From Bacillota bacterium (lineage in GTDB: Bacteria; Bacteroidota; Bacteroidia; Bacteroidales; Bacteroidaceae), in assembly GCA_023664625.1 (NCBI GenBank), contig JAMPFD010000004.1, positions 152,368-216,367 of the forward strand: a stretch of DNA of 64,000 nt. The letters run 5' to 3'. Shown here piece by piece: positions 1 to 64,000 of the stretch. The position numbers were made by a program, and so were the translations under genes. Under the pieces are notes generated by a model, which saw nothing but the letters and a program-made list of their open reading frames with translations, ran no database searches and had not been told where the DNA came from. Every line of letters starts with the position of its first letter. Within the stretch, counting starts at the first letter, position 1.

Positions 1-1
1 T

Positions 2-190
2 CACAACAACAGTGACGGTGCAACGCTCTATGTTACGGACTCGCCGTGTATCGAATGTGCCAAACTTATAATTCAGTCCGGTATCAAGCGGGTGGTGTTC
101 ATCCGCATGTACCGTATCACTGACGGTGTGGAACTGCTTCAACGCGCCGGCATAGAAGTGGTACATATCAATAAAGACAAGGACAGATAA
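2..190 (+). CDS. dCMP deaminase family protein, 3' end only
   Basis: The window opens inside this gene, and the last 62 codons are readable in frame 2. The translation contains DSPCIECAK, the second half of the zinc-binding site of cytidine/deoxycytidylate deaminases (PCxxC), followed by an ISG-like segment and a VVFIRMYR strand typical of dCMP deaminase/ComEB proteins. The expected reaction is deamination of dCMP to dUMP, which feeds thymidylate synthesis. The HAE half of the active site lies upstream of the window. The stop codon falls within a small inverted repeat at 193-206. The next gene, an S41 peptidase, starts 52 bases later on the same strand, so the two may be co-transcribed. Confidence 0.85.
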   Translation, partial: HNNSDGATLYVTDSPCIECAKLIIQSGIKRVVFIRMYRITDGVELLQRAGIEVVHINKDKDR

Positions 191-192
191 AT

Positions 193-206
193 AACTGCCG
201 GCAGTT
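193..206. repeat. Perfect 14-bp palindrome related to the TAAGTAACT element family
   Basis: AACTGCCGGCAGTT is a perfect palindrome directly after the deaminase stop codon. The same sequence forms the right end of the element at 48351-48370, so this may be a minimal relic of that family. Confidence 0.5.
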
Positions 207-242
207 GTCTACACTAACATACACAATAAAAATCTCATATCC

Positions 243-1898
243 GTGAATACGAAAAACCGATACATGCCCATACTGATGGCCGTCTGCATGGTCATCGGCA
301 TACTCATTGGAACATTCTATGCGAACCATTTTTCAGGCAACAGACTCAACATTATCAATACAGAGTCCAACCGTCTGAACAATCTTCTGCATATCATTGA
401 CGACCAATATGTGGACACCGTCAATGTCAATGACCTTGTAGAGAAAGCCATACCTCAGATTCTCGCCGAACTGGATCCACACTCAGTCTACATAAGTGCC
501 AAAGACGTGCAGATAATGAATGACGACCTGAAAGGCTCTTTCTCAGGAATAGGCATAGCATTCACCATACGTGAGGACACAATACACGTACAGAACGTCA
601 TCGCCGACGGCCCTGCCGAGCGAGCAGGAATAGTGGCAGGAGACAAAATCGTCACCGTAGACGGCAAGACGTTTGTCGGAAAAGAGGTCACTAACCAGAC
701 GGCAATGCGCAAACTGAAAGGAGAAAAGGGCTCAAAGGTTACCATCGGCGTGCTCAGCTACGGCAGTACGGAAATAAAGAACTACACCCTTACCCGTGAT
801 GATATACAGACAAAGAGCGTCACAGCCTACTATATGCTGGACGAGACGACAGGCTATATAAAGGTGAAGAACTTCGGAGAGAACACTTACGCAGAACTTC
901 TTGTAGCTCTTGCCTCTCTCTCACAGGAGAATCTTGAAAACCTTGTCATAGATCTCCGTGACAACACAGGCGGTTATCTGCAGACAGCTATACAGATGGC
1001 GAACGAGTTTTTACCCAGCAAACGCCTGATCACATACACTGAAGGACGCAAGTCGCCACGTCACGACTACAAGAGTGACGGACGCGGAGCATACCAGCAC
1101 ATTCCTCTCTGTGTGCTTATCAATGAGGGGTCAGCCTCGTCTTCCGAGATATTCGCCGGCGCAATGCAGGACAACGACCGTGCAACCATCATCGGACGGC
1201 GCTCTTTCGGCAAAGGACTCGTACAGCAGCAGATATCATTCCCTGACGGTTCACTCATCCGCCTTACCATAGCGCGCTATTATACACCGTCCGGACGCTG
1301 CATACAGAAGCCATACACCATGGGAGATGAAGAGGAATACGAGAACGACCTGTTGGTGCGCTACGAACACGGAGAGTTCTTTTCACAGGACAGCATCAAG
1401 CATGAAGGCCCTGAATATCACACAACACTTGGCCGTCCGGTATATGGCGGAGGCGGAATCACACCTGATCACTTCATCCCCGAGGACACTACGGGCATGA
1501 CTTCCTACTACAAACAGGCGGCCATGACCGGACTCATCATGCAGTTCGCATACACTTACACTGACGACAACCGTCTGAAACTGAACAATTTCAAGGAGAT
1601 GACGGAACTATCAGATTACCTTATACAGCAGAATACGGTGGAGAAATTCGCAACATACGCAAACTCCCGCGGACTGCAGCGACGTAATCTCATGATACGC
1701 AAGTCATACCCACTGCTCGAAAAATACATAAATTCACGCATCATATATAACATGCTGGACGAAGAGGCTCTGACAGAATACCTCAACATTGACGACAAAG
1801 CCATTCTGAAAGCTCTTGAACTCTTCCGCTCCGGCAATGCCTGGCCGAAGAAACCGGTAAATAATGACAAAACAGGAACTAAGAAACAGCATCCGTAA
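243..1898 (+). CDS. S41 family C-terminal processing peptidase (Ctp/Prc-like)
   Basis: A 551-residue serine protease of family S41 that should act in the periplasm, anchored by one hydrophobic N-terminal segment (residues about 8-27). A PDZ domain lies at about 90-185 (GIGIAF, then GPAERAGIVAGD). The protease core carries the nucleophile motif GSASSSE at about 296-302 and the catalytic lysine in SFGKG at K324. The start is GTG at 243, chosen because the hydrophobic segment follows directly; no ATG lies closer. The 3' end overlaps the next gene by 35 bases, which suggests translational coupling with 5-formyl-THF cyclo-ligase. Family members trim or degrade proteins from the C terminus; the substrate here is unknown. 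Confidence 0.92.
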   Translation: MNTKNRYMPILMAVCMVIGILIGTFYANHFSGNRLNIINTESNRLNNLLHIIDDQYVDTVNVNDLVEKAIPQILAELDPHSVYISAKDVQIMNDDLKGSFSGIGIAFTIREDTIHVQNVIADGPAERAGIVAGDKIVTVDGKTFVGKEVTNQTAMRKLKGEKGSKVTIGVLSYGSTEIKNYTLTRDDIQTKSVTAYYMLDETTGYIKVKNFGENTYAELLVALASLSQENLENLVIDLRDNTGGYLQTAIQMANEFLPSKRLITYTEGRKSPRHDYKSDGRGAYQHIPLCVLINEGSASSSEIFAGAMQDNDRATIIGRRSFGKGLVQQQISFPDGSLIRLTIARYYTPSGRCIQKPYTMGDEEEYENDLLVRYEHGEFFSQDSIKHEGPEYHTTLGRPVYGGGGITPDHFIPEDTTGMTSYYKQAAMTGLIMQFAYTYTDDNRLKLNNFKEMTELSDYLIQQNTVEKFATYANSRGLQRRNLMIRKSYPLLEKYINSRIIYNMLDEEALTEYLNIDDKAILKALELFRSGNAWPKKPVNNDKTGTKKQHP

Positions 1899-2403
1899 AA
1901 AACGCGGGGAACACAGCGAGGAAGAACTGGCTGCCGACTCAGAAGCCATCAGCAGGCGGCTACTACATCACCCACGGATACAGTCGGCAGAGTTTATTGT
2001 TGCCTATTGGAGCCTTCCTGATGAACCAAATATCCATAAGGCTATCGAAGTCCTGCACGGACAAGGCAAGAAAGTTCTGCTTCCCTGCGTAATAAACGAC
2101 ACTGACATGATACTCCGTCCATACTCCGGAGCTGACAAAATGCAGTCAGGAGCTTTCGGAATACAGGAGCCTTACGGTAAGGAAACAGACATTTCCGTCT
2201 TACAGCGGCATCGGTCCGTGATCCTTGTACCCGGAGTGGCATTCGACCGTCACGGAAACCGCCTCGGCCGCGGCAAGGGATACTATGACAGATTCCTGCA
2301 AAAAGCTGGCAAGCCATACACCATCGGTATCTGCCATAATTTCCAAATCGTTGACAAAGTGCCTTGCGGAGAACATGACATTCCCGTGAACGAACTGGCA
2401 TAA
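1864..2403 (+). CDS. 5-formyltetrahydrofolate cyclo-ligase
   Basis: A 179-residue cytosolic enzyme of the MTHFS family. It converts 5-formyl-THF to 5,10-methenyl-THF with ATP, returning a storage folate to one-carbon metabolism. The diagnostic segment is VPGVAFDRHGNRLGRGKGYYD at about residues 119-139, which holds the substrate and ATP-binding residues. An N-terminal basic helix (RNSIRKKR) is also typical. The start ATG lies inside the end of the S41 peptidase gene in another frame. The order dCMP deaminase, S41 peptidase, cyclo-ligase links two nucleotide/folate genes around a protease. The length is normal for the family. Confidence 0.92.
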   Translation: MTKQELRNSIRKKRGEHSEEELAADSEAISRRLLHHPRIQSAEFIVAYWSLPDEPNIHKAIEVLHGQGKKVLLPCVINDTDMILRPYSGADKMQSGAFGIQEPYGKETDISVLQRHRSVILVPGVAFDRHGNRLGRGKGYYDRFLQKAGKPYTIGICHNFQIVDKVPCGEHDIPVNELA

Positions 2404-2503
2404 TACCACGAACAATCCGCACCGTAACAGCATTCCGGCAGAAAGGCTGCACAGAAACATCTCTTTATACAATAGCGAATAATATATTCCATATATCTGA
2501 TTT

Positions 2504-3220
2504 ATGAAAAACTTCAAAATAATCATCGTGGAGGATGTTGCCCTCGAACTGAAAGGAACCGAGGGAATCATACGTAACGACATACCGGAAGCGGAGATCA
2601 TCGGCACGGCACAGAACGAAGCAGAATACTGGCGGCTGATACGCAAGGAGGTGCCTGACCTTGTCCTCCTTGACCTCGGACTCGGCGGTTCGACAACCGT
2701 AGGCGTGGAAATCTGCCGCCAGACGAAGCAGACCCGTCCGAAAGTAAAGGTCCTGATCTTTACAGGAGAGATTCTGAACGAGAAACTTTGGGTAGATGTC
2801 CTTGACGCCGGAGCCGACGGAATCATACTAAAGACAGGAGAACTCCTTACCCGCCGCGACGTAACAGCCGTAATGGACGGCAAGCAGCTTGTCTTCAACC
2901 AGCCGGTTCTCGAACGCATAGTGGAGCGTTTCAAGCGCACCGTAGGTTCGGAACAGCTTAATCAGGATGCCAAGATAAGATATGAGATTGACGAATATGA
3001 CGAACGGTTCCTCCGCCATCTTGCCCTCGGATACACCAAGGAGCAGATAACAGCCCTCCGCGGCATGCCGTTCGGAGTAAAGTCTTTGGAGAAGCGGCAG
3101 GCGGAACTGACACAGAAACTGTTCCCAAAGAAGTCAGGCATCAACGCTACACGCCTTGTTACGAAAGCTCTCGAACTGCATATCATCGACATAGACAACC
3201 TCGTCCCTGACGAGGAATGA
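2504..3220 (+). CDS. Orphan response regulator, REC plus NarL/LuxR-type HTH
   Basis: A 238-residue cytosolic two-component regulator. The receiver domain (1-120) has the acidic pair ED at 10-11, the phospho-acceptor D57 in LLDLG, a conserved threonine in IFTGE and the lysine in ILKTGE. The C-terminal segment (about 165-230: DERFLRHLALGYTKEQI, then LVTKAL) resembles a LuxR/NarL helix-turn-helix, though loosely. No histidine kinase is adjacent, so its partner must be elsewhere. The next gene, a small membrane protein, starts 12 bases downstream and is probably in the same transcript. Target genes are unknown. Confidence 0.82.
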   Translation: MKNFKIIIVEDVALELKGTEGIIRNDIPEAEIIGTAQNEAEYWRLIRKEVPDLVLLDLGLGGSTTVGVEICRQTKQTRPKVKVLIFTGEILNEKLWVDVLDAGADGIILKTGELLTRRDVTAVMDGKQLVFNQPVLERIVERFKRTVGSEQLNQDAKIRYEIDEYDERFLRHLALGYTKEQITALRGMPFGVKSLEKRQAELTQKLFPKKSGINATRLVTKALELHIIDIDNLVPDEE

Positions 3221-3232
3221 CACCACCGGCTC

Positions 3233-3811
3233 ATGAGACACAGGAGAAACATCATTCCATACATCCTATGCACAATTTTTATCTGTGAGACGCTCTTATT
3301 CCCGGTCTCATGGATAATCAGCACGGCATGGCAGGAAAGCGGAATAATATCCCTCCTGTCTCCCGACGGCATACGATGGTTCATCGGCAGCAACGCCAGG
3401 CTGCTCGCCACCCCTTACCTCGTATGGCTAATCCTTACAGGAATCTCGGCAGGACTTTTAAAATGCAGCGGACTCGTACATCCACGGAAAGGGCCGGCAC
3501 TGCAAATAACATTCCTCATGTTTTTACTCCTGCTTTCCGCCATCGGACTGCTGTCATTCACTCCCCATGCCATACTCCTCAGTGCAACGGGCAGACTGCT
3601 CAACAGCAGTTTCTCTGAAGGAGCGGTACCGATGTTCTGCTTTGTCATATGCCTCTGCTCCATAACATACGGCACACTGGCCTCCCGATATACGACCCTG
3701 CGACAAGCATACACGGCAGCCTTGCACGGCATCGGCATGGCGGCTCCTTACATACTCCTGTATATCCTCACGGCACAATTGTATTACACCGTGGAATATA
3801 TACTGCCATAA
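3233..3811 (+). CDS. Small multi-pass membrane protein, weakly AbgT-like
   Basis: A 192-residue inner-membrane protein with four to five hydrophobic segments (about 8-30, 58-78, 88-110, 128-148 and 165-187). The segment LLSPDGIRWFIG followed by a hydrophobic stretch recalls part of AbgT-family p-aminobenzoyl-glutamate transporters, but AbgT proteins are about 500 residues. This would therefore be a fragment-sized or half-sized relative. It follows the orphan response regulator by 12 bases. No catalytic motif was seen. The family link is from memory of the motif only and is uncertain; a lineage-specific hypothetical protein is equally possible. Confidence 0.55.
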   Translation: MRHRRNIIPYILCTIFICETLLFPVSWIISTAWQESGIISLLSPDGIRWFIGSNARLLATPYLVWLILTGISAGLLKCSGLVHPRKGPALQITFLMFLLLLSAIGLLSFTPHAILLSATGRLLNSSFSEGAVPMFCFVICLCSITYGTLASRYTTLRQAYTAALHGIGMAAPYILLYILTAQLYYTVEYILP

Positions 3812-4078
3812 CTCTTCCACAATATCTTCCCTGCCCCAGACATCTGCCACGGATACCCACTTACCCATGTAAATGCTTAAATCAGTTAACAAAATCATTT
3901 TGCTTTATCTGTGCAGTTATTTTCGCAGAAAAACCTAAGGCTAAAGAGGGGACATTACGGGTTACATCCCCGATGGGACCTAATGTCTTTAACCGAAAAG
4001 AACAAGCATGGCATTCAAAAGACAATCCTGCAGCAATGTCCGGCGACATCAAGTCACTTGATTTTGCTGGCCATTTTA

Positions 4079-4350
4079 TATAAGTAACTATTGATAATTA
4101 TTTTATAATATAATGTTTTCTCACTAAAACTTGTTCTTTTTTGTCATTTAGTGCACTCGCTTGCTGACGCTACGCGCACTGTCCCTTGCCACGGCATAGC
4201 TGAAATAAGTTTCGTTCTGCCCGTATGGCTTGTCGGGAAAGTTGTCACTCAGTCACAATGCACGCATTGCTCCTTCGGTTCCGTACACTAACCGTCTAAA
4301 AAAAATAACTGCCTTTTTAGTATAAACTAATTTCCAACAGTTACTTATTA
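4079..4350. repeat. MITE-like element with TAAGTAACT terminal inverted repeats, long copy
   Basis: The left end is TATAAGTAACTATTG at 4079 and the right end is CAACAGTTACTTATT at about 4337, imperfect inverted repeats of about 14 bp. The first 51 bases are identical to the first 51 bases of the element at 48273, and the match resumes after a one-base indel. The interior has no gene. This copy is about 270 bp, the 48.3 kb copy about 98 bp. Confidence 0.6.
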
Positions 4351-4585
4351 ATATATGTAATAATATCAAAGAATGCTCTTTGCTACTGAAACCGGAGTTT
4401 CATTCTGCGGTGCAAAGGTACAACAATTGACATCAGAAAACAAATAATATGTGGATACAACTGACTTTTCCGTGCGGGACACAGCATCCGTGAAAACTGT
4501 TTTCAAAGCCTGTCCCGTGTCACTTTCAGTCCGGAAGTGGCATAAAAACAGTTCTTGCCACATTAAAAGTCATACATAAGAGCAT

Positions 4586-4630
4586 AAATAACTGCATAGA
4601 ATCATTCCATACAAAAAAGCGCAGTTATTT
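4586..4630. repeat. Small inverted repeat, TAAGTAACT-family relic
   Basis: AAATAACTGC at 4586-4595 and its exact complement at 4621-4630 enclose 25 bases. The arms match the terminal repeats of the other family members with A in place of G. Confidence 0.4.
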
Positions 4631-4656
4631 TTAAGGCGATAATAGTCACTTAATAA

Positions 4657-4687
4657 AAGCAAGCGGCCCGTAACGAGCCGCTTGCTT
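4657..4687 (-). terminator. Intrinsic terminator of the susC-susD operon
   Basis: AAGCAAGCGGC and GCCGCTTGCTT form an 11-bp perfect stem with a 9-base loop about 50 bases past the susD stop codon. On the minus strand the stem is followed by TTTTATT. Confidence 0.75.
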
Positions 4688-4734
4688 ATTTCTTTTATAT
4701 CCGTCCGAACGCCCATGGCGTCCCGGAGCAAGAC

Positions 4735-6543
4735 TTAATAACCCGGGTTCTGATATTCCTTGCCGTTGTCAATAAGGAGAATCTCCTTGCTTGATATAGG
4801 ACGGAGATAATGGACATTGGAATCAAAGCTCTTGATCTGCGGATTGTGCACAAGACGGGACTCAAAGGCACGGAAACGCTTCAATGTCATCCAGCGGTTC
4901 CACTCGCCGATCATCTCGCGCGCATACTCATCAAGGAGGAAGTCCTGCGTAAGTTCTGACTCCGTGATATCCAAACTGCCGTCATGGTTCTTGCAGGCAC
5001 GGTTACGGAGGTCGTTGATACGTGCCACAGCCGCACCCTTGTTACCAAGACGCCACTCTATCTCGGCAGAAACCAAGTAGCTCTCGCCCAGACGATAGAT
5101 AAACTGATCACTTGCATTGTAAGCCTTGTTAGGATTCGTGAGATAGTCAGGAATCATGCAGTCACCCTTGATAAGCGTCGGGAAGAACCGCTTCGGCTTG
5201 GCAGGATCAGCATAATTGTCGTCAATGTTATAGACAGCATACTTACGCTCTTTCTTCTCCGCATCAGTGAGCCGTGTGCGTGAGAGATAGATGATTGTAT
5301 CACCGAGCATCACATCGTATGCGGCATTGCCGACACGTCCGTCATTCATGCCGTAACGGTTGGCATCAGCATCAATCCATCTGTAACCGGTCTTGTCAGG
5401 ATTCGTTGCTTTGTTACAATAGTATACCACCCTGAAGAACGCATCGAAACGCTCGTCATTAGGGTTGCCATACAGCTCATACATGTACTTTGTAGGCTCC
5501 ATTGTACAGTCACCCTTGAGCACCTTAGGCGTAGAATTCACGCTTGGCTCAAGACCCTCGATGGAGATACCGGCCTTATCGTTATTGTAAGCACAGTACT
5601 TCTTCCATGTACGGTTAGGATAATTGCCGCGCGGGTTAAGGCTCAGGTCTGTCTCACAGTGGCTGACAACGAAGAAAGCCTCCTTATTGTTTTTATTGTT
5701 CTCCTCGGCAAAAATATCCTTCGCATCAGCATAAAGCTGCGTGTCGTAAGCCGCCGCATTGTCTATGAGTTCGTCAATGGCAACCTTTGCCTTGTCAAGC
5801 AAATCCTTGCTCTCCGCCGCAGAAATAGGAGTTGCGTTAGAGACAGTCTTACCCTCTGTATATGTAGAATAGGTCATGCAAGCCTTGGCATAGAGATGAT
5901 ATGCAGCGGCACGTTTCACATGACCTTGATTGGATTGTGTGACAGGAAGATACTTCATGGCAAACTCAAGGTCTTCGAGAATCACCTTGTAGAAGTCGTT
6001 CACACTGCTCATCGGCAGAGACTTTATCTCCTCAGCCAAAGGAGTCAGCGGAAGATACTTTCCTCCTCTGTACTCCACAATATTGAAGAGAGCGTGAGCG
6101 CGGATAAAGTGAGCCTCAGCGGCAAGCTTGTAGACAGCCTCCTTTGACGCATCGGTCACCTGCTCCTGATAGGCAATGGCTCCGTTGCAAGCCTGTATCA
6201 CGCCATAGAAACCGTCATAGCCCTCATTCATAAGGTTACATGCCGCACCGAAATCTTCATAGCGCAAGAGCTTGCTGTAGTTACCGTTTGTACCGCCTTC
6301 CGACGTATCCGCCCAAATATCCGTGCCGCCTTCTGCCTCAAAGAGGAAACTATCCTCCGCCTGACCGTATATGACACGCACGAGGTCGAAATAGCAGTCA
6401 TTGACTTTCTTTGTATATCCGGCTATTGTGCTCCATGCCGCCTCTGTATCACCAGAAGGATTTTCTTCATCCAAGTCGCAGCCGGTCGTAACTCCGCCAA
6501 GGAATACCGATGCTGCAAGAATCCAAATATTTATCTTTTTCAT
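4735..6543 (-). CDS. SusD/RagB-family outer-membrane nutrient-binding lipoprotein
   Basis: A 602-residue surface lipoprotein. The signal peptide ends in a lipobox with the lipidated Cys at residue 22 (GVTTGC). It shows the SusD layout: an N-terminal helical half with a TPR-like arrangement (YDGFYGVIQACNGAIAY, AEAHFIRAHALFNIVEYRGG) and a C-terminal segment (YRLGESYLVSAEIEWRLG, VARINDLRNRAC, LLDEYAREMIGEWNRWMTLKR) that is diagnostic. SusD proteins cap a SusC TonB-dependent channel and hand over glycans or peptides. The gene lies 17 bases after the susC gene. No glycoside hydrolase, sulfatase or regulator is adjacent, so the substrate cannot be read from context. Confidence 0.95.
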   Translation of the reverse strand: MKKINIWILAASVFLGGVTTGCDLDEENPSGDTEAAWSTIAGYTKKVNDCYFDLVRVIYGQAEDSFLFEAEGGTDIWADTSEGGTNGNYSKLLRYEDFGAACNLMNEGYDGFYGVIQACNGAIAYQEQVTDASKEAVYKLAAEAHFIRAHALFNIVEYRGGKYLPLTPLAEEIKSLPMSSVNDFYKVILEDLEFAMKYLPVTQSNQGHVKRAAAYHLYAKACMTYSTYTEGKTVSNATPISAAESKDLLDKAKVAIDELIDNAAAYDTQLYADAKDIFAEENNKNNKEAFFVVSHCETDLSLNPRGNYPNRTWKKYCAYNNDKAGISIEGLEPSVNSTPKVLKGDCTMEPTKYMYELYGNPNDERFDAFFRVVYYCNKATNPDKTGYRWIDADANRYGMNDGRVGNAAYDVMLGDTIIYLSRTRLTDAEKKERKYAVYNIDDNYADPAKPKRFFPTLIKGDCMIPDYLTNPNKAYNASDQFIYRLGESYLVSAEIEWRLGNKGAAVARINDLRNRACKNHDGSLDITESELTQDFLLDEYAREMIGEWNRWMTLKRFRAFESRLVHNPQIKSFDSNVHYLRPISSKEILLIDNGKEYQNPGY

Positions 6544-6560
6544 AAGTACGTTTTTGTTTT

Positions 6561-9500
6561 TTAGAATGAGACATTTACGCCAAACACATACTGCTTTGAC
6601 ATTGGTGTGGAATCATCATCGCCGCCCTTCTCCGGGTCATAGTTCTTCAGGTACTCAGACTTTGCGAACACGAACGGGTTGTTGGCAGTGAAATAGAAGC
6701 GCACATTCTCGAGATGGGCCTTCTTGATGAGGTTCTTAGGCAGTGTATAGCCGAAGGAGATTGTCTTTATCTTGAAGTAAGAACCATCAAAGAAGTTTGC
6801 CCAGTCCTGATATGTAGGATTGCCGTTGTTGGCATCCGGCATAGGATAGCGTGCAGACTGGTTGTCTACGGTCCAGTAGTCACAGATGACCGGTGACGGA
6901 TTTATGCCGTCAGCACGGTACCATCCTGTCAGACCGTAGTGGATTGTCTGTCCCCAGCGCATTGTCATCAGCACAGAGAGGTCGAAGTTCTTGTATGTGA
7001 ACTGGTTCTGCATGCTTGCCGCCCACTTAGGAGTAGCCTGTCCGAGGACATAGTAGTCATCGGTATTCAGCTTATAGTCAGCTTCGCCGTTCTCAGCGAT
7101 ATGCACCTGTCCCGGCTTCTGACCGTACTTGGCTGCCTCGTCAGCCTCAGCAGTGCCCCAGATGCCAGCATACTTGTATCCGTAGAAAGTCTTGATGGCC
7201 TCGCCCGGGATGAGATAGTAGTCGCCGAAAGCAAGCGGTCCGTCAGAAGTGGTCTTCACGACCTTCTCCTTATTGGTTGACCAGTTGAGTGTTGTGGTCC
7301 AGGTGAAATCCTTCCTGATTATGTTACGGCTTGTTATTGCAACCTCCCATCCTGTGTTACGTGTCTCACCGACATTAGCCCAGATGGAGAGTCCGCTTGT
7401 ACTGTTGCCGCCGGCCGCCATTGGAAGTTTCTTCTGGTAGAGCACGTCCTTTGTCGTGGTGCGGTACCAGTCGATGACAAAGTTCAGGCGGTTCTTCAGG
7501 AGAGAGAGGTCAAGACCGAGGTCAACCATATATGATTTCTCCCATCCGAGTTCCTTGTTGGCAAGGACATCGCTGTAGCCGCTTGAATTCTGGACATCAC
7601 TGCCGAAAGCGAACTTCTTGGCACGTATGTTCTGTATCGTGGCATACTCTGCCGCACCGGCGTTACCTGTCACACCGTAGCTTGCGCGGATCTTAAGGTC
7701 AGAGATTGCCTTGATGTCTGACATGAAAGCCTCGTCACTGATACGCCATGCGACGGCAGCGGCAGGGAAAACATCCCAGCGGTTCTGCTCGGAAAGCACG
7801 GATGCGCCGTCCCAGCGTGCAGAGACACTGGCAAGGTAACGTCCCTTATAAGAATAGTTGGCACGTGCAACGTAAGACATTTTCTGGCTTCCAACAAAAT
7901 CAGAAGACACCACTGCCTGTCCCGTACCTGCACCGAGATTATGATAGCCGAAGGAATCCGTATCGAAACCGTTTGCCGTTGCAGTAGACTCTTCCTTACG
8001 GTTCTTCTGCCATTCTGCCACTGCGGTGACTGTGAAGTCATGGTCTTTCTTTATCTGGAAGTTATAGGAAAGGACATTCTCCCAGCGGTAGTTGTATGTA
8101 AGTGATGTAGGAATCTTTGCTGAAACAGGGTCTTTCTCAAGATGCTCGTAAGAGAGGCTTCCTGTATAGAGTCCTTGACGGCGGCTGGTGAAATAGCCTC
8201 CCAGCGTGGACTTGAACGTCAATCCTTTCAGCGGAGTAATCTCAACGTATGCCTGAGGACTGATGCTCAGCACCTTCACATTGTTGACATACTGTCCGTC
8301 TGCCTCGTCGGCTATAGGGTTGAGCGTGTTGCCGCCGTCGCCCAGAGGGTCGAGATTCACAGTGCCGTCCTCATTATAAGGAATACCGAGAGGGGCAGTA
8401 CCGAGCATACGGTTCCAGATACGGCCGGAGCGCTTGTCATGGTCAGAGTACATGGCATAGACGTTCAGCCCGTATTTCACCATCCTGTTGGCTGTGAAAT
8501 CAATCTTTGCACGCGCCGAATAACGCGTCATCTCGTCTCCCTTCAGGTTTCCCTCCACATTGTAGTAGCCGAGGGAGAAGTAAGAGCTTACGCGGTCGTT
8601 GGCGTAGGATGTGCTGAGGTTGTAGCTCTGGGTGATACCTGCCTGTGTGCCGAGGTCGAACCAGTTGACCCAGTTGTTGTTGTCAATAAGGTTCTGGAAA
8701 GAAGTCGGAAACAGGTCGGCATCGGAGGTATATGTGCCGGCATTCTGCTGAGCGAGACGGCGGAAGTTGATATAATCTTCTCCCTTTCTTGTCTCAGGAT
8801 ATGACGGAGTGGTGTTCCATCCGAGATAGGCATCAAAATTTATGCTGTGCTTGCCTTTCTTGGCACTCTTCGTAGTGATGATGATAACGCCGTTGGCACC
8901 TGCCGAACCATAGACTGCCGTGGAAGAGGCATCCTTGAGAACCTCAATGGACGCGATGTCGTTCGGATTGAGTTCTGAGTAGGAGCCCTGCATGCCGTCG
9001 ATGATGAAGAGAGGAGTGTTGTCACCGTTGATGGAGCGTGTACCGCGGAGCATGATGTTCAGTTCAGCGTCTGCGTCACCGGAAGTGCGGGTGATGTCCA
9101 GACCTGCCACCTGTCCCTGGATGGCCTCGATAGGGTTGCTGACAGGAACGCGGGTTATATCCTCACTCTTTACGGAAGAAACGGAGCCTGTAAGGTCGCG
9201 CTTCTTGATAGTACCGTAACCGATCACCACCACTTCGTCCATAACCTGTGAGTCAGGAGCCATCTGTACGTTAAGACCGTTCTTCGCCCTGACGGTCTGG
9301 GTTGTGTAGCCGACATACGACAGTTCCAAAGTCGCACCATTGGCGGCATTGATGGAGAAACCTCCGTTGACATCGGTGATCGTGGCTGCCGAAGAGCCTT
9401 TCACCTTGACGGTGACGCCAATCATTGGCTCACCTGATTCGTCAACAACTGTTCCCTTGACAACATTCTGCTGGACTTGCATAAAAGTGCCCGTACTGAC

Positions 9501-9596
9501 ATCAGCCAGTGCTGAGGCAGGACACATGGTTGCAGCAAAACCAGCTACCAACATCGCCTTTACGGCTCTGTTGAGCAACGTTTTGTTTTCTTGCAT
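6561..9596 (-). CDS. SusC/RagA-family TonB-dependent outer-membrane receptor
   Basis: An outer-membrane channel of 1011 residues. After a signal peptide (cleavage near ALA at about residues 29-31) comes a carboxypeptidase-D regulatory-like domain (about 45-120, VKGTVVDESGEPMIG), the SusC signature DEVVVIGYGTIKKRDLTGS and a plug domain (about 125-245, ending in GANGVIIITTK), then a long beta-barrel ending in VFGVNVSF with the terminal Phe needed for barrel assembly. Energy comes from TonB-ExbBD, which are not in this window. It is the first gene of a two-gene operon with susD. The promoter carries a TACCTTTG -7 element at 9649-9656. The imported substrate is unknown. Confidence 0.96.
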   Translation of the reverse strand: MQENKTLLNRAVKAMLVAGFAATMCPASALADVSTGTFMQVQQNVVKGTVVDESGEPMIGVTVKVKGSSAATITDVNGGFSINAANGATLELSYVGYTTQTVRAKNGLNVQMAPDSQVMDEVVVIGYGTIKKRDLTGSVSSVKSEDITRVPVSNPIEAIQGQVAGLDITRTSGDADAELNIMLRGTRSINGDNTPLFIIDGMQGSYSELNPNDIASIEVLKDASSTAVYGSAGANGVIIITTKSAKKGKHSINFDAYLGWNTTPSYPETRKGEDYINFRRLAQQNAGTYTSDADLFPTSFQNLIDNNNWVNWFDLGTQAGITQSYNLSTSYANDRVSSYFSLGYYNVEGNLKGDEMTRYSARAKIDFTANRMVKYGLNVYAMYSDHDKRSGRIWNRMLGTAPLGIPYNEDGTVNLDPLGDGGNTLNPIADEADGQYVNNVKVLSISPQAYVEITPLKGLTFKSTLGGYFTSRRQGLYTGSLSYEHLEKDPVSAKIPTSLTYNYRWENVLSYNFQIKKDHDFTVTAVAEWQKNRKEESTATANGFDTDSFGYHNLGAGTGQAVVSSDFVGSQKMSYVARANYSYKGRYLASVSARWDGASVLSEQNRWDVFPAAAVAWRISDEAFMSDIKAISDLKIRASYGVTGNAGAAEYATIQNIRAKKFAFGSDVQNSSGYSDVLANKELGWEKSYMVDLGLDLSLLKNRLNFVIDWYRTTTKDVLYQKKLPMAAGGNSTSGLSIWANVGETRNTGWEVAITSRNIIRKDFTWTTTLNWSTNKEKVVKTTSDGPLAFGDYYLIPGEAIKTFYGYKYAGIWGTAEADEAAKYGQKPGQVHIAENGEADYKLNTDDYYVLGQATPKWAASMQNQFTYKNFDLSVLMTMRWGQTIHYGLTGWYRADGINPSPVICDYWTVDNQSARYPMPDANNGNPTYQDWANFFDGSYFKIKTISFGYTLPKNLIKKAHLENVRFYFTANNPFVFAKSEYLKNYDPEKGGDDDSTPMSKQYVFGVNVSF

Positions 9597-9648
9597 AATT
9601 TTTAGTTAGTTGTTTGATAGTTTGATTAGTATATCCGTTTGGATTGTA

Positions 9649-9656
9649 CAAAGGTA
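9649..9656 (-). promoter_or_regulatory. -7 element of the susC-susD promoter
   Basis: TACCTTTG on the minus strand, 53 bases upstream of the susC start, matches the Bacteroidetes -7 consensus TAnnTTTG. No clear TTTG is seen at the usual distance upstream. Confidence 0.55.
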
Positions 9657-10012
9657 AATATTTCATAATATAACTTGATTTTTCCAATAATCATTTTAAC
9701 ACATTTTACCCCCCTATTGATTATTAGCATTTATTAACAATATTTGATTCGTTTTTAGACAAGAGAGGAGTAAAATCCTGTAAATCACACCATCAATTAA
9801 CATCAATTAAAACGTATAAGTACACAACTGTCGCAATTATTGTACACACACCATTGTTTTCACATCAATATAACCGGATACTGACGGGGGCTCCACCAAC
9901 TGACAACGGCATTTTCCGGCATAGATCACACCCACACCTGCACCCGAGCGCAGCATCTTTCATAAAGCACTAATCATCAAACCAATAGCCAAAGCCATAA
10001 CTGTCCAAAAAC

Positions 10013-10095
10013 TAAAGGTTACCTTTTATGGTGTAAACCGTTACCTTTTGGCATGCGAACCGTTACCTTTCGTAAAGCAAAAGGTAACGGTTCGC
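10013..10095. repeat. 22-bp repeat array 1 with terminal hairpin
   Basis: Three 22-bp units start at 10013, 10035 and 10057. Units 2 and 3 share the core ACCGTTACCTTT, and unit 1 has AAAGGTTACCTTTT. An inverted copy follows at 10079-10095. The last unit and the inverted copy form a perfect 16-bp stem (10055-10070 with 10080-10095) around a 9-base loop. The same design recurs at 31195 and 63610. Confidence 0.8.
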
Positions 10096-10141
10096 TCTTG
10101 AGTTCACGGGCAAGGAACATTTCGCCCGTAAAGAAAAAGAC

Positions 10142-10175
10142 AAAGCCCGCACCTCACAAAAGGAAGTGCAGGCTT
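10142..10175 (-). terminator. Terminator of the lipoprotein operon
   Basis: AAGCCCGCAC and GTGCAGGCTT pair with one mismatch around a loop of about 13 bases, 30 bases past the stop of the beta-barrel lipoprotein gene. On the minus strand a T-rich stretch follows. Confidence 0.55.
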
Positions 10176-10205
10176 CGTTTCAAAACTGCAATGTTTGTAT
10201 CTGAA

Positions 10206-11156
10206 TCAGAATTTGATACCCAGGCTTATACCGATATTCGAGAAAGTATAGTCATGTTCTATGTTTCCTTCATACCTGCCCATGTAATGAGTCTGACCTG
10301 ATGTCTGCATACTGTACTCCAAGGCGACCTCAAACTTGCCGAAGCTGTAGCCGAGGGCAGGAGAGATGAACAGCCCTGAGTCATAGTAACCACTATTAAT
10401 GTTCGCACCGGCCTTAAGTCCGAAGAACCATGATGTGCGTCTTGGAGAGAAATAATAGCGGCCCTCGGCAAAGACAGGGATGAATAATTCATGTTCGCCG
10501 CAGTTATGGTCTGCTCCCACACCTATACCGGCAAAGACGTTGGGAGTAATCTGCCAGCCGAAAGTCAGTGTGGCACGGAGGTATCCCTGGTCAACACTCT
10601 GCCACGGGTCGTCATAGCCTGTATAGCCTCCGCTTATATTGAGGATTGCCGAAAAGCCAGTACGGCGCAGGGCATAGGCTCCGAAAGTGCCGGAGGCCTC
10701 ACGTGTCTTCAGACTTTGCAACGCCTTGCCGCTCTTGCGGACTACGACCGGGGCAAGTCCACGGAAGGCAGGATTGCTCCATACGGAATCGTTAAGAGAA
10801 CGGAAGTTGCGGTATTTTGCAGGACGTCCCGTCACGGTCACTGACGTTACTTTGCTTCCGAAAAGAGACTTTTTCTTCTCAATGATGTACTGTGGCTCGA
10901 CGAGGACATCGGCATTGCCATTGGCAGTAAGAGCCTCTGACTCCACGGCACGCTTGACATTCGCCATGCCTCCGCGCTGAACGGCCTTGCTTGGCGAGAC
11001 AGTATATGTGATACGCTCCGGCGCAACGTCAAGGTCTGCGACAGTGGCATTCTCGATTGACGATGTCGTCTCTGCCGTGCTCGCCGTCTTTACTACCGTC
11101 GAACAGGAAGAGAAAATCATGGCTGAGATTACCGTCAGTATTAACGTTTTCTTCAT
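10206..11156 (-). CDS. Lipoprotein with paralogous N-terminal domain and C-terminal beta-barrel
   Basis: A 316-residue protein of unknown function. It has a lipoprotein signal (FSSC, Cys18). Residues about 18-145 form a domain shared with the neighbouring 152-residue lipoprotein: both have STVVKTAST or TTVVKTAST, NATVADL or SATVADL, SKAVQR or SKAIQR, SVTVTGRPAKY or SVTVSGRPAKY, and SLNDSVW. Residues about 165-316 alternate hydrophobic and polar positions with many Gly and aromatic residues (FAGIGVGADHN, YYFSPRRTSWFFGLKAG) and end in GISLGIKF. This looks like an eight-strand outer-membrane barrel. It follows the paralog by 27 bases and is probably co-transcribed. No family name is assigned. 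Confidence 0.75.
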   Translation of the reverse strand: MKKTLILTVISAMIFSSCSTVVKTASTAETTSSIENATVADLDVAPERITYTVSPSKAVQRGGMANVKRAVESEALTANGNADVLVEPQYIIEKKKSLFGSKVTSVTVTGRPAKYRNFRSLNDSVWSNPAFRGLAPVVVRKSGKALQSLKTREASGTFGAYALRRTGFSAILNISGGYTGYDDPWQSVDQGYLRATLTFGWQITPNVFAGIGVGADHNCGEHELFIPVFAEGRYYFSPRRTSWFFGLKAGANINSGYYDSGLFISPALGYSFGKFEVALEYSMQTSGQTHYMGRYEGNIEHDYTFSNIGISLGIKF

Positions 11157-11183
11157 TTTTCTACTTAGCTGTCTGTTGGAACG

Positions 11184-11642
11184 TTACTTGAAAAGTCGCA
11201 GGCCGCCACGGTCTTTTGTGACAGCATTGGTGTATGCTGCACGGAAAACCGGATTGCACCATACAGAATCATTGAGAGAATGGAAATTCTTGTACTTCGC
11301 AGGACGCCCGCTGACTGTCACGGACTTAATCTTCTTGTAGAAGACGTAATTGGTCTTCTCAATGACGTACTCTGCATCTACCAGCACATCATACTCCTTA
11401 CCGCTCTGGCTGAGAGCCTTGCGCTCCGCATCATGCTTGACATTGCTTATGCCTGCACGTTGTATGGCCTTGCTCGGATTGGTGGTGACAGTCACACGCT
11501 CGGGAGAAACTTCTAAGTCAGCGACAGTGGCGGAGAGCAGAGACGCACGTGCGTCTGCCGTGGAAGCGGTCTTGACAACTGTGGTACATGAGGCGAATGC
11601 GAGCGAAAGTGCAGCGCAGCATAGGAAAGTGAACTTTTTCAT
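11184..11642 (-). CDS. Small lipoprotein paralogous to the N-terminal half of its neighbour
   Basis: A 152-residue lipoprotein of unknown function. The start was set at 11642, giving MKKFTFLCCAALSLAFASC with a lipobox Cys at residue 19; the longer upstream frame has no signal sequence. Almost the whole mature protein aligns by eye with the N-terminal domain of the gene downstream, so the pair arose by duplication and only one member has the barrel. A TACCTTTG -7 element lies about 195 bases upstream at 11838-11845, implying a long leader. The two proteins may act together at the outer membrane; this is inference. Confidence 0.75.
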   Translation of the reverse strand: MKKFTFLCCAALSLAFASCTTVVKTASTADARASLLSATVADLEVSPERVTVTTNPSKAIQRAGISNVKHDAERKALSQSGKEYDVLVDAEYVIEKTNYVFYKKIKSVTVSGRPAKYKNFHSLNDSVWCNPVFRAAYTNAVTKDRGGLRLFK

Positions 11643-11837
11643 TTGTTGTGAAAATAATTGTGAGAATTGTGCGTCTCTTTTGTTCCTTTGCATCCATCCG
11701 AAAGGCAAGAGACGGCATCAGCCCGAGGAGAATGGCACATACGGCAGACTGTACCACCAGCTTCGTGTAAACGCCCGCGACAAGACATTCAGCATGAGGC
11801 GGACATACGGACCTCGTACAATATGCGATGGCAATTG

Positions 11838-11845
11838 CAAAGGTA
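11838..11845 (-). promoter_or_regulatory. -7 element of the paired lipoprotein operon
   Basis: TACCTTTG on the minus strand with a TTG about 16 bases further upstream. This is the only good promoter match between this operon and the HTH gene. Confidence 0.45.
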
Positions 11846-11909
11846 TATACATTTTTCATTACAAGTGTTAAATCCGTGTAGCGAACATTACTACATGTAG
11901 AGACATGCG

Positions 11910-12140
11910 CTACACTTTGCCGCTGTTTCCCTTAATCTTACGCTCCACTTCCTCACAATAGAGCTCAAAAAAATTATAGTTCATGATCGTGCATATACGT
12001 TCCAGCTGTAGAGTGTCTATGCTGTATTTCTCGAACAGATTATACACATTGGTGCGGTGACAGCCAAGCTCGCGTGCCAGCCACACAACGCTCTTGCCGT
12101 CTGCCTTCAGTTTCTGCTGCAGTATTTTTCCTATGTGCAT
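11910..12140 (-). CDS. Small XRE-like helix-turn-helix protein
   Basis: A 76-residue protein, MHIGKILQQK onward. Residues about 14-50 contain a helix-turn-helix (SVVWLARELGCHRTNVYNLF) of the XRE/lambda-repressor type, followed by a segment (LQLERICTIMNYNFFELY) that completes the five-helix fold. The upstream ATG at 12191 is rejected because a TACCTTTG -7 element at 12173-12180 lies inside that extension. The C-terminal tail is basic (VERKIKGNSGKV). Many Bacteroidales genomes carry such single-domain regulators. The target is unknown; the divergent side is a gene-free gap with a large inverted repeat. Confidence 0.75.
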   Translation of the reverse strand: MHIGKILQQKLKADGKSVVWLARELGCHRTNVYNLFEKYSIDTLQLERICTIMNYNFFELYCEEVERKIKGNSGKV

Positions 12141-12172
12141 GATATTGTTCGTTGGTGCCTTGCACGTATATA

Positions 12173-12180
12173 CAAAGGTA
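12173..12180 (-). promoter_or_regulatory. -7 element of the small HTH gene
   Basis: TACCTTTG on the minus strand, 33 bases upstream of the chosen ATG. It decides the start at 12140 rather than 12191. Confidence 0.6.
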
Positions 12181-12191
12181 GGGCATGGCAA

Positions 12192-12731
12192 GCAGGCTGA
12201 AAAAGTTCAGTACAAAGAGATCCGTAGGAGAGCCTTTTATGCTGATTTCCGGAATGTTACATGACTTAACCTGCAATATCGTCTTATGCCGGCCTTGATG
12301 TTTGGTCTTTATTATATAGGCACAATAAAAAAACGTGGACTAATAACTACATCTACGTTCTTGAGGTATCGCCAAACACCATGCCACATATATGAGTAAA
12401 AGCCCACGCCATAGGCGTGAGCATCAACTTTTACTCTTGTGGCTCTCGTAAATTGGCGATTTTCAAGAACAAGAATTAAAGCTAACGCTTATTTTCCGTA
12501 TGTCATTATAATTTAGGTTTATACCATAGGCATCACCTTTTTATGTTTATTCTATATATTAATGTTTTCTTTTTATACCGTTGACTATGGATAGTCAATT
12601 GACGATTATAATATGGATGCAAAGGTAATATTTTTTTCTATATTAATGTTCATTTTGCCGGAAAAATCGTATGGAAAGGTTAAAAAATCACTTCTCCGGC
12701 GGTGTGGCTGCATGGAGCCGGCAATATGGTG
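12192..12731. other. Gap with large nested inverted repeat
   Basis: No gene seen. It contains the nested inverted repeat at 12358-12469, a short hairpin TTGACTA/TAGTCAA at about 12582-12599, and a CAAAGGTA (minus-strand -7 look-alike) near 12620 that has no gene close behind it. Confidence 0.6.
12358..12469. repeat. 112-bp nested inverted repeat (possible structured RNA or element relic)
   Basis: Outer arms TTCTTGAGGTATCGCCAA (12358-12375) and TTGGCGATTTTCAAGAA (12453-12469) are nearly complementary. A middle pair follows: CCACA plus GAGTAAAAG (12384-12402) with CTTTTACTC plus TGTGG (12428-12442). The innermost is a perfect hairpin, CACGCC-ATA-GGCGTG (12405-12419). The whole stretch can fold into one long interrupted stem. 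No reading frame or known RNA family was recognised. Confidence 0.65.
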
Positions 12732-13184
12732 TCACAGGATGAAGTGTGCTCCCCATACGAGCAGTGCGTAACGCAGCAACTTGCCTATCGTGATTGCAAT
12801 CACTGTTATAAATATGTTTGCACGCATGAGTCCGAGCATGATTGTTATCGCACTGCCTATGATCGGAAGGAATGCAAAGAACCCTATCCATGCCCCATGG
12901 CCATGCATGAAACGCTCGGCTCTGTCCAGGGACTCTTTCTTGACATGCAGATACTTCTCTATCCAGTCTATCCTTCCAAGATGACCCACCCAATAATTGA
13001 ACATGGAGCCAAGCACATTGCCTGCAGTACCCCAAAGGACAAGGCCGACAGGCTCGAGACCTGCCGCCTGAAGACCTACCATTATGGCTTCGCTGCTCCA
13101 TGGGAACACACTGCCGGCAATGAATGCTGCCATGAACATTCCTATATAGCCGTAACCTTCCAGAAGGGTTATAATATCAGCCAT
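12732..13184 (-). CDS. DedA/YqaA-like inner-membrane protein (VTT domain)
   Basis: A 150-residue membrane protein of the small YqaA branch of the SNARE-associated/DedA superfamily. Visible features are the N-terminal re-entrant segment (FIAGSVFPWSSEAIMVGL), a long amphipathic middle (VKKESLDRAERFMHGHG) and the conserved FLPIIGSAITIMLGLMR segment, followed by a C-terminal membrane helix. DedA-family proteins are implicated in lipid carrier or phospholipid scrambling; the role of the YqaA branch is not settled. Its start overlaps the end of the upstream membrane-protein gene by 16 bases, so it is the last gene of a purD-led run. Confidence 0.85.
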   Translation of the reverse strand: MADIITLLEGYGYIGMFMAAFIAGSVFPWSSEAIMVGLQAAGLEPVGLVLWGTAGNVLGSMFNYWVGHLGRIDWIEKYLHVKKESLDRAERFMHGHGAWIGFFAFLPIIGSAITIMLGLMRANIFITVIAITIGKLLRYALLVWGAHFIL

Positions 13185-14158
13185 TCTTGCAGATGATGTA
13201 GTGTTGTAAATGCCAGGACAAGCAACATGGCGAGTATCACCGAGATGTTTGTCAGGCGCGTTGAGGTAAAATTGATATAATGGGCTGTGAGAGGGGTGGC
13301 ACAGACCACAATGATTCCGAACAGTATATCCGCTCCAGGCATGTCGCTCAGCGGAAGGATGTACAGAAGGAACAATGCTGCGGTGAACGCGAGGAAGATA
13401 ATGTTAAAGACATTGAACAGCATCCTGACATGAATCTTGTCGTCAGAACTGTGGCGAAGGAAATGTATAATGCCTGTCACGGCAAGGATCACGACAAGGA
13501 TCTCGGAACAAAGTACCTGCGGCGGCATCGGTAATTCCGAAAGCAAGACAGTGTTTATGTCACGGAAAGCCTCCAATGTGCCGCTGTCCAATTCCAAAGC
13601 ATTAAGAAGATGTGTGAGAATCTCATACTTTCCGGTTATTACGACATAAGGAAGAAGGCACCACAATGGTGTGATCACCGCAAGCAGTGATGCAAGCCAT
13701 GACCTGAAACTGAAAGACATGAGAAAGAAAATATCGGCAATCCACAGAAGCGGCAGTGCAAATATCAATGGCGGCCAAAGCATGCCGGCAATGCCAAGGA
13801 AAAGGTATGCACCGTATTTCACTCCGTTGCTGCCATGATCCTGATAAGTCCTGAAGAGCATTGTAAGGGTAAGCAGGAAACACATCTGTACGGCCATGGC
13901 ATCAATATCCCGCAACAACCATGGACACATGAGCATCAATGCCATGTATGAACAGCTTACCATACGGCTGTATCTCCTCATCAAGGCGTTGCGGTTGTTC
14001 AGCTCCATCATAAGATATGTGCTGACAATGAATATCAGGCACTGAGGCCACAGCGTATGATCCGTAAAGAGCATCAGCCCCCACAGACATACGCTGTAAA
14101 GCACCATGACAGGAAGTGCAAGACGACTTGCACCTATATTGTTCTGAAATCGTCGCAT
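13169..14158 (-). CDS. Multi-pass membrane protein, unknown function (possibly DUF6427-like)
   Basis: A 329-residue integral membrane protein with about ten hydrophobic segments and short loops, starting with a basic amphipathic stretch (MRRFQNNIGASRLALP). This layout, the WPPLIFALPLLWIADI segment and the position next to purD fit a Bacteroidetes-specific family (DUF6427 is my best guess, not checked). It begins 31 bases after the purD stop and overlaps the DedA-like gene by 16 bases, so the three genes probably form one transcript. No transporter or enzyme motif was recognised. Confidence 0.7.
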   Translation of the reverse strand: MRRFQNNIGASRLALPVMVLYSVCLWGLMLFTDHTLWPQCLIFIVSTYLMMELNNRNALMRRYSRMVSCSYMALMLMCPWLLRDIDAMAVQMCFLLTLTMLFRTYQDHGSNGVKYGAYLFLGIAGMLWPPLIFALPLLWIADIFFLMSFSFRSWLASLLAVITPLWCLLPYVVITGKYEILTHLLNALELDSGTLEAFRDINTVLLSELPMPPQVLCSEILVVILAVTGIIHFLRHSSDDKIHVRMLFNVFNIIFLAFTAALFLLYILPLSDMPGADILFGIIVVCATPLTAHYINFTSTRLTNISVILAMLLVLAFTTLHHLQEWLIL

Positions 14159-14189
14159 CTGAAGTTACATGACCAAATCCTCCGGCATC

Positions 14190-15467
14190 TTAAAGGTCAG
14201 CACCAATGTCCGAACGGAAGTATTTCCCTTGGAATTTTATCTTCTGTGCTTCCTTGAAAGACTTGGCAAGAGCCTCTTCCTTGTCAGCACCATAAGAGGA
14301 CACTGCTATCACACGGCCGCCGGCAGTGACAACATCGCCGTCCTTCAACGCCGTACCTGAATGGAATACTATTGAGCCTTCGACTTCCTCTATGCCCGTG
14401 ATAGGGAAACCTTTCTCGTACTCCTGAGGATAGCCGCCTGACACCATCATGACACAAACTGCAGAACGCGGGTCGAACTCAATGGACTTTGTATCAAGAT
14501 TTCCTTCTGCAACACCTTCAAAAAGGTCAACGATATCTGATTTCAGGCGGAGCATCACACTTTCTGTCTCAGGGTCTCCCATACGGCAGTTGTACTCAAT
14601 CACCATCGGTTCTCCATTGACATTGATAAGCCCGAAGAAAATAAAGCCCTTGTAATCGATACCGTCAGCAGCAAGTCCGTTGACTGTCGGCCTGATAATG
14701 CGCTCCTCAACCTTTGCCATCCACTCAGGAGTAGCGAAAGGAACCGGAGTGACACTGCCCATGCCTCCTGTGTTCAGACCGGTGTCATGCTCACCTATGC
14801 GCTTGTAATCCTTTGCTTCAGGCAGTATCTTGTAGTTCTTTCCGTCAGTAAGAACAAAGACCGAGCATTCAATACCTGACAGGAACTCCTCTATCACGAC
14901 GCGTGATGAAGCATTGCCGAACATACCGCCAAGCATTTCTTTCAACTCTTTCTTGGCTTCCTCCAGTGTATCAAGTATAAGCACTCCCTTGCCGGCACAC
15001 AGGCCATCTGCCTTCAGCACATACGGTGCAGACAGGGTTTCAAGGAACTTACACCCCTCCTCAACCTGAGTGCCGTCGAAAGTTTCATAAGCCGCAGTAG
15101 GTATGTTGTGACGCTTCATGAAAGCTTTGGCAAAATCCTTTGAGCCCTCCAGGACCGCTCCGGCCTTTGAAGGACCGATGACAGGAACATCTTTTGTGCG
15201 GGGGTCGTTCTTCAAATCGTCATAAACGCCCTTCACCAAAGGATCCTCAGGTCCTACGACTACCATCGAGACATTATTCTCCACGATAAAATTCTTTATC
15301 GCTTCAAAGTCATCAGCTTTCATATCAACATTCATTCCCTTACCGCCGACACCCTCCGTGCCGGCATTTCCAGGTGCAATGAACAGTTTATCACACTTTG
15401 CGCTCTGCGCAATCTTCCAACCGATGGCGTGCTCGCGGCCGCCGGAACCTAATAAAAGTATATTCAT
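14190..15467 (-). CDS. purD: Phosphoribosylamine--glycine ligase
   Basis: A 425-residue ATP-grasp enzyme for the second step of purine synthesis: phosphoribosylamine plus glycine plus ATP gives GAR. It starts with the family signature [18 protein letters not shown]. The ATP-grasp region includes [16 protein letters not shown] and [15 protein letters not shown], and the metal-binding part is [11 protein letters not shown] near residue 290-300. The length is typical. It is the first gene of a run that continues into two membrane-protein genes. No other pur gene is in the window. Confidence 0.97.
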
Positions 15468-15499
15468 ATCATTAAAAGTTTCAAAGTTTCTCCATGCAC

Positions 15500-15565
15500 C
15501 AAAGCCGTATATGTATTAAGCAAAGCATCACAAATGCTTTATGAAAAGCACCGCGAATGCTTTAT
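15500..15565. repeat. Three 22-bp period units with AAAGCA core
   Basis: Units begin at 15500, 15522 and 15544. The last two share AAAGCA and AATGCTTTAT, and each can form a short AAAGCAT/ATGCTTT hairpin. The 22-bp period and the A-rich unit start match the GGTAAC arrays elsewhere, but the core differs. Confidence 0.5.
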
Positions 15566-15721
15566 ACAAGCAGGCAAAGTGATTCTGTCACGTTCCCTGA
15601 TGCTGTTGAAAACCGGTCCCAAGTGTCAAGAAGAAGCAGCGTATATCCGTAAATTCAGAATAGAAGTACAGTAGACCCAGACCACGAGTGGCATGATTCA
15701 AATACCACGAAAGTATTGCAT

Positions 15722-17626
15722 TTATTTCAGATAGTCCTCGAAGTACTGAGTGATACGTTCATGAAGATGTACGGAAGCATGTCCCATCATATTATGTCCC
15801 TCACCAGGATATACGAAGAAATCAGGCTGAGTGCCTGCCTTTATGCAAGCATCAAGGAACTGAAGTGCGTGCTGCGGCACCACAGTAGGGTCGTTCATGC
15901 CGATTATAATCTGCAGTTTGCCTTTCAGATTCTTGGCTTTTTCCAACAGAGAAGTCCCGGCATATCCCTCAGGATTAGCATCCGGAGTATCCATATACCT
16001 CTCTCCGTACATAACCTCATACCATTTCCAGTCTATCACAGGACCGCCGGCAACACCAACCTTGAACACATCCAGATAGGTTGTCATCAGCGAAGTTGTC
16101 ATGAATCCGCCGAAACTCCATCCGTGGACACCGAGCCTGTCCATATCGACATAGGGCAAAGTCTTAAGGAAATCCACACCCTTCATCTGGTCTTTCATTT
16201 CCTCCTGACCGAGTTTTCTGAACGTTGCCTGTTCAAATTCCCGGCCCCTGTTTTCCGAGCCACGGTTGTCAAGGACAAAGATTACATAGCCTTTCTGTGC
16301 CATATATGTTTCCCAAGAACGTGAAGCCCAGTGCCATGATGCTTCAACATTATGTGCATGAGGGCCGCCGTAGACATAGACAACGGTAGGATATTTCTTG
16401 TTTTCATCGAAATCCGGCGGCAGGACGAGACGGTAATACAAGTCCGTGACACCGTCAGCAGCCTTTATCGAACCGCTTTTATATGCCGGTACGGCATATC
16501 CCTCCCAAGGGTCAGGAGATGTAAAATATTCCTCACGTGTCTTCTTCACGGTGTTTATGATTTCATAAGCACGCGGAACGTCCGGTGCAGAATATACATC
16601 AACAAGCCTGGTACCGTCGTCCGAGAGGATACCCCGATGCACTCCTTTGCCGTTGTCAAGGAGTGTACGCCTGCCATTCATGGAGAGGGCGAAGAGATTG
16701 CTTTGCAGCGGGTTAAGCTCATTGGAACGTATAATGACCGATTTGGTCTTTCCGCAGAAGCCGACAATCTCCTGGTCAACATAGTTTCCCTTAGTCAGCT
16801 GCTTCAGAAGTTTGCCGTCCGTATTGTAAAGATACAGATGATTATATCCGTCCCTCTCGCTCCAAAGGATGAACTTACCGTCATCCCAAGGCAGGAATGT
16901 CACAGGATGCTGCGGCTCGACATACTTGTCACAATGCTCAGTGTACAAGGTTTTCACTTTCTTTCCTGTCAAGGCATCATAGACATCAAGAGAGGTATCG
17001 GTCTGGTCACGGTTCACTTCAAAGAGATAAACCGACTTATTATCCGGCGACCATGTAATATTCGTGAAGTAGCGGTCCGTTACATCGCCCAAATCCAGCC
17101 ACACTGTCTTTTGCGTCTTGATGTCATAAACACCGACAGTGACCTTGTGGCTCTTCATTCCTGCCATAGGATAGGCATCCGGTTCCACCACGGCAATACG
17201 CTCAAAGGTGTTCACCTGCGGATAGTCCGTCACCATTGACTGGTCCATGCGGTAGAAAGCGAAGCGCGACTTGTCAGGGGAAAGGAATATGCCGCTGTTG
17301 ATACCGAACTCATTACGGTGCACAGCTTCACCGTAAACAAGTTGACGGCTGCCGTCCTCCGTAACACGCTGCGGCTCATTTCCCGCAGATGTCTGTATAT
17401 ATATATTATGTTCGCGCGCGAATACCTGAGGATAGCCTTTCGGCTTCGCCAGGGTATCACTGTTCACGAGTGTATTTCCGTTCCACCAAAGCCGTAGATA
17501 CTTCGGTGACATCTGCCTGAAGTTCTTACCTCCGAAGTTCAAGTCCTCAAGAGTAAACTGCTTCTGCTGCGCACCGGCACCCAGCGCGGCCATAGTCATT
17601 GCCATTGCAAGAATAATACGTTTCAT
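15722..17626 (-). CDS. S9 family dipeptidyl-peptidase IV-like serine peptidase
   Basis: A 634-residue secreted peptidase with a signal peptide (cleavage after GAGA at about residue 18). The N-terminal beta-propeller is followed by an alpha/beta hydrolase domain with the triad Ser504 (GWSFGGF), Asp579 (GMNDPT) and His611 (GEGHNM). DPP-IV enzymes remove Xaa-Pro or Xaa-Ala dipeptides and support growth on peptides. Bacteroidales relatives are usually about 720-740 residues. Here the first propeller segment appears shortened: NSDTLAKPKG runs straight into YPQVFAREHNIYIQ, and about 90 residues usually found between these parts seem absent. It follows the methyltransferase gene by three bases. The frame is intact and the catalytic residues are present. 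Confidence 0.92.
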   Translation of the reverse strand: MKRIILAMAMTMAALGAGAQQKQFTLEDLNFGGKNFRQMSPKYLRLWWNGNTLVNSDTLAKPKGYPQVFAREHNIYIQTSAGNEPQRVTEDGSRQLVYGEAVHRNEFGINSGIFLSPDKSRFAFYRMDQSMVTDYPQVNTFERIAVVEPDAYPMAGMKSHKVTVGVYDIKTQKTVWLDLGDVTDRYFTNITWSPDNKSVYLFEVNRDQTDTSLDVYDALTGKKVKTLYTEHCDKYVEPQHPVTFLPWDDGKFILWSERDGYNHLYLYNTDGKLLKQLTKGNYVDQEIVGFCGKTKSVIIRSNELNPLQSNLFALSMNGRRTLLDNGKGVHRGILSDDGTRLVDVYSAPDVPRAYEIINTVKKTREEYFTSPDPWEGYAVPAYKSGSIKAADGVTDLYYRLVLPPDFDENKKYPTVVYVYGGPHAHNVEASWHWASRSWETYMAQKGYVIFVLDNRGSENRGREFEQATFRKLGQEEMKDQMKGVDFLKTLPYVDMDRLGVHGWSFGGFMTTSLMTTYLDVFKVGVAGGPVIDWKWYEVMYGERYMDTPDANPEGYAGTSLLEKAKNLKGKLQIIIGMNDPTVVPQHALQFLDACIKAGTQPDFFVYPGEGHNMMGHASVHLHERITQYFEDYLK

Positions 17627-17629
17627 AGG

Positions 17630-19270
17630 TCAGTCCTTCCCAAACATTTTCTTTCTGTCGGCAAATCCGCGGCCGGAGCCTTCACGGCGTGGGCGTGCCG
17701 GTTTCCTGTCACCGTACCCTTTGTCATTGCGACGGCTGCCGTTACGGTCAAAATCCTTACGCTTACCGTTTCCGTCACGGTCAAAACGTCTGCCGTCCCT
17801 GTTCCGGTCGCCACGGGCATCCCTACGGCGGTCACCATCCCTTCCATAAGGCTTGCGGTCACGGTACTCTCCACGGTCACGGCGGTCACGGCGTTCTTCT
17901 CTGCCTAATCTGTGATCAAGAGAATGGAAATGGAAAGAGCGGATATCCTCATCGTCATCCTCCTCACCATTACCGAAGCGGCGAGCCTTATACTGGCGTT
18001 CAAGAGCCTTCTCCCTTTCACGCACGTCATCTCCCCCGAGACCGTCCTTGAAGTCACGGTTTCCTTTCACATATCGTTTTTCGGCATTGTACTTCCTGTC
18101 CTCGTCAGTCTTCACGTCTCCTCCCTCTTTACGGAATTCGGAGAACTTGCCTCCAAAGATTGAATATTTGCGGAACTCACATTCCAAGGAACCGTTATAG
18201 ACAGGAACCTTCTGAGAAGGCTTAAGTCCGATGGCTTCGAAGCATTCTTCCTTGTAAGACAGTATCCATGCTTCATTTCCCTGGAACTGATGCTTCAGCC
18301 GTTCGCCTATCATCTTATATGTACCGAGGAGGTTCTGCGTGGAGATTCTCTCGCCATAAGGAGGATTGGTGACGATTATCGCCGGCTGTTCCGGTTGTTG
18401 GAAATCCTTGAAATCAGCGCACTCCACCTCTATGCACCTTGTCAGTCCCGCAGCCTTCACGTTCTGGCGTGCAGTGTTTACGGCCTTGATGTCGCAGTCG
18501 TAGCCTATGATTTTATGCTCAAACTCACGTTCGTGCGAATCGTCATTATATATCTCGTCAAACAAATCTTTGTCAAAATCCGCCCATTTCTCAAAGGCAT
18601 ACTCCTTGCGGAACAGACCTGGAGCCATGTTCTGCGCTATGAGTGCCGCTTCGACAAGCAACGTGCCGGAGCCGCACATAGGGTCGATGAAGTCCGTCTC
18701 ACCCTTCCATCCGGTCATAAGTATCATGCCTGCCGCAAGAACTTCATTAAGAGGTGCCTCCACCTGCTCCTGGCGATAGCCGCGCCGGTGCAGGGACTCA
18801 CCGGAAGAGTCAAGGGAGAGCGTGCATTCATTCTCCGCAATATGTATGTTAAGTCTGAGGTCAGGGTTTGCCACAGAGATATTGGGACGGTGGCCGTTCC
18901 TCTCTCTGAACTGGTCAACAATGGCATCCTTGACCTTATATGTCACGAAACGAGAGTTACGGAACTCGGCAGAATAAACCACGGAATCCACAGAGAACGT
19001 AGAGCGTTCCGTCATATATTCACTCCAGTCCACGGATTTCACTCCCTCATAGACCTCATCCGCGGAAGCGGCCTTAAACTGCTTTATCGGTTTCAGTATC
19101 CGTATTGCCGTGTGCAACTGAAAATTGGCACGGTACATCATCTCCTTGTCACCTGTGAACGACACCATGCGGCATCCCGTCCGGACATTGCCGGCACCGA
19201 GTTCGGTAAGTTCTTTCGCCAGCACATTTTCAAGACCCATGAAGGTCTTCGCTATCATTTCAAATTCCAT
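17630..19270 (-). CDS. THUMP-domain class I SAM methyltransferase (RlmL/RlmK N-terminal-like) with basic tail
   Basis: A 546-residue protein, probably a 23S rRNA guanine-N2 methyltransferase. The start was set at ATG 19270, giving MEFEMIAKTFMGLENVLAKEL, the normal N terminus; the longer frame adds 50 residues without family features. The THUMP region is at about 50-160. The Rossmann methyltransferase has a SAM site at FIDPMCGSGT (194-203) and catalytic NPPY at 302-305. From about 455 to the end the protein is almost only Arg, Asp, Gly and Lys (repeats like RRDRRDRG and RDGRRFDRDG), a disordered RNA-binding-like tail that E. coli RlmL lacks. The stop is three bases before the S9 peptidase start. 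Confidence 0.9.
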   Translation of the reverse strand: MEFEMIAKTFMGLENVLAKELTELGAGNVRTGCRMVSFTGDKEMMYRANFQLHTAIRILKPIKQFKAASADEVYEGVKSVDWSEYMTERSTFSVDSVVYSAEFRNSRFVTYKVKDAIVDQFRERNGHRPNISVANPDLRLNIHIAENECTLSLDSSGESLHRRGYRQEQVEAPLNEVLAAGMILMTGWKGETDFIDPMCGSGTLLVEAALIAQNMAPGLFRKEYAFEKWADFDKDLFDEIYNDDSHEREFEHKIIGYDCDIKAVNTARQNVKAAGLTRCIEVECADFKDFQQPEQPAIIVTNPPYGERISTQNLLGTYKMIGERLKHQFQGNEAWILSYKEECFEAIGLKPSQKVPVYNGSLECEFRKYSIFGGKFSEFRKEGGDVKTDEDRKYNAEKRYVKGNRDFKDGLGGDDVREREKALERQYKARRFGNGEEDDDEDIRSFHFHSLDHRLGREERRDRRDRGEYRDRKPYGRDGDRRRDARGDRNRDGRRFDRDGNGKRKDFDRNGSRRNDKGYGDRKPARPRREGSGRGFADRKKMFGKD

Positions 19271-19368
19271 ATCTTGTTTGGATGTATTCTTATTCCACCT
19301 GTTTTGCTTTATTCCATATCTCCCGCAGAGCCATTTCCGCCTTGATGAAAAGCCGCGCGCTCCCTTCC

Positions 19369-20250
19369 CTACTTTTTCTGGATAATCATCTCGCCCGGCT
19401 TTGTGCTCTCCGTAACCCATATGTTGCCGCCTATCACCGTACCCTTGCCAATCGTTATGCGGCCGAGAACCGTGGCATTGCTGTACACGATGACGTTATC
19501 TTCCAGGATAGGATGGCGCGGAATACCCTTTATAGGGTTGCCGTCATCGTCCAAAGGGAAACTCTTGGCACCGAGAGTGACACCCTGATAGAGCTTTACA
19601 TTGTTGCCTATGACACACGTGGCACCGATGACGACGCCTGTACCGTGATCGATAGAGAAATGGTGTCCTATCGTCGCACCGGGATGAATGTCAATGCCTG
19701 TCTCCGAATGCGCCATTTCTGTAAGTATACGCGGTATCAGCGGGACTCCCAAGATAAAGAGCTCATGAGCCAGACGATAATTTGTCATGGCACGGATACT
19801 CGGGTAGCACGAGATTATCTCTCCATAATTTTCTGCTGCCGGGTCACCGTTGTACGCAGCCTCGACATCAGTGGCAAGGACGGTCTGAAGTTCCGGAAGT
19901 TTCTCCACTACAGAGATGGCTGTCTCTTCCGCCTTCCTGCGCAGGTTACACAAATCCGGTTCGTCATCAGAGAAGCACAGACCGGCAAGAATCTGGTCGG
20001 CAAGCAGCTCATACAACTGTTGTATGCCTGCTCCTATAGGGTATTTAAGTGAATGGACAAGCACATTTGATTTTCCGAAATATCCCGGAAAGACAATTGC
20101 TCGTGTAAGGTCGACAATCTCTCCAAGCACCTTGCTTGAAGGCAGCGGACGTCCTTCTCTATGCTCGTGATAGAGTTTCCAGAGGGCACTGTTCGTGGAC
20201 AGCTTATCCGCCAGTTCCGCCAATTTCCGGTCTGCAAGTTTAAGAGACAT
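19369..20250 (-). CDS. cysE: Serine O-acetyltransferase
   Basis: A 293-residue cytosolic enzyme making O-acetylserine from serine and acetyl-CoA, the carbon skeleton for cysteine. The C-terminal half is a left-handed beta-helix of hexapeptide repeats (IDIHPGATIGHHFSIDHGTG, VVIGATCVIGNNV), with the catalytic His and Asp in IDHGTG and the conserved GAKSFPLDDDGNPIKG and HPILEDNV segments. The N-terminal helical domain is of the longer EpsC-like type. A TAACTTTG -7 element is at 20344-20351. It is transcribed away from an SLC13 transporter, which might bring in the sulfur source; that link is inference. Confidence 0.93.
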   Translation of the reverse strand: MSLKLADRKLAELADKLSTNSALWKLYHEHREGRPLPSSKVLGEIVDLTRAIVFPGYFGKSNVLVHSLKYPIGAGIQQLYELLADQILAGLCFSDDEPDLCNLRRKAEETAISVVEKLPELQTVLATDVEAAYNGDPAAENYGEIISCYPSIRAMTNYRLAHELFILGVPLIPRILTEMAHSETGIDIHPGATIGHHFSIDHGTGVVIGATCVIGNNVKLYQGVTLGAKSFPLDDDGNPIKGIPRHPILEDNVIVYSNATVLGRITIGKGTVIGGNIWVTESTKPGEMIIQKK

Positions 20251-20343
20251 TGTATCTTGAGTTTATCCGCAAAGTGCACTTCAAGTCTGTTGCCGAGGCA
20301 CATCATTTCCTCGCACGCTGTCAGTTTAGTGCATTTTACGTTG

Positions 20344-20351
20344 CAAAGTTA
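20344..20351 (-). promoter_or_regulatory. -7 element of cysE
   Basis: TAACTTTG on the minus strand, 94 bases upstream of the cysE start. Confidence 0.5.
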
Positions 20352-20606
20352 CTGCTTTTTTCGCTAATTTCAAAACATACACCACCTATTTTTATAAATA
20401 AGTGACCCAAATCAGTTTGACAATATTATACTCCCCTGCCTCCCCTGCGGGCGTATCGGCAGGATTCTGTCCGGGCATCTGCTCCAAAGGCCTTGGCGTA
20501 AAGATGTCAAAAAGGCAGAAGGCATGGATTAAAACACCGCAGGAAAAAGCGGCTTGATTTCCCGGTAATAACAGCCTGACTTCAAAAATCCGTCATACAA
20601 GAAAGC

Positions 20607-20694
20607 GAAAGATAACGGTTCGCAATGCAAAAGGTTACCTTTTAGAAGTCCAAAGGTTACCTTTTGCAACATAAATCGTCACCTTTTACGAAGC
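20607..20694. repeat. 22-bp repeat array 2, without a good terminal hairpin
   Basis: Four 22-bp units start at 20607, 20629, 20651 and 20673. The first is in the opposite orientation (AAAGATAACGGTT); the others carry AAGGTTACCTTTT or CGTCACCTTTT. This is the only array without a strong final hairpin, and it is the one in a divergent promoter region. Confidence 0.75.
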
Positions 20695-20953
20695 AATTCT
20701 CCACTCATTCCATAACACATTGTATATCTGCACTTTCCAATAAGGAAGAATTCTCCGTCCACGCCATACAGGCACATGTATGCCGGAGCGTCACCGACTG
20801 AATGAAAAAACGGTTCTCGTCACTGTCGTTCCTGACTGTTCCCACGGCGAAACATTTTTTCATGAAACATCAGCAACGAATGTCGACATAGCGTAAAAAT
20901 GCTATTAATTCAAAAAACTTCACAAAAAACGGCAGCAATAACAGATTTTTCCT

Positions 20954-20961
20954 TAACTTTG
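20954..20961 (+). promoter_or_regulatory. -7 element of the SLC13 transporter gene
   Basis: TAACTTTG, 35 bases upstream of the ATG at 20997. No clear TTTG is seen at the usual spacing. Confidence 0.55.
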
Positions 20962-20996
20962 CCGCCAAAATCCATAAAATCAACAATTAACAGACC

Positions 20997-22829
20997 ATGA
21001 CAGAAACACTGATTGTGCTCCTTATCACGGTGACAATGTTCGTTTACGGGAAAGTCCGTCCGGACATTGTCGCGTTATGCGCCCTCGTATCATTACGGCT
21101 TCTCGGCATCCTTACCCCGGAGGAAGCGACATCCGGATTCACATCACCTGTAGTGGTGATGATGGTCGGACTGTTTGTCATCGGAGGCGCAATATTGCAG
21201 ACTGGACTGGCAAAGGCCATGAGTCAGCGCATCATCAAGCTTGCTCATGGAAACGACACGGCTCTGTTCCTACTCGTCATCCTCGTCACTGCCATGGTCG
21301 GTGCGTTTGTCAGCAACACAGGCACCGTCGCTCTGATGATGCCTATAGTGGTGAGCATGGCTGCTCATTCTGGCATACAGGCATCACGCCTGCTCATGCC
21401 ACTGGCGTTCGCAAGCAGTCTCGGAGGTATGCTGACGCTTATCGGCACACCGCCGAATCTTGTAATCCAAGAGGCACTTGTTGAACACGGATATGAACCT
21501 TTGGGATTCTTCTCGTTCACACCTGTCGGACTAATCTGCATCTGCATCGGTATCCTCGTCATGTTTCCTCTCAGCAAGCTTTTTCTTTTCAAGAAACAAA
21601 ATGTGGAAAGCCGTCAGGACGGACATGCGAAAACGCTTGAAGAGCTTGCCGACGAGTACAACATAAGTAACGGGGTGAGCCGTTATATTATAACGGCGGG
21701 TTCATCCATAAAGGACAAAACCGTGGCGGAACTTAACCTTCGCAACATCTACGGGCTTTCCATCCTTGAGATAAGAAACGAGAGTAATCTGCGCGGAGGC
21801 CTGATACGCAACGTCACACAGAGTATCGCCACTCCTGAGAAGATACTTGCCGAAGGGGACATCATTTACCTTATGGGCAACAGGGAGAGAATGGAGGAAT
21901 TCGCAAAGAAGACCCGCATAAAGAAGATGGACGGCAAGGGCATGGATTTCTATGACCTCGGTCTGACGGAAATAGTGCTTGTCCCGCAGTCCCACCTTAT
22001 CGGAACGAGTCTCTCCGGCTCCGGTTTCCGTGAGAAATACAACATCAATGTACTCGGAATAAAGCGCAACAAGGACTATATCCTTGACAACCTTGCCGAC
22101 AAGCGTCTGCTAGCGGGCGACGTACTGCTTGTACAGGGAAAATGGAGCAACATTGAAAAACTGGACAATGAGGAAACCGACTGGGTCGTTCTCGGACATC
22201 CCGAGAAGCATGCCCTGCAGGCTACGCTGGACTATAAGGCTCCCCTTGCGGCGGTAATCATGGCGGCAATGGTGGCGGCAATGGTCTTTGACTTCATCCC
22301 CATTCCTCCGTCGACAGCCATAATCACAGCCGGACTGCTGACTGTGCTGACGGGATGCTTCCGCAACATCAACGCGGCATACCGCACAATAAACGTCGAA
22401 AGCATCATACTCATAGCAGCAATGATGCCGATGTCCATCGCCTTGGAAAAGACGGGGACATCGGCACTCATATCACATTCGCTTGTCGAGGCTCTCGGAG
22501 CCATGGGACCTACGGTCCTGCTCTGCGGAATTTATTTCACGACATCACTGCTCACCATGTTTATCAGCAACACGGCTACGGCCGTACTCATGGCTCCGAT
22601 AGCAATGACGTCCGCAATGGAAATCGGTGCAAGCCCTTATCCTTTCCTCTTCGCCGTAACCCTCGGAGCAAGCATGTGCTTCGCCTCACCTTTCTCAACG
22701 CCGCCGAATGCACTTGTAATGCACGCAGGAGGATACAGGTTCAGCGACTATATAAAAGTAGGACTGCCATTGCAGATAATAATAGGCATCGCCATGACTT
22801 TCATCCTGCCTGTCCTTTTCCGGTTCTGA
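20997..22829 (+). CDS. SLC13/DASS-family permease with two RCK_C domains
   Basis: A 610-residue inner-membrane transporter of the divalent anion:sodium symporter superfamily. Two halves of about five membrane segments each contain the family's SNT motifs (VSNTGTVALMMP near 102, ISNTATAVLMAP near 520) and GTPPN (LIGTPPNLVI near 150; STPPNALV near 562). A cytosolic insert between the halves (about 205-385) holds two RCK_C/TrkA_C-like modules (EILAEGDIIYLMG, RLLAGDVLLVQG), which bind ligands in other carriers. This layout is seen in sulfate permeases of the SAC1 type and in carboxylate carriers. Its divergent position to cysE favours sulfate, but the sequence does not prove the substrate. Confidence 0.88.
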   Translation: MTETLIVLLITVTMFVYGKVRPDIVALCALVSLRLLGILTPEEATSGFTSPVVVMMVGLFVIGGAILQTGLAKAMSQRIIKLAHGNDTALFLLVILVTAMVGAFVSNTGTVALMMPIVVSMAAHSGIQASRLLMPLAFASSLGGMLTLIGTPPNLVIQEALVEHGYEPLGFFSFTPVGLICICIGILVMFPLSKLFLFKKQNVESRQDGHAKTLEELADEYNISNGVSRYIITAGSSIKDKTVAELNLRNIYGLSILEIRNESNLRGGLIRNVTQSIATPEKILAEGDIIYLMGNRERMEEFAKKTRIKKMDGKGMDFYDLGLTEIVLVPQSHLIGTSLSGSGFREKYNINVLGIKRNKDYILDNLADKRLLAGDVLLVQGKWSNIEKLDNEETDWVVLGHPEKHALQATLDYKAPLAAVIMAAMVAAMVFDFIPIPPSTAIITAGLLTVLTGCFRNINAAYRTINVESIILIAAMMPMSIALEKTGTSALISHSLVEALGAMGPTVLLCGIYFTTSLLTMFISNTATAVLMAPIAMTSAMEIGASPYPFLFAVTLGASMCFASPFSTPPNALVMHAGGYRFSDYIKVGLPLQIIIGIAMTFILPVLFRF

Positions 22830-22900
22830 CAGAACGACAGGGCAAATAAGCAACTGCGTTTCTGGCAGGTTCTGATTTACGGCAGTTACTCCAAAGCGTC

Positions 22901-23881
22901 TTATCTGCGGCCGCCGCCATTGCCTCCAAAGCCTCCTGTGCTACGGGAACCGCCACCATGGGTGCTGCTGCCGCGGGAACCGTTGCCGACGCTGCTGCCT
23001 GAGCGGACACTTGCTCCGCTTCCCGTTCCACCTGAAGAACGGCTGAAAGAGGAGGTTCCTGCTGACGTGGAACGTGTCACTCCATGGGAGGAGGCGTTTG
23101 ACTTACTGCCGGTTGACACACGGTTGGCACTGCCGGTTGAGAAAGAACGGGACGGTGTATAGGCACTTGTACTGCGGGTGGTGGTACGGGTGGCATCACC
23201 GGCAGTCCTTCTCGTACTGCTTTCGCGTACCCTGTCGGCATCACGGCGATGGCTGCCGCCTGAGGATGTGCCCACGGAATTGGATCCTCCGCGGTTGGAG
23301 TTTCCACGGTTTGTATGGCCTTTCCTTCCCGTAACGTCAGGTCTGTTATGGACATTGCCTGCATTACGGCCTCGCTTGTTGTCAAAACTGACACGCATTC
23401 CACGATGGTGTGTGCCGGAGAATGTCCTGCCATTATACCATGAGCGGCCGCCGTTCCTGTGCCAGGCGTGTCCTCCACGATAGGTTGTGTAGAAGTGCGG
23501 ACGGCCGAAATAGAAGAAATCGTGGCGCGGATAGTGGGCAAAGATGCGGAAATGCCAATAGCCGCTGCCCCAATAGATAGGACGGTAGAAATATTCCAGT
23601 CCGCAGAACGTACGGTACTGCCAGTCGAGCAGGATATACGAGAGGTCAAGATTGCGGCGGCGCCAGTACTCCGAATACACGTCATCAGCAGTCGTTATGG
23701 ACATCAGATAGTCGAGGTTTACCTCGAAAGCCGCTTCATACTGTGACTCGGTAAGGTCAAGTTCGTACGCCATCTTGTCCGTAAGGAACAGGGCTTGTTC
23801 ACGTGCCTGCTCGTAGCTCATGGCACTTGCCGTCATGATTGCGGAAACCATAATGGCAAGGGAGAGGAGAATCTTTTTCAT
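22901..23881 (-). CDS. Secreted protein with Spy-like helical start and Ser/Gly/Arg-rich tail
   Basis: A 326-residue protein of unknown function. The start was set at 23881, giving MKKILLSLAIMVSAIMTASA as signal peptide. A helical domain follows (about 22-80; DKMAYELDLTESQYEAAFEVN), whose LT-x-x-Q pattern recalls Spy/CpxP-type periplasmic sensors. Then comes an aromatic and His-rich stretch (YWGSGYWHFRIFAHYPRHDFFYF), and from about 165 to the end a low-complexity region of Ser, Gly, Thr and Arg (GRR at the end). A TACCTTTG -7 element is at 24011-24018. The tail may be disordered or surface-associated; no function is assigned. It converges with the SLC13 gene 71 bases away. Confidence 0.72.
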   Translation of the reverse strand: MKKILLSLAIMVSAIMTASAMSYEQAREQALFLTDKMAYELDLTESQYEAAFEVNLDYLMSITTADDVYSEYWRRRNLDLSYILLDWQYRTFCGLEYFYRPIYWGSGYWHFRIFAHYPRHDFFYFGRPHFYTTYRGGHAWHRNGGRSWYNGRTFSGTHHRGMRVSFDNKRGRNAGNVHNRPDVTGRKGHTNRGNSNRGGSNSVGTSSGGSHRRDADRVRESSTRRTAGDATRTTTRSTSAYTPSRSFSTGSANRVSTGSKSNASSHGVTRSTSAGTSSFSRSSGGTGSGASVRSGSSVGNGSRGSSTHGGGSRSTGGFGGNGGGRR

Positions 23882-24010
23882 AACAATATATTTTTTTATT
23901 TGTTTCTTTGCCTTTTCCTGCATTTCCCACCATGTCACGATGTCTTTTCCTCTGTCTTTTGCGGAAAAAAGATGTAACCGTACGCTGAGGCATGCGTTCT
24001 ATTTTCAACG

Positions 24011-24018
24011 CAAAGGTA
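24011..24018 (-). promoter_or_regulatory. -7 element of the Ser/Gly/Arg-rich protein gene
   Basis: TACCTTTG on the minus strand, 130 bases upstream of the start at 23881. Confidence 0.5.
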
Positions 24019-24073
24019 GTGAGAAAATGACAGATGTGCAAAGGAGATTTTCCTAATCAAGATGGGAAAATCC

Positions 24074-25096
24074 CTACACATTCGTCAGCAGCCATGTCAT
24101 ATAGGCTGCAAAGCCTAAGGTCAGGACGGCACCCTCCCAGCGCTCCATAGTCTTATTCGTAACGGAGAAAACATACATGGCAAGGGCACTGCCAAAAAGC
24201 GTGGCAAGATCAACGGTGGTGATTCCCATCGGACTTAACGGCACTATGGCTGACGTGAGACCAAGTATAAGCATGATGTTGAACACGCATGAACCGATGA
24301 CATTGCCCAATGCCATTGACGTACTGCCTTTCCAGGCGGCGACTACACTTGTCGCAAGTTCCGGAAGGGACGTGCCGGCACCAAGGATTGTTATGCCTAT
24401 CACAGCCTCGGGAACGTCCAGCCACTGTGCAAGGCGTGTGGCATGGTTGACAAAGAGGTCGGCACCTATAACAAGTTCTGCAAGGCCAAGGATTATCAGA
24501 AATGGTGCACAGGCTCTCAATTTGCCTATTGCCGCACGTACCTTCCCCGCCTTTTTCTCTGCGGATTTCGGCTCTGCTGACCCGGGAGTGGCGGCATTGC
24601 CTGGACCATCTGCATTGCCCGCGGACACGGCCGCCGCCCCATGAACAGACCTTACGCTACGGAGCATGTACCAAAGATACAGCAGAAACATGGCAAACAT
24701 CAGCAGCCCCTCCAGTCGCGACATGGTTCCGTCAACAAGGGAGAATATCAGCAGCAGAGTCGCACCGAAGGCAAAAGGCAGGTCACGGCGTATAGTTGAC
24801 ATCTCAACAGACATGGGGTGTATCACGGCACATACTCCCACAACAAGGAGAACATTGAAGATGTTGCTGCCGACGACATTACCGACTGCCATGTCTGACG
24901 TTCCGTTGAGGGCTGATGCCATTGACACGCAGAATTCCGGCATAGAGGTACCGAAAGCAACGATGGTCAGTCCGATGACCAGCTCCGGCATATTGAACTT
25001 ACGGGCGATATTCACAGCACCTTCCGTGAGGTTGTCCGCACCGCGAAGTACTACGTATATGCCCACAATCATTAATAATATATTTATCAGTTGCAT
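24074..25096 (-). CDS. Calcium/sodium antiporter (CaCA family, YrbG-like)
   Basis: A 340-residue inner-membrane exchanger. It has two inverted Na_Ca_ex repeats of five helices, each with the ion-binding alpha motif: GTSMPEFCVSM near residue 50 and GAGTSLPELATSV near 230, plus GNVVGSNIFNVLLV and GNVIGSCVFNIMLI. The linker (about 150-185) is rich in Ala, Gly and Lys. The family exports calcium in exchange for sodium. Length and topology are normal. It seems to be a single-gene unit. Confidence 0.93.
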   Translation of the reverse strand: MQLINILLMIVGIYVVLRGADNLTEGAVNIARKFNMPELVIGLTIVAFGTSMPEFCVSMASALNGTSDMAVGNVVGSNIFNVLLVVGVCAVIHPMSVEMSTIRRDLPFAFGATLLLIFSLVDGTMSRLEGLLMFAMFLLYLWYMLRSVRSVHGAAAVSAGNADGPGNAATPGSAEPKSAEKKAGKVRAAIGKLRACAPFLIILGLAELVIGADLFVNHATRLAQWLDVPEAVIGITILGAGTSLPELATSVVAAWKGSTSMALGNVIGSCVFNIMLILGLTSAIVPLSPMGITTVDLATLFGSALAMYVFSVTNKTMERWEGAVLTLGFAAYMTWLLTNV

Positions 25097-25270
25097 AAGT
25101 ATGATATTTCAAAATAAGAGGCAGGAGTGCATAATTTCCGTTCCGCAGGATAATGTTTCATAACTTCTCATATTGCAAAAGCACATGTATAAGCCTGTAA
25201 CACATGCAGATCCGGACTACAGGGAACAAAATATCCCCTCCCGGACGGGAAGGGATATAACTGTCAGCGG

Positions 25271-25708
25271 TTACGCTCTGTCATCAACGTTGTCACCTTC
25301 CGTAGGTGCAAGAGACTCTTCAAAATCCGTAACTCCTGCATTTACCAGGATATTATACCACTGGATGAGTTTTTTAATGTCACTGTCGTGAACGCGGTCG
25401 CGGTCGAATGTCGGGAGAATCTCTCCAAAATATTCGCGGAGTTCGGCAGAACTCGCTTTCTTATAGTTCAGGGATGACGGCTTGGAATCTTCTTTCTCAC
25501 CAAGCGACTTCAGCACCTTCCACAGGGCTATGTCCTCGTCATCAGTGTACATTGCTATGTCCGCAAGACTTGTAACACGGTCTTTCGCAAATGCAGGAAT
25601 GCGTCTTTTCGCTGCGTCAAGAGACTCTACAATAAGTGTTCCGTTACCGCGGCTGACAAGGCGGTAAAGACCTGGTTTGCCAGAAATGGCGAGAATTGTT
25701 TCTTTCAT
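25271..25708 (-). CDS. DUF5606-type conserved Bacteroidetes protein
   Basis: A 145-residue cytosolic protein beginning MKETILAISGKPGLYRLVSRG, the recognisable start of the DUF5606 family. It has a small beta-rich N-terminal domain (to about 60) and a helical C-terminal part (ELREYFGEILPTFDRDRVHDSDIKKLIQWYNIL) with an acidic end. The function is unknown. It lies downstream of the nusB-yajC-ybbR-coaE group on the same strand, though 317 bases away with degenerate repeats between. No active-site residues are evident. Confidence 0.8.
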   Translation of the reverse strand: MKETILAISGKPGLYRLVSRGNGTLIVESLDAAKRRIPAFAKDRVTSLADIAMYTDDEDIALWKVLKSLGEKEDSKPSSLNYKKASSAELREYFGEILPTFDRDRVHDSDIKKLIQWYNILVNAGVTDFEESLAPTEGDNVDDRA

Positions 25709-26025
25709 TATCGTCTGTTGTTTTTGTTTATAGTTATTATTTCTTTAATATGTGTTTTTTGTTCTTGCAATGTGCGGATTTTATTATGCTGATATGAGTC
25801 TCTTGCCATAATAATATGCGATCATCATTATACTGACATAAAATTCCTGCCATGGTAATATGTAAGCCTTACTATACTAATCTGAGTTTCTTACTTTGGT
25901 AATGCAAGGCTTTCATAACCTTTATCCGTCTCCGTCTCATTCATTCATGGTGCAGGATTAACGCGGCAAGTATAAAAAAGTAATGTCGGCTCATAGGAAC
26001 GATTCTGTCCTACTGCCGCTCTTCC
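25709..26025. other. Gap with degenerate ~45-bp triplicate repeat
   Basis: No gene. From about 25781 to 25917 three loosely similar stretches of 43-47 bases follow each other, each with a TTATNCTGA or TATACTAAT start and a CCATGGTAATATG-like middle. Confidence 0.4.
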
Positions 26026-26586
26026 TTATTGTTTACGTAACGTTTCCATAAGCACCGCGACCTGGCTGTCGAGATCAGTAATGCCGTCATTGACAATAAT
26101 ATAGTCCGACCGGCGTTCTTTCTCTTCCTGAGGAATCTGACGGTTTATCCATTCCAGTGCTTTCTCACGTGAGATTCCGTCACGCTGCATCACCCTGTCT
26201 ATCCTCACTTCCAAAGGTGCGGAGACACAGACAACTTTATCCACATTATGCCGGAAGTCTGCCTCAAAGAGTATTGCCGACTCCATCCACTGCATTCCCG
26301 AACGCCTGAAATCCTCCGCAACGGCAGGATGGACGATACTGTTGACAACCTTATTGTTCTCTTCCGAAGCGAGAAGGAACTGGGCAAGTACGGCCTTGTC
26401 AAGCCGGCCGTCAGGAAAGACATCCCTGCCTACGGCTTCCGACAGGTGCTGCTGCAATGATTTACAGGAACGCATAAGACGTTTGGCAGAGGCATCACAG
26501 TCGAACACCTCCACACCATATTCTCTTAACTTACGGCAGACGTAGCTCTTTCCGCTGCCGATTCCTCCTGTCAGTGCGTACTTCAT
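26026..26586 (-). CDS. coaE: Dephospho-CoA kinase
   Basis: A 186-residue P-loop kinase that phosphorylates the ribose 3'-OH of dephospho-CoA, the last step of CoA synthesis. It has the Walker A motif GGIGSGKS at residues 7-14, the conserved DCDASAKRLM segment and the lid region (RVMQRDGISREKALEWINRQIPQEEK). Its start overlaps the ybbR stop by four bases (ATGA type), so the two are translationally coupled. The length is slightly short but complete. Confidence 0.95.
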   Translation of the reverse strand: MKYALTGGIGSGKSYVCRKLREYGVEVFDCDASAKRLMRSCKSLQQHLSEAVGRDVFPDGRLDKAVLAQFLLASEENNKVVNSIVHPAVAEDFRRSGMQWMESAILFEADFRHNVDKVVCVSAPLEVRIDRVMQRDGISREKALEWINRQIPQEEKERRSDYIIVNDGITDLDSQVAVLMETLRKQ

Positions 26587-27560
26587 TGCTCTATCAGATA
26601 ATCAACGCTCGGCATCGCAAGGCGGACATTATGAGCATCACGAGGCGAACGGATAATACGCAGGTTACATTTCTCCGCCGTTCCGTCCGCCGTGGTATTG
26701 TAATCAGCAATGACAGTAAACTGAGACACGCCCAGCTTCTTGTACTGCGACGCACCTATGACATACGACACATCAACCTGGGAAGGGAAAGTGCGCAGAG
26801 TTTTTGTCACCGGGACATTTGTCGGTATTATGGGAACAGATGTCGTCGCCTCAACCATCACATCAGGATAAAGGGTCATCCGTACCTTCTCCGGCACAAT
26901 CTTCGTGCCTGGAACAGAACGCATACGCACGACGGTTGATAGCGTATCCCGTACATTCCGTATATCCTGACGCTCCGTATATACAGCAGTAATGCTGTCA
27001 AGTATCTGGGCTGAGCCGTAAACAGTGACATATTCCGGACGGAACTGCACTCTGGCAAGGTAATAACTGTCATCAGCACTGACGACACCGAGCACCTTTA
27101 CCGGCACACGCTTATATTTCCCGTGATTGTAAGCGAACTCAAGTTTGTCAGGTTTCAAGGACACAAGTTTCGTGGAGCCAGACAACTGCTGTGTCACAAG
27201 TTTCTGCAATTCTGAGGAGGTAACCGCTATCTTATCCGAAGATTTTGAGTATGCCGAGAACGGAATCTTTACGGGAGGGGTCTGGTTGCGGAACAAGTAT
27301 GTAGCAACGACAAACCCCTTGTCACGCACCACGGCACGTATCTGGGGCATGCTGTCCACAAGCACTACGACATTTGCCGGCACTCCTGTCAACTGTACGG
27401 GAATCCTGAGCTCACGTTCCATGGTGTCATTCAGTACAGACATCAGCCAATAGGCCGCACTGAGTACAAGAAAAAACAAGAAAATCAGAAACTCCCTGTT
27501 TATTGCACTAAACAGGAAGTCTCTGATAACCTTTATTATTTGTCGCACTTTCTCCAGCAT
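26583..27560 (-). CDS. YbbR/CdaR-like domain protein
   Basis: A 325-residue protein with one N-terminal membrane helix (about 24-45, FLIFLFFLVLSAAYWLM) and an extracytoplasmic region of YbbR-type repeats (RELRIPVQLTGVPANVVV; KRVPVKVLGVVSADDSYYL). Firmicute CdaR proteins regulate diadenylate cyclase. In Bacteroidetes the protein usually sits, as here, between yajC and coaE, and its role is not established. It is co-transcribed with both neighbours: 98 bases after yajC and overlapping coaE. Confidence 0.85.
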   Translation of the reverse strand: MLEKVRQIIKVIRDFLFSAINREFLIFLFFLVLSAAYWLMSVLNDTMERELRIPVQLTGVPANVVVLVDSMPQIRAVVRDKGFVVATYLFRNQTPPVKIPFSAYSKSSDKIAVTSSELQKLVTQQLSGSTKLVSLKPDKLEFAYNHGKYKRVPVKVLGVVSADDSYYLARVQFRPEYVTVYGSAQILDSITAVYTERQDIRNVRDTLSTVVRMRSVPGTKIVPEKVRMTLYPDVMVEATTSVPIIPTNVPVTKTLRTFPSQVDVSYVIGASQYKKLGVSQFTVIADYNTTADGTAEKCNLRIIRSPRDAHNVRLAMPSVDYLIEQ

Positions 27561-27658
27561 TGAGTATTCCGAGCGTTAAAGATGCCTTGCACTCCGGCGG
27601 CCGCACAACGTGCAGTCCGAGTCCTTGGCGTCGTTTACCGTAACGGTTGCCTGCCGTA

Positions 27659-27964
27659 TTATTTCTGTTCAGGAGCAGCGGCGAAGACGTATGATTTCTC
27701 AACCTTTACGGTAACGCCCTTGGCAACCTCGATTTCCACGATACCTTCCGTATGGTCAACCTTCTTGACCTCTCCATGAACGCCACCGCCCGTGACGACC
27801 TTTGAGCCGACAGCAAGACTGTTCTGGAAGTTGCGTATTTCCTTTTGTTTCTTCTGCTGAGGACGAATCATAAAGAAATACATTATGGCAAACATCAGCA
27901 CAAGCATGATAATCATAGAGTAGCTGTTGCCACCGGCTGCCTGCGCAGCGAGAATTGTATTCAT
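27659..27964 (-). CDS. yajC: Preprotein translocase subunit YajC
   Basis: A 101-residue single-pass protein. One membrane helix (about 17-34, SMIIMLVLMFAIMYFFMI) is followed by the signature RPQQKKQKE and a small basic beta-domain (VGSKVVTGGGVHGEVKKV). YajC associates with SecDF in the Sec translocon. The neighbours nusB and ybbR on the same strand match the common Bacteroidales order. Confidence 0.95.
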   Translation of the reverse strand: MNTILAAQAAGGNSYSMIIMLVLMFAIMYFFMIRPQQKKQKEIRNFQNSLAVGSKVVTGGGVHGEVKKVDHTEGIVEIEVAKGVTVKVEKSYVFAAAPEQK

Positions 27965-28021
27965 AATCTGTATGTTTTTGTGTTAGTATTCTTAATCTGA
28001 AATAGTCCTGACGTCCAACCT

Positions 28022-28960
28022 TTATCTCTCTGCCAGCGGTTTCAGCATCTTTCCGCTCTCATTAAGATAGCGTGCGATGGAGTCAAGCATGCCGTTGACA
28101 TACCGCCATGACTTCGGGGTACTGTAGATTTTTGCGAGGTTAACGTACTCGTTGATGGAGACGGAAACCGGTATTGCCGGGAAGGAAAGCATCTCAGCTA
28201 TCGCTATCTGCATAATAACCACGTCCATATATGCCAGTCGCGAGAAGTCCCAATTCTTGGATGTCTGGGTCATATAATGCTGATACTGTTCGGAATTGAG
28301 TATGGAGGTACGGAAGAGCTTGACAGCGAAATCACGGTCAGACACATCCTTGAACTCAGGCAGCAGTTCCTGTTCGGCACCGTTGCTCTCGGCAAAACGC
28401 TTTATTGTCTTTATTACAAAGGTGTCCACAATATACTTGTCATCATTCCAGTACAGAGACCTTTCCTCCAGAACTCTGTCGATTTCTTCATTATCCACAA
28501 CAAAAGCCTTGTACATCTTACGCCACAACTCACGGTCACAGGCGTAGTCCGGCTCGTCCTCCGCATTCATGTACTCAGCATAAGCTTCACTTGCCTCTAT
28601 TCTGTCAAAGACGTTACGTACAGCCGTCACATCATCATCCCAAACGAATTTCTGATGTTCACGCCATTCGGAAAGCATGATATTCTCCTCAAGCTGCAAT
28701 GCAAACTTGTTCAAGGCGAAACGTTCAGAAGGCTTCGGACCCTCTCCTCGCTCATATCTTGCCTTGGCAATCTCAAAGCGCTGGCGTGCCACATGGGTTA
28801 CGGCAACCATGAAGTCAAGAAGACAATGGTACAAGTCATAGGACTTGTCGAGACTGAAAAGCAATTCTTTTTCCGCATTCTCGATATTGCAGTTCCCATT
28901 CTGGTAATAAGCGTAGGTCAACTGGACCACCTTGATTCGTATAAGTTCTCTGTTTATCAT
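28022..28960 (-). CDS. nusB: Transcription antitermination protein NusB, long Bacteroidetes form
   Basis: A 312-residue RNA-binding protein. The C-terminal 140 residues are the NusB fold (FAVKLFRTSI, DFSRLAYMDVVIMQIAIAEMLSFPAIPVSVSINEYVNLAKIYSTPKSWRYVNGMLD region). The N-terminal 150 residues are the extra helical part seen in Bacteroidetes NusB proteins, against about 140 residues total in E. coli. NusB acts with NusE at boxA sites in rRNA antitermination. It is first in the nusB-yajC-ybbR-coaE run, with a promoter of TATTTTTG type at 29026-29033. Confidence 0.93.
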   Translation of the reverse strand: MINRELIRIKVVQLTYAYYQNGNCNIENAEKELLFSLDKSYDLYHCLLDFMVAVTHVARQRFEIAKARYERGEGPKPSERFALNKFALQLEENIMLSEWREHQKFVWDDDVTAVRNVFDRIEASEAYAEYMNAEDEPDYACDRELWRKMYKAFVVDNEEIDRVLEERSLYWNDDKYIVDTFVIKTIKRFAESNGAEQELLPEFKDVSDRDFAVKLFRTSILNSEQYQHYMTQTSKNWDFSRLAYMDVVIMQIAIAEMLSFPAIPVSVSINEYVNLAKIYSTPKSWRYVNGMLDSIARYLNESGKMLKPLAER

Positions 28961-29025
28961 ATCACTATATAATATTATGAGGAATATTTCCCGCGTCTTT
29001 TTGTACTGAGTACACTTTTATGTTG

Positions 29026-29056
29026 CAAAAATAGGCAAAATACTCCATGTATGCAA
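29026..29056 (-). promoter_or_regulatory. nusB promoter
   Basis: On the minus strand: TTG (29054-29056), 20 bases, then TATTTTTG (29026-29033), which fits the Bacteroidetes consensus. It lies 66 bases upstream of nusB. Confidence 0.6.
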
Positions 29057-29094
29057 GAAAATTCACACTTTTTCTATGTTTTTTAATATAATCT

Positions 29095-29126
29095 TTTGTA
29101 AGGTTCAGAAAAAAGTAGTAATTTTG
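29095..29126 (+). promoter_or_regulatory. rplY promoter, full consensus
   Basis: TTTG (29095-29098), exactly 20 bases, then TAATTTTG (29119-29126), a perfect match to TTTG-N19-21-TAnnTTTG. It lies 107 bases upstream of rplY and is divergent from the nusB promoter. Confidence 0.75.
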
Positions 29127-29232
29127 TCGGGCATTTCGCAAAATCTTTCGTGCTATGCCTCGGCATACGCACTGTGTGATGGCGAATTAAGCGACTTAAT
29201 TTTATTAACTACTTAATTTAGAGTAACACATT

Positions 29233-29823
29233 ATGTTAGAAATCAACGTAACAGGTCAGGTAAGAAGCGACCTCGGCAAAAAGGCTTCCAAGGACATCCG
29301 CAAGCAGGGTCTTGTCCCATGTAACATCTACGGTGTAAAAAGAGGTGAGAACAACCTTCCTGAGGCACTGTCTTTCACAGCTACATTCTCAGAACTCCGC
29401 AAGGCGATCTACACTCCTCACGTATATGTTGTAAACCTGAACATCGACGGTGTCGAGCACAAGGCTGTCATCAAGGAGCTCCAGTTCCATCCGGTAACAG
29501 ACGCTCTCCTCCACGTGGACTTCCTCGAGATTACAGCTGAGAAACCTGTAACAGTAGGCATTCCTGTTGAGCTCAAGGGTCTTGCCAACGGTGTGCGTAA
29601 CGGTGGACGTCTTGCTCTCCTTATCCGTCAGATCAAGGTTACAGCTGTTTACACAAACATTCCTGAGAAGCTCGTCATCGACGTTACAAGCCTCGAGCTC
29701 GGCAAGTCAATCAAAGTTGGCGACCTCCACTTCGAGGGTCTTGAGTTCGCTACTCCGAAGGAAGTTAACGTATGCTCTGTACAGATGACACGTGCCGCAC
29801 GTGCCGCTCAGGCTGCTCAGTAA
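29233..29823 (+). CDS. rplY: 50S ribosomal protein L25/general stress protein Ctc
   Basis: A 196-residue long-form L25 (CTC). The N-terminal domain binds 5S rRNA (VTGQVRSDLGKKASKDIRKQG at about 5-25), and the C-terminal TL5-like beta domain starts near residue 97 (EKPVTVGIPVELKGLANGVRNGG). The Ala-rich C-terminus is normal. Codon use is biased toward a few codons (CTC for Leu, GTA/GTT for Val), as expected for a highly expressed gene. A strong intrinsic terminator follows at 29849-29886. Confidence 0.96.
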   Translation: MLEINVTGQVRSDLGKKASKDIRKQGLVPCNIYGVKRGENNLPEALSFTATFSELRKAIYTPHVYVVNLNIDGVEHKAVIKELQFHPVTDALLHVDFLEITAEKPVTVGIPVELKGLANGVRNGGRLALLIRQIKVTAVYTNIPEKLVIDVTSLELGKSIKVGDLHFEGLEFATPKEVNVCSVQMTRAARAAQAAQ

Positions 29824-29848
29824 TACCGGCCTTATACAGAATTCTTAT

Positions 29849-29886
29849 CGGCACCGGGGCATACCGCTTCGGTGCCGTTTTGTTTT
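29849..29886 (+). terminator. rplY terminator
   Basis: CGGCACCG and CGGTGCCG form an 8-bp perfect stem with a 13-base loop, followed by TTTTGTTTT. Confidence 0.85.
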
Positions 29887-29991
29887 GACCGCACATGCCA
29901 CGCTCCACAAATATCCATAAAGAACAACATCATACAGGATTCAGGACAGCATACATGCGGCAGGATACAGCATAAAAAGACACACTGTACA

Positions 29992-30555
29992 ATGGACAAA
30001 TTTCTTATCGCAGGCCTCGGAAATCCCGGGGCGGAATACCACGAGACACGCCACAACGCCGGATGGATGGTTGTCGACAAGCTCGCGGAAGACCTCGGTG
30101 CCACATTCTCGGACAAACGCTACGGCTTCATTGCCGAGACTTCCATAAAGGGCAGAAAGCTCTTCCTACTGAAACCGACAACCTACATGAACCTCTCCGG
30201 CAATGCTGTCCGCTACTGGCTCGAGAAGGAGAACATAGCAACGGAACGGCTGCTTGTAGTCGTCGACGAACTGGCTCTGCCACTCGGAAAAATGCGGCTG
30301 AAGGGCAACGGCTCCAACGGAGGCCACAACGGCCTTGGCCATATCCAGCAACTCATAGGACAAAAGTACGCACGGTTGCGCATAGGCATAGGCAACGAGT
30401 TCAACAGGGGAGGCCAGGTGGACTATGTACTCGGGAAATTCCCTGCCGAGGAGCGCGAAATCCTTGACCCGCTCATGGACAATGCCGTTGCCTGCATAAA
30501 GTCATTCGTGCTTGCGGGCATAGACATTACAATGAATCAGTTCAACAAGAAATAA
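29992..30555 (+). CDS. pth: Peptidyl-tRNA hydrolase
   Basis: A 187-residue enzyme that frees tRNA from drop-off peptidyl-tRNA. The start was set at ATG 29992, giving [25 protein letters not shown] with the catalytic His in TRHNAGW; the longer frame runs back toward the rplY terminator and has no family features. Other motifs are [10 protein letters not shown] (about 60-70), [16 protein letters not shown] (the usual Asp-Asp pair reads DE here) and GSNGGHNGL. The S4-domain gene starts 22 bases after the stop. Confidence 0.95.
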
Positions 30556-30577
30556 GGCGTATGTGCCATTTTTGCCT

Positions 30578-31060
30578 ATGGAGAAAAAGCTAAAGCATCA
30601 GGATACTGCCCGGCTGGACAAATGGCTATGGGCTGCACGTATCTTCAAGACCCGTACAGTCGCCGCCAACGCCTGCAAGAACAGCCGTGTCAGCGTGAGC
30701 GGTGTGGGAACAGACGGCAACGCTGCCATGAACGCCGCATTGGCGAAACCGTCACGGACGGTAAAATGCGGTGAGGTCATTCATGTCAAGAAATCACCGA
30801 TAATCTACTCTTTCCGCATCCTAAACTGCATAGAGAACCGTGTAGGTGCCAAACTTATACCGGAGGTCTATGAGAATGTCACTACCGCCAAGCAATATGA
30901 GTTGCTGGAGATGTCACGCATATCCGGTTTCATAGACCGTCAGCGCGGCACCGGACGACCGACGAAAAAAGAGCGCAGGCAACTTGACGACTTCAACGAC
31001 ATGCCTGTTTTCGGATTCGAAGACGAAGAAGAGGATGACATCTTCGACTTTGATGAGTAG
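30578..31060 (+). CDS. S4-domain RNA-binding protein (Hsp15-like)
   Basis: A 160-residue protein. The S4 domain covers about 10-70 (ARLDKWLWAARIFKTRTVAANACKNSRVSV), the Hsp15/HslR pattern. E. coli Hsp15 binds stalled 50S subunits carrying peptidyl-tRNA, which fits its place directly after pth. The C-terminus is strongly acidic (FEDEEEDDIFDFDE), with a preceding basic stretch (GRPTKKERRQ). ATG 30578 is preferred over GTG 30563, which adds five residues. It ends in the gap that holds 22-bp array 3. Confidence 0.88.
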   Translation: MEKKLKHQDTARLDKWLWAARIFKTRTVAANACKNSRVSVSGVGTDGNAAMNAALAKPSRTVKCGEVIHVKKSPIIYSFRILNCIENRVGAKLIPEVYENVTTAKQYELLEMSRISGFIDRQRGTGRPTKKERRQLDDFNDMPVFGFEDEEEDDIFDFDE

Positions 31061-31194
31061 AAATCCGTACAGGCTGACCATACTTGAACGGCAGGCCGGA
31101 CAATAGACTTGCACAAAGAGCTGCACACGCCCATACAATACTGATACTCAACAAAATGCCCACGAGCGGAATCGTTCTCAAAAGAATAATTTGC

Positions 31195-31320
31195 GGAAGG
31201 TAACGATTTAGAATACGAAAGGTAACGGTTTGCAGTATAAAAGGTAACGGTTTACACAGCAAAAGGTAACGATTTAAAATACATGAGGTGACGGTCCGTT
31301 GTACAGACCGTCACCTCATG
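31195..31320. repeat. 22-bp repeat array 3 with terminal hairpin
   Basis: Five 22-bp units start at 31195, 31217, 31239, 31261 and 31283. The first four carry AAGGTAACG(A/G)TTT. The last is variant (ATGAGGTGACGGTC) and is followed by its exact inverted copy, giving a 15-bp perfect stem (31282-31296 with 31306-31320) and a 9-base loop. It sits between convergent genes. Confidence 0.85.
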
Positions 31321-31348
31321 CTTTCATCCACGATAGAACAGGAGAATT

Positions 31349-31394
31349 TATAAGTAACCGTATCTATAGTACAAATTAATGTCCAACAGTTACT
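31349..31394. repeat. Short TAAGTAACT-family element
   Basis: TATAAGTAAC at 31349 and CCAACAGTTACT at 31383-31394 are the two ends of the element family with only about 25 bases between. It lies 19 bases before the stop of the outer-membrane protein gene. Confidence 0.45.
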
Positions 31395-31412
31395 CCCAAA
31401 CAGCATCTGCAA

Positions 31413-34361
31413 TTACATCATGCGGCGCGGAGGCATTCCTCCCCTGCCGCCGTCACGGCTGAAACGACGGTCGTTGAAGTCAGGCCTGCCGCCATCTCCG
31501 CCCCCTCCGCTGCGTGCGGCTTTCCCGCCGAAAGAGTTCACTTTATATATAAGGTGGAACATGACATAGGAGTTTATCGTGTTATATTCCGAGTCCGTAC
31601 GCTGTGTCGCCGAGATTGCACGGGAAAGGCTTGACTGCTTCTTAAGTATGTCATAGAACTGTACGGACAGAGTCAGCGGTTTGCCTTTTAGGAATGACTG
31701 CGATATCTGTGCGTTCCATACGAACTCATTTGTATTCAACGACGCATCGTTATATCCGCGGCGGGAATTCATGTGTGCATCCGTGGAGAATCCTGTTCCC
31801 CAAGGAGCCGTAACCGTCACGTTCATGCCGTAGTTGAAGTTCCATGTGTCAAGATTCGACTGCGACTGAAGAAGGTTGCGCGTATGCGCGAAGCGCAGTT
31901 GTCCGTTCGGCTCCACCTCAAGCCATGAGCTTCGGTAGCTGACGGACAGACGCTCACCGATTGTTGTGGAACGTGTCGTGTTCTTCATCGTCACATTATC
32001 CTGCATGAGATAGGACACATGGTTCTGATAGTTGATGTTTGTGAACGTATTGATGTTCCATACTCCGGCAGAATCTATGCTGCGGTTGTACATCAGCGCA
32101 CCGCTGAGATCCCAGTTGCCGTTGATGTTTTCCGGCTTTGTCTCTCTGCCGCCGGTAGCCTCGTTGTAGCGCACACAGCTGGCAATGCTGTTCTGGGTGA
32201 CGGAGAAATTTATATGCGTCATCCATGACTGGCTGTAGCTTGGAGCATAACCGTTATAGAACAGGCGGAAATTATGCTTGAACGACGGTTTCAGATCCGG
32301 ATTTCCGGTAGAGATGTTCAAAGGGTCGGAATCATCGCGGATGTCAAGCAGGTCGGTCATTGAAGGCTGGGTAGTCGTGGCACGGTATGTCGCACGCAAC
32401 TGGCTGACCTTGGAAATCTTGTAGCGCAAGTCAAGGGACGGCGCAAAGTTCACCACATTGCGTTTCACGACGGTATCCACACCCTGATATTTGTACTTCA
32501 AGGCTGTATGCTGAGGCTGGAACATGAAGCCTACGGTATAGTTCCATTTCTTTCCGATTTTTCTCAGCTGCAAGGCACCTTCATGAGTATAGGTGTCATA
32601 TTCTGACTTCTTTGAGAGCTCTTCGTCAAGATAATCCTCAATGTCGGGGTATCCGTTGAGACGGCCGAGATATGTCTCCCAATCCCTGTAGACCGGCATG
32701 ACAAGCTCATAACCTGTTATATTAGAATAGTCGTAAGTGCTGCGGTCACTCTTCGACTTAGAGTATTTGAACGAGTATGTTGCCTGCAGGAACATCTGCT
32801 TTCCCAAAGGCTCAGAGTATGTTCCTTTGAGAGTATAGCCGTATGTCTTTGTAGGAGTAAGGTTGTATCTGTTTATGCTGTATTCATTCTTGTTCACGTT
32901 GTCACCATTCGCAGCAAGATAGTCAAAGATTGTGACATCCTGGAGACTTGTGCTCTTGGAATCGCCGTCGCTGTAGTTGACATCCGCGCGGAATGTCACA
33001 TTACGCCCCCTGTTGCCAAGCTTACGGTTGAACTGGAACATGCCTGTCGCTTTCGTTGTCTTGCTGTATGACAGAGAGCTGGCTTTCTTTGAGTTCACCA
33101 GTTCGCCAAGCTGCTCAAGCTTTTCCATGCCCTCATCAGAGAGAGGGTCGCCGACACTTTCGTAAGGGTCGGCATTGAAGGTCGCATCCGCAGAACTTGA
33201 GGCATTGTCAGACTTGGAGATGGATACATTCGGACGGAACATGATGTTTGTCATCGTATCAGGAGACCATTCGAGGCGCATCTGTGCATTCCAGGAATCT
33301 CCGCGGGAGAAGGACTGCGAACGGGAATTGCCGAAGGACTGCACCGTACTGAGGAAGCTTTCCGTAGACTTGCTTGTCCATACGTCACTGTCACTGTGGT
33401 TCCAGCGCACGGAACCGTCAATGGTCAGAATCTTGGCATTCTGATAGTTCACGTTGAAGCCCAACATCTTACGTGCGCTGAGACCGTTGTTGACACCTCC
33501 GAAGCGCATACCGCCACCGCCTCCGGGGAAACCTTTGTCACCGGTATTGTTGGCACTTCCGAAACCCATAATCTTCAGATTATCCTTCATATATGCTACC
33601 ATGCCACGCTCGGCATAACGGCTGTCGGTACCTATGGCGAAGTCAAAATTTCCCATAAAGCCTTTATTCATACCGCGCTTGATACCGAAATCGAGGACAG
33701 TCTCCTCCTCTCCGTCGTCAATTCCTGTGACACGGGCGAGATCAGACTTACGGTCGTAGGACTTCACCTTATCAATAATGGAGGTAGGGAGATTCTTCAA
33801 GGCTGTCTCAGTATCACCTGTCATAAATTCCTTGCCGTCGACAAGAATCTTCTTCACCTCCTTGCCGTTCATGGTTATGGTACCGTCATCGCTGACCTGC
33901 GCACCGGGGAGGCGCTTCACCAGTTCTTCTATGACAGAGCCTTCGGGAGTATGATATGCTGCGGCGTTGTATACAAAGGTGTCCTCCTTGACAGTCATCT
34001 TTGCCGCCTGTCCGCTGACGATTGCTTCCTTGAGCATTACGGCATCAAGAGTCAGCATTATCTGACCGAGAGAGACATTAGTTCCTTTCACCTGTACAGG
34101 CTTGACGAGGGTCTTATAGCCCACACTTGTGACTTTCAGAAGATAGTTCCCGTCACTTGGAGCCGTTACCGTGAACTTACCGTCAATATCGGAGATGACT
34201 CCCTTGACAAAGGAGCTATCTCTTTTCAGCAGCGAGACAGTTGCCTGTGCGACACCGTCCTTAGTGTCTTTGTCAACGAATGTTCCGCTGACAGCTTTCT
34301 GTGCCATGACGTTTATGGCAGCAAAAAGGCAGATGAACATCAAAAAAAGTATTTTCTTCAT
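31413..34361 (-). CDS. TonB-receptor-like outer-membrane beta-barrel protein (OMP_b-brl_3 type)
   Basis: A 982-residue outer-membrane protein. The signal peptide (about 1-20, VMA) is followed by a carboxypeptidase-regulatory-like domain (about 22-107, AVSGTFVDKDTKDGVAQATV) and a plug domain (about 115-220, EELVKRLPGAQVSDDGTITMNG, ILVDGKEFMTGD). The rest is a long barrel of the kind found in TonB-dependent-receptor relatives without a SusD partner. Unusually the protein does not end on a barrel strand: the last 38 residues are Gly/Arg/Asp-rich (SGGGGDGGRPDFNDRRFSR and on to PPRRMM). It follows two pectinesterase genes on the same strand, but a terminator at 34371-34405 separates them. The substrate is unknown. 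Confidence 0.88.
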   Translation of the reverse strand: MKKILFLMFICLFAAINVMAQKAVSGTFVDKDTKDGVAQATVSLLKRDSSFVKGVISDIDGKFTVTAPSDGNYLLKVTSVGYKTLVKPVQVKGTNVSLGQIMLTLDAVMLKEAIVSGQAAKMTVKEDTFVYNAAAYHTPEGSVIEELVKRLPGAQVSDDGTITMNGKEVKKILVDGKEFMTGDTETALKNLPTSIIDKVKSYDRKSDLARVTGIDDGEEETVLDFGIKRGMNKGFMGNFDFAIGTDSRYAERGMVAYMKDNLKIMGFGSANNTGDKGFPGGGGGMRFGGVNNGLSARKMLGFNVNYQNAKILTIDGSVRWNHSDSDVWTSKSTESFLSTVQSFGNSRSQSFSRGDSWNAQMRLEWSPDTMTNIMFRPNVSISKSDNASSSADATFNADPYESVGDPLSDEGMEKLEQLGELVNSKKASSLSYSKTTKATGMFQFNRKLGNRGRNVTFRADVNYSDGDSKSTSLQDVTIFDYLAANGDNVNKNEYSINRYNLTPTKTYGYTLKGTYSEPLGKQMFLQATYSFKYSKSKSDRSTYDYSNITGYELVMPVYRDWETYLGRLNGYPDIEDYLDEELSKKSEYDTYTHEGALQLRKIGKKWNYTVGFMFQPQHTALKYKYQGVDTVVKRNVVNFAPSLDLRYKISKVSQLRATYRATTTQPSMTDLLDIRDDSDPLNISTGNPDLKPSFKHNFRLFYNGYAPSYSQSWMTHINFSVTQNSIASCVRYNEATGGRETKPENINGNWDLSGALMYNRSIDSAGVWNINTFTNINYQNHVSYLMQDNVTMKNTTRSTTIGERLSVSYRSSWLEVEPNGQLRFAHTRNLLQSQSNLDTWNFNYGMNVTVTAPWGTGFSTDAHMNSRRGYNDASLNTNEFVWNAQISQSFLKGKPLTLSVQFYDILKKQSSLSRAISATQRTDSEYNTINSYVMFHLIYKVNSFGGKAARSGGGGDGGRPDFNDRRFSRDGGRGGMPPRRMM

Positions 34362-34370
34362 AACATAAAA

Positions 34371-34405
34371 AAAGTGTTTACACCCTTATTAGATGTAAAC
34401 ACTTT
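34371..34405 (-). terminator. Terminator after the first pectinesterase gene
   Basis: AAAGTGTTTACA and TGTAAACACTTT form a 12-bp perfect stem with an 11-base loop. On the minus strand seven T follow. It lies between the 967-residue pectinesterase gene and the outer-membrane protein gene, so these are probably separate transcripts. Confidence 0.85.
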
Positions 34406-34444
34406 ACTGAAAGTTTAAATTTGTCCTTAGTTTTTTTTATTGCC

Positions 34445-37348
34445 TTATTCAATTACCTGTCCTGAAGCAGAGAACTTATTGCCATCCTTTACGATAACGA
34501 CTCTGCCGTTCTCAACAAGTTTGCCGACAGCATTGGCATTTGAAGCACTGTCTACCTCAACATTGCTTATTCCTGTACCGGAAGTCGCAACGGCAGCCAC
34601 ACCAAATCCGCCACGGCCGTTGGCAGCACGCACAGCCCATGTTGCTTCCGTATCATCCACAGTATAAGATGTTCCGGCTATGACGGCAACGACCTTACCG
34701 TTCTTCAGAACAGCATAAGCCCCGGAACCATCTACTGCATTCCATGTAAGAACATTGTCCGTTATGCTTACTGCTCCCATTATCTTCTGGGCAGCAATCT
34801 CTTCTGCACGCCAGTCCGGGAAGACCTTATCTATGGCATACTCTGCAGCCTCTTCCGCTGTAAGAATTGTCTCATACTTCTTATTGCCGGTAGAGTGGGT
34901 GAACTCTATGATGTTTGAAGCAGGGGAGATCACGTTTCCATTTGCATCCTTCGTATTATACTCTACGAAACGGTCTGCCGCACAGTTCACGCCGGCTACA
35001 GTAAAGCGTGTGGAGACAAGCTTTGAAGGCTGGTTGATCGTGGTGTTGATCCATGCCAGTCCTGAATAAGATCCCCATGCACGGCCATAGTTAAAGTTAC
35101 TACAAAGAGTTTCAATGGTACAGTCATTCATGACATAACCATACTTCTTTGCACCGTTAGGAGCGGCAATGGTGGTTGCCTTTATCTGTTCATTCACGAA
35201 TTTAACACGGTTGTAATATACATCACCGCCGCCGCAGACATAATCGACAACACCATGAATCTCACCGTCCTCGAAATAGAAGCAAGCAGAATTGTTGTTG
35301 CTGTAGTATGTATCCTGATATGATTCGAGGCTGACGTTCTTGCAGATTGTACGGTTACCCTTATCCTGAAGAGTTACAGCGCGGCCGGTACCGCCATTGA
35401 AGGTCATGGCATTGCGTATGGTGAGATCCTGGATATAGAGGTCAGAAGATGTGTTGTACAGAGTTGCTGTGACGCCGATTCCCTCATTTTCCTTGGCAGG
35501 AGCATTCTGGATGACTGTTCCTTCACGGGATTCACCGATGATGGAAATGTTCTTGCCGGAGACATTCGTCAGCACTGTAGTACCGAGATCATAGAGCCCG
35601 TCATGCAGGAATATTTTTGTTTCCTCGCGAGAACTTGCTGATTTCAATGCTATGAGGAAACTGCTGACATCACCAGAGGCTATCTCATAATAACCGGAAG
35701 TTTCATCATACTCAACAAAATCCACCACATTCCATACGGCAACACTGTGAACATAGGCACCGGCAGGGAAAGTAATGGTCAGCCAACCGGCTTCACCGTC
35801 ATAGCTGAACGTCTGCTCTGCGCCGTCAGCCTCTCCCTTGACAGGGAATTCCGCGACAGTATTGCCGCTCTCGTCTGTAACAGTAGCTGTGGATTCCGCC
35901 GAGTATAGACAGTCGCCAACTGTAACATAAGCCTTGCCGGCAACCTTGACTTTGATGCTGCCGCCCTTGTCAACCAACCATCCGTGAGTATTATAATACT
36001 TGCCTTCAATCTCAATAGCCTCATGATCTTCTATATAGAAGTAAGGCTTTGTCAAATCATATATAAAACGGGAGGTTGAGGTTGGCACCTCTATCTGTGT
36101 TGCACGGGCATAGAGCTTTATGTTCTCCTGAATCACAGTTCCCTCTGCAACCTTTAAGGCTGTTTGCTGTTCAGAAGCAAACCATCCGCGGAAAGCCTCA
36201 CCCTCAGGAACTGTAACGTCTGCCTCTCCATACTTATAAGCAAGGGCAGAGCCACCCTGGACTGTTTCCGTACCAAGGAGCTTGCCGTCTGTGTCGTAAT
36301 ACTGGACATCAACCATCGGCAGCAGTTCGCAAGCCTCCACGGCAATATAAGGCACATAGCTTGCCGAAACAATTGTCAGGGTAGCAGGTTCCTCGCTGTT
36401 GTAAACCCATTCTGCATTGCCGTCACAGCCACCGCCGCAATCAACAGTAGCAAGAACTTCCTCGCCATTCTTGATTGTTGCTGTCGGTGTGCCATACTGG
36501 CAACGGCCAAGGCTTATGCGCACAGGACCGTCAACAGGAACAGTGACAGTTGTGGTGTTGTAACCGTGCTGTGAGTCATGCCATGTACCGCTCACCGTCA
36601 CGCCCTCCGGCAGGATGCCGTCAGCAGGCTTTGTTACGGTATAAGGGGCTGTGGTCATGTTCAAGGCGAAGTCCTTGAATGCGCGCACTTCCTCAGTGCC
36701 GCTGACTGTACCGTTTATCTTGATATTGCCGATAGACATCTTCTTATTGTTAGCAACATTGGAGATATAGAAACGCAGGGAGAATTCGCGTCCTCCCTCG
36801 GCAGTGATAGTCTCCTTATGGGTTACAGGTGCTGAAGGATTAGCATTATTGTTACGGCGAATCTGTTCCTTTGGATTATCATAAGCCACAATTTTGCCTT
36901 CCACTCCGTCAACGGTATAGCTCCAGGAGAAATAAGCGCCGTCTGTGCCTTCCTTTACAGCGTCAAACTCTACACTTGAAGGAGTAAAAGTAAGCCCCTT
37001 CTTCAGTTTTACCTTATACTCAATCATATCGCCTGGCACACATCCTGGATTGCTTGTTGTCGGCAGATAAGTCATCAGCGGCACCGTTGCGTCAGGAATG
37101 TCATAAGTTGTCGGGCCGGAGACAGTGAGGTCACTGCCCACTGACACACTTGTGGAGAGAACCTTGTCCTCAAAGCCTTCCGTCACAGACGCTTTAGACT
37201 CATTTCCGTTTGTCCACGAAAGCGTAGCATTTTCCACTGACGGCTCTGCGGCCTCTGCGGCTGCCCGTTTCGGCTGTTCTGCAGTCGCCCATGCAAGCAC
37301 ACCTGCACACATTGCCAAGACAAGAAAGCCAAATAGTCTCTTTCTCAT
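34445..37348 (-). CDS. Secreted multidomain pectinesterase, 967 residues
   Basis: A carbohydrate esterase family 8-type pectin methylesterase that removes methyl groups from homogalacturonan. After a signal peptide come a beta-rich N-terminal domain (about 40-215) and two copies of a roughly 75-residue beta-domain (about 265-340 and 465-540). The right-handed beta-helix catalytic domain follows (about 550-790), with QDTYY (Asp679), VDYVCG (Asp702) and GRAW (Arg756), all catalytic positions present. A fibronectin-III-like segment (about 858-922) precedes a C-terminal tail (ENGRVVIVKDG near 946-956) like the sorting tails of Prevotella-type secreted proteins. It is paralogous to the larger pectinesterase just upstream and has its own promoter at 37499-37531. 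Confidence 0.93.
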   Translation of the reverse strand: MRKRLFGFLVLAMCAGVLAWATAEQPKRAAAEAAEPSVENATLSWTNGNESKASVTEGFEDKVLSTSVSVGSDLTVSGPTTYDIPDATVPLMTYLPTTSNPGCVPGDMIEYKVKLKKGLTFTPSSVEFDAVKEGTDGAYFSWSYTVDGVEGKIVAYDNPKEQIRRNNNANPSAPVTHKETITAEGGREFSLRFYISNVANNKKMSIGNIKINGTVSGTEEVRAFKDFALNMTTAPYTVTKPADGILPEGVTVSGTWHDSQHGYNTTTVTVPVDGPVRISLGRCQYGTPTATIKNGEEVLATVDCGGGCDGNAEWVYNSEEPATLTIVSASYVPYIAVEACELLPMVDVQYYDTDGKLLGTETVQGGSALAYKYGEADVTVPEGEAFRGWFASEQQTALKVAEGTVIQENIKLYARATQIEVPTSTSRFIYDLTKPYFYIEDHEAIEIEGKYYNTHGWLVDKGGSIKVKVAGKAYVTVGDCLYSAESTATVTDESGNTVAEFPVKGEADGAEQTFSYDGEAGWLTITFPAGAYVHSVAVWNVVDFVEYDETSGYYEIASGDVSSFLIALKSASSREETKIFLHDGLYDLGTTVLTNVSGKNISIIGESREGTVIQNAPAKENEGIGVTATLYNTSSDLYIQDLTIRNAMTFNGGTGRAVTLQDKGNRTICKNVSLESYQDTYYSNNNSACFYFEDGEIHGVVDYVCGGGDVYYNRVKFVNEQIKATTIAAPNGAKKYGYVMNDCTIETLCSNFNYGRAWGSYSGLAWINTTINQPSKLVSTRFTVAGVNCAADRFVEYNTKDANGNVISPASNIIEFTHSTGNKKYETILTAEEAAEYAIDKVFPDWRAEEIAAQKIMGAVSITDNVLTWNAVDGSGAYAVLKNGKVVAVIAGTSYTVDDTEATWAVRAANGRGGFGVAAVATSGTGISNVEVDSASNANAVGKLVENGRVVIVKDGNKFSASGQVIE

Positions 37349-37498
37349 AATTTTGTTTTGTTTTTAGGTTTTAATTGATTAAAATATATTTTTCTGATAA
37401 ATCATCAAATCATTTACTTGGGAAGTCATCCATTTCCCTGTCCGCAAACCGTCTGATTTATAAGCAAATCAAGTACTGCAAATTAGTTTTCCTTGTGG

Positions 37499-37531
37499 CA
37501 AAGGTACAAAAAAAAGGAGCAAACCCACAAA
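37499..37531 (-). promoter_or_regulatory. Promoter of the 967-residue pectinesterase gene
   Basis: On the minus strand: TTTG (37528-37531), 21 bases, then TACCTTTG (37499-37506), a full consensus. The spacer overlaps the hairpin at 37509-37547. Confidence 0.65.
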
Positions 37532-37547
37532 GTTTTGCTCCTTTTTT
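37509..37547. terminator. Hairpin with A and T tracts, overlapping a promoter
   Basis: AAAAAAGGAGCAAA and TTTTGCTCCTTTTTT form a stem of about 13 bp around a 9-base loop. Tracts on both sides mean it could end transcription in either direction. It follows the larger pectinesterase gene and covers the -33 region of the next one. Confidence 0.65.
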
Positions 37548-37660
37548 GTATGGATTAATTTAATTATCAGTCAATATTTTTCCTGTTCACACACCATATC
37601 CGGTGTCAACGAGCACTTACTTACAACGACAGAAGTGCACCTTTACAGGAAAGGATTGTC

Positions 37661-40600
37661 TTATTTCAGCATCTGCCCTGCGGCAGAGAACTTCTTGCCA
37701 TCCTTTACAATGACAACCTTACCGTTCTCTACGAACTTGCTGACAGTATTGAGATTTGCGGCATTGCCTGTCTCAACGTTGCTGATTCCTGTACCGGCTG
37801 TGGCAACGGCAGCCTCACCAAGACCACCCATCTCGTTTGCAGCACGTACCGACCATTCGGCAGATGCGTCGTCAACAGTGAAGCTTGGCTCTACAGTAAA
37901 GTCAACAACCTTACCGTCCTTGCATACAGCCCAGCATAGGACATAGTTGGAATCATCCCAGGTCATGTCAGTACCGGCAATAGTAACGTTCTTAGGAGCA
38001 CTTGCCTGCTCTGTCAATGCAGTCGGATCCCAGTCATCATCCTGTCCCATGACATTAGCTACAGAGTACTCTGCCACTTCTTCCGCAGTCATGACAGGGT
38101 TATTTGCATGACCGTTCCCGAAAGTCTTCTTACGCTGAGAGAGGTCTACAACAGTACCGGAAGAGAGGCGGGAGTTATACTCAGCGAACTGTGCCGGCCA
38201 GCCATTTGACATTTCACTCCAGCCTACAGCAGAAGGAGCGACCTCCATCACAGTATTGATAAAGCGTGCTATAGGTGTGCCGGAGCCCCATGGACGCCCA
38301 AGGGTGTACTTACCGTTGACCTTGCTTGGGTCAGCATCATCACTGACAATCTTACAAGACTCAAACACATATCCGTACTTCTTCGGTACAGAAGGTACGG
38401 CGAGATATCCACCCGCAACCTGGCGGAGAGTCACCTGATTATAGAAAACATCACCCTTTCCGCAAAGGAAGTCTGTGCGTCCTCGGAGCACACCTCCCTC
38501 AAAATAGTACTTGCTCTTGTCGCTGTTAGACACATAAGTATCCTGATAACCCCAGAGACAAGCATCCTTCATGATAGTCTTGTTACCCTTATCCTGGAAT
38601 GCGATGTCACGACCTACGGCATCACCCAGTGCAGTCTTCACTGTAACACCCTGGATATACAGACCTGTAGAAGAGTTGATGAAGACGTCAGAGTTGCCGA
38701 TACCCTCAGCTATATTAGCCGGTCCGTACTGTCCCTGATAAGTTTCCGTAGGAGCGGAGTTGGTGATGACGGTGTTCTCATAGCTCTCACCGATGATAGA
38801 TATATTGTTACCGGTGATGTATGTACGAGGCTCCTTGTAAGTCTTCTTCTCCTTTGTTCCGTTGGCGAGTGTCACTTCTACAGTAACATCACCGTCGTAT
38901 GCAGGAATCTTGATGTCACCCTGCTTTACGAAGATACGGTAGCGTGCAGACTTGTCGGCACGCTCGTTACCGGCCTTAATGGCGGCAGCGAGTTCCTCGC
39001 CTGTAGCAACGACTGCATCATAGATGCCCTTCTCCACCTCAGGCTTTGTCCTCGTAGTGAAATTGATGACAATATCGTCAGCAACCTTATTATTGCCCGT
39101 AAGGTCAACTACAGAGTTGCCTTTCAGAGTGAAGACATAATCAGTAGAGTAAGCAAGTCCCTTATACTCACATACAACGGCAGTTCCTGAAACAACCGGC
39201 TTGAGTGCCGTTGTGCCGAGAGTTGCCTTTGCATCTGTTGTTAGCTGAACTTTCTTGTCAAATGTGATGACAACCTTGCCGTTTGCACTTGCAGTGTTGC
39301 TTCCCTCAGCAGGAACAGAGCCTACAATGGCAGGAGCCTTACCGTCATCGAAGATTTTCTCAGTACCTGTGATATAAATAATGCCGATGCAGGCACCGTC
39401 ATTCTGAGAAGGCGTACCATTGACGGAAGAGTTCTTATCAGCTATCCAGCGGAAATATACCTCTGCCTTGTTGTCGGCAGTGGCAGGAACATCGACAGCA
39501 AGGTCTGTCCAGCTCTTTGCTCCCGGCATATTGATGGCACCGAGCAGAGTCCACTCCTCACCGTCCAAAGAGTATTCCACATTATATGTCTGATAAGCGT
39601 TATAGTTGTAAACCATGGCAGACTTCACCTTAAGGGCAGTGAAATTGCTTGCGTCAACCTTAGTCTGCCAGTAGTATGTACCTATGGCAACATCATTCTT
39701 CCAGCATACGCCACCAGGACGTCCCTCATAGCCGCCGTTCACTTCCGACTTGTCAAGCCATCCTGCGGTGTTTCCTGCCTCATCGCGCATGACGAGAGCC
39801 GCAGCCTCATTGCCCTCAGCAGAGAAGTCGGCTATACGGCCGTTGTTTCCGGCCTGGTTAAAGTCCCAGATAGCGATAAAGTCAGAAGAAGAATATGTTG
39901 CAGTAAGCGCAACATCCTCTGTCATCTTGCAAGAAATCTCGGCAGCTGTCTGTCCGTCGCTCCAGGAAGCAAACTTTATAACCTCGTTGGAAGCAGCGGA
40001 AACAGTCACGTTTGTGCCTTCCTCATACATCTTCTTGCCATCGACAAGCGTATATGCAGGAGAGTAAGAAATCATGTAGTCCTTTGCGCCTCCCTCAACA
40101 GCAATGTCAAGAGCGTAAGTGTTAACCTTCCTGAAGTTTGCAGTCAGCGCAGCGTCAGCAACGACAGTATACTTACACTTCGGCTCTTCAGAGATGACAG
40201 TGCCATCCTGGTCAGTCCAGTTGACGAAATCATATCCGAAGTTCTCGGTGGCTGTCAGCGTGACCTCATCGTTCTCCTCATACTCCTCAGAGTTTGGATA
40301 TATTGTAACAGAACCGCCCTCAGCAGGAGCTGCGGCAATGCTCACGGCATACTTGTTGACATCAGCCATAGTGCCGTTGAGGAGACCTGTGATTGTCACG
40401 GTGCCGAAGTCACCCTGCTTGTTGTTGCCCACACCGATGGTAGCCATAAGCTGGAACATGTCTGAGCCGGCAAGTGCAGCCTGCTGTTCGGCAGTAAGGT
40501 CTACAACATACTGTGCGATACCGTCTTTGTCATACGCTTTGGCATTAGGATCGTCAGGGTTATATCCCTTACCACTACGGAGTGCTGTCCAAGTGCCGAG

Positions 40601-42166
40601 AGTTATTGCAGCATTGTCTCCCTGCTTGACACTTACGGTAAGACCGTTTTCTGAGTCGGTACCGCTGCGGTTTACGAAGCCCGTAACCTGTGTCGGAGTG
40701 AATGTCAGTCCTGCCGCCGGCTTCACGTTCCAGTAAAGAAGGTCGTCTTTGCCGTTTACAGGATTAATCTTCAGGCCTGCAGGACATACTGTCACGTTAT
40801 TGATATCTGTAATTTTTTCCAAGCCCTTTATGACATTGTTGCCATAGTCAAACGCAACGGTAGAGAATCCTCCCTGCACGTCAACAGGAGTAAGAGTATA
40901 CTTGCCTGGATCTTCCGTATCGTTCATGGCAAATGTGACGGTAACCTCTTTATTATTGAAAGTCTTTCCGCCTTCCTGCGCCACGACAGGGAGAACCATC
41001 TTGAGATAGCGGAAATAGCTGCCGTTGCCGATGACGACATCTATTGTCTCAGCCTTGCTTGCTATTTCTGTGGAATATGTGGTATTGGCATTACCTTCCG
41101 CGGCGATGCCGTCAACGGTTGTTGTCGTAGTAGCGGAGAATGATTCAAGAGTGAACGCAGCACCCTTGCATGAAGGGAGTGTGAATGTAGTGCCTGCATT
41201 CATCTGGCACCAGTCCGTCCAGTTTGCATTGGCGATCTTGCCTCCGTTGTCCGTAGTAAAGCTTGTCTTGACATCGATAGTCTCACCGTTCACAACAGCC
41301 TGAGCGACATAGATGCCCGGCTTATTCTGATAAGAAAGTGTCGGAGCACCGTTCTTTGTCTGGAAGTCCCAAAGCAGTGTGACAGCCTCTGTACGGTCGG
41401 CAAGGGCAACATTGTTCTTTGTGAATACCGGAGTCATTGTCACATCGGCAGCAGGAGTGTATTCCGCGCCAACAGCAACAGTCGCAGTTCCGTCGTTCCA
41501 TCCTGTAAGAGTGTAGCCCTCCTTGTAAAGAGTATAGTTCTTGGGAATTGTGTAGACATCACCCTCCGTCCATTTTACAGCATCAGGAACGACACCTTCA
41601 ACTCCGGTCTCTGTTCCGAGGGCGTAAGTGATGTCATACGCCTGTATGACGACATCAGCCTTCTCCACCGCGACATAAGGGCAATAGCCCATACCTGAGA
41701 TGGTAAGAGTAGTGGCATCGCCGGTGTAATATAACTCGGTAACGTTGGTACGGTCGTTCTTCCAGCAAGCAGTTCCCGGAGTCTTTGTAACGACAGTCTC
41801 GCCTGCAGAGTTTTTCACATTGATGGCACTACCACTGAAAGTACACTGTCCGACAGTGATTTTCACAGCACCGTCCACAGGTACTGTGACTGCAAGTTTT
41901 GTAGCACCATGGTCACTGTGAAACTGTCCGCTGACAGTAGCAACCGAACTTGCATCAGCGGCTGTCACACGGCTGACTGTTCCGTCTGCCGCCACAGCAA
42001 CACCGAATTCAAAAGCTGTGCCCTGTGTAGCAGTCTCTTCGGCAGTCAGCAGCGTGCCGGCCTGGTTGTTCACCTGCACGCTGAAATCCTTGAAGTCGGC
42101 CCACGATGCCACTGTTCCTGCCACGAACAGGAGCAAGGACAAAGCAAATCGCATTGATTTCTTCAT
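37661..42166 (-). CDS. Secreted giant multidomain pectinesterase, 1501 residues
   Basis: A second pectin methylesterase. After the signal peptide (cleavage near SWA, residues 21-23) there is one copy of the approximately 75-residue beta-domain also found twice in the neighbouring enzyme (about 93-168), then InlB/bacterial-repeat modules (about 170-250, 605-680 and 684-758), a probable beta-sandwich (about 764-935, WDFNQAG) and an SbsA-like Ig domain (about 944-1040, PAIVGSVPAEGS). The catalytic beta-helix (about 1045-1340) has QDTY (Asp1209), TDFLCG (Asp1232) and LGRPW (Arg1291). A fibronectin-like segment and a C-terminal tail (ENGKVVIVKDG) end the protein. The domain load suggests cell-surface display. 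Confidence 0.93.
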   Translation of the reverse strand: MKKSMRFALSLLLFVAGTVASWADFKDFSVQVNNQAGTLLTAEETATQGTAFEFGVAVAADGTVSRVTAADASSVATVSGQFHSDHGATKLAVTVPVDGAVKITVGQCTFSGSAINVKNSAGETVVTKTPGTACWKNDRTNVTELYYTGDATTLTISGMGYCPYVAVEKADVVIQAYDITYALGTETGVEGVVPDAVKWTEGDVYTIPKNYTLYKEGYTLTGWNDGTATVAVGAEYTPAADVTMTPVFTKNNVALADRTEAVTLLWDFQTKNGAPTLSYQNKPGIYVAQAVVNGETIDVKTSFTTDNGGKIANANWTDWCQMNAGTTFTLPSCKGAAFTLESFSATTTTTVDGIAAEGNANTTYSTEIASKAETIDVVIGNGSYFRYLKMVLPVVAQEGGKTFNNKEVTVTFAMNDTEDPGKYTLTPVDVQGGFSTVAFDYGNNVIKGLEKITDINNVTVCPAGLKINPVNGKDDLLYWNVKPAAGLTFTPTQVTGFVNRSGTDSENGLTVSVKQGDNAAITLGTWTALRSGKGYNPDDPNAKAYDKDGIAQYVVDLTAEQQAALAGSDMFQLMATIGVGNNKQGDFGTVTITGLLNGTMADVNKYAVSIAAAPAEGGSVTIYPNSEEYEENDEVTLTATENFGYDFVNWTDQDGTVISEEPKCKYTVVADAALTANFRKVNTYALDIAVEGGAKDYMISYSPAYTLVDGKKMYEEGTNVTVSAASNEVIKFASWSDGQTAAEISCKMTEDVALTATYSSSDFIAIWDFNQAGNNGRIADFSAEGNEAAALVMRDEAGNTAGWLDKSEVNGGYEGRPGGVCWKNDVAIGTYYWQTKVDASNFTALKVKSAMVYNYNAYQTYNVEYSLDGEEWTLLGAINMPGAKSWTDLAVDVPATADNKAEVYFRWIADKNSSVNGTPSQNDGACIGIIYITGTEKIFDDGKAPAIVGSVPAEGSNTASANGKVVITFDKKVQLTTDAKATLGTTALKPVVSGTAVVCEYKGLAYSTDYVFTLKGNSVVDLTGNNKVADDIVINFTTRTKPEVEKGIYDAVVATGEELAAAIKAGNERADKSARYRIFVKQGDIKIPAYDGDVTVEVTLANGTKEKKTYKEPRTYITGNNISIIGESYENTVITNSAPTETYQGQYGPANIAEGIGNSDVFINSSTGLYIQGVTVKTALGDAVGRDIAFQDKGNKTIMKDACLWGYQDTYVSNSDKSKYYFEGGVLRGRTDFLCGKGDVFYNQVTLRQVAGGYLAVPSVPKKYGYVFESCKIVSDDADPSKVNGKYTLGRPWGSGTPIARFINTVMEVAPSAVGWSEMSNGWPAQFAEYNSRLSSGTVVDLSQRKKTFGNGHANNPVMTAEEVAEYSVANVMGQDDDWDPTALTEQASAPKNVTIAGTDMTWDDSNYVLCWAVCKDGKVVDFTVEPSFTVDDASAEWSVRAANEMGGLGEAAVATAGTGISNVETGNAANLNTVSKFVENGKVVIVKDGKKFSAAGQMLK

Positions 42167-42360
42167 AATTGTTGTTTAAGTTTAGTAATTAAGTATTTTA
42201 AATAAGTATTTGTCAAAAAAACACATGTAAAAGGTTTCAGTCATTATAATATAAGTCTCTCATTGTTGCCTCACGGCAATGGCGCACCTTCATACATCCG
42301 CAACTGTTCCAAGTATCCTGTCAAGATACGGGCAGGCAACGGATTATGCAGAGCTGTCAG

Positions 42361-42406
42361 TCCTTGTGCGGCACATTCCGTCTTCACACAACATGCCGCA
42401 CAAGGA
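42361..42406. terminator. Hairpin after trxB
   Basis: TCCTTGTGCGGCA (42361-42373) and its perfect complement (42394-42406) form a 13-bp stem with a 20-base loop, nine bases past the trxB stop. No T tract follows on the minus strand, so its strength as a terminator is uncertain. Confidence 0.6.
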
Positions 42407-42414
42407 TATATTTC

Positions 42415-43350
42415 TTATGCATTCTCCTTCAGGAAGCGGTCAGCCTCGATGGCAGCCTTGCAGCCGGAGCCTGCCGCACAGACAGCCTGCCGGTAGATGG
42501 GGTCAGCGACATCGCCTGCCGCGAACACTCCCGGTATGTTCGTTCTCGGTGTGTCACCCTCAGTTTTGATATATCCGGTCTCGTCCGTCTCGACAAATTT
42601 CCTGAAGACATCGGAATTAGGCTTATGGCCGATGGCGAGGAAGAAACCGTCTATCGCTATATCATAATGCTCTTCATCAGCCTCGCCCTTACGCTTGACC
42701 ACACGGACTCCCTCCACGCCGTTTTCTCCGAAAAGTCCTTCGGCATTATGTTCGAAAAGCACCTCTATCTTCTCGTTCTCCATGACACGCTTTCTCATGA
42801 CATCAGAAGCGCGCAGGAAAGGTTTTCTCACGAGCAGATAAACTTTTGACGCCAGCCCCGCAAGGTATGTCGCCTCCTCACAGGCTGTGTCACCTCCTCC
42901 GACGACGGCAACTGTCTTCTTACGGTAGAAGAAGCCGTCACAGGTGGCACAGGCGCTGACACCCTGTCCGGCATATTTCTTTTCATCTTCAAGGCCGAGA
43001 TACCTGGCGGTCGCTCCTGTGGCTATTATCAGAGTCTCTGCCTCAATCTTGTCACCGTTGTCCACGGTAAGGATGAAAGGACGGCGGGACAGGTCTGCCT
43101 CGACAATCTCTCCGTCACGGATGTCCGCACCGAAGCGCTCCGCCTGCATGCGGAGGTCCATCATCATCTGATTTCCATCAACTCCCTCCGGATAACCGGG
43201 AAAATTCTCCACTTCCGTGGTCTGGGTCAACTGGCCTCCTGTCTGCATTCCACAGTATTCCACAGGACTGAGATTGGCACGTCCTGCATATATCGCCGCT
43301 GTATATCCTGCCGGTCCTGAGCCGACAATCAAGCATTTTACCTGTTCCAT
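42415..43350 (-). CDS. trxB: Thioredoxin-disulfide reductase
   Basis: A 311-residue flavoprotein that reduces thioredoxin with NADPH. It has the FAD-binding GSGPAGYTAAIYAGRA (about 10-25), the redox pair C134-A-T-C137 in SACATCDGFFY, the NADPH-binding GGGDTACEEATYL (about 151-163) and the C-terminal FAD-binding GVFAAGDVAD. The length is typical. It appears to be a single gene with a hairpin just behind it; upstream is a long gene-free gap. Confidence 0.96.
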   Translation of the reverse strand: MEQVKCLIVGSGPAGYTAAIYAGRANLSPVEYCGMQTGGQLTQTTEVENFPGYPEGVDGNQMMMDLRMQAERFGADIRDGEIVEADLSRRPFILTVDNGDKIEAETLIIATGATARYLGLEDEKKYAGQGVSACATCDGFFYRKKTVAVVGGGDTACEEATYLAGLASKVYLLVRKPFLRASDVMRKRVMENEKIEVLFEHNAEGLFGENGVEGVRVVKRKGEADEEHYDIAIDGFFLAIGHKPNSDVFRKFVETDETGYIKTEGDTPRTNIPGVFAAGDVADPIYRQAVCAAGSGCKAAIEADRFLKENA

Positions 43351-44051
43351 ATTATATCTTGGTAGTTTCGTATTAATTGTCTTTCAATATTAAATTCACT
43401 GCCGGCGGCCTTATCCCATAATTCCTGCCTACAGTGCCGTCACGCATCGGTGCACGGAATCCGCATACCACTGCATACACACCTGTTGCGCAATCATCCG
43501 CAAATTTACTAACAAAAAGCACAATAAGCAACAAATGTTTACTTTATTTAACAAGAAGAATCCCATTTTACACCTATTTTCGGCAATTTTTCCACATTCC
43601 CCGCCTATCCGGAGTTGGAACAAAATAGGGTTTCAGAGCGGCAGATATGAGGTTTCCCTACCAAAGGTCTTCAGGTCGCAGGTCATGAATGGGAAAACTT
43701 GATGCTGAAGACCGTCAGTATAAGCAGGAACGCGAGACATTGCGTCCGCACATGACAGACACTGAGAAACACATGCCGGACTGAAAGGGAAACCACTAAG
43801 TCAGCTGCCACAGGAAACGGGAAAAGATAACCGCCTGAAAGGCACGACAGTGTTTTCGGCATAGACCAAATGTGCATTAGTTATTTAACCGCAAATAGAA
43901 AACTCTCCGTCTTTTTGGCCACTGAGAATCGAATAAAAACAAAATATGCAAAAGAAATCTTGAAATCCACAAAATTTCCAAGTGTCCGTAATAAGCTATC
44001 TTACAACGACTTATGACAGTTTACCCGTTTTTACATAACGAAATAACCCAT

Positions 44052-44134
44052 CAATCGTAACCTTTCACAGGACAAAAGGTTACACTTTGCAATGCGAAAC
44101 GTAAGGAAAAGCATGAAATTCCGTAACCTTTCGC
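44052..44134. repeat. 22-bp repeat array 4, degenerate
   Basis: Units start at 44052 (CGTAACCTTTC) and 44074 (AAAGGTTACACTTT). A decayed third unit at 44096 pairs partly with CCGTAACCTTTCGC ending at 44134. The stem GCGAAA/TTTCGC remains; the rest has mismatches. Confidence 0.65.
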
Positions 44135-44317
44135 ATAAAAAACAGACATTTTTTTGCTCTTCATAAGTTAAAAACAGGCAGAATATCCGGCCGGAGGAAG
44201 AAAAACAGACCGTAATTCTGCGATTATGATAAATAGAGCATTTGAAAACCCGGACAGAATATCCGGTGACTCCCTGCAATACCGTAAAGCAACAAGAACT
44301 TATTGAAAAGCTTATCT

Positions 44318-44357
44318 ATAAATAACTATTGGAACTTATTTCGCAACAGTTATTTAG
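44318..44357. repeat. Hairpin form of the TAAGTAACT-family element
   Basis: TAAATAACTATTG and CAACAGTTATTTA pair over 13 positions with one G-T type mismatch and a loop of about 12 bases. Confidence 0.5.
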
Positions 44358-44739
44358 CAGGATGAAACGATTACAGACACAAGTCATCTTGCAGGTCACA
44401 AACAGCAGCCTACTGTCAACAGCACTCTTTTCCTTCATTCCGAAAAAGCCAATATACGACCCCATGCCCCTCATGAAAGTGTAAAAAAACAGGCATAATC
44501 TCCCACATAAACATGTAAAACATCCACCACACCTTACTCATTTTTCGTGTCAAGTCTTGCAGAATAAATTTATTTTCAGTAACTTTACACCCTGAAAGCA
44601 ACGGCAGAACCGGTCCGGCGGAGAGCAGGGCGGAAGACAGCGTAAACTTAAATCCACAGCCTGCTTTCGCAGCTGCAGATTATGTATTCCAAGAAAAAAG
44701 TTGTTGACATACTAATCATGTATTTCAACCAAGTGTCCG

Positions 44740-44770
44740 TTTGCGGTTTTGAAGAAAAAACGTAAATTTG
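44740..44770 (+). promoter_or_regulatory. Promoter of the LytS-like kinase gene
   Basis: TTTG (44740-44743), 19 bases, then TAAATTTG (44763-44770), a full consensus. It lies 39 bases upstream of the ATG. Confidence 0.75.
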
Positions 44771-44808
44771 CAGACATATACCTATTTTATTAATATCGTG
44801 CAGGAAAT

Positions 44809-45486
44809 ATGGACAAAGAAAAACTGAGCAAGGAACTTCAGGAGGCACGCATAAGGATAAGTGTACTTGAAAGCGAGTGTGAGGCGATGAGACGAGAGAT
44901 ACGGCTGACAAAGCTGCGCAGGCAGGTGACCCCGCATTTCCTCTTCAACAGCATCAGTGTGGCTGTATGTCTCATTACGGAATCACCTAAGCTGGCCATA
45001 AAGTTCCTGCGCCATCTTGCAAGTATGTACCGCTACCTCCTGAAATACGGAAATGAATATTCCGTGCCGGTAGAGACGGAACTTGAGATGCTGCGCCAGT
45101 ACTATGAGCTGATGTCCCTGCGCCATGTCGGATGCCTGCTGCTCCACGTGAGCGACAAGGCTTCACGGCTTCATGGTCATCCTCTTCCGCCTCTCGCACT
45201 GCAAGGGTTGTTGGAGAATGCCATAAAGCACAATATCCATACGGAAGACTGTCCGCTGTCCGTGACCATAGACACTGACGGGGATTTCCTGACCGTAAGC
45301 AATGCCGTCGTGCCGCTGCTCTCAGATACAGAGACGACACATACCGGACTGGCATACATGAACGAGACCATGAAGCTGCTGTTCGGAAAGGAGATCGAGA
45401 CGGTCAACGACGGAAAGACATTCACCGTAAGAATTCCCCTGGTCAAGGAACCGGGCCGGCAGTCCTGTCTTACTGTATACGGCTGA
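44809..45486 (+). CDS. Soluble LytS/His_kinase-type histidine kinase
   Basis: A 225-residue kinase without any membrane segment or sensor domain. It starts with a coiled-coil-like helix (1-35), then the His_kinase motif with phospho-acceptor H43 in TPHFLFNS, and a small ATPase domain with the N-box LLENAIKHN (N137) and a glycine-type motif TGLAYMNETMKLLFG. LytS-family kinases usually have five or more membrane helices; this one must sense a cytosolic signal or bind another protein through the coiled coil. The LytTR regulator 145 bases downstream is the obvious partner. The gene has its own full-consensus promoter. Confidence 0.88.
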   Translation: MDKEKLSKELQEARIRISVLESECEAMRREIRLTKLRRQVTPHFLFNSISVAVCLITESPKLAIKFLRHLASMYRYLLKYGNEYSVPVETELEMLRQYYELMSLRHVGCLLLHVSDKASRLHGHPLPPLALQGLLENAIKHNIHTEDCPLSVTIDTDGDFLTVSNAVVPLLSDTETTHTGLAYMNETMKLLFGKEIETVNDGKTFTVRIPLVKEPGRQSCLTVYG

Positions 45487-45631
45487 CGGATATTTACGGA
45501 GAAAAGACGGCATAACGGATACACATTGCCATAAACCGCTGTTTAATATTAGTTGATAAGAGAATCAGAATCAAGTAAGACTTATTTCCAACAGTCACGG
45601 AATACAACCCCACTATTATCACGGAAACCTT

Positions 45632-46378
45632 ATGAAGATACTTGTCATTGAAGATGAAATTTATAATTACCGCCTGCTGAAACATCTGCTGGAGGGCATA
45701 GAGCCTGAGGTGGAAATCATCGGCCCAATATCCACCGTAGAACAGGCGAAGGACTTCCTGCAATACTGCCATTACGGCATAGACATCATCATCGCCGACA
45801 TCCAGCTCAATGACGGCCTCAGCTTCGATGCACTGATCTATGCTCAGGAGGACACTCCGATAATCTTCACAACGGCCTACGAAGAATATGCACTGCGGGC
45901 TTTCGAATACAACAGTCTGTCTTATCTCCTCAAACCCATTGACGAGGAAGCACTTGTCAAAGCCCTGAGCAAGGCACGCAAACTCATGAGGCCTCAGAGA
46001 AGAAAGCAGACAAGGCACATGGCTGGTGAAGATTCTTACCGTGAGCGTTTCCTTGTCAAGCTCCCCAAGGGAGAGAAGGTCATACTCACCGCTAACATCA
46101 GGTATGTACTCTCCGAACAGAAGACAACATATCTCAAACTTCAGGACGGCACATCCTACCCCATTCCGATGACACTTGACGAGGTCGCCGGCATGCTGAA
46201 CCCGAGGCGCTTCATGCGTGTAAACCGCAAATACATAATACCCTTGGAACAGGTTGCAGGCACCGAACGGCTCGAAAACGGGAAGATGGCCGTAAGCCTC
46301 AAAGGGGACAGTTATCCTGAGATTATTGTCAGCCGCACACGAAAAGCGGAAGTGTGCAAATGGCTGGAAGGAAAATGA
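45632..46378 (+). CDS. LytTR-family response regulator
   Basis: A 248-residue regulator. The receiver domain (1-120) has EDE at 7-9, phospho-acceptor D56 (IIADIQ), the conserved threonine in FTTAYEEYAL and the lysine in LLKPI. The LytTR DNA-binding domain (about 140-245; VLSEQKTTYLKLQDG, FMRVNRKYII) follows a basic linker. It probably pairs with the soluble kinase upstream. LytTR proteins bind paired sites upstream of target promoters; none was identified here. Confidence 0.92.
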   Translation: MKILVIEDEIYNYRLLKHLLEGIEPEVEIIGPISTVEQAKDFLQYCHYGIDIIIADIQLNDGLSFDALIYAQEDTPIIFTTAYEEYALRAFEYNSLSYLLKPIDEEALVKALSKARKLMRPQRRKQTRHMAGEDSYRERFLVKLPKGEKVILTANIRYVLSEQKTTYLKLQDGTSYPIPMTLDEVAGMLNPRRFMRVNRKYIIPLEQVAGTERLENGKMAVSLKGDSYPEIIVSRTRKAEVCKWLEGK

Positions 46379-46428
46379 CATTTCATCCACAAAAAACGAC
46401 ATTCCGGTATTTTCCGGCTGAAACATTC

Positions 46429-46458
46429 TTGTTCCGTCAGGCACTTTCTTTAACTTTG
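46429..46458 (+). promoter_or_regulatory. Promoter of the acyl-CoA synthetase gene
   Basis: TTG (46429-46431), 19 bases, then TAACTTTG (46451-46458), 55 bases upstream of the ATG. Confidence 0.65.
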
Positions 46459-46513
46459 CAAATAAGCCGACAAGTGGTTTGACAAGAAACTTAACATAAA
46501 GATATACAAGAAC

Positions 46514-48142
46514 ATGAATGATTTCAAGACAATTTTCGAGAGCCGTTATACCTGGATAGAAGGCTTTATGCGCAATGTGCGCAGATATGCCCGGAGGCAG
46601 GCTATGATATGCCCGGAGACAGATACGATATGGACATACGCTGACCTGAACCGTGACGTAAACCGTCTCTGCAACGCATTGGCAAAGGACGGTTTCAGGA
46701 AGGGCGATGTCATCATGATGCAGCTTCTCAACTGCCCTGAGTTTGCCTTCGCATACGTCTCAGCACACAAGATGCATGGTGTCTGCACTCCTGTGAGCTA
46801 CCGGGTAAGTTGCGGAGAACTGTCATTCAACATCGAGGACTCCAAGCCGATGGTCATCCTATGCTGCGACTCCAAGCTCCCTGATGTGCTGAAGGCCGTG
46901 GAGATTGCCGACTACACTCCCAAGCGCATCATTGTGGTGGGAGGAACGACAAATGGTGACATCATTTCTTATGATGACTATGTCAAGGACGCATCGGAGG
47001 ATGAACCGCCGTTCACCTGCGAATACAATATATATGACGAAACGACACGCCTCTACACTTCCGGTACCACGGGACGTCCGAAGGGCGTGAGCATCACGAG
47101 CATCAATGAGGTTCTCTCTGCTCATGATGTCATGATACATTTCCCTATGAGCTATAAGGACGTGACCATGAACACGACTCCATGGTTCCACCGTGGCGGA
47201 CTTCACTGTGCCGGCCCTTGTGTAGTGTTCTATGCAGGCGCGTCACTCGTGATTCAGGGCAAGTTTGACGCCCTCATGACACTTAAGCATGTCTGGAAAC
47301 ATAAGATAACATTCATCATCGGCGTGCCGACCGTCCTTGAAGCTCTCGCCGACGAGCAGGAGCGGCAGGGCTATGACATAAGCGCACTGAAGGGTATCGT
47401 CACAATGGGCAGCCCGCTGGAACGTTCCGCATGCATCCGTTATCAGCGTGTCCTCACACCGAACATCTTCAACGGCTACGGCACTACGGAGACTTTCTGG
47501 AATACATTCCTGCGTCCGTTTGACTTGCCGGACTTCGCCGGCACTGCCGGAGCTTCCTGTGTGGATGACGATGTGAGAGTGGTGAAAATCCATGAAGACC
47601 GCCGCTCGGAGCCGGACGAACTTGCAAAGACTGACGGAAAAGAGGTCGGCGAGGTGATAATATGCTCTCCTGCAAAATCTCCTTACTATTATGTGAACAA
47701 CGATGAGGAGACTGACAGGAAATATTATAAAGGCTTTATATACACAAACGACCTTGCCACATGGGACGAGCACCAGTTCATCACAATCGTGGGACGTAAG
47801 GATGACATGATCATCTCTTCCGGAGAGAACATCTACCCTACGGAAGTGGAGGCGGTGCTGAACATGCACCCGAAAGTGAAGGACTGCATCGTAACTTCCG
47901 TTCCGGACAAGATACGCGGCCAGATGGTTACGGCATACGTCGTGCGCAACGACATGTCGCTCACTCCCGAAGAACTGGATAATTTCTGCAAGGAGAGCTC
48001 CGAAATCGCAAATTTCAAACGCCCGCGCTACTACCGTTTCGTAGAGCAGATTCCTTTCAACGCCACAGGCAAGAAACTTCATGTCAAGATAAAGCATACA
48101 GCAGAGACAGACCTTAAGAACGGATTACTCTACAGACTGTAG
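46514..48142 (+). CDS. AMP-dependent acyl-CoA synthetase/ligase
   Basis: A 542-residue adenylate-forming enzyme that activates a carboxylic acid as acyl-AMP and transfers it to CoA. The phosphate-binding loop YTSGTTGRPKG is at 181-191, the adenine-binding NGYGTTETFWNTF in the middle, the hinge region is VGRKDDMIISSGENIYPTEVE, and the catalytic lysine region is NATGKKLHVK near the end. The acid substrate is not clear; medium- or long-chain fatty or aryl acids are possible. A hotdog-fold thioesterase gene follows 316 bases downstream, so the pair may act on the same acyl-CoA pool. A terminator at 48173-48216 separates them. Confidence 0.92.
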   Translation: MNDFKTIFESRYTWIEGFMRNVRRYARRQAMICPETDTIWTYADLNRDVNRLCNALAKDGFRKGDVIMMQLLNCPEFAFAYVSAHKMHGVCTPVSYRVSCGELSFNIEDSKPMVILCCDSKLPDVLKAVEIADYTPKRIIVVGGTTNGDIISYDDYVKDASEDEPPFTCEYNIYDETTRLYTSGTTGRPKGVSITSINEVLSAHDVMIHFPMSYKDVTMNTTPWFHRGGLHCAGPCVVFYAGASLVIQGKFDALMTLKHVWKHKITFIIGVPTVLEALADEQERQGYDISALKGIVTMGSPLERSACIRYQRVLTPNIFNGYGTTETFWNTFLRPFDLPDFAGTAGASCVDDDVRVVKIHEDRRSEPDELAKTDGKEVGEVIICSPAKSPYYYVNNDEETDRKYYKGFIYTNDLATWDEHQFITIVGRKDDMIISSGENIYPTEVEAVLNMHPKVKDCIVTSVPDKIRGQMVTAYVVRNDMSLTPEELDNFCKESSEIANFKRPRYYRFVEQIPFNATGKKLHVKIKHTAETDLKNGLLYRL

Positions 48143-48172
48143 TAATCCCGTTGCCGTCTCCAAGGCTCTCAT

Positions 48173-48216
48173 GATGCCGTCAGTGACTCCATACCGCGGG
48201 AGACACTGACGGCATC
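48173..48216 (+). terminator. Terminator after the acyl-CoA synthetase gene
   Basis: GATGCCGTCAGTG and its perfect complement form a 13-bp stem with an 18-base loop, followed by TTCAAAA. The T tract is weak. Confidence 0.65.
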
Positions 48217-48272
48217 TTCAAAAACAGGAAGCCGGGGCAGGCAGACAGACAAGCAACTGCCGGGAAATAGTC

Positions 48273-48370
48273 TATAAGTAACTATTGATAATTATTTTAT
48301 AATATAATGTTTTCTCACTAAAAGCTTGTTCTTTTTAGTACAAACAGAGCGCCGGCAGTTACTTAATAAT
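48273..48370. repeat. MITE-like element with TAAGTAACT ends, short copy
   Basis: A 98-bp element. Its first 51 bases are identical to the element at 4079, and its right end is CCGGCAGTTACTTAAT. The ends are inverted repeats. It lies between the synthetase terminator and the thioesterase gene. Confidence 0.6.
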
Positions 48371-48458
48371 GCTTGCATGACCGGAACACAGCCGCTTTCG
48401 CCGGCAGAATCCGCAACATTCATACAAAAAACATACACTTTCACAAAGCATAATAATT

Positions 48459-48890
48459 ATGATTAAGGAAACAACAGGAATGACTTTCCGCCATCAGATG
48501 CCGGCTCAGCTCCGCTTTTCCGACATCGACAAGTTCGGCCATATGAACAATTCCGTGTACTTCTCATTGTTCGACATGTGCAAGACACGGTACTTCATCG
48601 ATGTCCTCGGACAGCACGTGTTTGACAATCTCGGCATAGTCGTAGCACATATAGACGCTAATTTCCTTGCTCCGATATTCTATCCTGACGAGATTGCCAT
48701 ACAGACAACAATAACACATCTCGGGAACAAGAGCTTCACGCTTTTCCAAAGGGCCGTCAACACAAGGACAAAGGAGGTGAAGTGTGAATGTACCACGGTA
48801 ATGGTTTTCTTTGATACCGTAAACAACTGCTCCATACAAATGCCGGAATCGTTCAAACAGAAGATTTCGGAATATGAGAAAGGAGAATGA
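48459..48890 (+). CDS. Hotdog-fold acyl-CoA thioesterase (4HBT/YbgC-like)
   Basis: A 143-residue thioesterase. The motif RFSDIDKFGHMNNSVYFSLFD (about 19-39) is the YbgC/4HBT signature, with the catalytic Asp in FSDIDKFGH. A helix and beta-sheet follow in the normal order. It hydrolyses acyl-CoA to free acid and CoA; the chain length is unknown. The acyl-CoA synthetase upstream suggests linked acyl metabolism, but a terminator and a repeat element lie between the two. Confidence 0.9.
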   Translation: MIKETTGMTFRHQMPAQLRFSDIDKFGHMNNSVYFSLFDMCKTRYFIDVLGQHVFDNLGIVVAHIDANFLAPIFYPDEIAIQTTITHLGNKSFTLFQRAVNTRTKEVKCECTTVMVFFDTVNNCSIQMPESFKQKISEYEKGE

Positions 48891-49239
48891 CTGACTGGAG
48901 ATTACGCGGCTCCGGTTATGGTTCATGTGGCGCAGACCGATAATCCATACCATACAGCAACGACAAGCACCTGACGCGGAAGCATTGTATGACCGGCCTC
49001 CACAGACAATTCATATTATACAGAAGCAATACCCCACACGCTATCTTTCCATTATTCTGAAGAAACGCTTCCTGGCATCCACAGCCTATAACACATACCG
49101 TGAATCCTGTTTTCGGAACAAAGTTTTTCCATAAAGGAACGGATATTTGCATGGCTCGGTCCTTGTTCTTACCTTTGTACCATATTATCAAGGCATGTCA
49201 CACGACGTGTCTAAACATAAAAAACAAACGGAAAGAACA
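48891..49239. other. Gap upstream of pdxS
   Basis: Nothing gene-like; it contains the pdxS promoter near the right end. Confidence 0.5.
49146..49177 (+). promoter_or_regulatory. pdxS-pdxT promoter, full consensus
   Basis: TTTG (49146-49149), 20 bases, then TACCTTTG (49170-49177). It lies inside the 5' extension of the longest pdxS frame, so the real start must be downstream, at 49240. Confidence 0.75.
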
Positions 49240-50112
49240 ATGGAAAACAGAACTGAACTGAACCGCAACCTTGCACAGATGCTTAAGGGCGGTGTCATAA
49301 TGGATGTAACAACACCTGAGCAGGCAAAGATTGCCGAGGCTGCGGGAGCATGTGCCGTAATGGCATTGGAGCGCATCCCTGCCGACATACGTGCGGCTGG
49401 AGGAGTGAGCCGCATGAGCGACCCTAAGATGATTAAGGGGATACAGGAAGCTGTAACAATCCCGGTAATGGCAAAATGCCGCATCGGACACTTTGTTGAG
49501 GCTCAGATTCTTGAAGCTATCGAGATTGACTATATAGACGAGAGCGAGGTGCTCTCCCCTGCCGATGATGTCTACCATATCGACAAGCGTAAGTTCAGCG
49601 TGCCTTTCGTCTGTGGTGCAAAAGACCTCGGCGAGGCTCTGCGACGCATCAATGAGGGTGCGACGATGATACGCACGAAAGGTGAGCCCGGCACCGGTGA
49701 TGTCATCCAGGCTGTACGCCACATGCGTATGATGCAGAGCGAAATCCGCCGTCTTGTCTCCATGAGTGAGGATGAGCTGTACGAGGCTGCAAAACAGTTA
49801 CGCGTACCGTTTGAACTCGTGCAGTATGTACACGAGAACGGCAAGCTCCCTGTTGTCAACTTTGCAGCCGGAGGCGTTGCGACACCTGCTGACGCAGCAC
49901 TGATGATGCAGCTTGGCGCGGAGGGAGTGTTCGTCGGAAGCGGTATATTCAAGAGCGGTGATCCTGTGAAACGTGCCCAGGCAATCGTAAAGGCTGTCAC
50001 AAACTACAATAATCCGAAAATCATAGCAGAACTGAGCGAGGACCTCGGCGAGGCGATGGTTGGCATCAACGAGAGCGAAATAGAACTGCTGATGGCAGAG
50101 AGAGGCAAGTAA
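49240..50112 (+). CDS. pdxS: Pyridoxal 5'-phosphate synthase lyase subunit PdxS
   Basis: A 290-residue TIM-barrel subunit that makes PLP from ribose 5-phosphate, glyceraldehyde 3-phosphate and ammonia. The start is ATG 49240 ([23 protein letters not shown]), set by the promoter at 49146-49177; an in-frame ATG at 49147 would include the promoter. The lysine motif [10 protein letters not shown] (near 80) and the phosphate-binding [31 protein letters not shown] segment are conserved. pdxT follows after four bases and supplies ammonia from glutamine. Confidence 0.97.
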
Positions 50113-50116
50113 AGGC

Positions 50117-50671
50117 ATGAGAATAGCAATACTTGCATTGCAAGGTGCCTTTGCAGAGCACCAGCAGATGCTGCGGCGTATAGGCGCAGACTCCTTTCTC
50201 GTAAGAAACATTGATGACTGGCAGCAGCCGAAAGACGGACTGATTATTCCCGGAGGCGAGAGCACGGCAATGATGCGTATCATCAATGACGAAGGACTTT
50301 TCGGACCGGTAAAGGAAGCCATAGCCAATGGTCTCCCGGTTTTCGGTACATGTGCAGGGCTGATCATGCTTGACAAAGAGCATCTCGGCACTATGGACAT
50401 CACTGTGAAACGCAACGCCTATGGCAGACAACTCGGCAGTTTCCACATCAAGCATGAGATGAAAGGCATCGGAGAGATACCCATGACATTCATCCGCGCA
50501 CCATATATCACGGCTGTGGAGGACGGTGTTGAGATTCTTGCAGAAGTCGGCGGGAATATCGTTGCCGCAAGGCAGGGCCGCCAGATTGTAACCGCGTTCC
50601 ACCCTGAACTGAACAATGACACTCGTGTGCATGAGTCCTTCATAAACTCAGTAGTGAATGCAGCGGAATAG
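50117..50671 (+). CDS. pdxT: Pyridoxal 5'-phosphate synthase glutaminase subunit PdxT
   Basis: A 184-residue class I glutamine amidotransferase. It has IPGGEST (about 46-52), the nucleophile Cys in [10 protein letters not shown] (near 78-80) and the His-Glu pair in FHPELNND near the end. It passes ammonia to PdxS. The start is four bases after pdxS and the stop 34 bases before a perfect 34-bp palindrome that probably ends the transcript. Confidence 0.96.
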
Positions 50672-50704
50672 AAAGCCACAGGAAAAGCAAAAAAGAACTA
50701 TTGT

Positions 50705-50738
50705 ATGAAACGCCTGCAACCGGTTGCAGGCGTTTCAT
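50705..50738. terminator. Perfect 34-bp palindrome between convergent genes
   Basis: Two 17-base arms (ATGAAACGCCTGCAACC and its exact complement) meet with no spacer. It lies between pdxT (+) and the AraC gene (-) and could end transcription from both sides. There are few T residues after it on either strand. Confidence 0.65.
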
Positions 50739-50749
50739 ATTATATCACA

Positions 50750-51703
50750 TCAACTTCCCTCGGTTCCATGACCACCCATACAGATTTCCTTCCTCAGATT
50801 CTCTTCAACAAGCACTTTCTCACGGAAATCAGACGGCAGATAGCCCGTCTGCCGTTTGAAGAACTTCACGAAATACGACGGATCGTCATACCCCATACGG
50901 TAAGCGATCTCCTTCACCATGAGATTCGTGAAGCGCAGAAGACGCTTTGCCTCAAGTATGACACGGTCATTGATGAATGCAAGGGGCGACTTACGGGAGC
51001 ATTCCGTGACACTGTTGGTGAGAGTCTTTGAGGATACATTCAGGCGGCCGGCATAGTCCTTGACCGTATGCATCCTGTCATACTCCTGTTCAAGCATCTT
51101 GCGAAAAAGCAGAAACAGACGGTGGGAGGCCCGTGTAGTATTGAGAGGAAGTGCATCTGGACGAGCACCATGACGCTGCACATTGACAAGAAAAATCTTT
51201 ATCAAGGCACGGAGGATATCCATATGGCCGAAATCATCCACATTAGCCTGCTCCTTACGCATACGTCCTATGAGCTCACGGAGATTTTCCGCCACGAGCG
51301 TGTCCTTAATGACAAAATAGGGTGCAGTGTCAAAGGCATTGAACATATTGTACTTTATGAAAATGTCCTCATCCGCATTCTCATACTTCAGGAAATCAGT
51401 ACAGAGCTTTAAGGAAATACCTGTATGCAGCGTAAAACCGTCAAAACTGTGTATCTGTCCCGGAGAGAGAAAAAAGATTGAATTGTCTTCCACAGCGTAG
51501 TCATGAAAGTCGACGGTATGGATACCGCCACCTTTGAAAAACCATAATATCTCATAAAAGGTATGGACGTGCGGATGACTGTTTGCCTGCATGTCCGTAA
51601 GCAGGAACTCCGGCATCATCTCTATGCCCAGACCATCACCGGAAGGTGCCTCGCACACCATATCATATATATCACCTAGAGGAATATTTTCCATGCCTGT
51701 CAT
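50750..51703 (-). CDS. AraC-family regulator with cupin sensor domain
   Basis: A 317-residue transcription factor. The N-terminal half (about 35-120) is an AraC-type cupin ligand domain (HPHVHTFYEILWFFKGGG, FFLSPGQIHSF). The C-terminal half (about 205-300) has two helix-turn-helix motifs ending in the signature VKEIAYRMGYDDPSYFVKFF and KRQTGYLPSDFR. The ligand is unknown; cupin-AraC proteins often sense sugars. The nearest gene for a sugar-acid role is the MFS transporter 1.5 kb away. The promoter is at 51784-51815. Confidence 0.92.
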   Translation of the reverse strand: MTGMENIPLGDIYDMVCEAPSGDGLGIEMMPEFLLTDMQANSHPHVHTFYEILWFFKGGGIHTVDFHDYAVEDNSIFFLSPGQIHSFDGFTLHTGISLKLCTDFLKYENADEDIFIKYNMFNAFDTAPYFVIKDTLVAENLRELIGRMRKEQANVDDFGHMDILRALIKIFLVNVQRHGARPDALPLNTTRASHRLFLLFRKMLEQEYDRMHTVKDYAGRLNVSSKTLTNSVTECSRKSPLAFINDRVILEAKRLLRFTNLMVKEIAYRMGYDDPSYFVKFFKRQTGYLPSDFREKVLVEENLRKEICMGGHGTEGS

Positions 51704-51783
51704 TCTTTTTAAGAAAAACTTCCAATAAGAGCCCGTAGAAAGAATTCTATTGAAAGACTTATAAAAATACTCATTTTAAGGTA

Positions 51784-51815
51784 CAAAAATACTAAAATCT
51801 CACGAAAATACCAAT
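51784..51815 (-). promoter_or_regulatory. Promoter of the AraC gene
   Basis: On the minus strand: ATTG (51812-51815), 20 bases, then TATTTTTG (51784-51791). Confidence 0.5.
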
Positions 51816-51895
51816 CCGGAGCCTGACAATTTGTGGGTATTTGAACAAAAAAAGCCCCTCATTCCCAAATTTACCATTTATTTTCCCGAATTGCC

Positions 51896-51926
51896 TTTGC
51901 ATATAAAAAATAAAGTTGTAATTTTG
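51896..51926 (+). promoter_or_regulatory. Rubrerythrin promoter, full consensus
   Basis: TTTG (51896-51899), 19 bases, then TAATTTTG (51919-51926), 54 bases upstream of the ATG. Confidence 0.75.
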
Positions 51927-51979
51927 CAACCACAAAGAAACAAAATAAAAATTATTAACCAACTTAAAACTTAAACGTT

Positions 51980-52534
51980 ATGACAAAGAAGTTCATTTGT
52001 GCCGTTTGCGGCTACATTCATGAGGGAACAGAGGCTCCGGAGCAGTGCCCATTGTGCAAAGCACCTGCATCAAAGTTCACAGAAGTAGACGAGACAGCCG
52101 AGGCTGACTACGCTACAGTTCACAAAATCGGTGAGGCAAAGACATCTGGTGCTGACGAGGAGATGATTAAAGACCTCAACGCACACTTTAACGGTGAGTG
52201 CACAGAGGTTGGTATGTATCTTGCAATGTCACGTCAGGCTGACCGTGAGGGATATCCTGAGATTGCCGAGGCTTTCAAGCGCTACGCCTTCGAAGAGGCT
52301 GAGCACGCTTCAAAGTTTGCAGAGCTCCTCGGCGATGTGGTTTGGGACACAAAGACAAACCTTGAGAAGCGCATGCTCGCTGAGGCCGGCGCTTGCGAGG
52401 ACAAGTTCCGTATCGCAAAGAACGCCAAGGCTGCCGGTCTTGACGCTATCCACGACACTGTACACGAAATGGCAAAGGACGAGGCTCGTCACGGCGCAGG
52501 CTTCCGCGGTCTCTTCAACCGTTATTTCAAGTAA
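51980..52534 (+). CDS. Rubrerythrin with N-terminal rubredoxin domain
   Basis: A 184-residue peroxide-reducing protein. The rubredoxin iron site is at the N terminus (C7, C10, C23, C26 in [12 protein letters not shown] and EQCPLCK), followed by a ferritin-like four-helix bundle (about 50-184) with diiron ligands in [22 protein letters not shown] and [11 protein letters not shown]. This domain order is the reverse of classical rubrerythrin. It protects strict anaerobes against hydrogen peroxide. Codon bias and a full-consensus promoter point to high expression; a strong terminator follows. Confidence 0.95.
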
Positions 52535-52580
52535 GGCATAACAATCTCGGCACAACATAATGCCGACTCTGAAAACCATT

Positions 52581-52612
52581 GAGGGCGGTCTCCATAAACA
52601 GAGACCGCCCTC
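52581..52612 (+). terminator. Rubrerythrin terminator
   Basis: GAGGGCGGTCTC and GAGACCGCCCTC form a 12-bp perfect stem with an 8-base loop, followed by TTACGT. Confidence 0.75.
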
Positions 52613-53117
52613 TTACGTAAATAGGGCAACAATATGACGAGAGACATGTCAGCTGCTATTCTTTTACAGGGGCATGGAGTCAACCATCTCCACTATACAT
52701 TTACAGACAGACTCCGGCATATGAAATCTGCCTGTAAATAACGTGAGTTCAACGAAATTAGCAGAATGACAATGCAATGCTGCATGTGGTAAACACCATC
52801 TCAATACAAAACATGAAATTAATCGTAAGGTTATGTTCATGTCTGTTAGATTCTGCATCCATAAAGACCAGGAAAGTCTATCTTATAGATTTATGTATAT
52901 TGACAGATATCAAATTTTCGCAACCAATAAAAGCCTCGCAGCCTATCTCAGTAACAGTATCGGTGTTGCATAATATATTGTCTTGGGAATTGTAACCATT
53001 GTAAATGTATAAGGTTTATCGCCATAATAAACGTTACTAATACAAATTATAATTTTATTAAAACAGCCAGCAGCCTTCACTATATCAATAAAATATTTAG
53101 TGAGATAACAAAAAAGA
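52613..53117. other. AT-rich gap, nothing recognised
   Basis: About 500 bases between rubrerythrin and the MFS gene. Short frames only; no promoter, RNA or repeat was recognised. Confidence 0.5.
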
Positions 53118-53160
53118 GATGCCGCCATGCGGGAAATTACTATTCCTGCCTGGCGGCATC
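53118..53160 (-). terminator. Terminator of the MFS transporter gene
   Basis: GATGCCGCCA (53118-53127) and TGGCGGCATC (53151-53160) are perfect 10-bp arms, with an inner GGAA/TTCC pair. On the minus strand TCTTTTTTG follows. Confidence 0.8.
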
Positions 53161-53184
53161 GTCATATTGTTATTGTGTATGAAA

Positions 53185-54633
53185 TCACTTCATTACAACA
53201 GGCTTATACTTAGGCACGAGAGCCTTCATCACTGTCCATCCGATGAGGTAAGCCACGGCACAGATGCTGAAGATAATCATATAGCCGGCAGGTTTACCTT
53301 CAAAGCCCATGAACTGGAATGCCGCGCCCTGCTCCTCCGCATATACGAAGAGGTGACCTGATGCCCAGTTGATAAGCATTGAGCCTACACCGCCCGCCAT
53401 GGAGCCGATGCCGGTGATAGTGGCGATGGCCGACTTCGGGAACATATCGCCTACAGTAGAGAAGATATTTGCAGACCAAGCCTGATGTCCCGCACCCACG
53501 AAACCGATGATTATTGCCGGCCACCATGCGCTGTACTGTCCCATAGGCTGTGCAAAGAGAGCCAGTACAGGGAAGAAAGCGAAGATAAGCATTGCCAGCA
53601 TACGTCCCTGATAAGGGTTCATGCCCTTCTTCTCAACAAAGAGTTTTGGAAGATAGCCGCCGAACATGGAGAGGACTGTGACAATAGCATAGAGGGTGAA
53701 GATGAGTGATATACCCATTGCCGAGTCTGACTTATAGCCATACTGGTCAGAGAAATATGCAGGTGCCCAGAAGAGGAAGAACCACCACACGCCGTCAGTC
53801 ATGAACTTGCCGAAAGCGAAAGACCATGTCTGCTTGTGGCTGAAAGCCTCAACATAACCCATCTGCTTTTCCTCCGCATCGGCGGCAGGAGCAGCAGCGT
53901 CAGCCTCATCCTGATTTACATACAGAAGTTCGGCTTCATTGACAAACTTTGACTTTGCCGGCTTGTCATAGACAAACAGCCAGATGCCGGCCCAGATGAA
54001 GCCGATGCCACCGATGATGATGAATGCCATTTCCCAGCCCATTGCCTTTGCAAGCAAAGGAATAGTGGCAGGAGCGGCAAGAGCACCTACAGAGGCACCA
54101 GAGTTGAAGATTGATGTGGCGAAAGCGCGGTCCTTCTTAGGGAAATACTCTGCCGTAACCTTGATGGCTGCCGGGAAGTTTCCTGCCTCGCCGAGAGCAA
54201 GCACACAACGGCATGCCAGGAAGGCATACATGCTGACGGTTGCGATGGTTACTGCAAGGTCGCCGGTAGCCTGAATAAGGTCGGCTTTGCTCTGCAGACC
54301 ATGACCGAGCCACCCTTCTGTGAAGACACCACAGCCGGCATGGAGCACAGCGCCAAGAGACCAGATTGTGATAGCCCAGAAGTAGCCTTTCTTTGTACCC
54401 ATCCAGTCAACAAACTTTCCGGCAAAGAGATTAGCTATTGCATAGAAGATAGAGAATACGGCTGTAATATTGCCATAAATCTCGTCATTCCAGTGAAACT
54501 CAGGAGAAATAAAGTCTTTCCAAGTAAGAGAAAGTACCTGACGGTCCATGTAGTTGACCGTTGTTGCGAAGAAGAGCATCGCACACATAACCCAACGCCA
54601 GTTGGTCATCTTTGAAGTTTGAATTTGACTCAT
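53185..54633 (-). CDS. MFS anion:cation symporter, hexuronate transporter-like
   Basis: A 482-residue twelve-helix transporter of the ACS family (ExuT/GudP/DgoT group). Diagnostic features are the N-terminal WRWVMCAMLFFATTVNYMDRQVLS, the motif FAGKFVDWMGTKKGYFWAI and the conserved ALGEAGNFPAAIKVTAEYFPKKDRAFATSIFNSGASVGA segment. The loop at about 235-260 is Ala/Glu/Asp-rich, as in many Bacteroidetes members. ExuT relatives import galacturonate or glucuronate with protons, so it could take up pectin breakdown products freed after de-esterification. Substrate assignment is inference. Confidence 0.88.
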   Translation of the reverse strand: MSQIQTSKMTNWRWVMCAMLFFATTVNYMDRQVLSLTWKDFISPEFHWNDEIYGNITAVFSIFYAIANLFAGKFVDWMGTKKGYFWAITIWSLGAVLHAGCGVFTEGWLGHGLQSKADLIQATGDLAVTIATVSMYAFLACRCVLALGEAGNFPAAIKVTAEYFPKKDRAFATSIFNSGASVGALAAPATIPLLAKAMGWEMAFIIIGGIGFIWAGIWLFVYDKPAKSKFVNEAELLYVNQDEADAAAPAADAEEKQMGYVEAFSHKQTWSFAFGKFMTDGVWWFFLFWAPAYFSDQYGYKSDSAMGISLIFTLYAIVTVLSMFGGYLPKLFVEKKGMNPYQGRMLAMLIFAFFPVLALFAQPMGQYSAWWPAIIIGFVGAGHQAWSANIFSTVGDMFPKSAIATITGIGSMAGGVGSMLINWASGHLFVYAEEQGAAFQFMGFEGKPAGYMIIFSICAVAYLIGWTVMKALVPKYKPVVMK

Positions 54634-54708
54634 TTTTGATTATTTAGTTATTTTGATTATGCTGTGGTTTCTCAGTTGTTTAGATTGCTTTTGCGTACAC
54701 ATTTTATG

Positions 54709-54716
54709 CAAAATTA
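54709..54716 (-). promoter_or_regulatory. -7 element of the MFS transporter gene
   Basis: TAATTTTG on the minus strand, 76 bases upstream of the start. No clear TTTG partner. Confidence 0.45.
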
Positions 54717-54850
54717 ATGATTTAAATTAATAATAACGAACTCTACGCATCTTTCCACTATTTGTTTATGCTTTTTTAACCAAAAGCAAATAGTAGTATT
54801 GTTGTACAAAGTGTTTTTATCAATGCGTGTTTCATATATCAGTCAACAGA

Positions 54851-54916
54851 AATCTTCTCTGTTGCTTCTATGGATTCCGGCTTTCCCTGAACCAATCCAA
54901 AACAACAGAGAAGATT
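54851..54916 (-). terminator. Nested hairpins after murF-alr
   Basis: AATCTTCTCTGTTG (54851-54864) and its perfect complement (54903-54916) form a 14-bp stem. The loop holds a second stem, TGGATT/AATCCA (54871-54876 and 54893-54898). It begins 14 bases past the murF-alr stop. Confidence 0.6.
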
Positions 54917-54930
54917 AAAAGTGCAGTAAG

Positions 54931-57420
54931 CTATTCCTCAAAATAGACACGCTTGACCCTGTTGCTTACTCCTGTAAGAACTTCGTAAGGTATTGTGCCT
55001 ATTACATCGGAAAGCACCGTAACGGGGAGATTATCTCCGAATATCTCAACACTGTCTCCCTCCTGACAGTCAATATCCGTGACATCTATCATTGCTACAT
55101 CCATGCAGATATTTCCCACATAGTCGGCTTTCTTGCCATTGACAAGACAATAGCAGTGTCTGTTGCCAAGCTGACGGTCAAGTCCGTCAGCATAACCTAT
55201 AGGTATTGCCGCAATGACACTGTCACGGTCAAGCACCGTCCTACGGCTGTATCCTACGGAATGTCCGGCAGGAACATGGCGCATCTGCAGGATTGTCGTC
55301 TTCAATGTCGACACTGTTGACAGCATTGAGTTGTCCCGCGGGTTGATGCCATACAGTCCCAGACCGAGTCGGCACATATCCATGTGTCGCTCAGGAAAAT
55401 GCTCTATTCCTGCGGAATTGCAGATGTGACGCAATATCTTGTGGCTGAATGCCGCCTGCAGTTTTCTGCTTCCAGCATCATACAGAGCGAACTGTTCAGC
55501 CGAGAAGTCATCAAACCCGTCACAGTCAGAACCTACAAAATGTGAGAAAACAGAACGCGGAATGACAGCCTTCTGATGCAACAGGCGTTCTATCAGCTCA
55601 TCAATATCCTGCTCGGGGTGGAATCCGAGACGACACATACCGGTATCCAGTTTTATATGCACCGGCCAGTTTGTTATGCCCTCACGCTGCGCGGCATGGA
55701 TAAGGGCATCAAGCATTCTGAAAGAGTATACTTCCGGCTCCAGATTATAGTCGAACATTGTCTTGAACGCAGACATCTCAGGATTCATAATCATGATGTT
55801 ACAGGTTATGCCTGCATTCCTCAGCGTCACGCCCTCATCTGCAACGGCAACGGCGAGATAGTCAACACGGTGGTCCTGCAATGTCTTTGCCACCTCAACG
55901 GCACCTGCACCGTATGCGTCAGCCTTTACCATGCAGACGAGCTTTGTTTCAGGCTGCATGAACGAACGATAGCGGTTGTAGTTCTCTACAACTGCATTGA
56001 GATTCACTTCCAATACCGTCTCATGGACTTTCTGTTCAAGTCTGTCGGTTATACGGTCAAACTCAAAGATGCGTGCTCCCTTTATAAGAATCACTTCATC
56101 ATGCAGATTACAGAATGTCTCAGACTTCAGAAACTCATCAGTGGTATTGAAGAAAGCACGAAGAATGTCATTGCTGTCTCCGCAAAGCACGGGGGCGAAA
56201 CTGTCCTTCAAGACCTTGCCTATTCCAATAAATTTATTAATTCCTCGGCTTTTTATGAGAGACAGCAGTTCTTTGGAAAGTTCTTCATCCGACAGCCCTG
56301 TCTGATAAATATCTGACAGGATAAGCGTACGGCTACGTCCTTTGCTGTCAGGGCGGCGTGACATGAAGTCAAGGGCAATATCAAGTGACTTGATGTCATT
56401 ATTATACGAATCATTTATAAGAATGCATCCACGTTGTCCCTGCTTGACTTCAAGACGCATGGCTATAGCCTCCAACTGCGGCATACGCTCCGCCAGAACC
56501 TTGCATGACATTCCGAGATAAAGACATACGGCAGCACAGATTATGGAATTTTCTATTGCCCCCTCATTAATATTCTTTATACAGTATTCACCTGAGGAAC
56601 CATCATATACATATGAGATTTTTGTTTCATGCCTTGCATCATCAGTTTCTACATTATTGATATATAACGGGGCATCCTGATTATTCACAGACCATCCTAA
56701 ACGAAGTCCCCTGAAATCACTCTTGCGCATACAATGAGAGACAATCTCGTCATCGGCGTTGTATATCACGACATGCGAATCCTTGATGAGCAGGAGTTTC
56801 TCCTCACATTTCTCGGTCAAGGAACGGAAATTCTCCTGATGAGCCTGCCCGATATTTGTCAGTACGGCTATCGTCGGCTGTATTATCTCCTGCAGAGCCT
56901 GCATTTCACCGGCCTGACTTATACCAGCCTCAAAAATACCCAATTCCGTCTGAGAATTTATCATCCATACAGACTGCGGCACACCTATCTGCGAGTTATA
57001 TGAACGTGGAGAGCGTGTAATACGCTTATCTTTGAAAAGCAACTGATAAAGCCACTCCTTTACAGTTGTCTTTCCGTTGGAGCCGGTAATGCCGATGACA
57101 GGAATGTCATATTCTTCCCTATGCCGCTCTGCAAGTCTCTGCAAAGCTTCAACGGTGTCAGGCACAACAAGATAGTTCGTATCTCCACAGTCAACAGGGA
57201 CATCATAATCCCTGTTGACGACAAAATTGCGCACTCCCCTATTATATAAATCCTGTATATATTTATGTCCGTCACTCCGCTGAGTCCTTATTGCGAAGAA
57301 CAAAGTCTCCTCCGGGAATGACAGTGAACGGGAATCGGTAAGTACAAAGCCAATGCTTGTCTCTGCCGTCCCGTGCCTATGCGCCCCTATCAGGGTCGCA
57401 ATCTGAGAAATTGCATACAT
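54931..57420 (-). CDS. Bifunctional MurF ligase/alanine racemase
   Basis: An 829-residue fusion for peptidoglycan synthesis. The N-terminal part (1 to about 460) is UDP-MurNAc-tripeptide--D-Ala-D-Ala ligase, with the P-loop TGSNGKTT (112-119) and NDSYNND. The C-terminal part (about 470-829) is a PLP-dependent alanine racemase, with the cofactor lysine K499 in CMVKADAYGAG. The racemase supplies D-alanine for the dipeptide the ligase adds. This fusion is known in Bacteroidetes. The start overlaps the fkp stop by one base (TAATG), so the two genes are translationally coupled. Confidence 0.96.
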   Translation of the reverse strand: MYAISQIATLIGAHRHGTAETSIGFVLTDSRSLSFPEETLFFAIRTQRSDGHKYIQDLYNRGVRNFVVNRDYDVPVDCGDTNYLVVPDTVEALQRLAERHREEYDIPVIGITGSNGKTTVKEWLYQLLFKDKRITRSPRSYNSQIGVPQSVWMINSQTELGIFEAGISQAGEMQALQEIIQPTIAVLTNIGQAHQENFRSLTEKCEEKLLLIKDSHVVIYNADDEIVSHCMRKSDFRGLRLGWSVNNQDAPLYINNVETDDARHETKISYVYDGSSGEYCIKNINEGAIENSIICAAVCLYLGMSCKVLAERMPQLEAIAMRLEVKQGQRGCILINDSYNNDIKSLDIALDFMSRRPDSKGRSRTLILSDIYQTGLSDEELSKELLSLIKSRGINKFIGIGKVLKDSFAPVLCGDSNDILRAFFNTTDEFLKSETFCNLHDEVILIKGARIFEFDRITDRLEQKVHETVLEVNLNAVVENYNRYRSFMQPETKLVCMVKADAYGAGAVEVAKTLQDHRVDYLAVAVADEGVTLRNAGITCNIMIMNPEMSAFKTMFDYNLEPEVYSFRMLDALIHAAQREGITNWPVHIKLDTGMCRLGFHPEQDIDELIERLLHQKAVIPRSVFSHFVGSDCDGFDDFSAEQFALYDAGSRKLQAAFSHKILRHICNSAGIEHFPERHMDMCRLGLGLYGINPRDNSMLSTVSTLKTTILQMRHVPAGHSVGYSRRTVLDRDSVIAAIPIGYADGLDRQLGNRHCYCLVNGKKADYVGNICMDVAMIDVTDIDCQEGDSVEIFGDNLPVTVLSDVIGTIPYEVLTGVSNRVKRVYFEE

Positions 57421-60179
57421 TACGATCTACTTACTTGAAGTCCTGTCTCGCTAATCGTCATGTCGACGAAACGCGCATTCTTATTCTGTGGATTCTGCTG
57501 CAGGCGCTGTTTGATAATCGCAGCGGCCTCCGGATCTTTTGCCACCATATAAAGATAACCGCCACCTCCGGCTCCAGGCAGCTTATATCCGAGACAAAGG
57601 TCATCCACCATATCCGTCAGCACACGGACTCCGTCAGGATTCGTACCGGCATCTATCATCTGGTTCTGCTGCCAGGTCTTGGCAACAAGTTCTCCCATAA
57701 GACTGAAATTACCAGCCTGGATAGCCTCATACATATCATTGGCATGCTGCTTCATATCACGCAGCAGGCGCAACTCTTCGCCATGGTTGAGGAACATTCT
57801 TCTGACAATCTCCGCAAGCAAGGTCTTTGCAGTACGCGTAATACCTGTATAATAGAGCAAATGGCATGCCTTATACTCCGGTTGCGTAAAGATTGTCGTA
57901 GGCATCCATCTCACCTGCGGATTCTGCTCAAACCCACGTTCTGTAGTAAGAAGCTTGGCCCCATGAAGTATACCGCCGAACTGATCCTGCCATCCACCGC
58001 CGGTAGTAAGCAACTGCTCCAAGACAAGTGTTCTCCTGCCTATCTCATTCTTATCCCACTTCAATCCGCAGAAATCATTCAACGCTCCAAGGACTGTAGA
58101 CGCAAGTACACTGCTGGTTCCCAAACCGCTACCGGCAGGAATGGCAGAGAGCAATGTAACTTCTATGCCGCATCCGAAAGCCTCAAGCTGCTGTTCCAAA
58201 GAACCATAAGCCTCTACTGAGAATCCCGGCTGGAAACCACACAGAACCAATGCTGCCTTAGGAATGGAGAAAGGACTGCCGACATGATGGAAATCCTTCA
58301 GTTCATCGTACGAAGTGATTGTCTCTGAGGCACCGAGGTCAATGCTCCTCATCACGATATGCCTTTCCTTGCAAGGCCGGACATACGCCTGAATAGGCTG
58401 CTGTCCATTAAGGTCAATGGCAATATTCACCACCGCTCCGCCTTCCATAAGGCAATAAGGCGGAGTATCAGTCCATCCGCCGGCGAGGTCAATGCGCACA
58501 GGAGAGCGTCCCCACACAATCTGGTCGCCATAGACAGACATCTTCGGAGACTGCTTCTCGACAAGCATCGGCTCCGTCAATCCTTGTTGCAGAAGCCTGA
58601 AAGCCTTTGCATCCCATTCTTCCGCTTTATGCATAAGTTCATCAGCACAAGAGACAGCACCATCAGCCTTCAGTCTCTCAACCTCAGAACGGAACATTGC
58701 ATCATGAATACGCGTCAACAGCGGATTTCCCTCCTCGATTTCCTTCGGCAAAGGTATGTTGCACTCAGAGAATTCCCGTGCCGCATCAAACAGATTTGTC
58801 TGATAAAACACGGAATGCGCATGGTTCTTTGCTATTGCGCTCCAGTTCTTTGCACGCAGATTCTTCCTCTGTTCGGCAAGGCGACGCAGGTTAGCCGTTG
58901 CAGAGATACCCTCCGCACTGACTTTCCTTGCCGAATCAAAGAGCTGCTTACCTTCGTCGGACATGCCAAGCATGAAGCGCAGCACCCTGCCCATGTCGTC
59001 AACATTTCCGACAACAGGGAACAGAGGCTCCTGCTGCATCTTTCCGGCGAACTTATCCCTGTAGCCATAAGGGCGTACGGCCCATTCCGTCTCACCCATA
59101 GGCACGACATCCACGCACTGCTCCGGTTTAAGAGATATTTCCCAGTCGTTTTCAGGAACACCCGTAATGACATTACAATTGGTCAGAGTCCACTTGTCTC
59201 CGACAAAAGAGTTCTCTATCCATACATTCGTGTTCTCCTCATGCAACTTAACCCTTATATCGGCATTCTGCACGAACATTGACGGATGGGGCTTCCTGTC
59301 GCGGTGCATTATCTCACGCTGGTCAACGACAATATTCTGCACAGCCAATGTCGATGACAACAGTTCCGGAGTCGTACCATAGTGGTAGAACTCTCCTCCC
59401 GGCAGAGGAAGGATTGCCACTGTCAGTCTTCCCACCTCATCATCCGGCTCCGACGGATTTGTGCCCAAAGCGCAGCCGAACTCACTGTAAAGGTCATACT
59501 CCCTTATGTCAAACTCACCCTCTGCGGCATTTTCCATGCGGCTCTTTGCCTTCAGCACTTCCACTGCCCTGTCCGAAAGTATCCAGATACCTATGTCGAC
59601 AAGAGAATAATGGTCTTTCTGCACGTCATGGAGAGTCTGCAGGGATGGCTTCTGAAGCATATATTTCAACACGTTCGGTGCATTCCTGTCTGAGACGAAC
59701 ACGCCATGATCTTTTGCAATATCATCATTAAGCCATAGTCCGTAGCATACCACATCCGCCTCCGGTATGTCCTGAAGCGGTTTTGTCGCACGGATGAACA
59801 CATCTCCGCTGACAATCATCGTCTTCAGTGACGCCGGAGCCTTTGCCATTATGCTCTCGTACAGCGGCACCTGAAGCGACAGCAAATCCTGGGAGAGTTT
59901 CTGTCCCCTCTCCCAACGGAACACAGGAATCGGAGTGAGAATTTTTCCTGAGGGTGCATAAGACGGCAGCCGGCGGCTCTGTCCGCCGGCATGCAGTATG
60001 ATTTTCTTCTCATTGCGGAAAGATTCAGGACAAGTGTCCAGAACCCATGTCGTTCCGCCTCCTGAACCAAGTTTCCGGTCAACAGGGTCGTTCGTACAGA
60101 ACCATTCATCTTTGGACAGCCCTGTAATATCATGGAAACATCCCACCAAATTCGGTGGCAGAGAAAGCATTTTCTTCAT
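57420..60179 (-). CDS. fkp: Bifunctional L-fucokinase/fucose-1-phosphate guanylyltransferase
   Basis: A 919-residue enzyme that converts L-fucose to GDP-L-fucose in two steps, for fucosylated glycans and capsule. The N-terminal half is the guanylyltransferase (GGQSRRLPSYAPSGKILTP near 62-80). The C-terminal half is a GHMP kinase (WGRSPVRIDLAGGWTDTPPY, AGSGLGTSSVLAS near 680, PGAGGGGYL). The Bacteroides fragilis enzyme is about 949 residues. It is transcribed away from the fucose permease gene 400 bases to the right, completing uptake and activation. Promoter at 60382-60412. Confidence 0.96.
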   Translation of the reverse strand: MKKMLSLPPNLVGCFHDITGLSKDEWFCTNDPVDRKLGSGGGTTWVLDTCPESFRNEKKIILHAGGQSRRLPSYAPSGKILTPIPVFRWERGQKLSQDLLSLQVPLYESIMAKAPASLKTMIVSGDVFIRATKPLQDIPEADVVCYGLWLNDDIAKDHGVFVSDRNAPNVLKYMLQKPSLQTLHDVQKDHYSLVDIGIWILSDRAVEVLKAKSRMENAAEGEFDIREYDLYSEFGCALGTNPSEPDDEVGRLTVAILPLPGGEFYHYGTTPELLSSTLAVQNIVVDQREIMHRDRKPHPSMFVQNADIRVKLHEENTNVWIENSFVGDKWTLTNCNVITGVPENDWEISLKPEQCVDVVPMGETEWAVRPYGYRDKFAGKMQQEPLFPVVGNVDDMGRVLRFMLGMSDEGKQLFDSARKVSAEGISATANLRRLAEQRKNLRAKNWSAIAKNHAHSVFYQTNLFDAAREFSECNIPLPKEIEEGNPLLTRIHDAMFRSEVERLKADGAVSCADELMHKAEEWDAKAFRLLQQGLTEPMLVEKQSPKMSVYGDQIVWGRSPVRIDLAGGWTDTPPYCLMEGGAVVNIAIDLNGQQPIQAYVRPCKERHIVMRSIDLGASETITSYDELKDFHHVGSPFSIPKAALVLCGFQPGFSVEAYGSLEQQLEAFGCGIEVTLLSAIPAGSGLGTSSVLASTVLGALNDFCGLKWDKNEIGRRTLVLEQLLTTGGGWQDQFGGILHGAKLLTTERGFEQNPQVRWMPTTIFTQPEYKACHLLYYTGITRTAKTLLAEIVRRMFLNHGEELRLLRDMKQHANDMYEAIQAGNFSLMGELVAKTWQQNQMIDAGTNPDGVRVLTDMVDDLCLGYKLPGAGGGGYLYMVAKDPEAAAIIKQRLQQNPQNKNARFVDMTISETGLQVSRS

Positions 60180-60381
60180 GAACCTTAATATTAATTAATT
60201 CAAGTTTTGCAATTCACCCGACCGTAGAGGCTGATGCCTCAGGCTACGAGGTCTTAACATGACACAGACATCAATGTCAAAATAATTTTCACAATATTTC
60301 TCCCATACCGGAATTTTCCCTTTATGACATCATAATCTGCAGACTGAAATGTGCGAAAGCCGAGCAGTTGATATTTTCTCG

Positions 60382-60412
60382 CAAAATTAATAATAATTCT
60401 TGGAAAAACAAA
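60382..60412 (-). promoter_or_regulatory. fkp-murF-alr promoter, full consensus
   Basis: On the minus strand: TTTG (60409-60412), 19 bases, then TAATTTTG (60382-60389). The leader would be about 200 bases. Confidence 0.65.
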
Positions 60413-60444
60413 GGAAAAGCATAAAACTTTCCTCCTGTCCTCAT

Positions 60445-60472
60445 CATTTTCCGTTTTTCATTTTCCGTTTTT
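60445..60472. repeat. Two tandem copies of a 14-bp repeat in the fkp-fucP promoter region
   Basis: CATTTTCCGTTTTT is repeated exactly twice (60445-60458 and 60459-60472), directly before the fucP -7 element. It could be a regulator site. Confidence 0.55.
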
Positions 60473-60485
60473 CATTATTATTTAT

Positions 60486-60493
60486 TATCTTTG
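60486..60493 (+). promoter_or_regulatory. -7 element of fucP
   Basis: TATCTTTG, 84 bases upstream of the chosen ATG. The upstream spacing region is taken up by the 14-bp tandem repeat. Confidence 0.55.
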
Positions 60494-60576
60494 CATCCAA
60501 ACATAAAAATCAGAACCAGTTAAACTAACTTAAACGGTTACCCCTCCTCGTGCAGGGCATACCATCCAGACAACCT

Positions 60577-61947
60577 ATGGAACAGAAAAAGACAGGACTC
60601 CTCACCTCCAACGGAGTCAGCATGCTTGTGCCGTTCATTCTTGTCACAAGCTGTTTTGCATTATGGGGCTTTGCCAACGACATCACCAACCCGATGGTGA
60701 AGGCCTTCTCCAAAATCTTCAGAATGAGCGTTACGGAAGGCTCTATGGTGCAGGTGGCATTTTATGGCGGATATTTCTGCATGGCATTCCCTGCCGCAAT
60801 GTTTATCCGCAAGTACTCATACAAAGCCGGCATCATGCTCGGGCTCGGCCTCTACGCTCTCGGAGCTCTCCTCTTCTTTCCGGCAAAGATGATGGGAATG
60901 TTCCCTCCGTTCCTCTTCGCATACTTCATTCTAACCTGCGGCCTGTCTTTCCTTGAGACATCATGCAACCCCTACATTCTTACCATGGGGCCCGAGGAGA
61001 ACGCCACACGCCGTCTCAACATGGCACAGGCATTCAATCCCGTAGGCTCTCTGTGCGGAATGTTCGTGGCCATGACGTTCATACAGAACCGTCTCAACCC
61101 GCTGTCCACGGCAGAGCGTGCGAACCTCTCCGACGAGGAATTCTCCGCCCTTCGTGACAGCGACCTCTCCGTACTCATCGGCCCGTATCTTGCCATCGGG
61201 CTTATCATTCTCTGCATGCTGATAGTCTTCGCATGCGTAAAGATGCCGAAGAACGGCGACCAGAGCCACGACATCAATTTCGGCCCGACAATGAGCCGCC
61301 TGTGGCATACCCACCATTACCGCGAAGGAGTTCTGGCACAGTTCTGCTATGTCGGCGCACAAATCATGTGCTGGACATTCATAATCCAATACGGAACCCG
61401 CCTTCTCCTTGCCGAGGGCGATTATACAGCACTTGAGCATACCATCGGCAGCCTCCTCGGCATCGACACTTCCGGTCCGATGACGGAGAAGAATGCGGAA
61501 GTGCTGAGCCAGGGCTACAACATCATTGCCATGGGAAGTCACTGCATAGGCCGCTTCGTAGGAACATATCTCCTTAAATACATCAAGCCGGGCAACCTGC
61601 TCCGCATCCTCGGTACGCTCTCTGCACTGCTCATCATCGGTGCGATAACGAATACAGGCCGCGGCGGTCTCTACTGCCTTGTGGCAACGTCATTCACAAT
61701 GTGCGTGATGTTCCCGACAATCTACGGCATAGCCCTCGACAAGATGGGCGAAGACGCAAAGTTCGGAGCGGCAGGACTCATCATGGCCATCCTCGGCGGC
61801 TCTGTCCTTCCGCCACTGCAGGCTTCCATTATCGACAAGGGGGAAATCTTCGGAATGCCTGCCGTAAACATTTCCTTCATACTCCCGCTTATCTGCTTCT
61901 GCGTAGTGGCAACATACGGATACCGCGTAGTAAAACGTGCAAGATAA
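60577..61947 (+). CDS. fucP: L-fucose:H+ symporter
   Basis: A 456-residue twelve-helix MFS permease. Family markers are the opening segment FILVTSCFALWGFANDITNPMV, the ETSCNPYILTMGPEENATRRLNMAQAFNPVGS loop and a symmetrical C-terminal half. The start was set at ATG 60577 (MEQKKTGLL); a GTG at 60550 would add nine residues. An insert near 190-260 carries the cytosolic loop (KMPKNGDQSHDINFG). Next to fkp it should supply L-fucose for GDP-fucose synthesis; the same family also takes glucose, galactose or sialic acid, so context supports fucose rather than proves it. Confidence 0.9.
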   Translation: MEQKKTGLLTSNGVSMLVPFILVTSCFALWGFANDITNPMVKAFSKIFRMSVTEGSMVQVAFYGGYFCMAFPAAMFIRKYSYKAGIMLGLGLYALGALLFFPAKMMGMFPPFLFAYFILTCGLSFLETSCNPYILTMGPEENATRRLNMAQAFNPVGSLCGMFVAMTFIQNRLNPLSTAERANLSDEEFSALRDSDLSVLIGPYLAIGLIILCMLIVFACVKMPKNGDQSHDINFGPTMSRLWHTHHYREGVLAQFCYVGAQIMCWTFIIQYGTRLLLAEGDYTALEHTIGSLLGIDTSGPMTEKNAEVLSQGYNIIAMGSHCIGRFVGTYLLKYIKPGNLLRILGTLSALLIIGAITNTGRGGLYCLVATSFTMCVMFPTIYGIALDKMGEDAKFGAAGLIMAILGGSVLPPLQASIIDKGEIFGMPAVNISFILPLICFCVVATYGYRVVKRAR

Positions 61948-61965
61948 ACAGAAGCAAACAGTCTG

Positions 61966-62019
61966 CTCCCCGGCTTCCGCACCCAGGAAACCGGGGAGTA
62001 AACATATCCCGCTCCCCGG
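61966..62019 (+). promoter_or_regulatory. Three-segment alternative hairpin region between fucP and the ThiD-AraC gene
   Basis: CTCCCCGG occurs at 61966-61973 and again at 62012-62019, with one complementary CCGGGGAG at 61991-61998 between them. The middle segment can pair with either copy, not both. Neither stem has a T tract. It may be a terminator of fucP or an attenuator-like switch. Confidence 0.45.
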
Positions 62020-62082
62020 TCATCTTGACAGTTGATTACATATTGCCACATAACGGCATAACCATAAAACCACAAACAAGCC

Positions 62083-63174
62083 ATGCCAAAACATCTTATC
62101 CCCATATTGACAATCACCGGTTCTGACAGCACCAGCGGTGCCGGCATCCAAGCCGACATAAGAACCATCTCAGCCATGGGAGGCATGGCTTTCTCAACCA
62201 TCACTTCCATCACATCCCAGGATTCAAAAGGAATTCACAACATCCATGACCTCCCGGAAGAGATAGTTACAGGACAGCTTAGGGCACTGCTTAGAGATGT
62301 CCGTCCAAAAGCTGTAAAAGTGGGAATGATACGCAGCAGCAACATTGTCCGTGCCGTACGGAACGAGATTGTCGGATGCCGCAATATCGTCAGTGCCCCG
62401 GGCTTCCTTTCCTCACGCGGGGAAAGACTCATGGATAATGATACGATAGAGGAGTACATGCGCTCACTGTTTCCTGTAACACATATCCTCATACTAAAAT
62501 GCAGCGAAGCTGAACTCCTTTTCAACAAAAGCATAAACAGCAACGCAGAGATGCTGGAGACTGCCGCCCGCCTCCTTGACATGGGTCCACAGGCAGTATT
62601 CCTTCGCGGAGGCCACTGCACGGAAGGGCTTGTGACAGGACTCCTCGTCATCGCAGGAGACACCGGCAGACCGCGGTTCTTCACATCACCGAACAGAGAG
62701 GGGTGGGAGCTGCACGGCGTGGGAGGAACATTGTCTTCTGCCATAGCGACAAGGCTTGCCATGGGGGAAGATATACCTGTCGCCCTGTCGGCAGCACATA
62801 AGTACATACGCTGCCAGGTGGTCTATTCCGTAAGTTCCGCAAGCCACAGCCTCAGGCAGATGGAACTGTACAACCGCTTCATGGAACAGGTGACGGCACA
62901 CTGCAGAGAATCACGCGACACAGCATTCTATGCCTCACAGCTGAACATCACTCCCCGTTATCTTGCTGAAATCACACGCTACATAACAGGAAACAGCCCG
63001 AAACATCTCATTGCCGAATACCTTCTGAAAGAAATGGAGTCCTCCCTGCTTTCCACAGACAAGACCATACAGGAAATATCCATAGAGTTCGGATTCCCGT
63101 CACAGGCGGCACTCGCGAAATTCTTCAAGAAAAACCGTGGCATCTCTCCTTCCGAATTCCGTTCGGGAAAATAG
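62083..63174 (+). CDS. ThiD-like kinase domain fused to an AraC-type DNA-binding domain
   Basis: A 363-residue fusion. Residues 1 to about 245 are a ThiD/PdxK-like ribokinase fold: GSDSTSGAGIQAD (13-25) keeps the substrate-binding site, and RGGH (175-178) is kept. Three motifs are altered: DPVM of ThiD reads APGF (105-108), TPN near the nucleotide site reads LKC (138-140), and GTGC of the catalytic anion hole reads GVGG (212-215), losing the Cys. Residues about 280-363 are an AraC helix-turn-helix domain ending in the signature EISIEFGFPSQAALAKFFKK and ISPSEFR. The kinase domain probably binds a pyrimidine or pyridoxal-type ligand as a sensor. It lies 135 bases after fucP on the same strand. 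Confidence 0.88.
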   Translation: MPKHLIPILTITGSDSTSGAGIQADIRTISAMGGMAFSTITSITSQDSKGIHNIHDLPEEIVTGQLRALLRDVRPKAVKVGMIRSSNIVRAVRNEIVGCRNIVSAPGFLSSRGERLMDNDTIEEYMRSLFPVTHILILKCSEAELLFNKSINSNAEMLETAARLLDMGPQAVFLRGGHCTEGLVTGLLVIAGDTGRPRFFTSPNREGWELHGVGGTLSSAIATRLAMGEDIPVALSAAHKYIRCQVVYSVSSASHSLRQMELYNRFMEQVTAHCRESRDTAFYASQLNITPRYLAEITRYITGNSPKHLIAEYLLKEMESSLLSTDKTIQEISIEFGFPSQAALAKFFKKNRGISPSEFRSGK

Positions 63175-63609
63175 TTTTAGAGAGAGAGACTGTGTGTGTG
63201 GGGGGGGATACAGTGGAAGGTTATAGGTTATGGGGCGGTTATACGGATATAGGGTGTACAGCTATGTAGACAGTGAGGATACTCTGCGACATACTGTATA
63301 GTGACGCACCACGCTCATCAGCAATAAACGTATTCTCCGTGCGGAAGAACCGCGGCAGCGGTTGAATAAGGTTGCCGTGGGTCGCAACCCACGGAACATG
63401 CAACAGGGCTCTATACACGACCGGTTTATCGGTCGAATGGGGATATGTGAGAGGATGAAATTTCTGTACAAGTTTTCAAATACGCTATTTATCATAATGG
63501 GAAAAAACAGGATGCCACAAATGTTTTTTTACTTTTTCTACAGCGTGACATACTGATAAATATGACAAAAATACGCTTTCCTAACGCAAAGTATGACGAT
63601 TTACTGTTC

Positions 63610-63691
63610 AAACCGTCACACTTTAGATTTCAAACCATAACCTTTCACTGACGAAACCGTTACCATTTGCACCATAAATGGTAACGGTTTC
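63610..63691. repeat. 22-bp repeat array 5 with terminal hairpin
   Basis: Three units start at 63610, 63632 and 63654 (AAACCGTCAC, AAACCATAACC, AAACCGTTACCATTT). The last is followed by its inverted copy, giving a 16-bp perfect stem (63653-63668 with 63676-63691) and a 7-base loop. Confidence 0.85.
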
Positions 63692-63834
63692 TCTTTCATC
63701 CCCACCTGCCTTCCACAGAAAACACTGATTATCAAGACACTCGCGTAAAACACAAAAACAATCGTTTTTGAGAAATTATGGCATAAATTTTATTTTACGC
63801 TATTCTACAAAGGCAAAATGTCTGTGAGTTTTCT

Positions 63835-63890
63835 TATAAGTAACTATTGAAAATTAGTTCACAATATAATATTTTCTTGTAGATTCACAA
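63835..63890. repeat. Left end of a TAAGTAACT-family element
   Basis: TATAAGTAACTATTGA matches the left ends at 4079 and 48273 exactly, and the next 30 bases are about 70 percent similar. The right end was not found before the window ends. Confidence 0.5.
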
Positions 63891-63909
63891 ACGAAGTGCA
63901 ATAAACCAA

Positions 63910-63956
63910 GCCGTGCTCTCCGTCTTGGAGCGTAGCGGAAAGGCAGAGAGCACGGC
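63910..63956. terminator. Hairpin near the window end
   Basis: GCCGTGCTCTC (63910-63920) and GAGAGCACGGC (63946-63956) form a perfect 11-bp stem. No gene is close upstream on the plus strand, so its role is unclear. Confidence 0.4.
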
Positions 63957-64000
63957 TACGGCTCATGAGCAACCGGCAATACAAAAAAAACGAAAGAGGA

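What the first reader, a model, noticed from the sequence alone, without database searches (positions are those of the whole stretch)
31195..31320. 22-bp repeat array ending in a hairpin whose arms have changed together
Seen directly: four near-identical 22-bp units with an AAGGTAACG(A/G)TTT core, then a fifth unit with changed bases (GAGGTGACGGTC) followed by its exact inverted copy. The last unit departs from consensus at several positions, yet both arms stay fully complementary over 15 bp. The same pattern holds at 63610-63691 with different changes. Such covariation points to selection for the stem or to copying of one arm from the other. The 22-bp period equals about two helical turns, which would place a bound protein on one DNA face. 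I know of no described element with this layout; possibilities are a protein-binding array, a nucleoid or terminus site, a REP-like element or an RNA. The element lies only between genes here.
Basis: partly seen in the sequence, partly recalled or inferred. Interest (0 to 1): 0.82.

Follow-up and report, generated by a model that had tools for sequence, protein, structure and literature searches.

The report
Spaced four-palindrome chromosome arrays
The 22-bp repeats belong to a large set of compact, protein-binding-like palindrome arrays scattered between genes along the chromosomes of Prevotella-type gut bacteria, with a layout shared between species but a recognition sequence that differs from species to species, which points to an undescribed chromosome-marking system or a much-domesticated mobile element.

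Summary
The array is real and one of 42 in the 759 kb of this genome that I read. Each unit is a 21-bp near-palindrome (TGCAAAAGGTNACCTTTTGCA); strong neighbouring units are 22 bp apart in 80 of 80 pairs; four units is the commonest number (27 of 42). The 'inverted copy' mostly reflects palindromic units; there is no general stem covariation, only a tail of perfect inverted and direct neighbours. The window's units 5-6 form a terminator-like hairpin.

Arrays are intergenic, little affected by gene direction, with short gaps between them depleted, and 4 of 5 recur at orthologous places in Palleniella intestinalis. A consensus-free scan finds the layout in 15 of 34 other Prevotellaceae loci, with differing cores, and 0 of 25 others. 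A late check changed my view: many arrays sit in a larger dispersed element with directly repeated boxes at fixed distances.

Best reading: four dimers of an unidentified protein form a block at chromosomal stations, whose specificity turns over between species. Strong rival: a MITE-like family with insertion spacing. The protein was not found; Lrp/AsnC is unlikely to read the core.

The parts
31192..31279 (.). array units 1-4 of the reported site, 22 bp centre to centre
31280..31322 (.). degenerate units 5-6, in phase, perfectly complementary over 15 bp; terminator-like hairpin read on the minus strand (stem 31321-31281, tail ATTTTAAATC)
   Evidence: -29.6 kcal/mol, z -6.11
10010..10096 (.). 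four-unit array between two minus-strand genes; last pair has 16-bp perfect inverted arms
20604..20690 (.). four-unit array in a divergent gap; the same gap holds a four-unit array in P. muris, P. intestinalis and MAG SC0317
44049..44135 (.). weaker four-unit array (score 47.8)
63585..63693 (.). array of four clear units and a weak first one; last pair has 16-bp perfect inverted arms

Best explanation
Each array is a double-stranded DNA site, usually four complete 21-bp palindromes with centres 22 bp (two helical turns) apart. Each palindrome can hold one protein dimer, so four neighbouring dimers sit on one face and make a block of about 87 bp. In part of the copies the block is the middle of a larger intergenic station of about 350-440 bp with a directly repeated box on either side at fixed distances (about 104 bp plus multiples of 22 on one side, 142-144 bp on the other). 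I think these stations act as architectural points of the core chromosome (domain borders, bridging or anchoring points) and that the binding protein and its sites drift together, so that each species ends with its own core while the layout stays. Shown: layout, dyad symmetry, edges, intergenic placement, depletion of short gaps, kept places with changed letters, different cores in different species, shared flanks in part of the copies. Inferred: that a protein binds, that it is a dimer, and the architectural role. Unknown: the protein, and how the element spread.
For: Exact phase 80 of 80 and 53 of 53 strong neighbour pairs. Sequence information ends about 9 bases from the outermost unit's centre in G000, less sharply in the other genomes. 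Four units in 27 of 42 arrays here and 41 of 50 in P. intestinalis. Strong single units hardly occur outside arrays: 2 outside against 114 inside, 1 against 123, 3 against 90. 126 of 127 arrays outside called genes. Short gaps (<0.4 of the mean) depleted in five of five stretches, P 0.035, 0.0008, 0.025, 0 of 4000, 0.0015. Orthologous gaps G000-P. intestinalis: both 4, one only 3, neither 46, P 0.00025, and where departing halves of the species-typical kinds occur in these pairs they follow the species (AACCGT here, AAGTGT there; three of four pairs, few counts). Consensus-free scan: period 22 in 15 of 34 Prevotellaceae loci, next best period 3; 0 of 16 other Bacteroidota and 0 of 9 others. 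Right-hand box at 144-145 bp in the 12 printed of 19 two-box arrays of G016 and 142-144 in 5 of 5 of G000 although its letters differ.
Against: No binding protein identified and no binding shown. Flank homology (28 of 36 arrays in G016, 18 of 36 here, 18 of 50 in P. intestinalis) and near-identical pairs (86% over 433 bp) show that at least some copies spread by duplication or transposition. The spacing is not a fixed period: the coefficient of variation is below expectation in only two of five stretches, and with the within-50%-of-median measure P is 0.05, 0.09, 0.04, 0.002, 0. One array-free gap of 70 kb in P. intestinalis holds core metabolism genes. H. timonensis shows no array in 120 kb, so the system is dispensable.
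Confidence: 0.42

Rival explanations
1. A family of small non-autonomous mobile elements (MITE-like, or moved by a site-specific recombinase, the boxes being its directly repeated ends). The array would be the recombinase's binding region, the spacing would come from insertion immunity plus loss of harmful insertions, and each species' core would be its own element family.
For: Shared flanks that stop at about 125 and 175 bp in G016, one pair alignable from box to box and not beyond, directly repeated boxes at fixed distances, pairs of high identity. I recall that the right end of Tn7 holds four 22-bp TnsB sites in about 90 bp and that Tn7 shows target immunity.
Against: Arrays recur at orthologous places with changed letters but kept phase; most arrays here (23 of 36) have no box on either side, and 5 have both, while the array itself is kept; a prophage, a conjugative element and an island lack arrays; in-frame array identity in G000 equals that of shuffled units.
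Confidence: 0.28
2. Self-marking: the arrays tell the cell's own chromosome from incoming DNA, for instance by stopping a translocating nuclease or loop-extruding defence complex. Antagonism with mobile DNA would explain the turnover of the core.
For: Depleted short gaps, absence from the three mobile regions looked at, species-specific cores, none in viral contigs by one strict pattern.
Against: Array-free gaps of up to 93 kb are tolerated; the core heptamer is not avoided elsewhere in the genome (123 seen, 117.7 expected here); no defence partner shown.
Confidence: 0.12
3. Transcription-linked elements: terminators, insulators or RNA hairpins between operons.
For: In tandem gaps arrays are nearer the upstream gene's end: 19 of 26, 22 of 28 and 16 of 24. 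The window hairpin looks like a terminator.
Against: In G000 tandem, divergent and convergent gaps are used as background predicts, 26:7:7 against 0.67:0.16:0.16; divergent gaps are somewhat low in P. intestinalis (5 of 47) and G016 (4 of 36). One array lies between murD and an ftsW-like gene. Units are symmetric, with no general stem covariation.
Confidence: 0.08
4. Wrapping sites for an octameric Lrp/AsnC-type regulator.
For: Four dimers at two helical turns suit an octamer (recalled). All 15 genomes tested have one to three AsnC_trans_reg proteins.
Against: In each orthologous group the region that I take for the recognition helix is near-invariant between genomes with different cores (29 of 34 matches aligned, so the G000 member of one group is missing). 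H. timonensis keeps two such proteins without arrays in 120 kb.
Confidence: 0.05

Closest known systems
BrickBuilt MITE of Porphyromonas gingivalis (PMC4596501; abstract and one results section read)
   Same: Intergenic tandem repeats of 22-23 bp, in part of the copies with conserved flanks on both sides, in a related order of bacteria
   Different: BrickBuilt has 19 copies, 1 to 22.8 direct 23-nt repeats and a leader and tail with small inverted ends; here four to six palindromes, an estimated 150-300 copies per genome, directly repeated boxes, depleted short gaps and species-specific cores
matS/MatP, parS/ParB, SlmA and Noc binding sites (recalled)
   Same: Palindromic chromosomal sites of one DNA-binding protein, used for chromosome organisation
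   Different: Those are single palindromes in limited regions or numbers; here fixed four-palindrome blocks along the stretches read, with a core that differs between related species
Tn7 ends with 22-bp TnsB sites (recalled)
   Same: Four 22-bp binding sites in about 90 bp; target immunity would space copies
   Different: TnsB sites are direct, not palindromic; no Tn7-type ends or transposase were looked for
REP/BIME elements (recalled)
   Same: Intergenic palindromes in hundreds of copies
   Different: REPs are hairpins without a fixed 22-bp phase; here no general stem covariation
Plasmid iterons (recalled)
   Same: Phased repeats of 17-22 bp
   Different: Iterons are direct repeats at one replication origin; here palindromes at many chromosomal places

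Membership tests
MITE / BrickBuilt-like element | Copies homologous over a bounded length beyond the repeats | tested here: inconclusive
   28 of 36 (G016), 18 of 36 (G000), 18 of 50 (P. intestinalis) arrays have some flank homology; bounded in one aligned pair; absent for many
MITE / BrickBuilt-like element | Terminal inverted repeats and target-site duplication | not tested
   The boxes found are directly repeated; duplications were not examined
MITE / BrickBuilt-like element | Cognate transposase or recombinase in the genome | not tested
   Whole proteomes were not available
REP/BIME | Conserved stem-loop with compensatory changes | tested here: not met
   only a tail of perfect pairs
Rfam RNA family | Match to a covariance model at gathering threshold | tested here: not met
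   window only
Intrinsic terminator (window units 5-6 only) | GC-rich stem followed by a T-rich tail downstream of a gene | tested here: met
   (1 found, 0.4 expected in shuffles); by sequence only
Intrinsic terminator (arrays in general) | Excess downstream of genes, lack in divergent gaps | tested here: inconclusive
   divergent gaps used (7 of 40, 5 of 47, 4 of 36), yet tandem arrays lie nearer the upstream gene's end
Restriction-modification target | Core avoided elsewhere in the genome | tested here: not met
   123 seen and 117.7 expected (G000), 93 and 105.6 (P. intestinalis), 32 and 32.6 (G016)
Lrp/AsnC (FFRP) sites | DNA-reading helix changes with the site core | tested here: not met
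   it could still read the conserved TGCAA rim
matS/parS-type organising site | Known cognate protein binds the site | not testable with these tools
   needs binding experiments
Iteron origin | Direct repeats confined to an origin with a Rep gene | tested here: not met
   Units are palindromic and 42 arrays are spread over 759 kb; Rep genes were not sought

The most novel reading that the evidence does not exclude
Prevotellaceae carry a system of chromosomal stations: fixed blocks of four palindromic dimer sites, in part framed by directly repeated boxes at set distances, roughly every 8-15 kb of the core chromosome, read by a fast-evolving protein whose specificity is private to each species, so that the chromosome is both divided into domains and marked as self.
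Probability: 0.22. Interest if true: 0.95.

Novelty: categorically new. Interest (0 to 1): 0.81.

Why it matters
Fixed, readable stations along a bacterial chromosome would make domain organisation directly testable in an abundant gut family. The change of core between related species with an unchanged layout asks how a protein and one or two hundred of its sites change together, a question usually put for transcription factors and centromeres. If the mobile-element rival is right, it would instead be a MITE-like family with an internal binding array and spaced insertions, a new variant of a known kind and still unusual. Species-private marks could bear on barriers to gene transfer.

Tried and rejected
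Stem/RNA reading: no general covariation by permutation across 27 arrays. The tail of perfect pairs is read as local copying; one array (C22 214027) is a long hairpin of all four units (seen), and its orthologue in P. intestinalis is not.

'Arrays are unrelated in flank': I believed this, which compared only in-frame 87-bp arrays and ungapped flanks, and in which flank identity up to 0.93 (G016), 0.90 (P. intestinalis) and 0.81 (G010) already spoke against it. I therefore lowered the station reading (from about 0.5 in my draft to 0.42) and the novel case (0.25 to 0.22), and raised the mobile-element reading to 0.28. In one search the test box for G016 is A/T-rich and one letter-shuffle reached 15 two-sided arrays (mean 1.4) against 19 observed, so the exact distance is the stronger evidence; for G000 shuffles gave at most 0 against 5. 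The boxes are not established in P. intestinalis (1 of 49 with either box) or G010 (0 and 1 of 20).

Strict period of spacing: not supported, only depletion of short gaps. Restriction target: not met. Lrp/AsnC: see rivals (one search was a script error, repeated; L287 was left out as truncated and four matches had no locus). A gap of P. intestinalis (C10 125-217 kb) and an island of G000 (C11 18-83 kb) were called mobile from few proteins each. The comparison of a P. intestinalis array with its array-free G000 gap was inconclusive. Genomes with many model matches were mostly not read.

Literature: ten full-text searches. Searches returned no papers; the listings of 25, 84, 85 and 96 showed none on this element; 14 was a search for the letters (18 papers, titles on other subjects); one found BrickBuilt. 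PMC8040213 was read in passages. No preprints or most subscription papers are held, so absence in print is not established.

Rows dropped: A1 used 26 of 33 G000 arrays of four or more units (one crossed a piece border, six weaker ones left out). A3 used 21 G000, 17 G010 and 25 of 36 G016 arrays. G010 pieces were chosen at model matches, so its counts are not a random sample and the P. intestinalis-G010 comparison (both 2, one only 2, neither 14, P 0.056) is biased; the other pairs had too few regions. One search used arrays of score >=25, >=40 (except G016). Model searches of more than 40 genomes scored a capped number of candidates and counted both strands. Of 63 loci the consensus-free scan used all: 4 Palleniella-type, 34, 16 and 9, grouped by me from record titles; at the looser scores 105 and 110 other Bacteroidota show 2 of 16 at period 22, no more than at other periods.

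Full report
OBSERVATION. The reported array is as described, and the second site too. The window lies in a 2.87-Mb genome of 32 contigs; in a scan with one neighbouring protein the closest named records are Palleniella muris and P. intestinalis (90% identity over 610 aa). AAAGGTAACGGTTT with up to two mismatches occurs 345 times in the genome against 58 for the reversed pattern.

ANATOMY. In 759 kb (C11, C22, window) the hits share one phase: same-direction starts are 22 apart, minus-plus 23, plus-minus 21, so the true centre of each unit is the middle base of AAAGGTNACCTTT and centres are 22 apart. A palindromic weight matrix finds 42 arrays of two or more units: 6 with two, 3 with three, 27 with four, 5 with five, 1 with six; 4 further calls are single units. 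All 80 pairs of strong neighbouring units within 40 bp in G000 and all 53 in G016 are exactly 22 bp apart. An alignment of 26 arrays is gapless. Sequence information falls to near zero from 10 bases outside the outermost centre in G000, less sharply in the other three genomes. Strong single units outside arrays are rare: 2, 1 and 3 against 114, 123 and 90 inside, with 2, 5 and 0 in reversed sequence. In G000 the commonest departing half is AACCGT (41 of 316 half-sites), in P. intestinalis AAGTGT (58 of 408; AACCGT 8); units of two AGG halves are rarer than independence predicts, 27 against 35.6 and 39 against 55.1.

THE HAIRPIN. Across 27 four-unit arrays neighbouring units are no more complementary to each other than to units of other arrays; small core-only signals exist for some unit pairs. 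There is a tail of perfect neighbours: inverted arms of 15 bp or more in 9 of 118 pairs, 1.13 expected; direct identity of 14 bp or more in 10, 2.06 expected. I read this as local copying. The window's units 5-6 belong to that tail and form a terminator-like hairpin on the minus strand, downstream of the outer-membrane-protein gene 31413-34361 (family).

PLACEMENT. Arrays overlap a called gene in 0 of 41 (G000), 1 of 50 (P. intestinalis) and 0 of 36 (G016); my gene caller is simple. Context tandem:divergent:convergent is 26:7:7 against background 0.67:0.16:0.16, 28:5:14 against 0.58:0.18:0.23, and 24:4:8 against 0.69:0.18:0.13. Short gaps between arrays are depleted in five of five stretches; median gaps are 15.2, 14.5, 12.4, 12.3 and 8.4 kb. 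The coefficient of variation is significantly low in two of five. Some of the largest array-free gaps look mobile: a Mu-like prophage in G016 (transposase, terminase, portal and tail families), a TraG-bearing stretch in P. intestinalis, and a stretch of G000 with a type I restriction system and a DUF3584 protein. Another, of 70 kb, carries glutamate synthase and a phosphorylase.

EVOLUTION. The gap upstream of the transporter at the window's 20.6-kb site holds a four-unit array in P. muris, P. intestinalis and MAG SC0317, with letters changed and phase kept; MAG RGIG4051 has one about 1.6 kb from the gene start. Over 53 orthologous gaps between G000 and P. intestinalis both have an array in 4, one only in 3, neither in 46. 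An array next to the gene called SecA in G000 has a counterpart next to the best-hit partner in P. intestinalis, and the P. intestinalis one in turn in G010; another lies between murD and an ftsW-like gene (best ftsW match below its cut-off) in P. intestinalis and between their best-hit partners in G010. P. intestinalis has exactly four units in 41 of 50 arrays. G016, without a match to the G000 model, has 36 arrays in 400 kb built on TGCAATTTGASTCAAATTGCA: 9 with four, 16 with five, 11 with six units, none in reversed sequence. X. muris has 3-4 arrays of another core in 120 kb, G024 one clear array in 160 kb.

RANGE. The G000 model hits 27 of 120 genomes of the GTDB genus, 12 with 25 or more matches, and 13 of 38 genomes behind named loci. 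A mixed model hits 18 of 36 same-genus genomes and 0 of 24 from other families, 14 of 201 in the family, six of these from other genera with one or two weak matches, and 2 of 198 in the phylum, this genome included. Because such models miss other cores I used a consensus-free scan (dyad symmetry plus unit similarity, four units, fixed period). At score 114 period 22 is found in 15 of 34 Prevotellaceae loci, the next best period in 3; other Bacteroidota 0 of 16 and non-Bacteroidota 0 of 9; the four Palleniella-type loci have one each. It recovers 30 of 33, 44 of 46, 22 of 36 and 20 of 20 known arrays. Cores differ, for instance AAACGGNCCGTTT-like (L134, L143), TTGTAAC-GTTACAA (L141), GATATGG-CCATATC (L137) and TGAATAG-CTATTCA (X. 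muris L133), several with the rim TGCAA...TTGCA. H. timonensis shows none in 120 kb, of which 5,574 are N.

With 200 bp of flank, many array pairs match beyond the array: in G016 55 of 88 array pairs with a hit reach more than 25 bp into the flank, in G000 6 of 223, in P. intestinalis 13 of 633, in G010 6 of 140. With coding sequence masked and 700 bp of flank, 28 of 36 arrays in G016, 18 of 36 in G000 and 18 of 50 in P. intestinalis share some intergenic flank with another array region; in G016 the coverage falls after about 125 bp on one side and 175 bp on the other. Nine-mers in the flanks sit at set distances: in G016 ATTTGTAAA at 143 bp and, on the other side, its like in the same reading direction at about 106; in G000 GAGTTTTCT at 141-144 and, on the other side, GAAAACTCA read outward at about 109. 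Directly repeated boxes on both sides are found in 19 of 36 arrays of G016 and 5 of 36 of G000, with the right-hand box at 144-145 bp (12 printed of 19) and 142-144, and the left-hand distance in G016 mostly in steps of 22 (104, 126, 148). One pair aligns from box to box and not beyond. The reported array at 31192 is not among those with boxes on both sides.

MECHANISM. The economical reading of the array is a DNA site for four side-by-side dimers. The role is inferred from distribution alone. In-place change of letters with kept phase, and absence of strong single sites, argue for a protein that still needs the arrays; shared flanks and boxes argue that the element once moved or was copied. 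Both can be true: a spread element whose array was kept for the host. I give 0.42 to the station, 0.28 to the mobile family. Copy numbers per genome (about 160 here, 220 in P. intestinalis, 285 in G016) are extrapolations from the stretches read.

LITERATURE. Ten searches of the held open-access library gave no description that I could recognise (calls listed under Tried and rejected); BrickBuilt of P. gingivalis (PMC4596501; abstract and one section read) is the nearest in print that I saw.

Noticed in passing
G016 pieces: L123 about 14755-15033 and L127 about 11638-11933: GC-rich tandem repeats of 44 bp (CTCCCCTCCTTGGGAGGGG type) in intergenic DNA, a different repeat kind; one such stretch also lies beside an array element.
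   Followed up: no
window 62083-63174: A phosphomethylpyrimidine-kinase-like protein with an AraC-type helix-turn-helix domain at its C-terminus, an unusual fusion to my knowledge.
   Followed up: no
G000 C11 about 18-83 kb (L045-L047): Array-free island with type I restriction genes and a DUF3584 (JetC-like, weak PADLOC match) protein.
   Followed up: partly
P. intestinalis L246 5630-5716 and G010 L198 10266-10352: An array inside a cell-wall gene cluster, between murD and an ftsW-like gene, in two distant species.
   Followed up: partly
window 63825-63833: TGAGTTTTC, the G000 flank box, stands about 131 bp beyond the 63.6-kb array instead of the usual 142-144 (read; motif).
   Followed up: no
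genomes G186, G237, G224, G194, G193, G216, G250, G354: One to three weak array matches per genome to the mixed model; G186 and G237 both near 1.21 Mb of a contig. Single old sites or chance.
   Followed up: no
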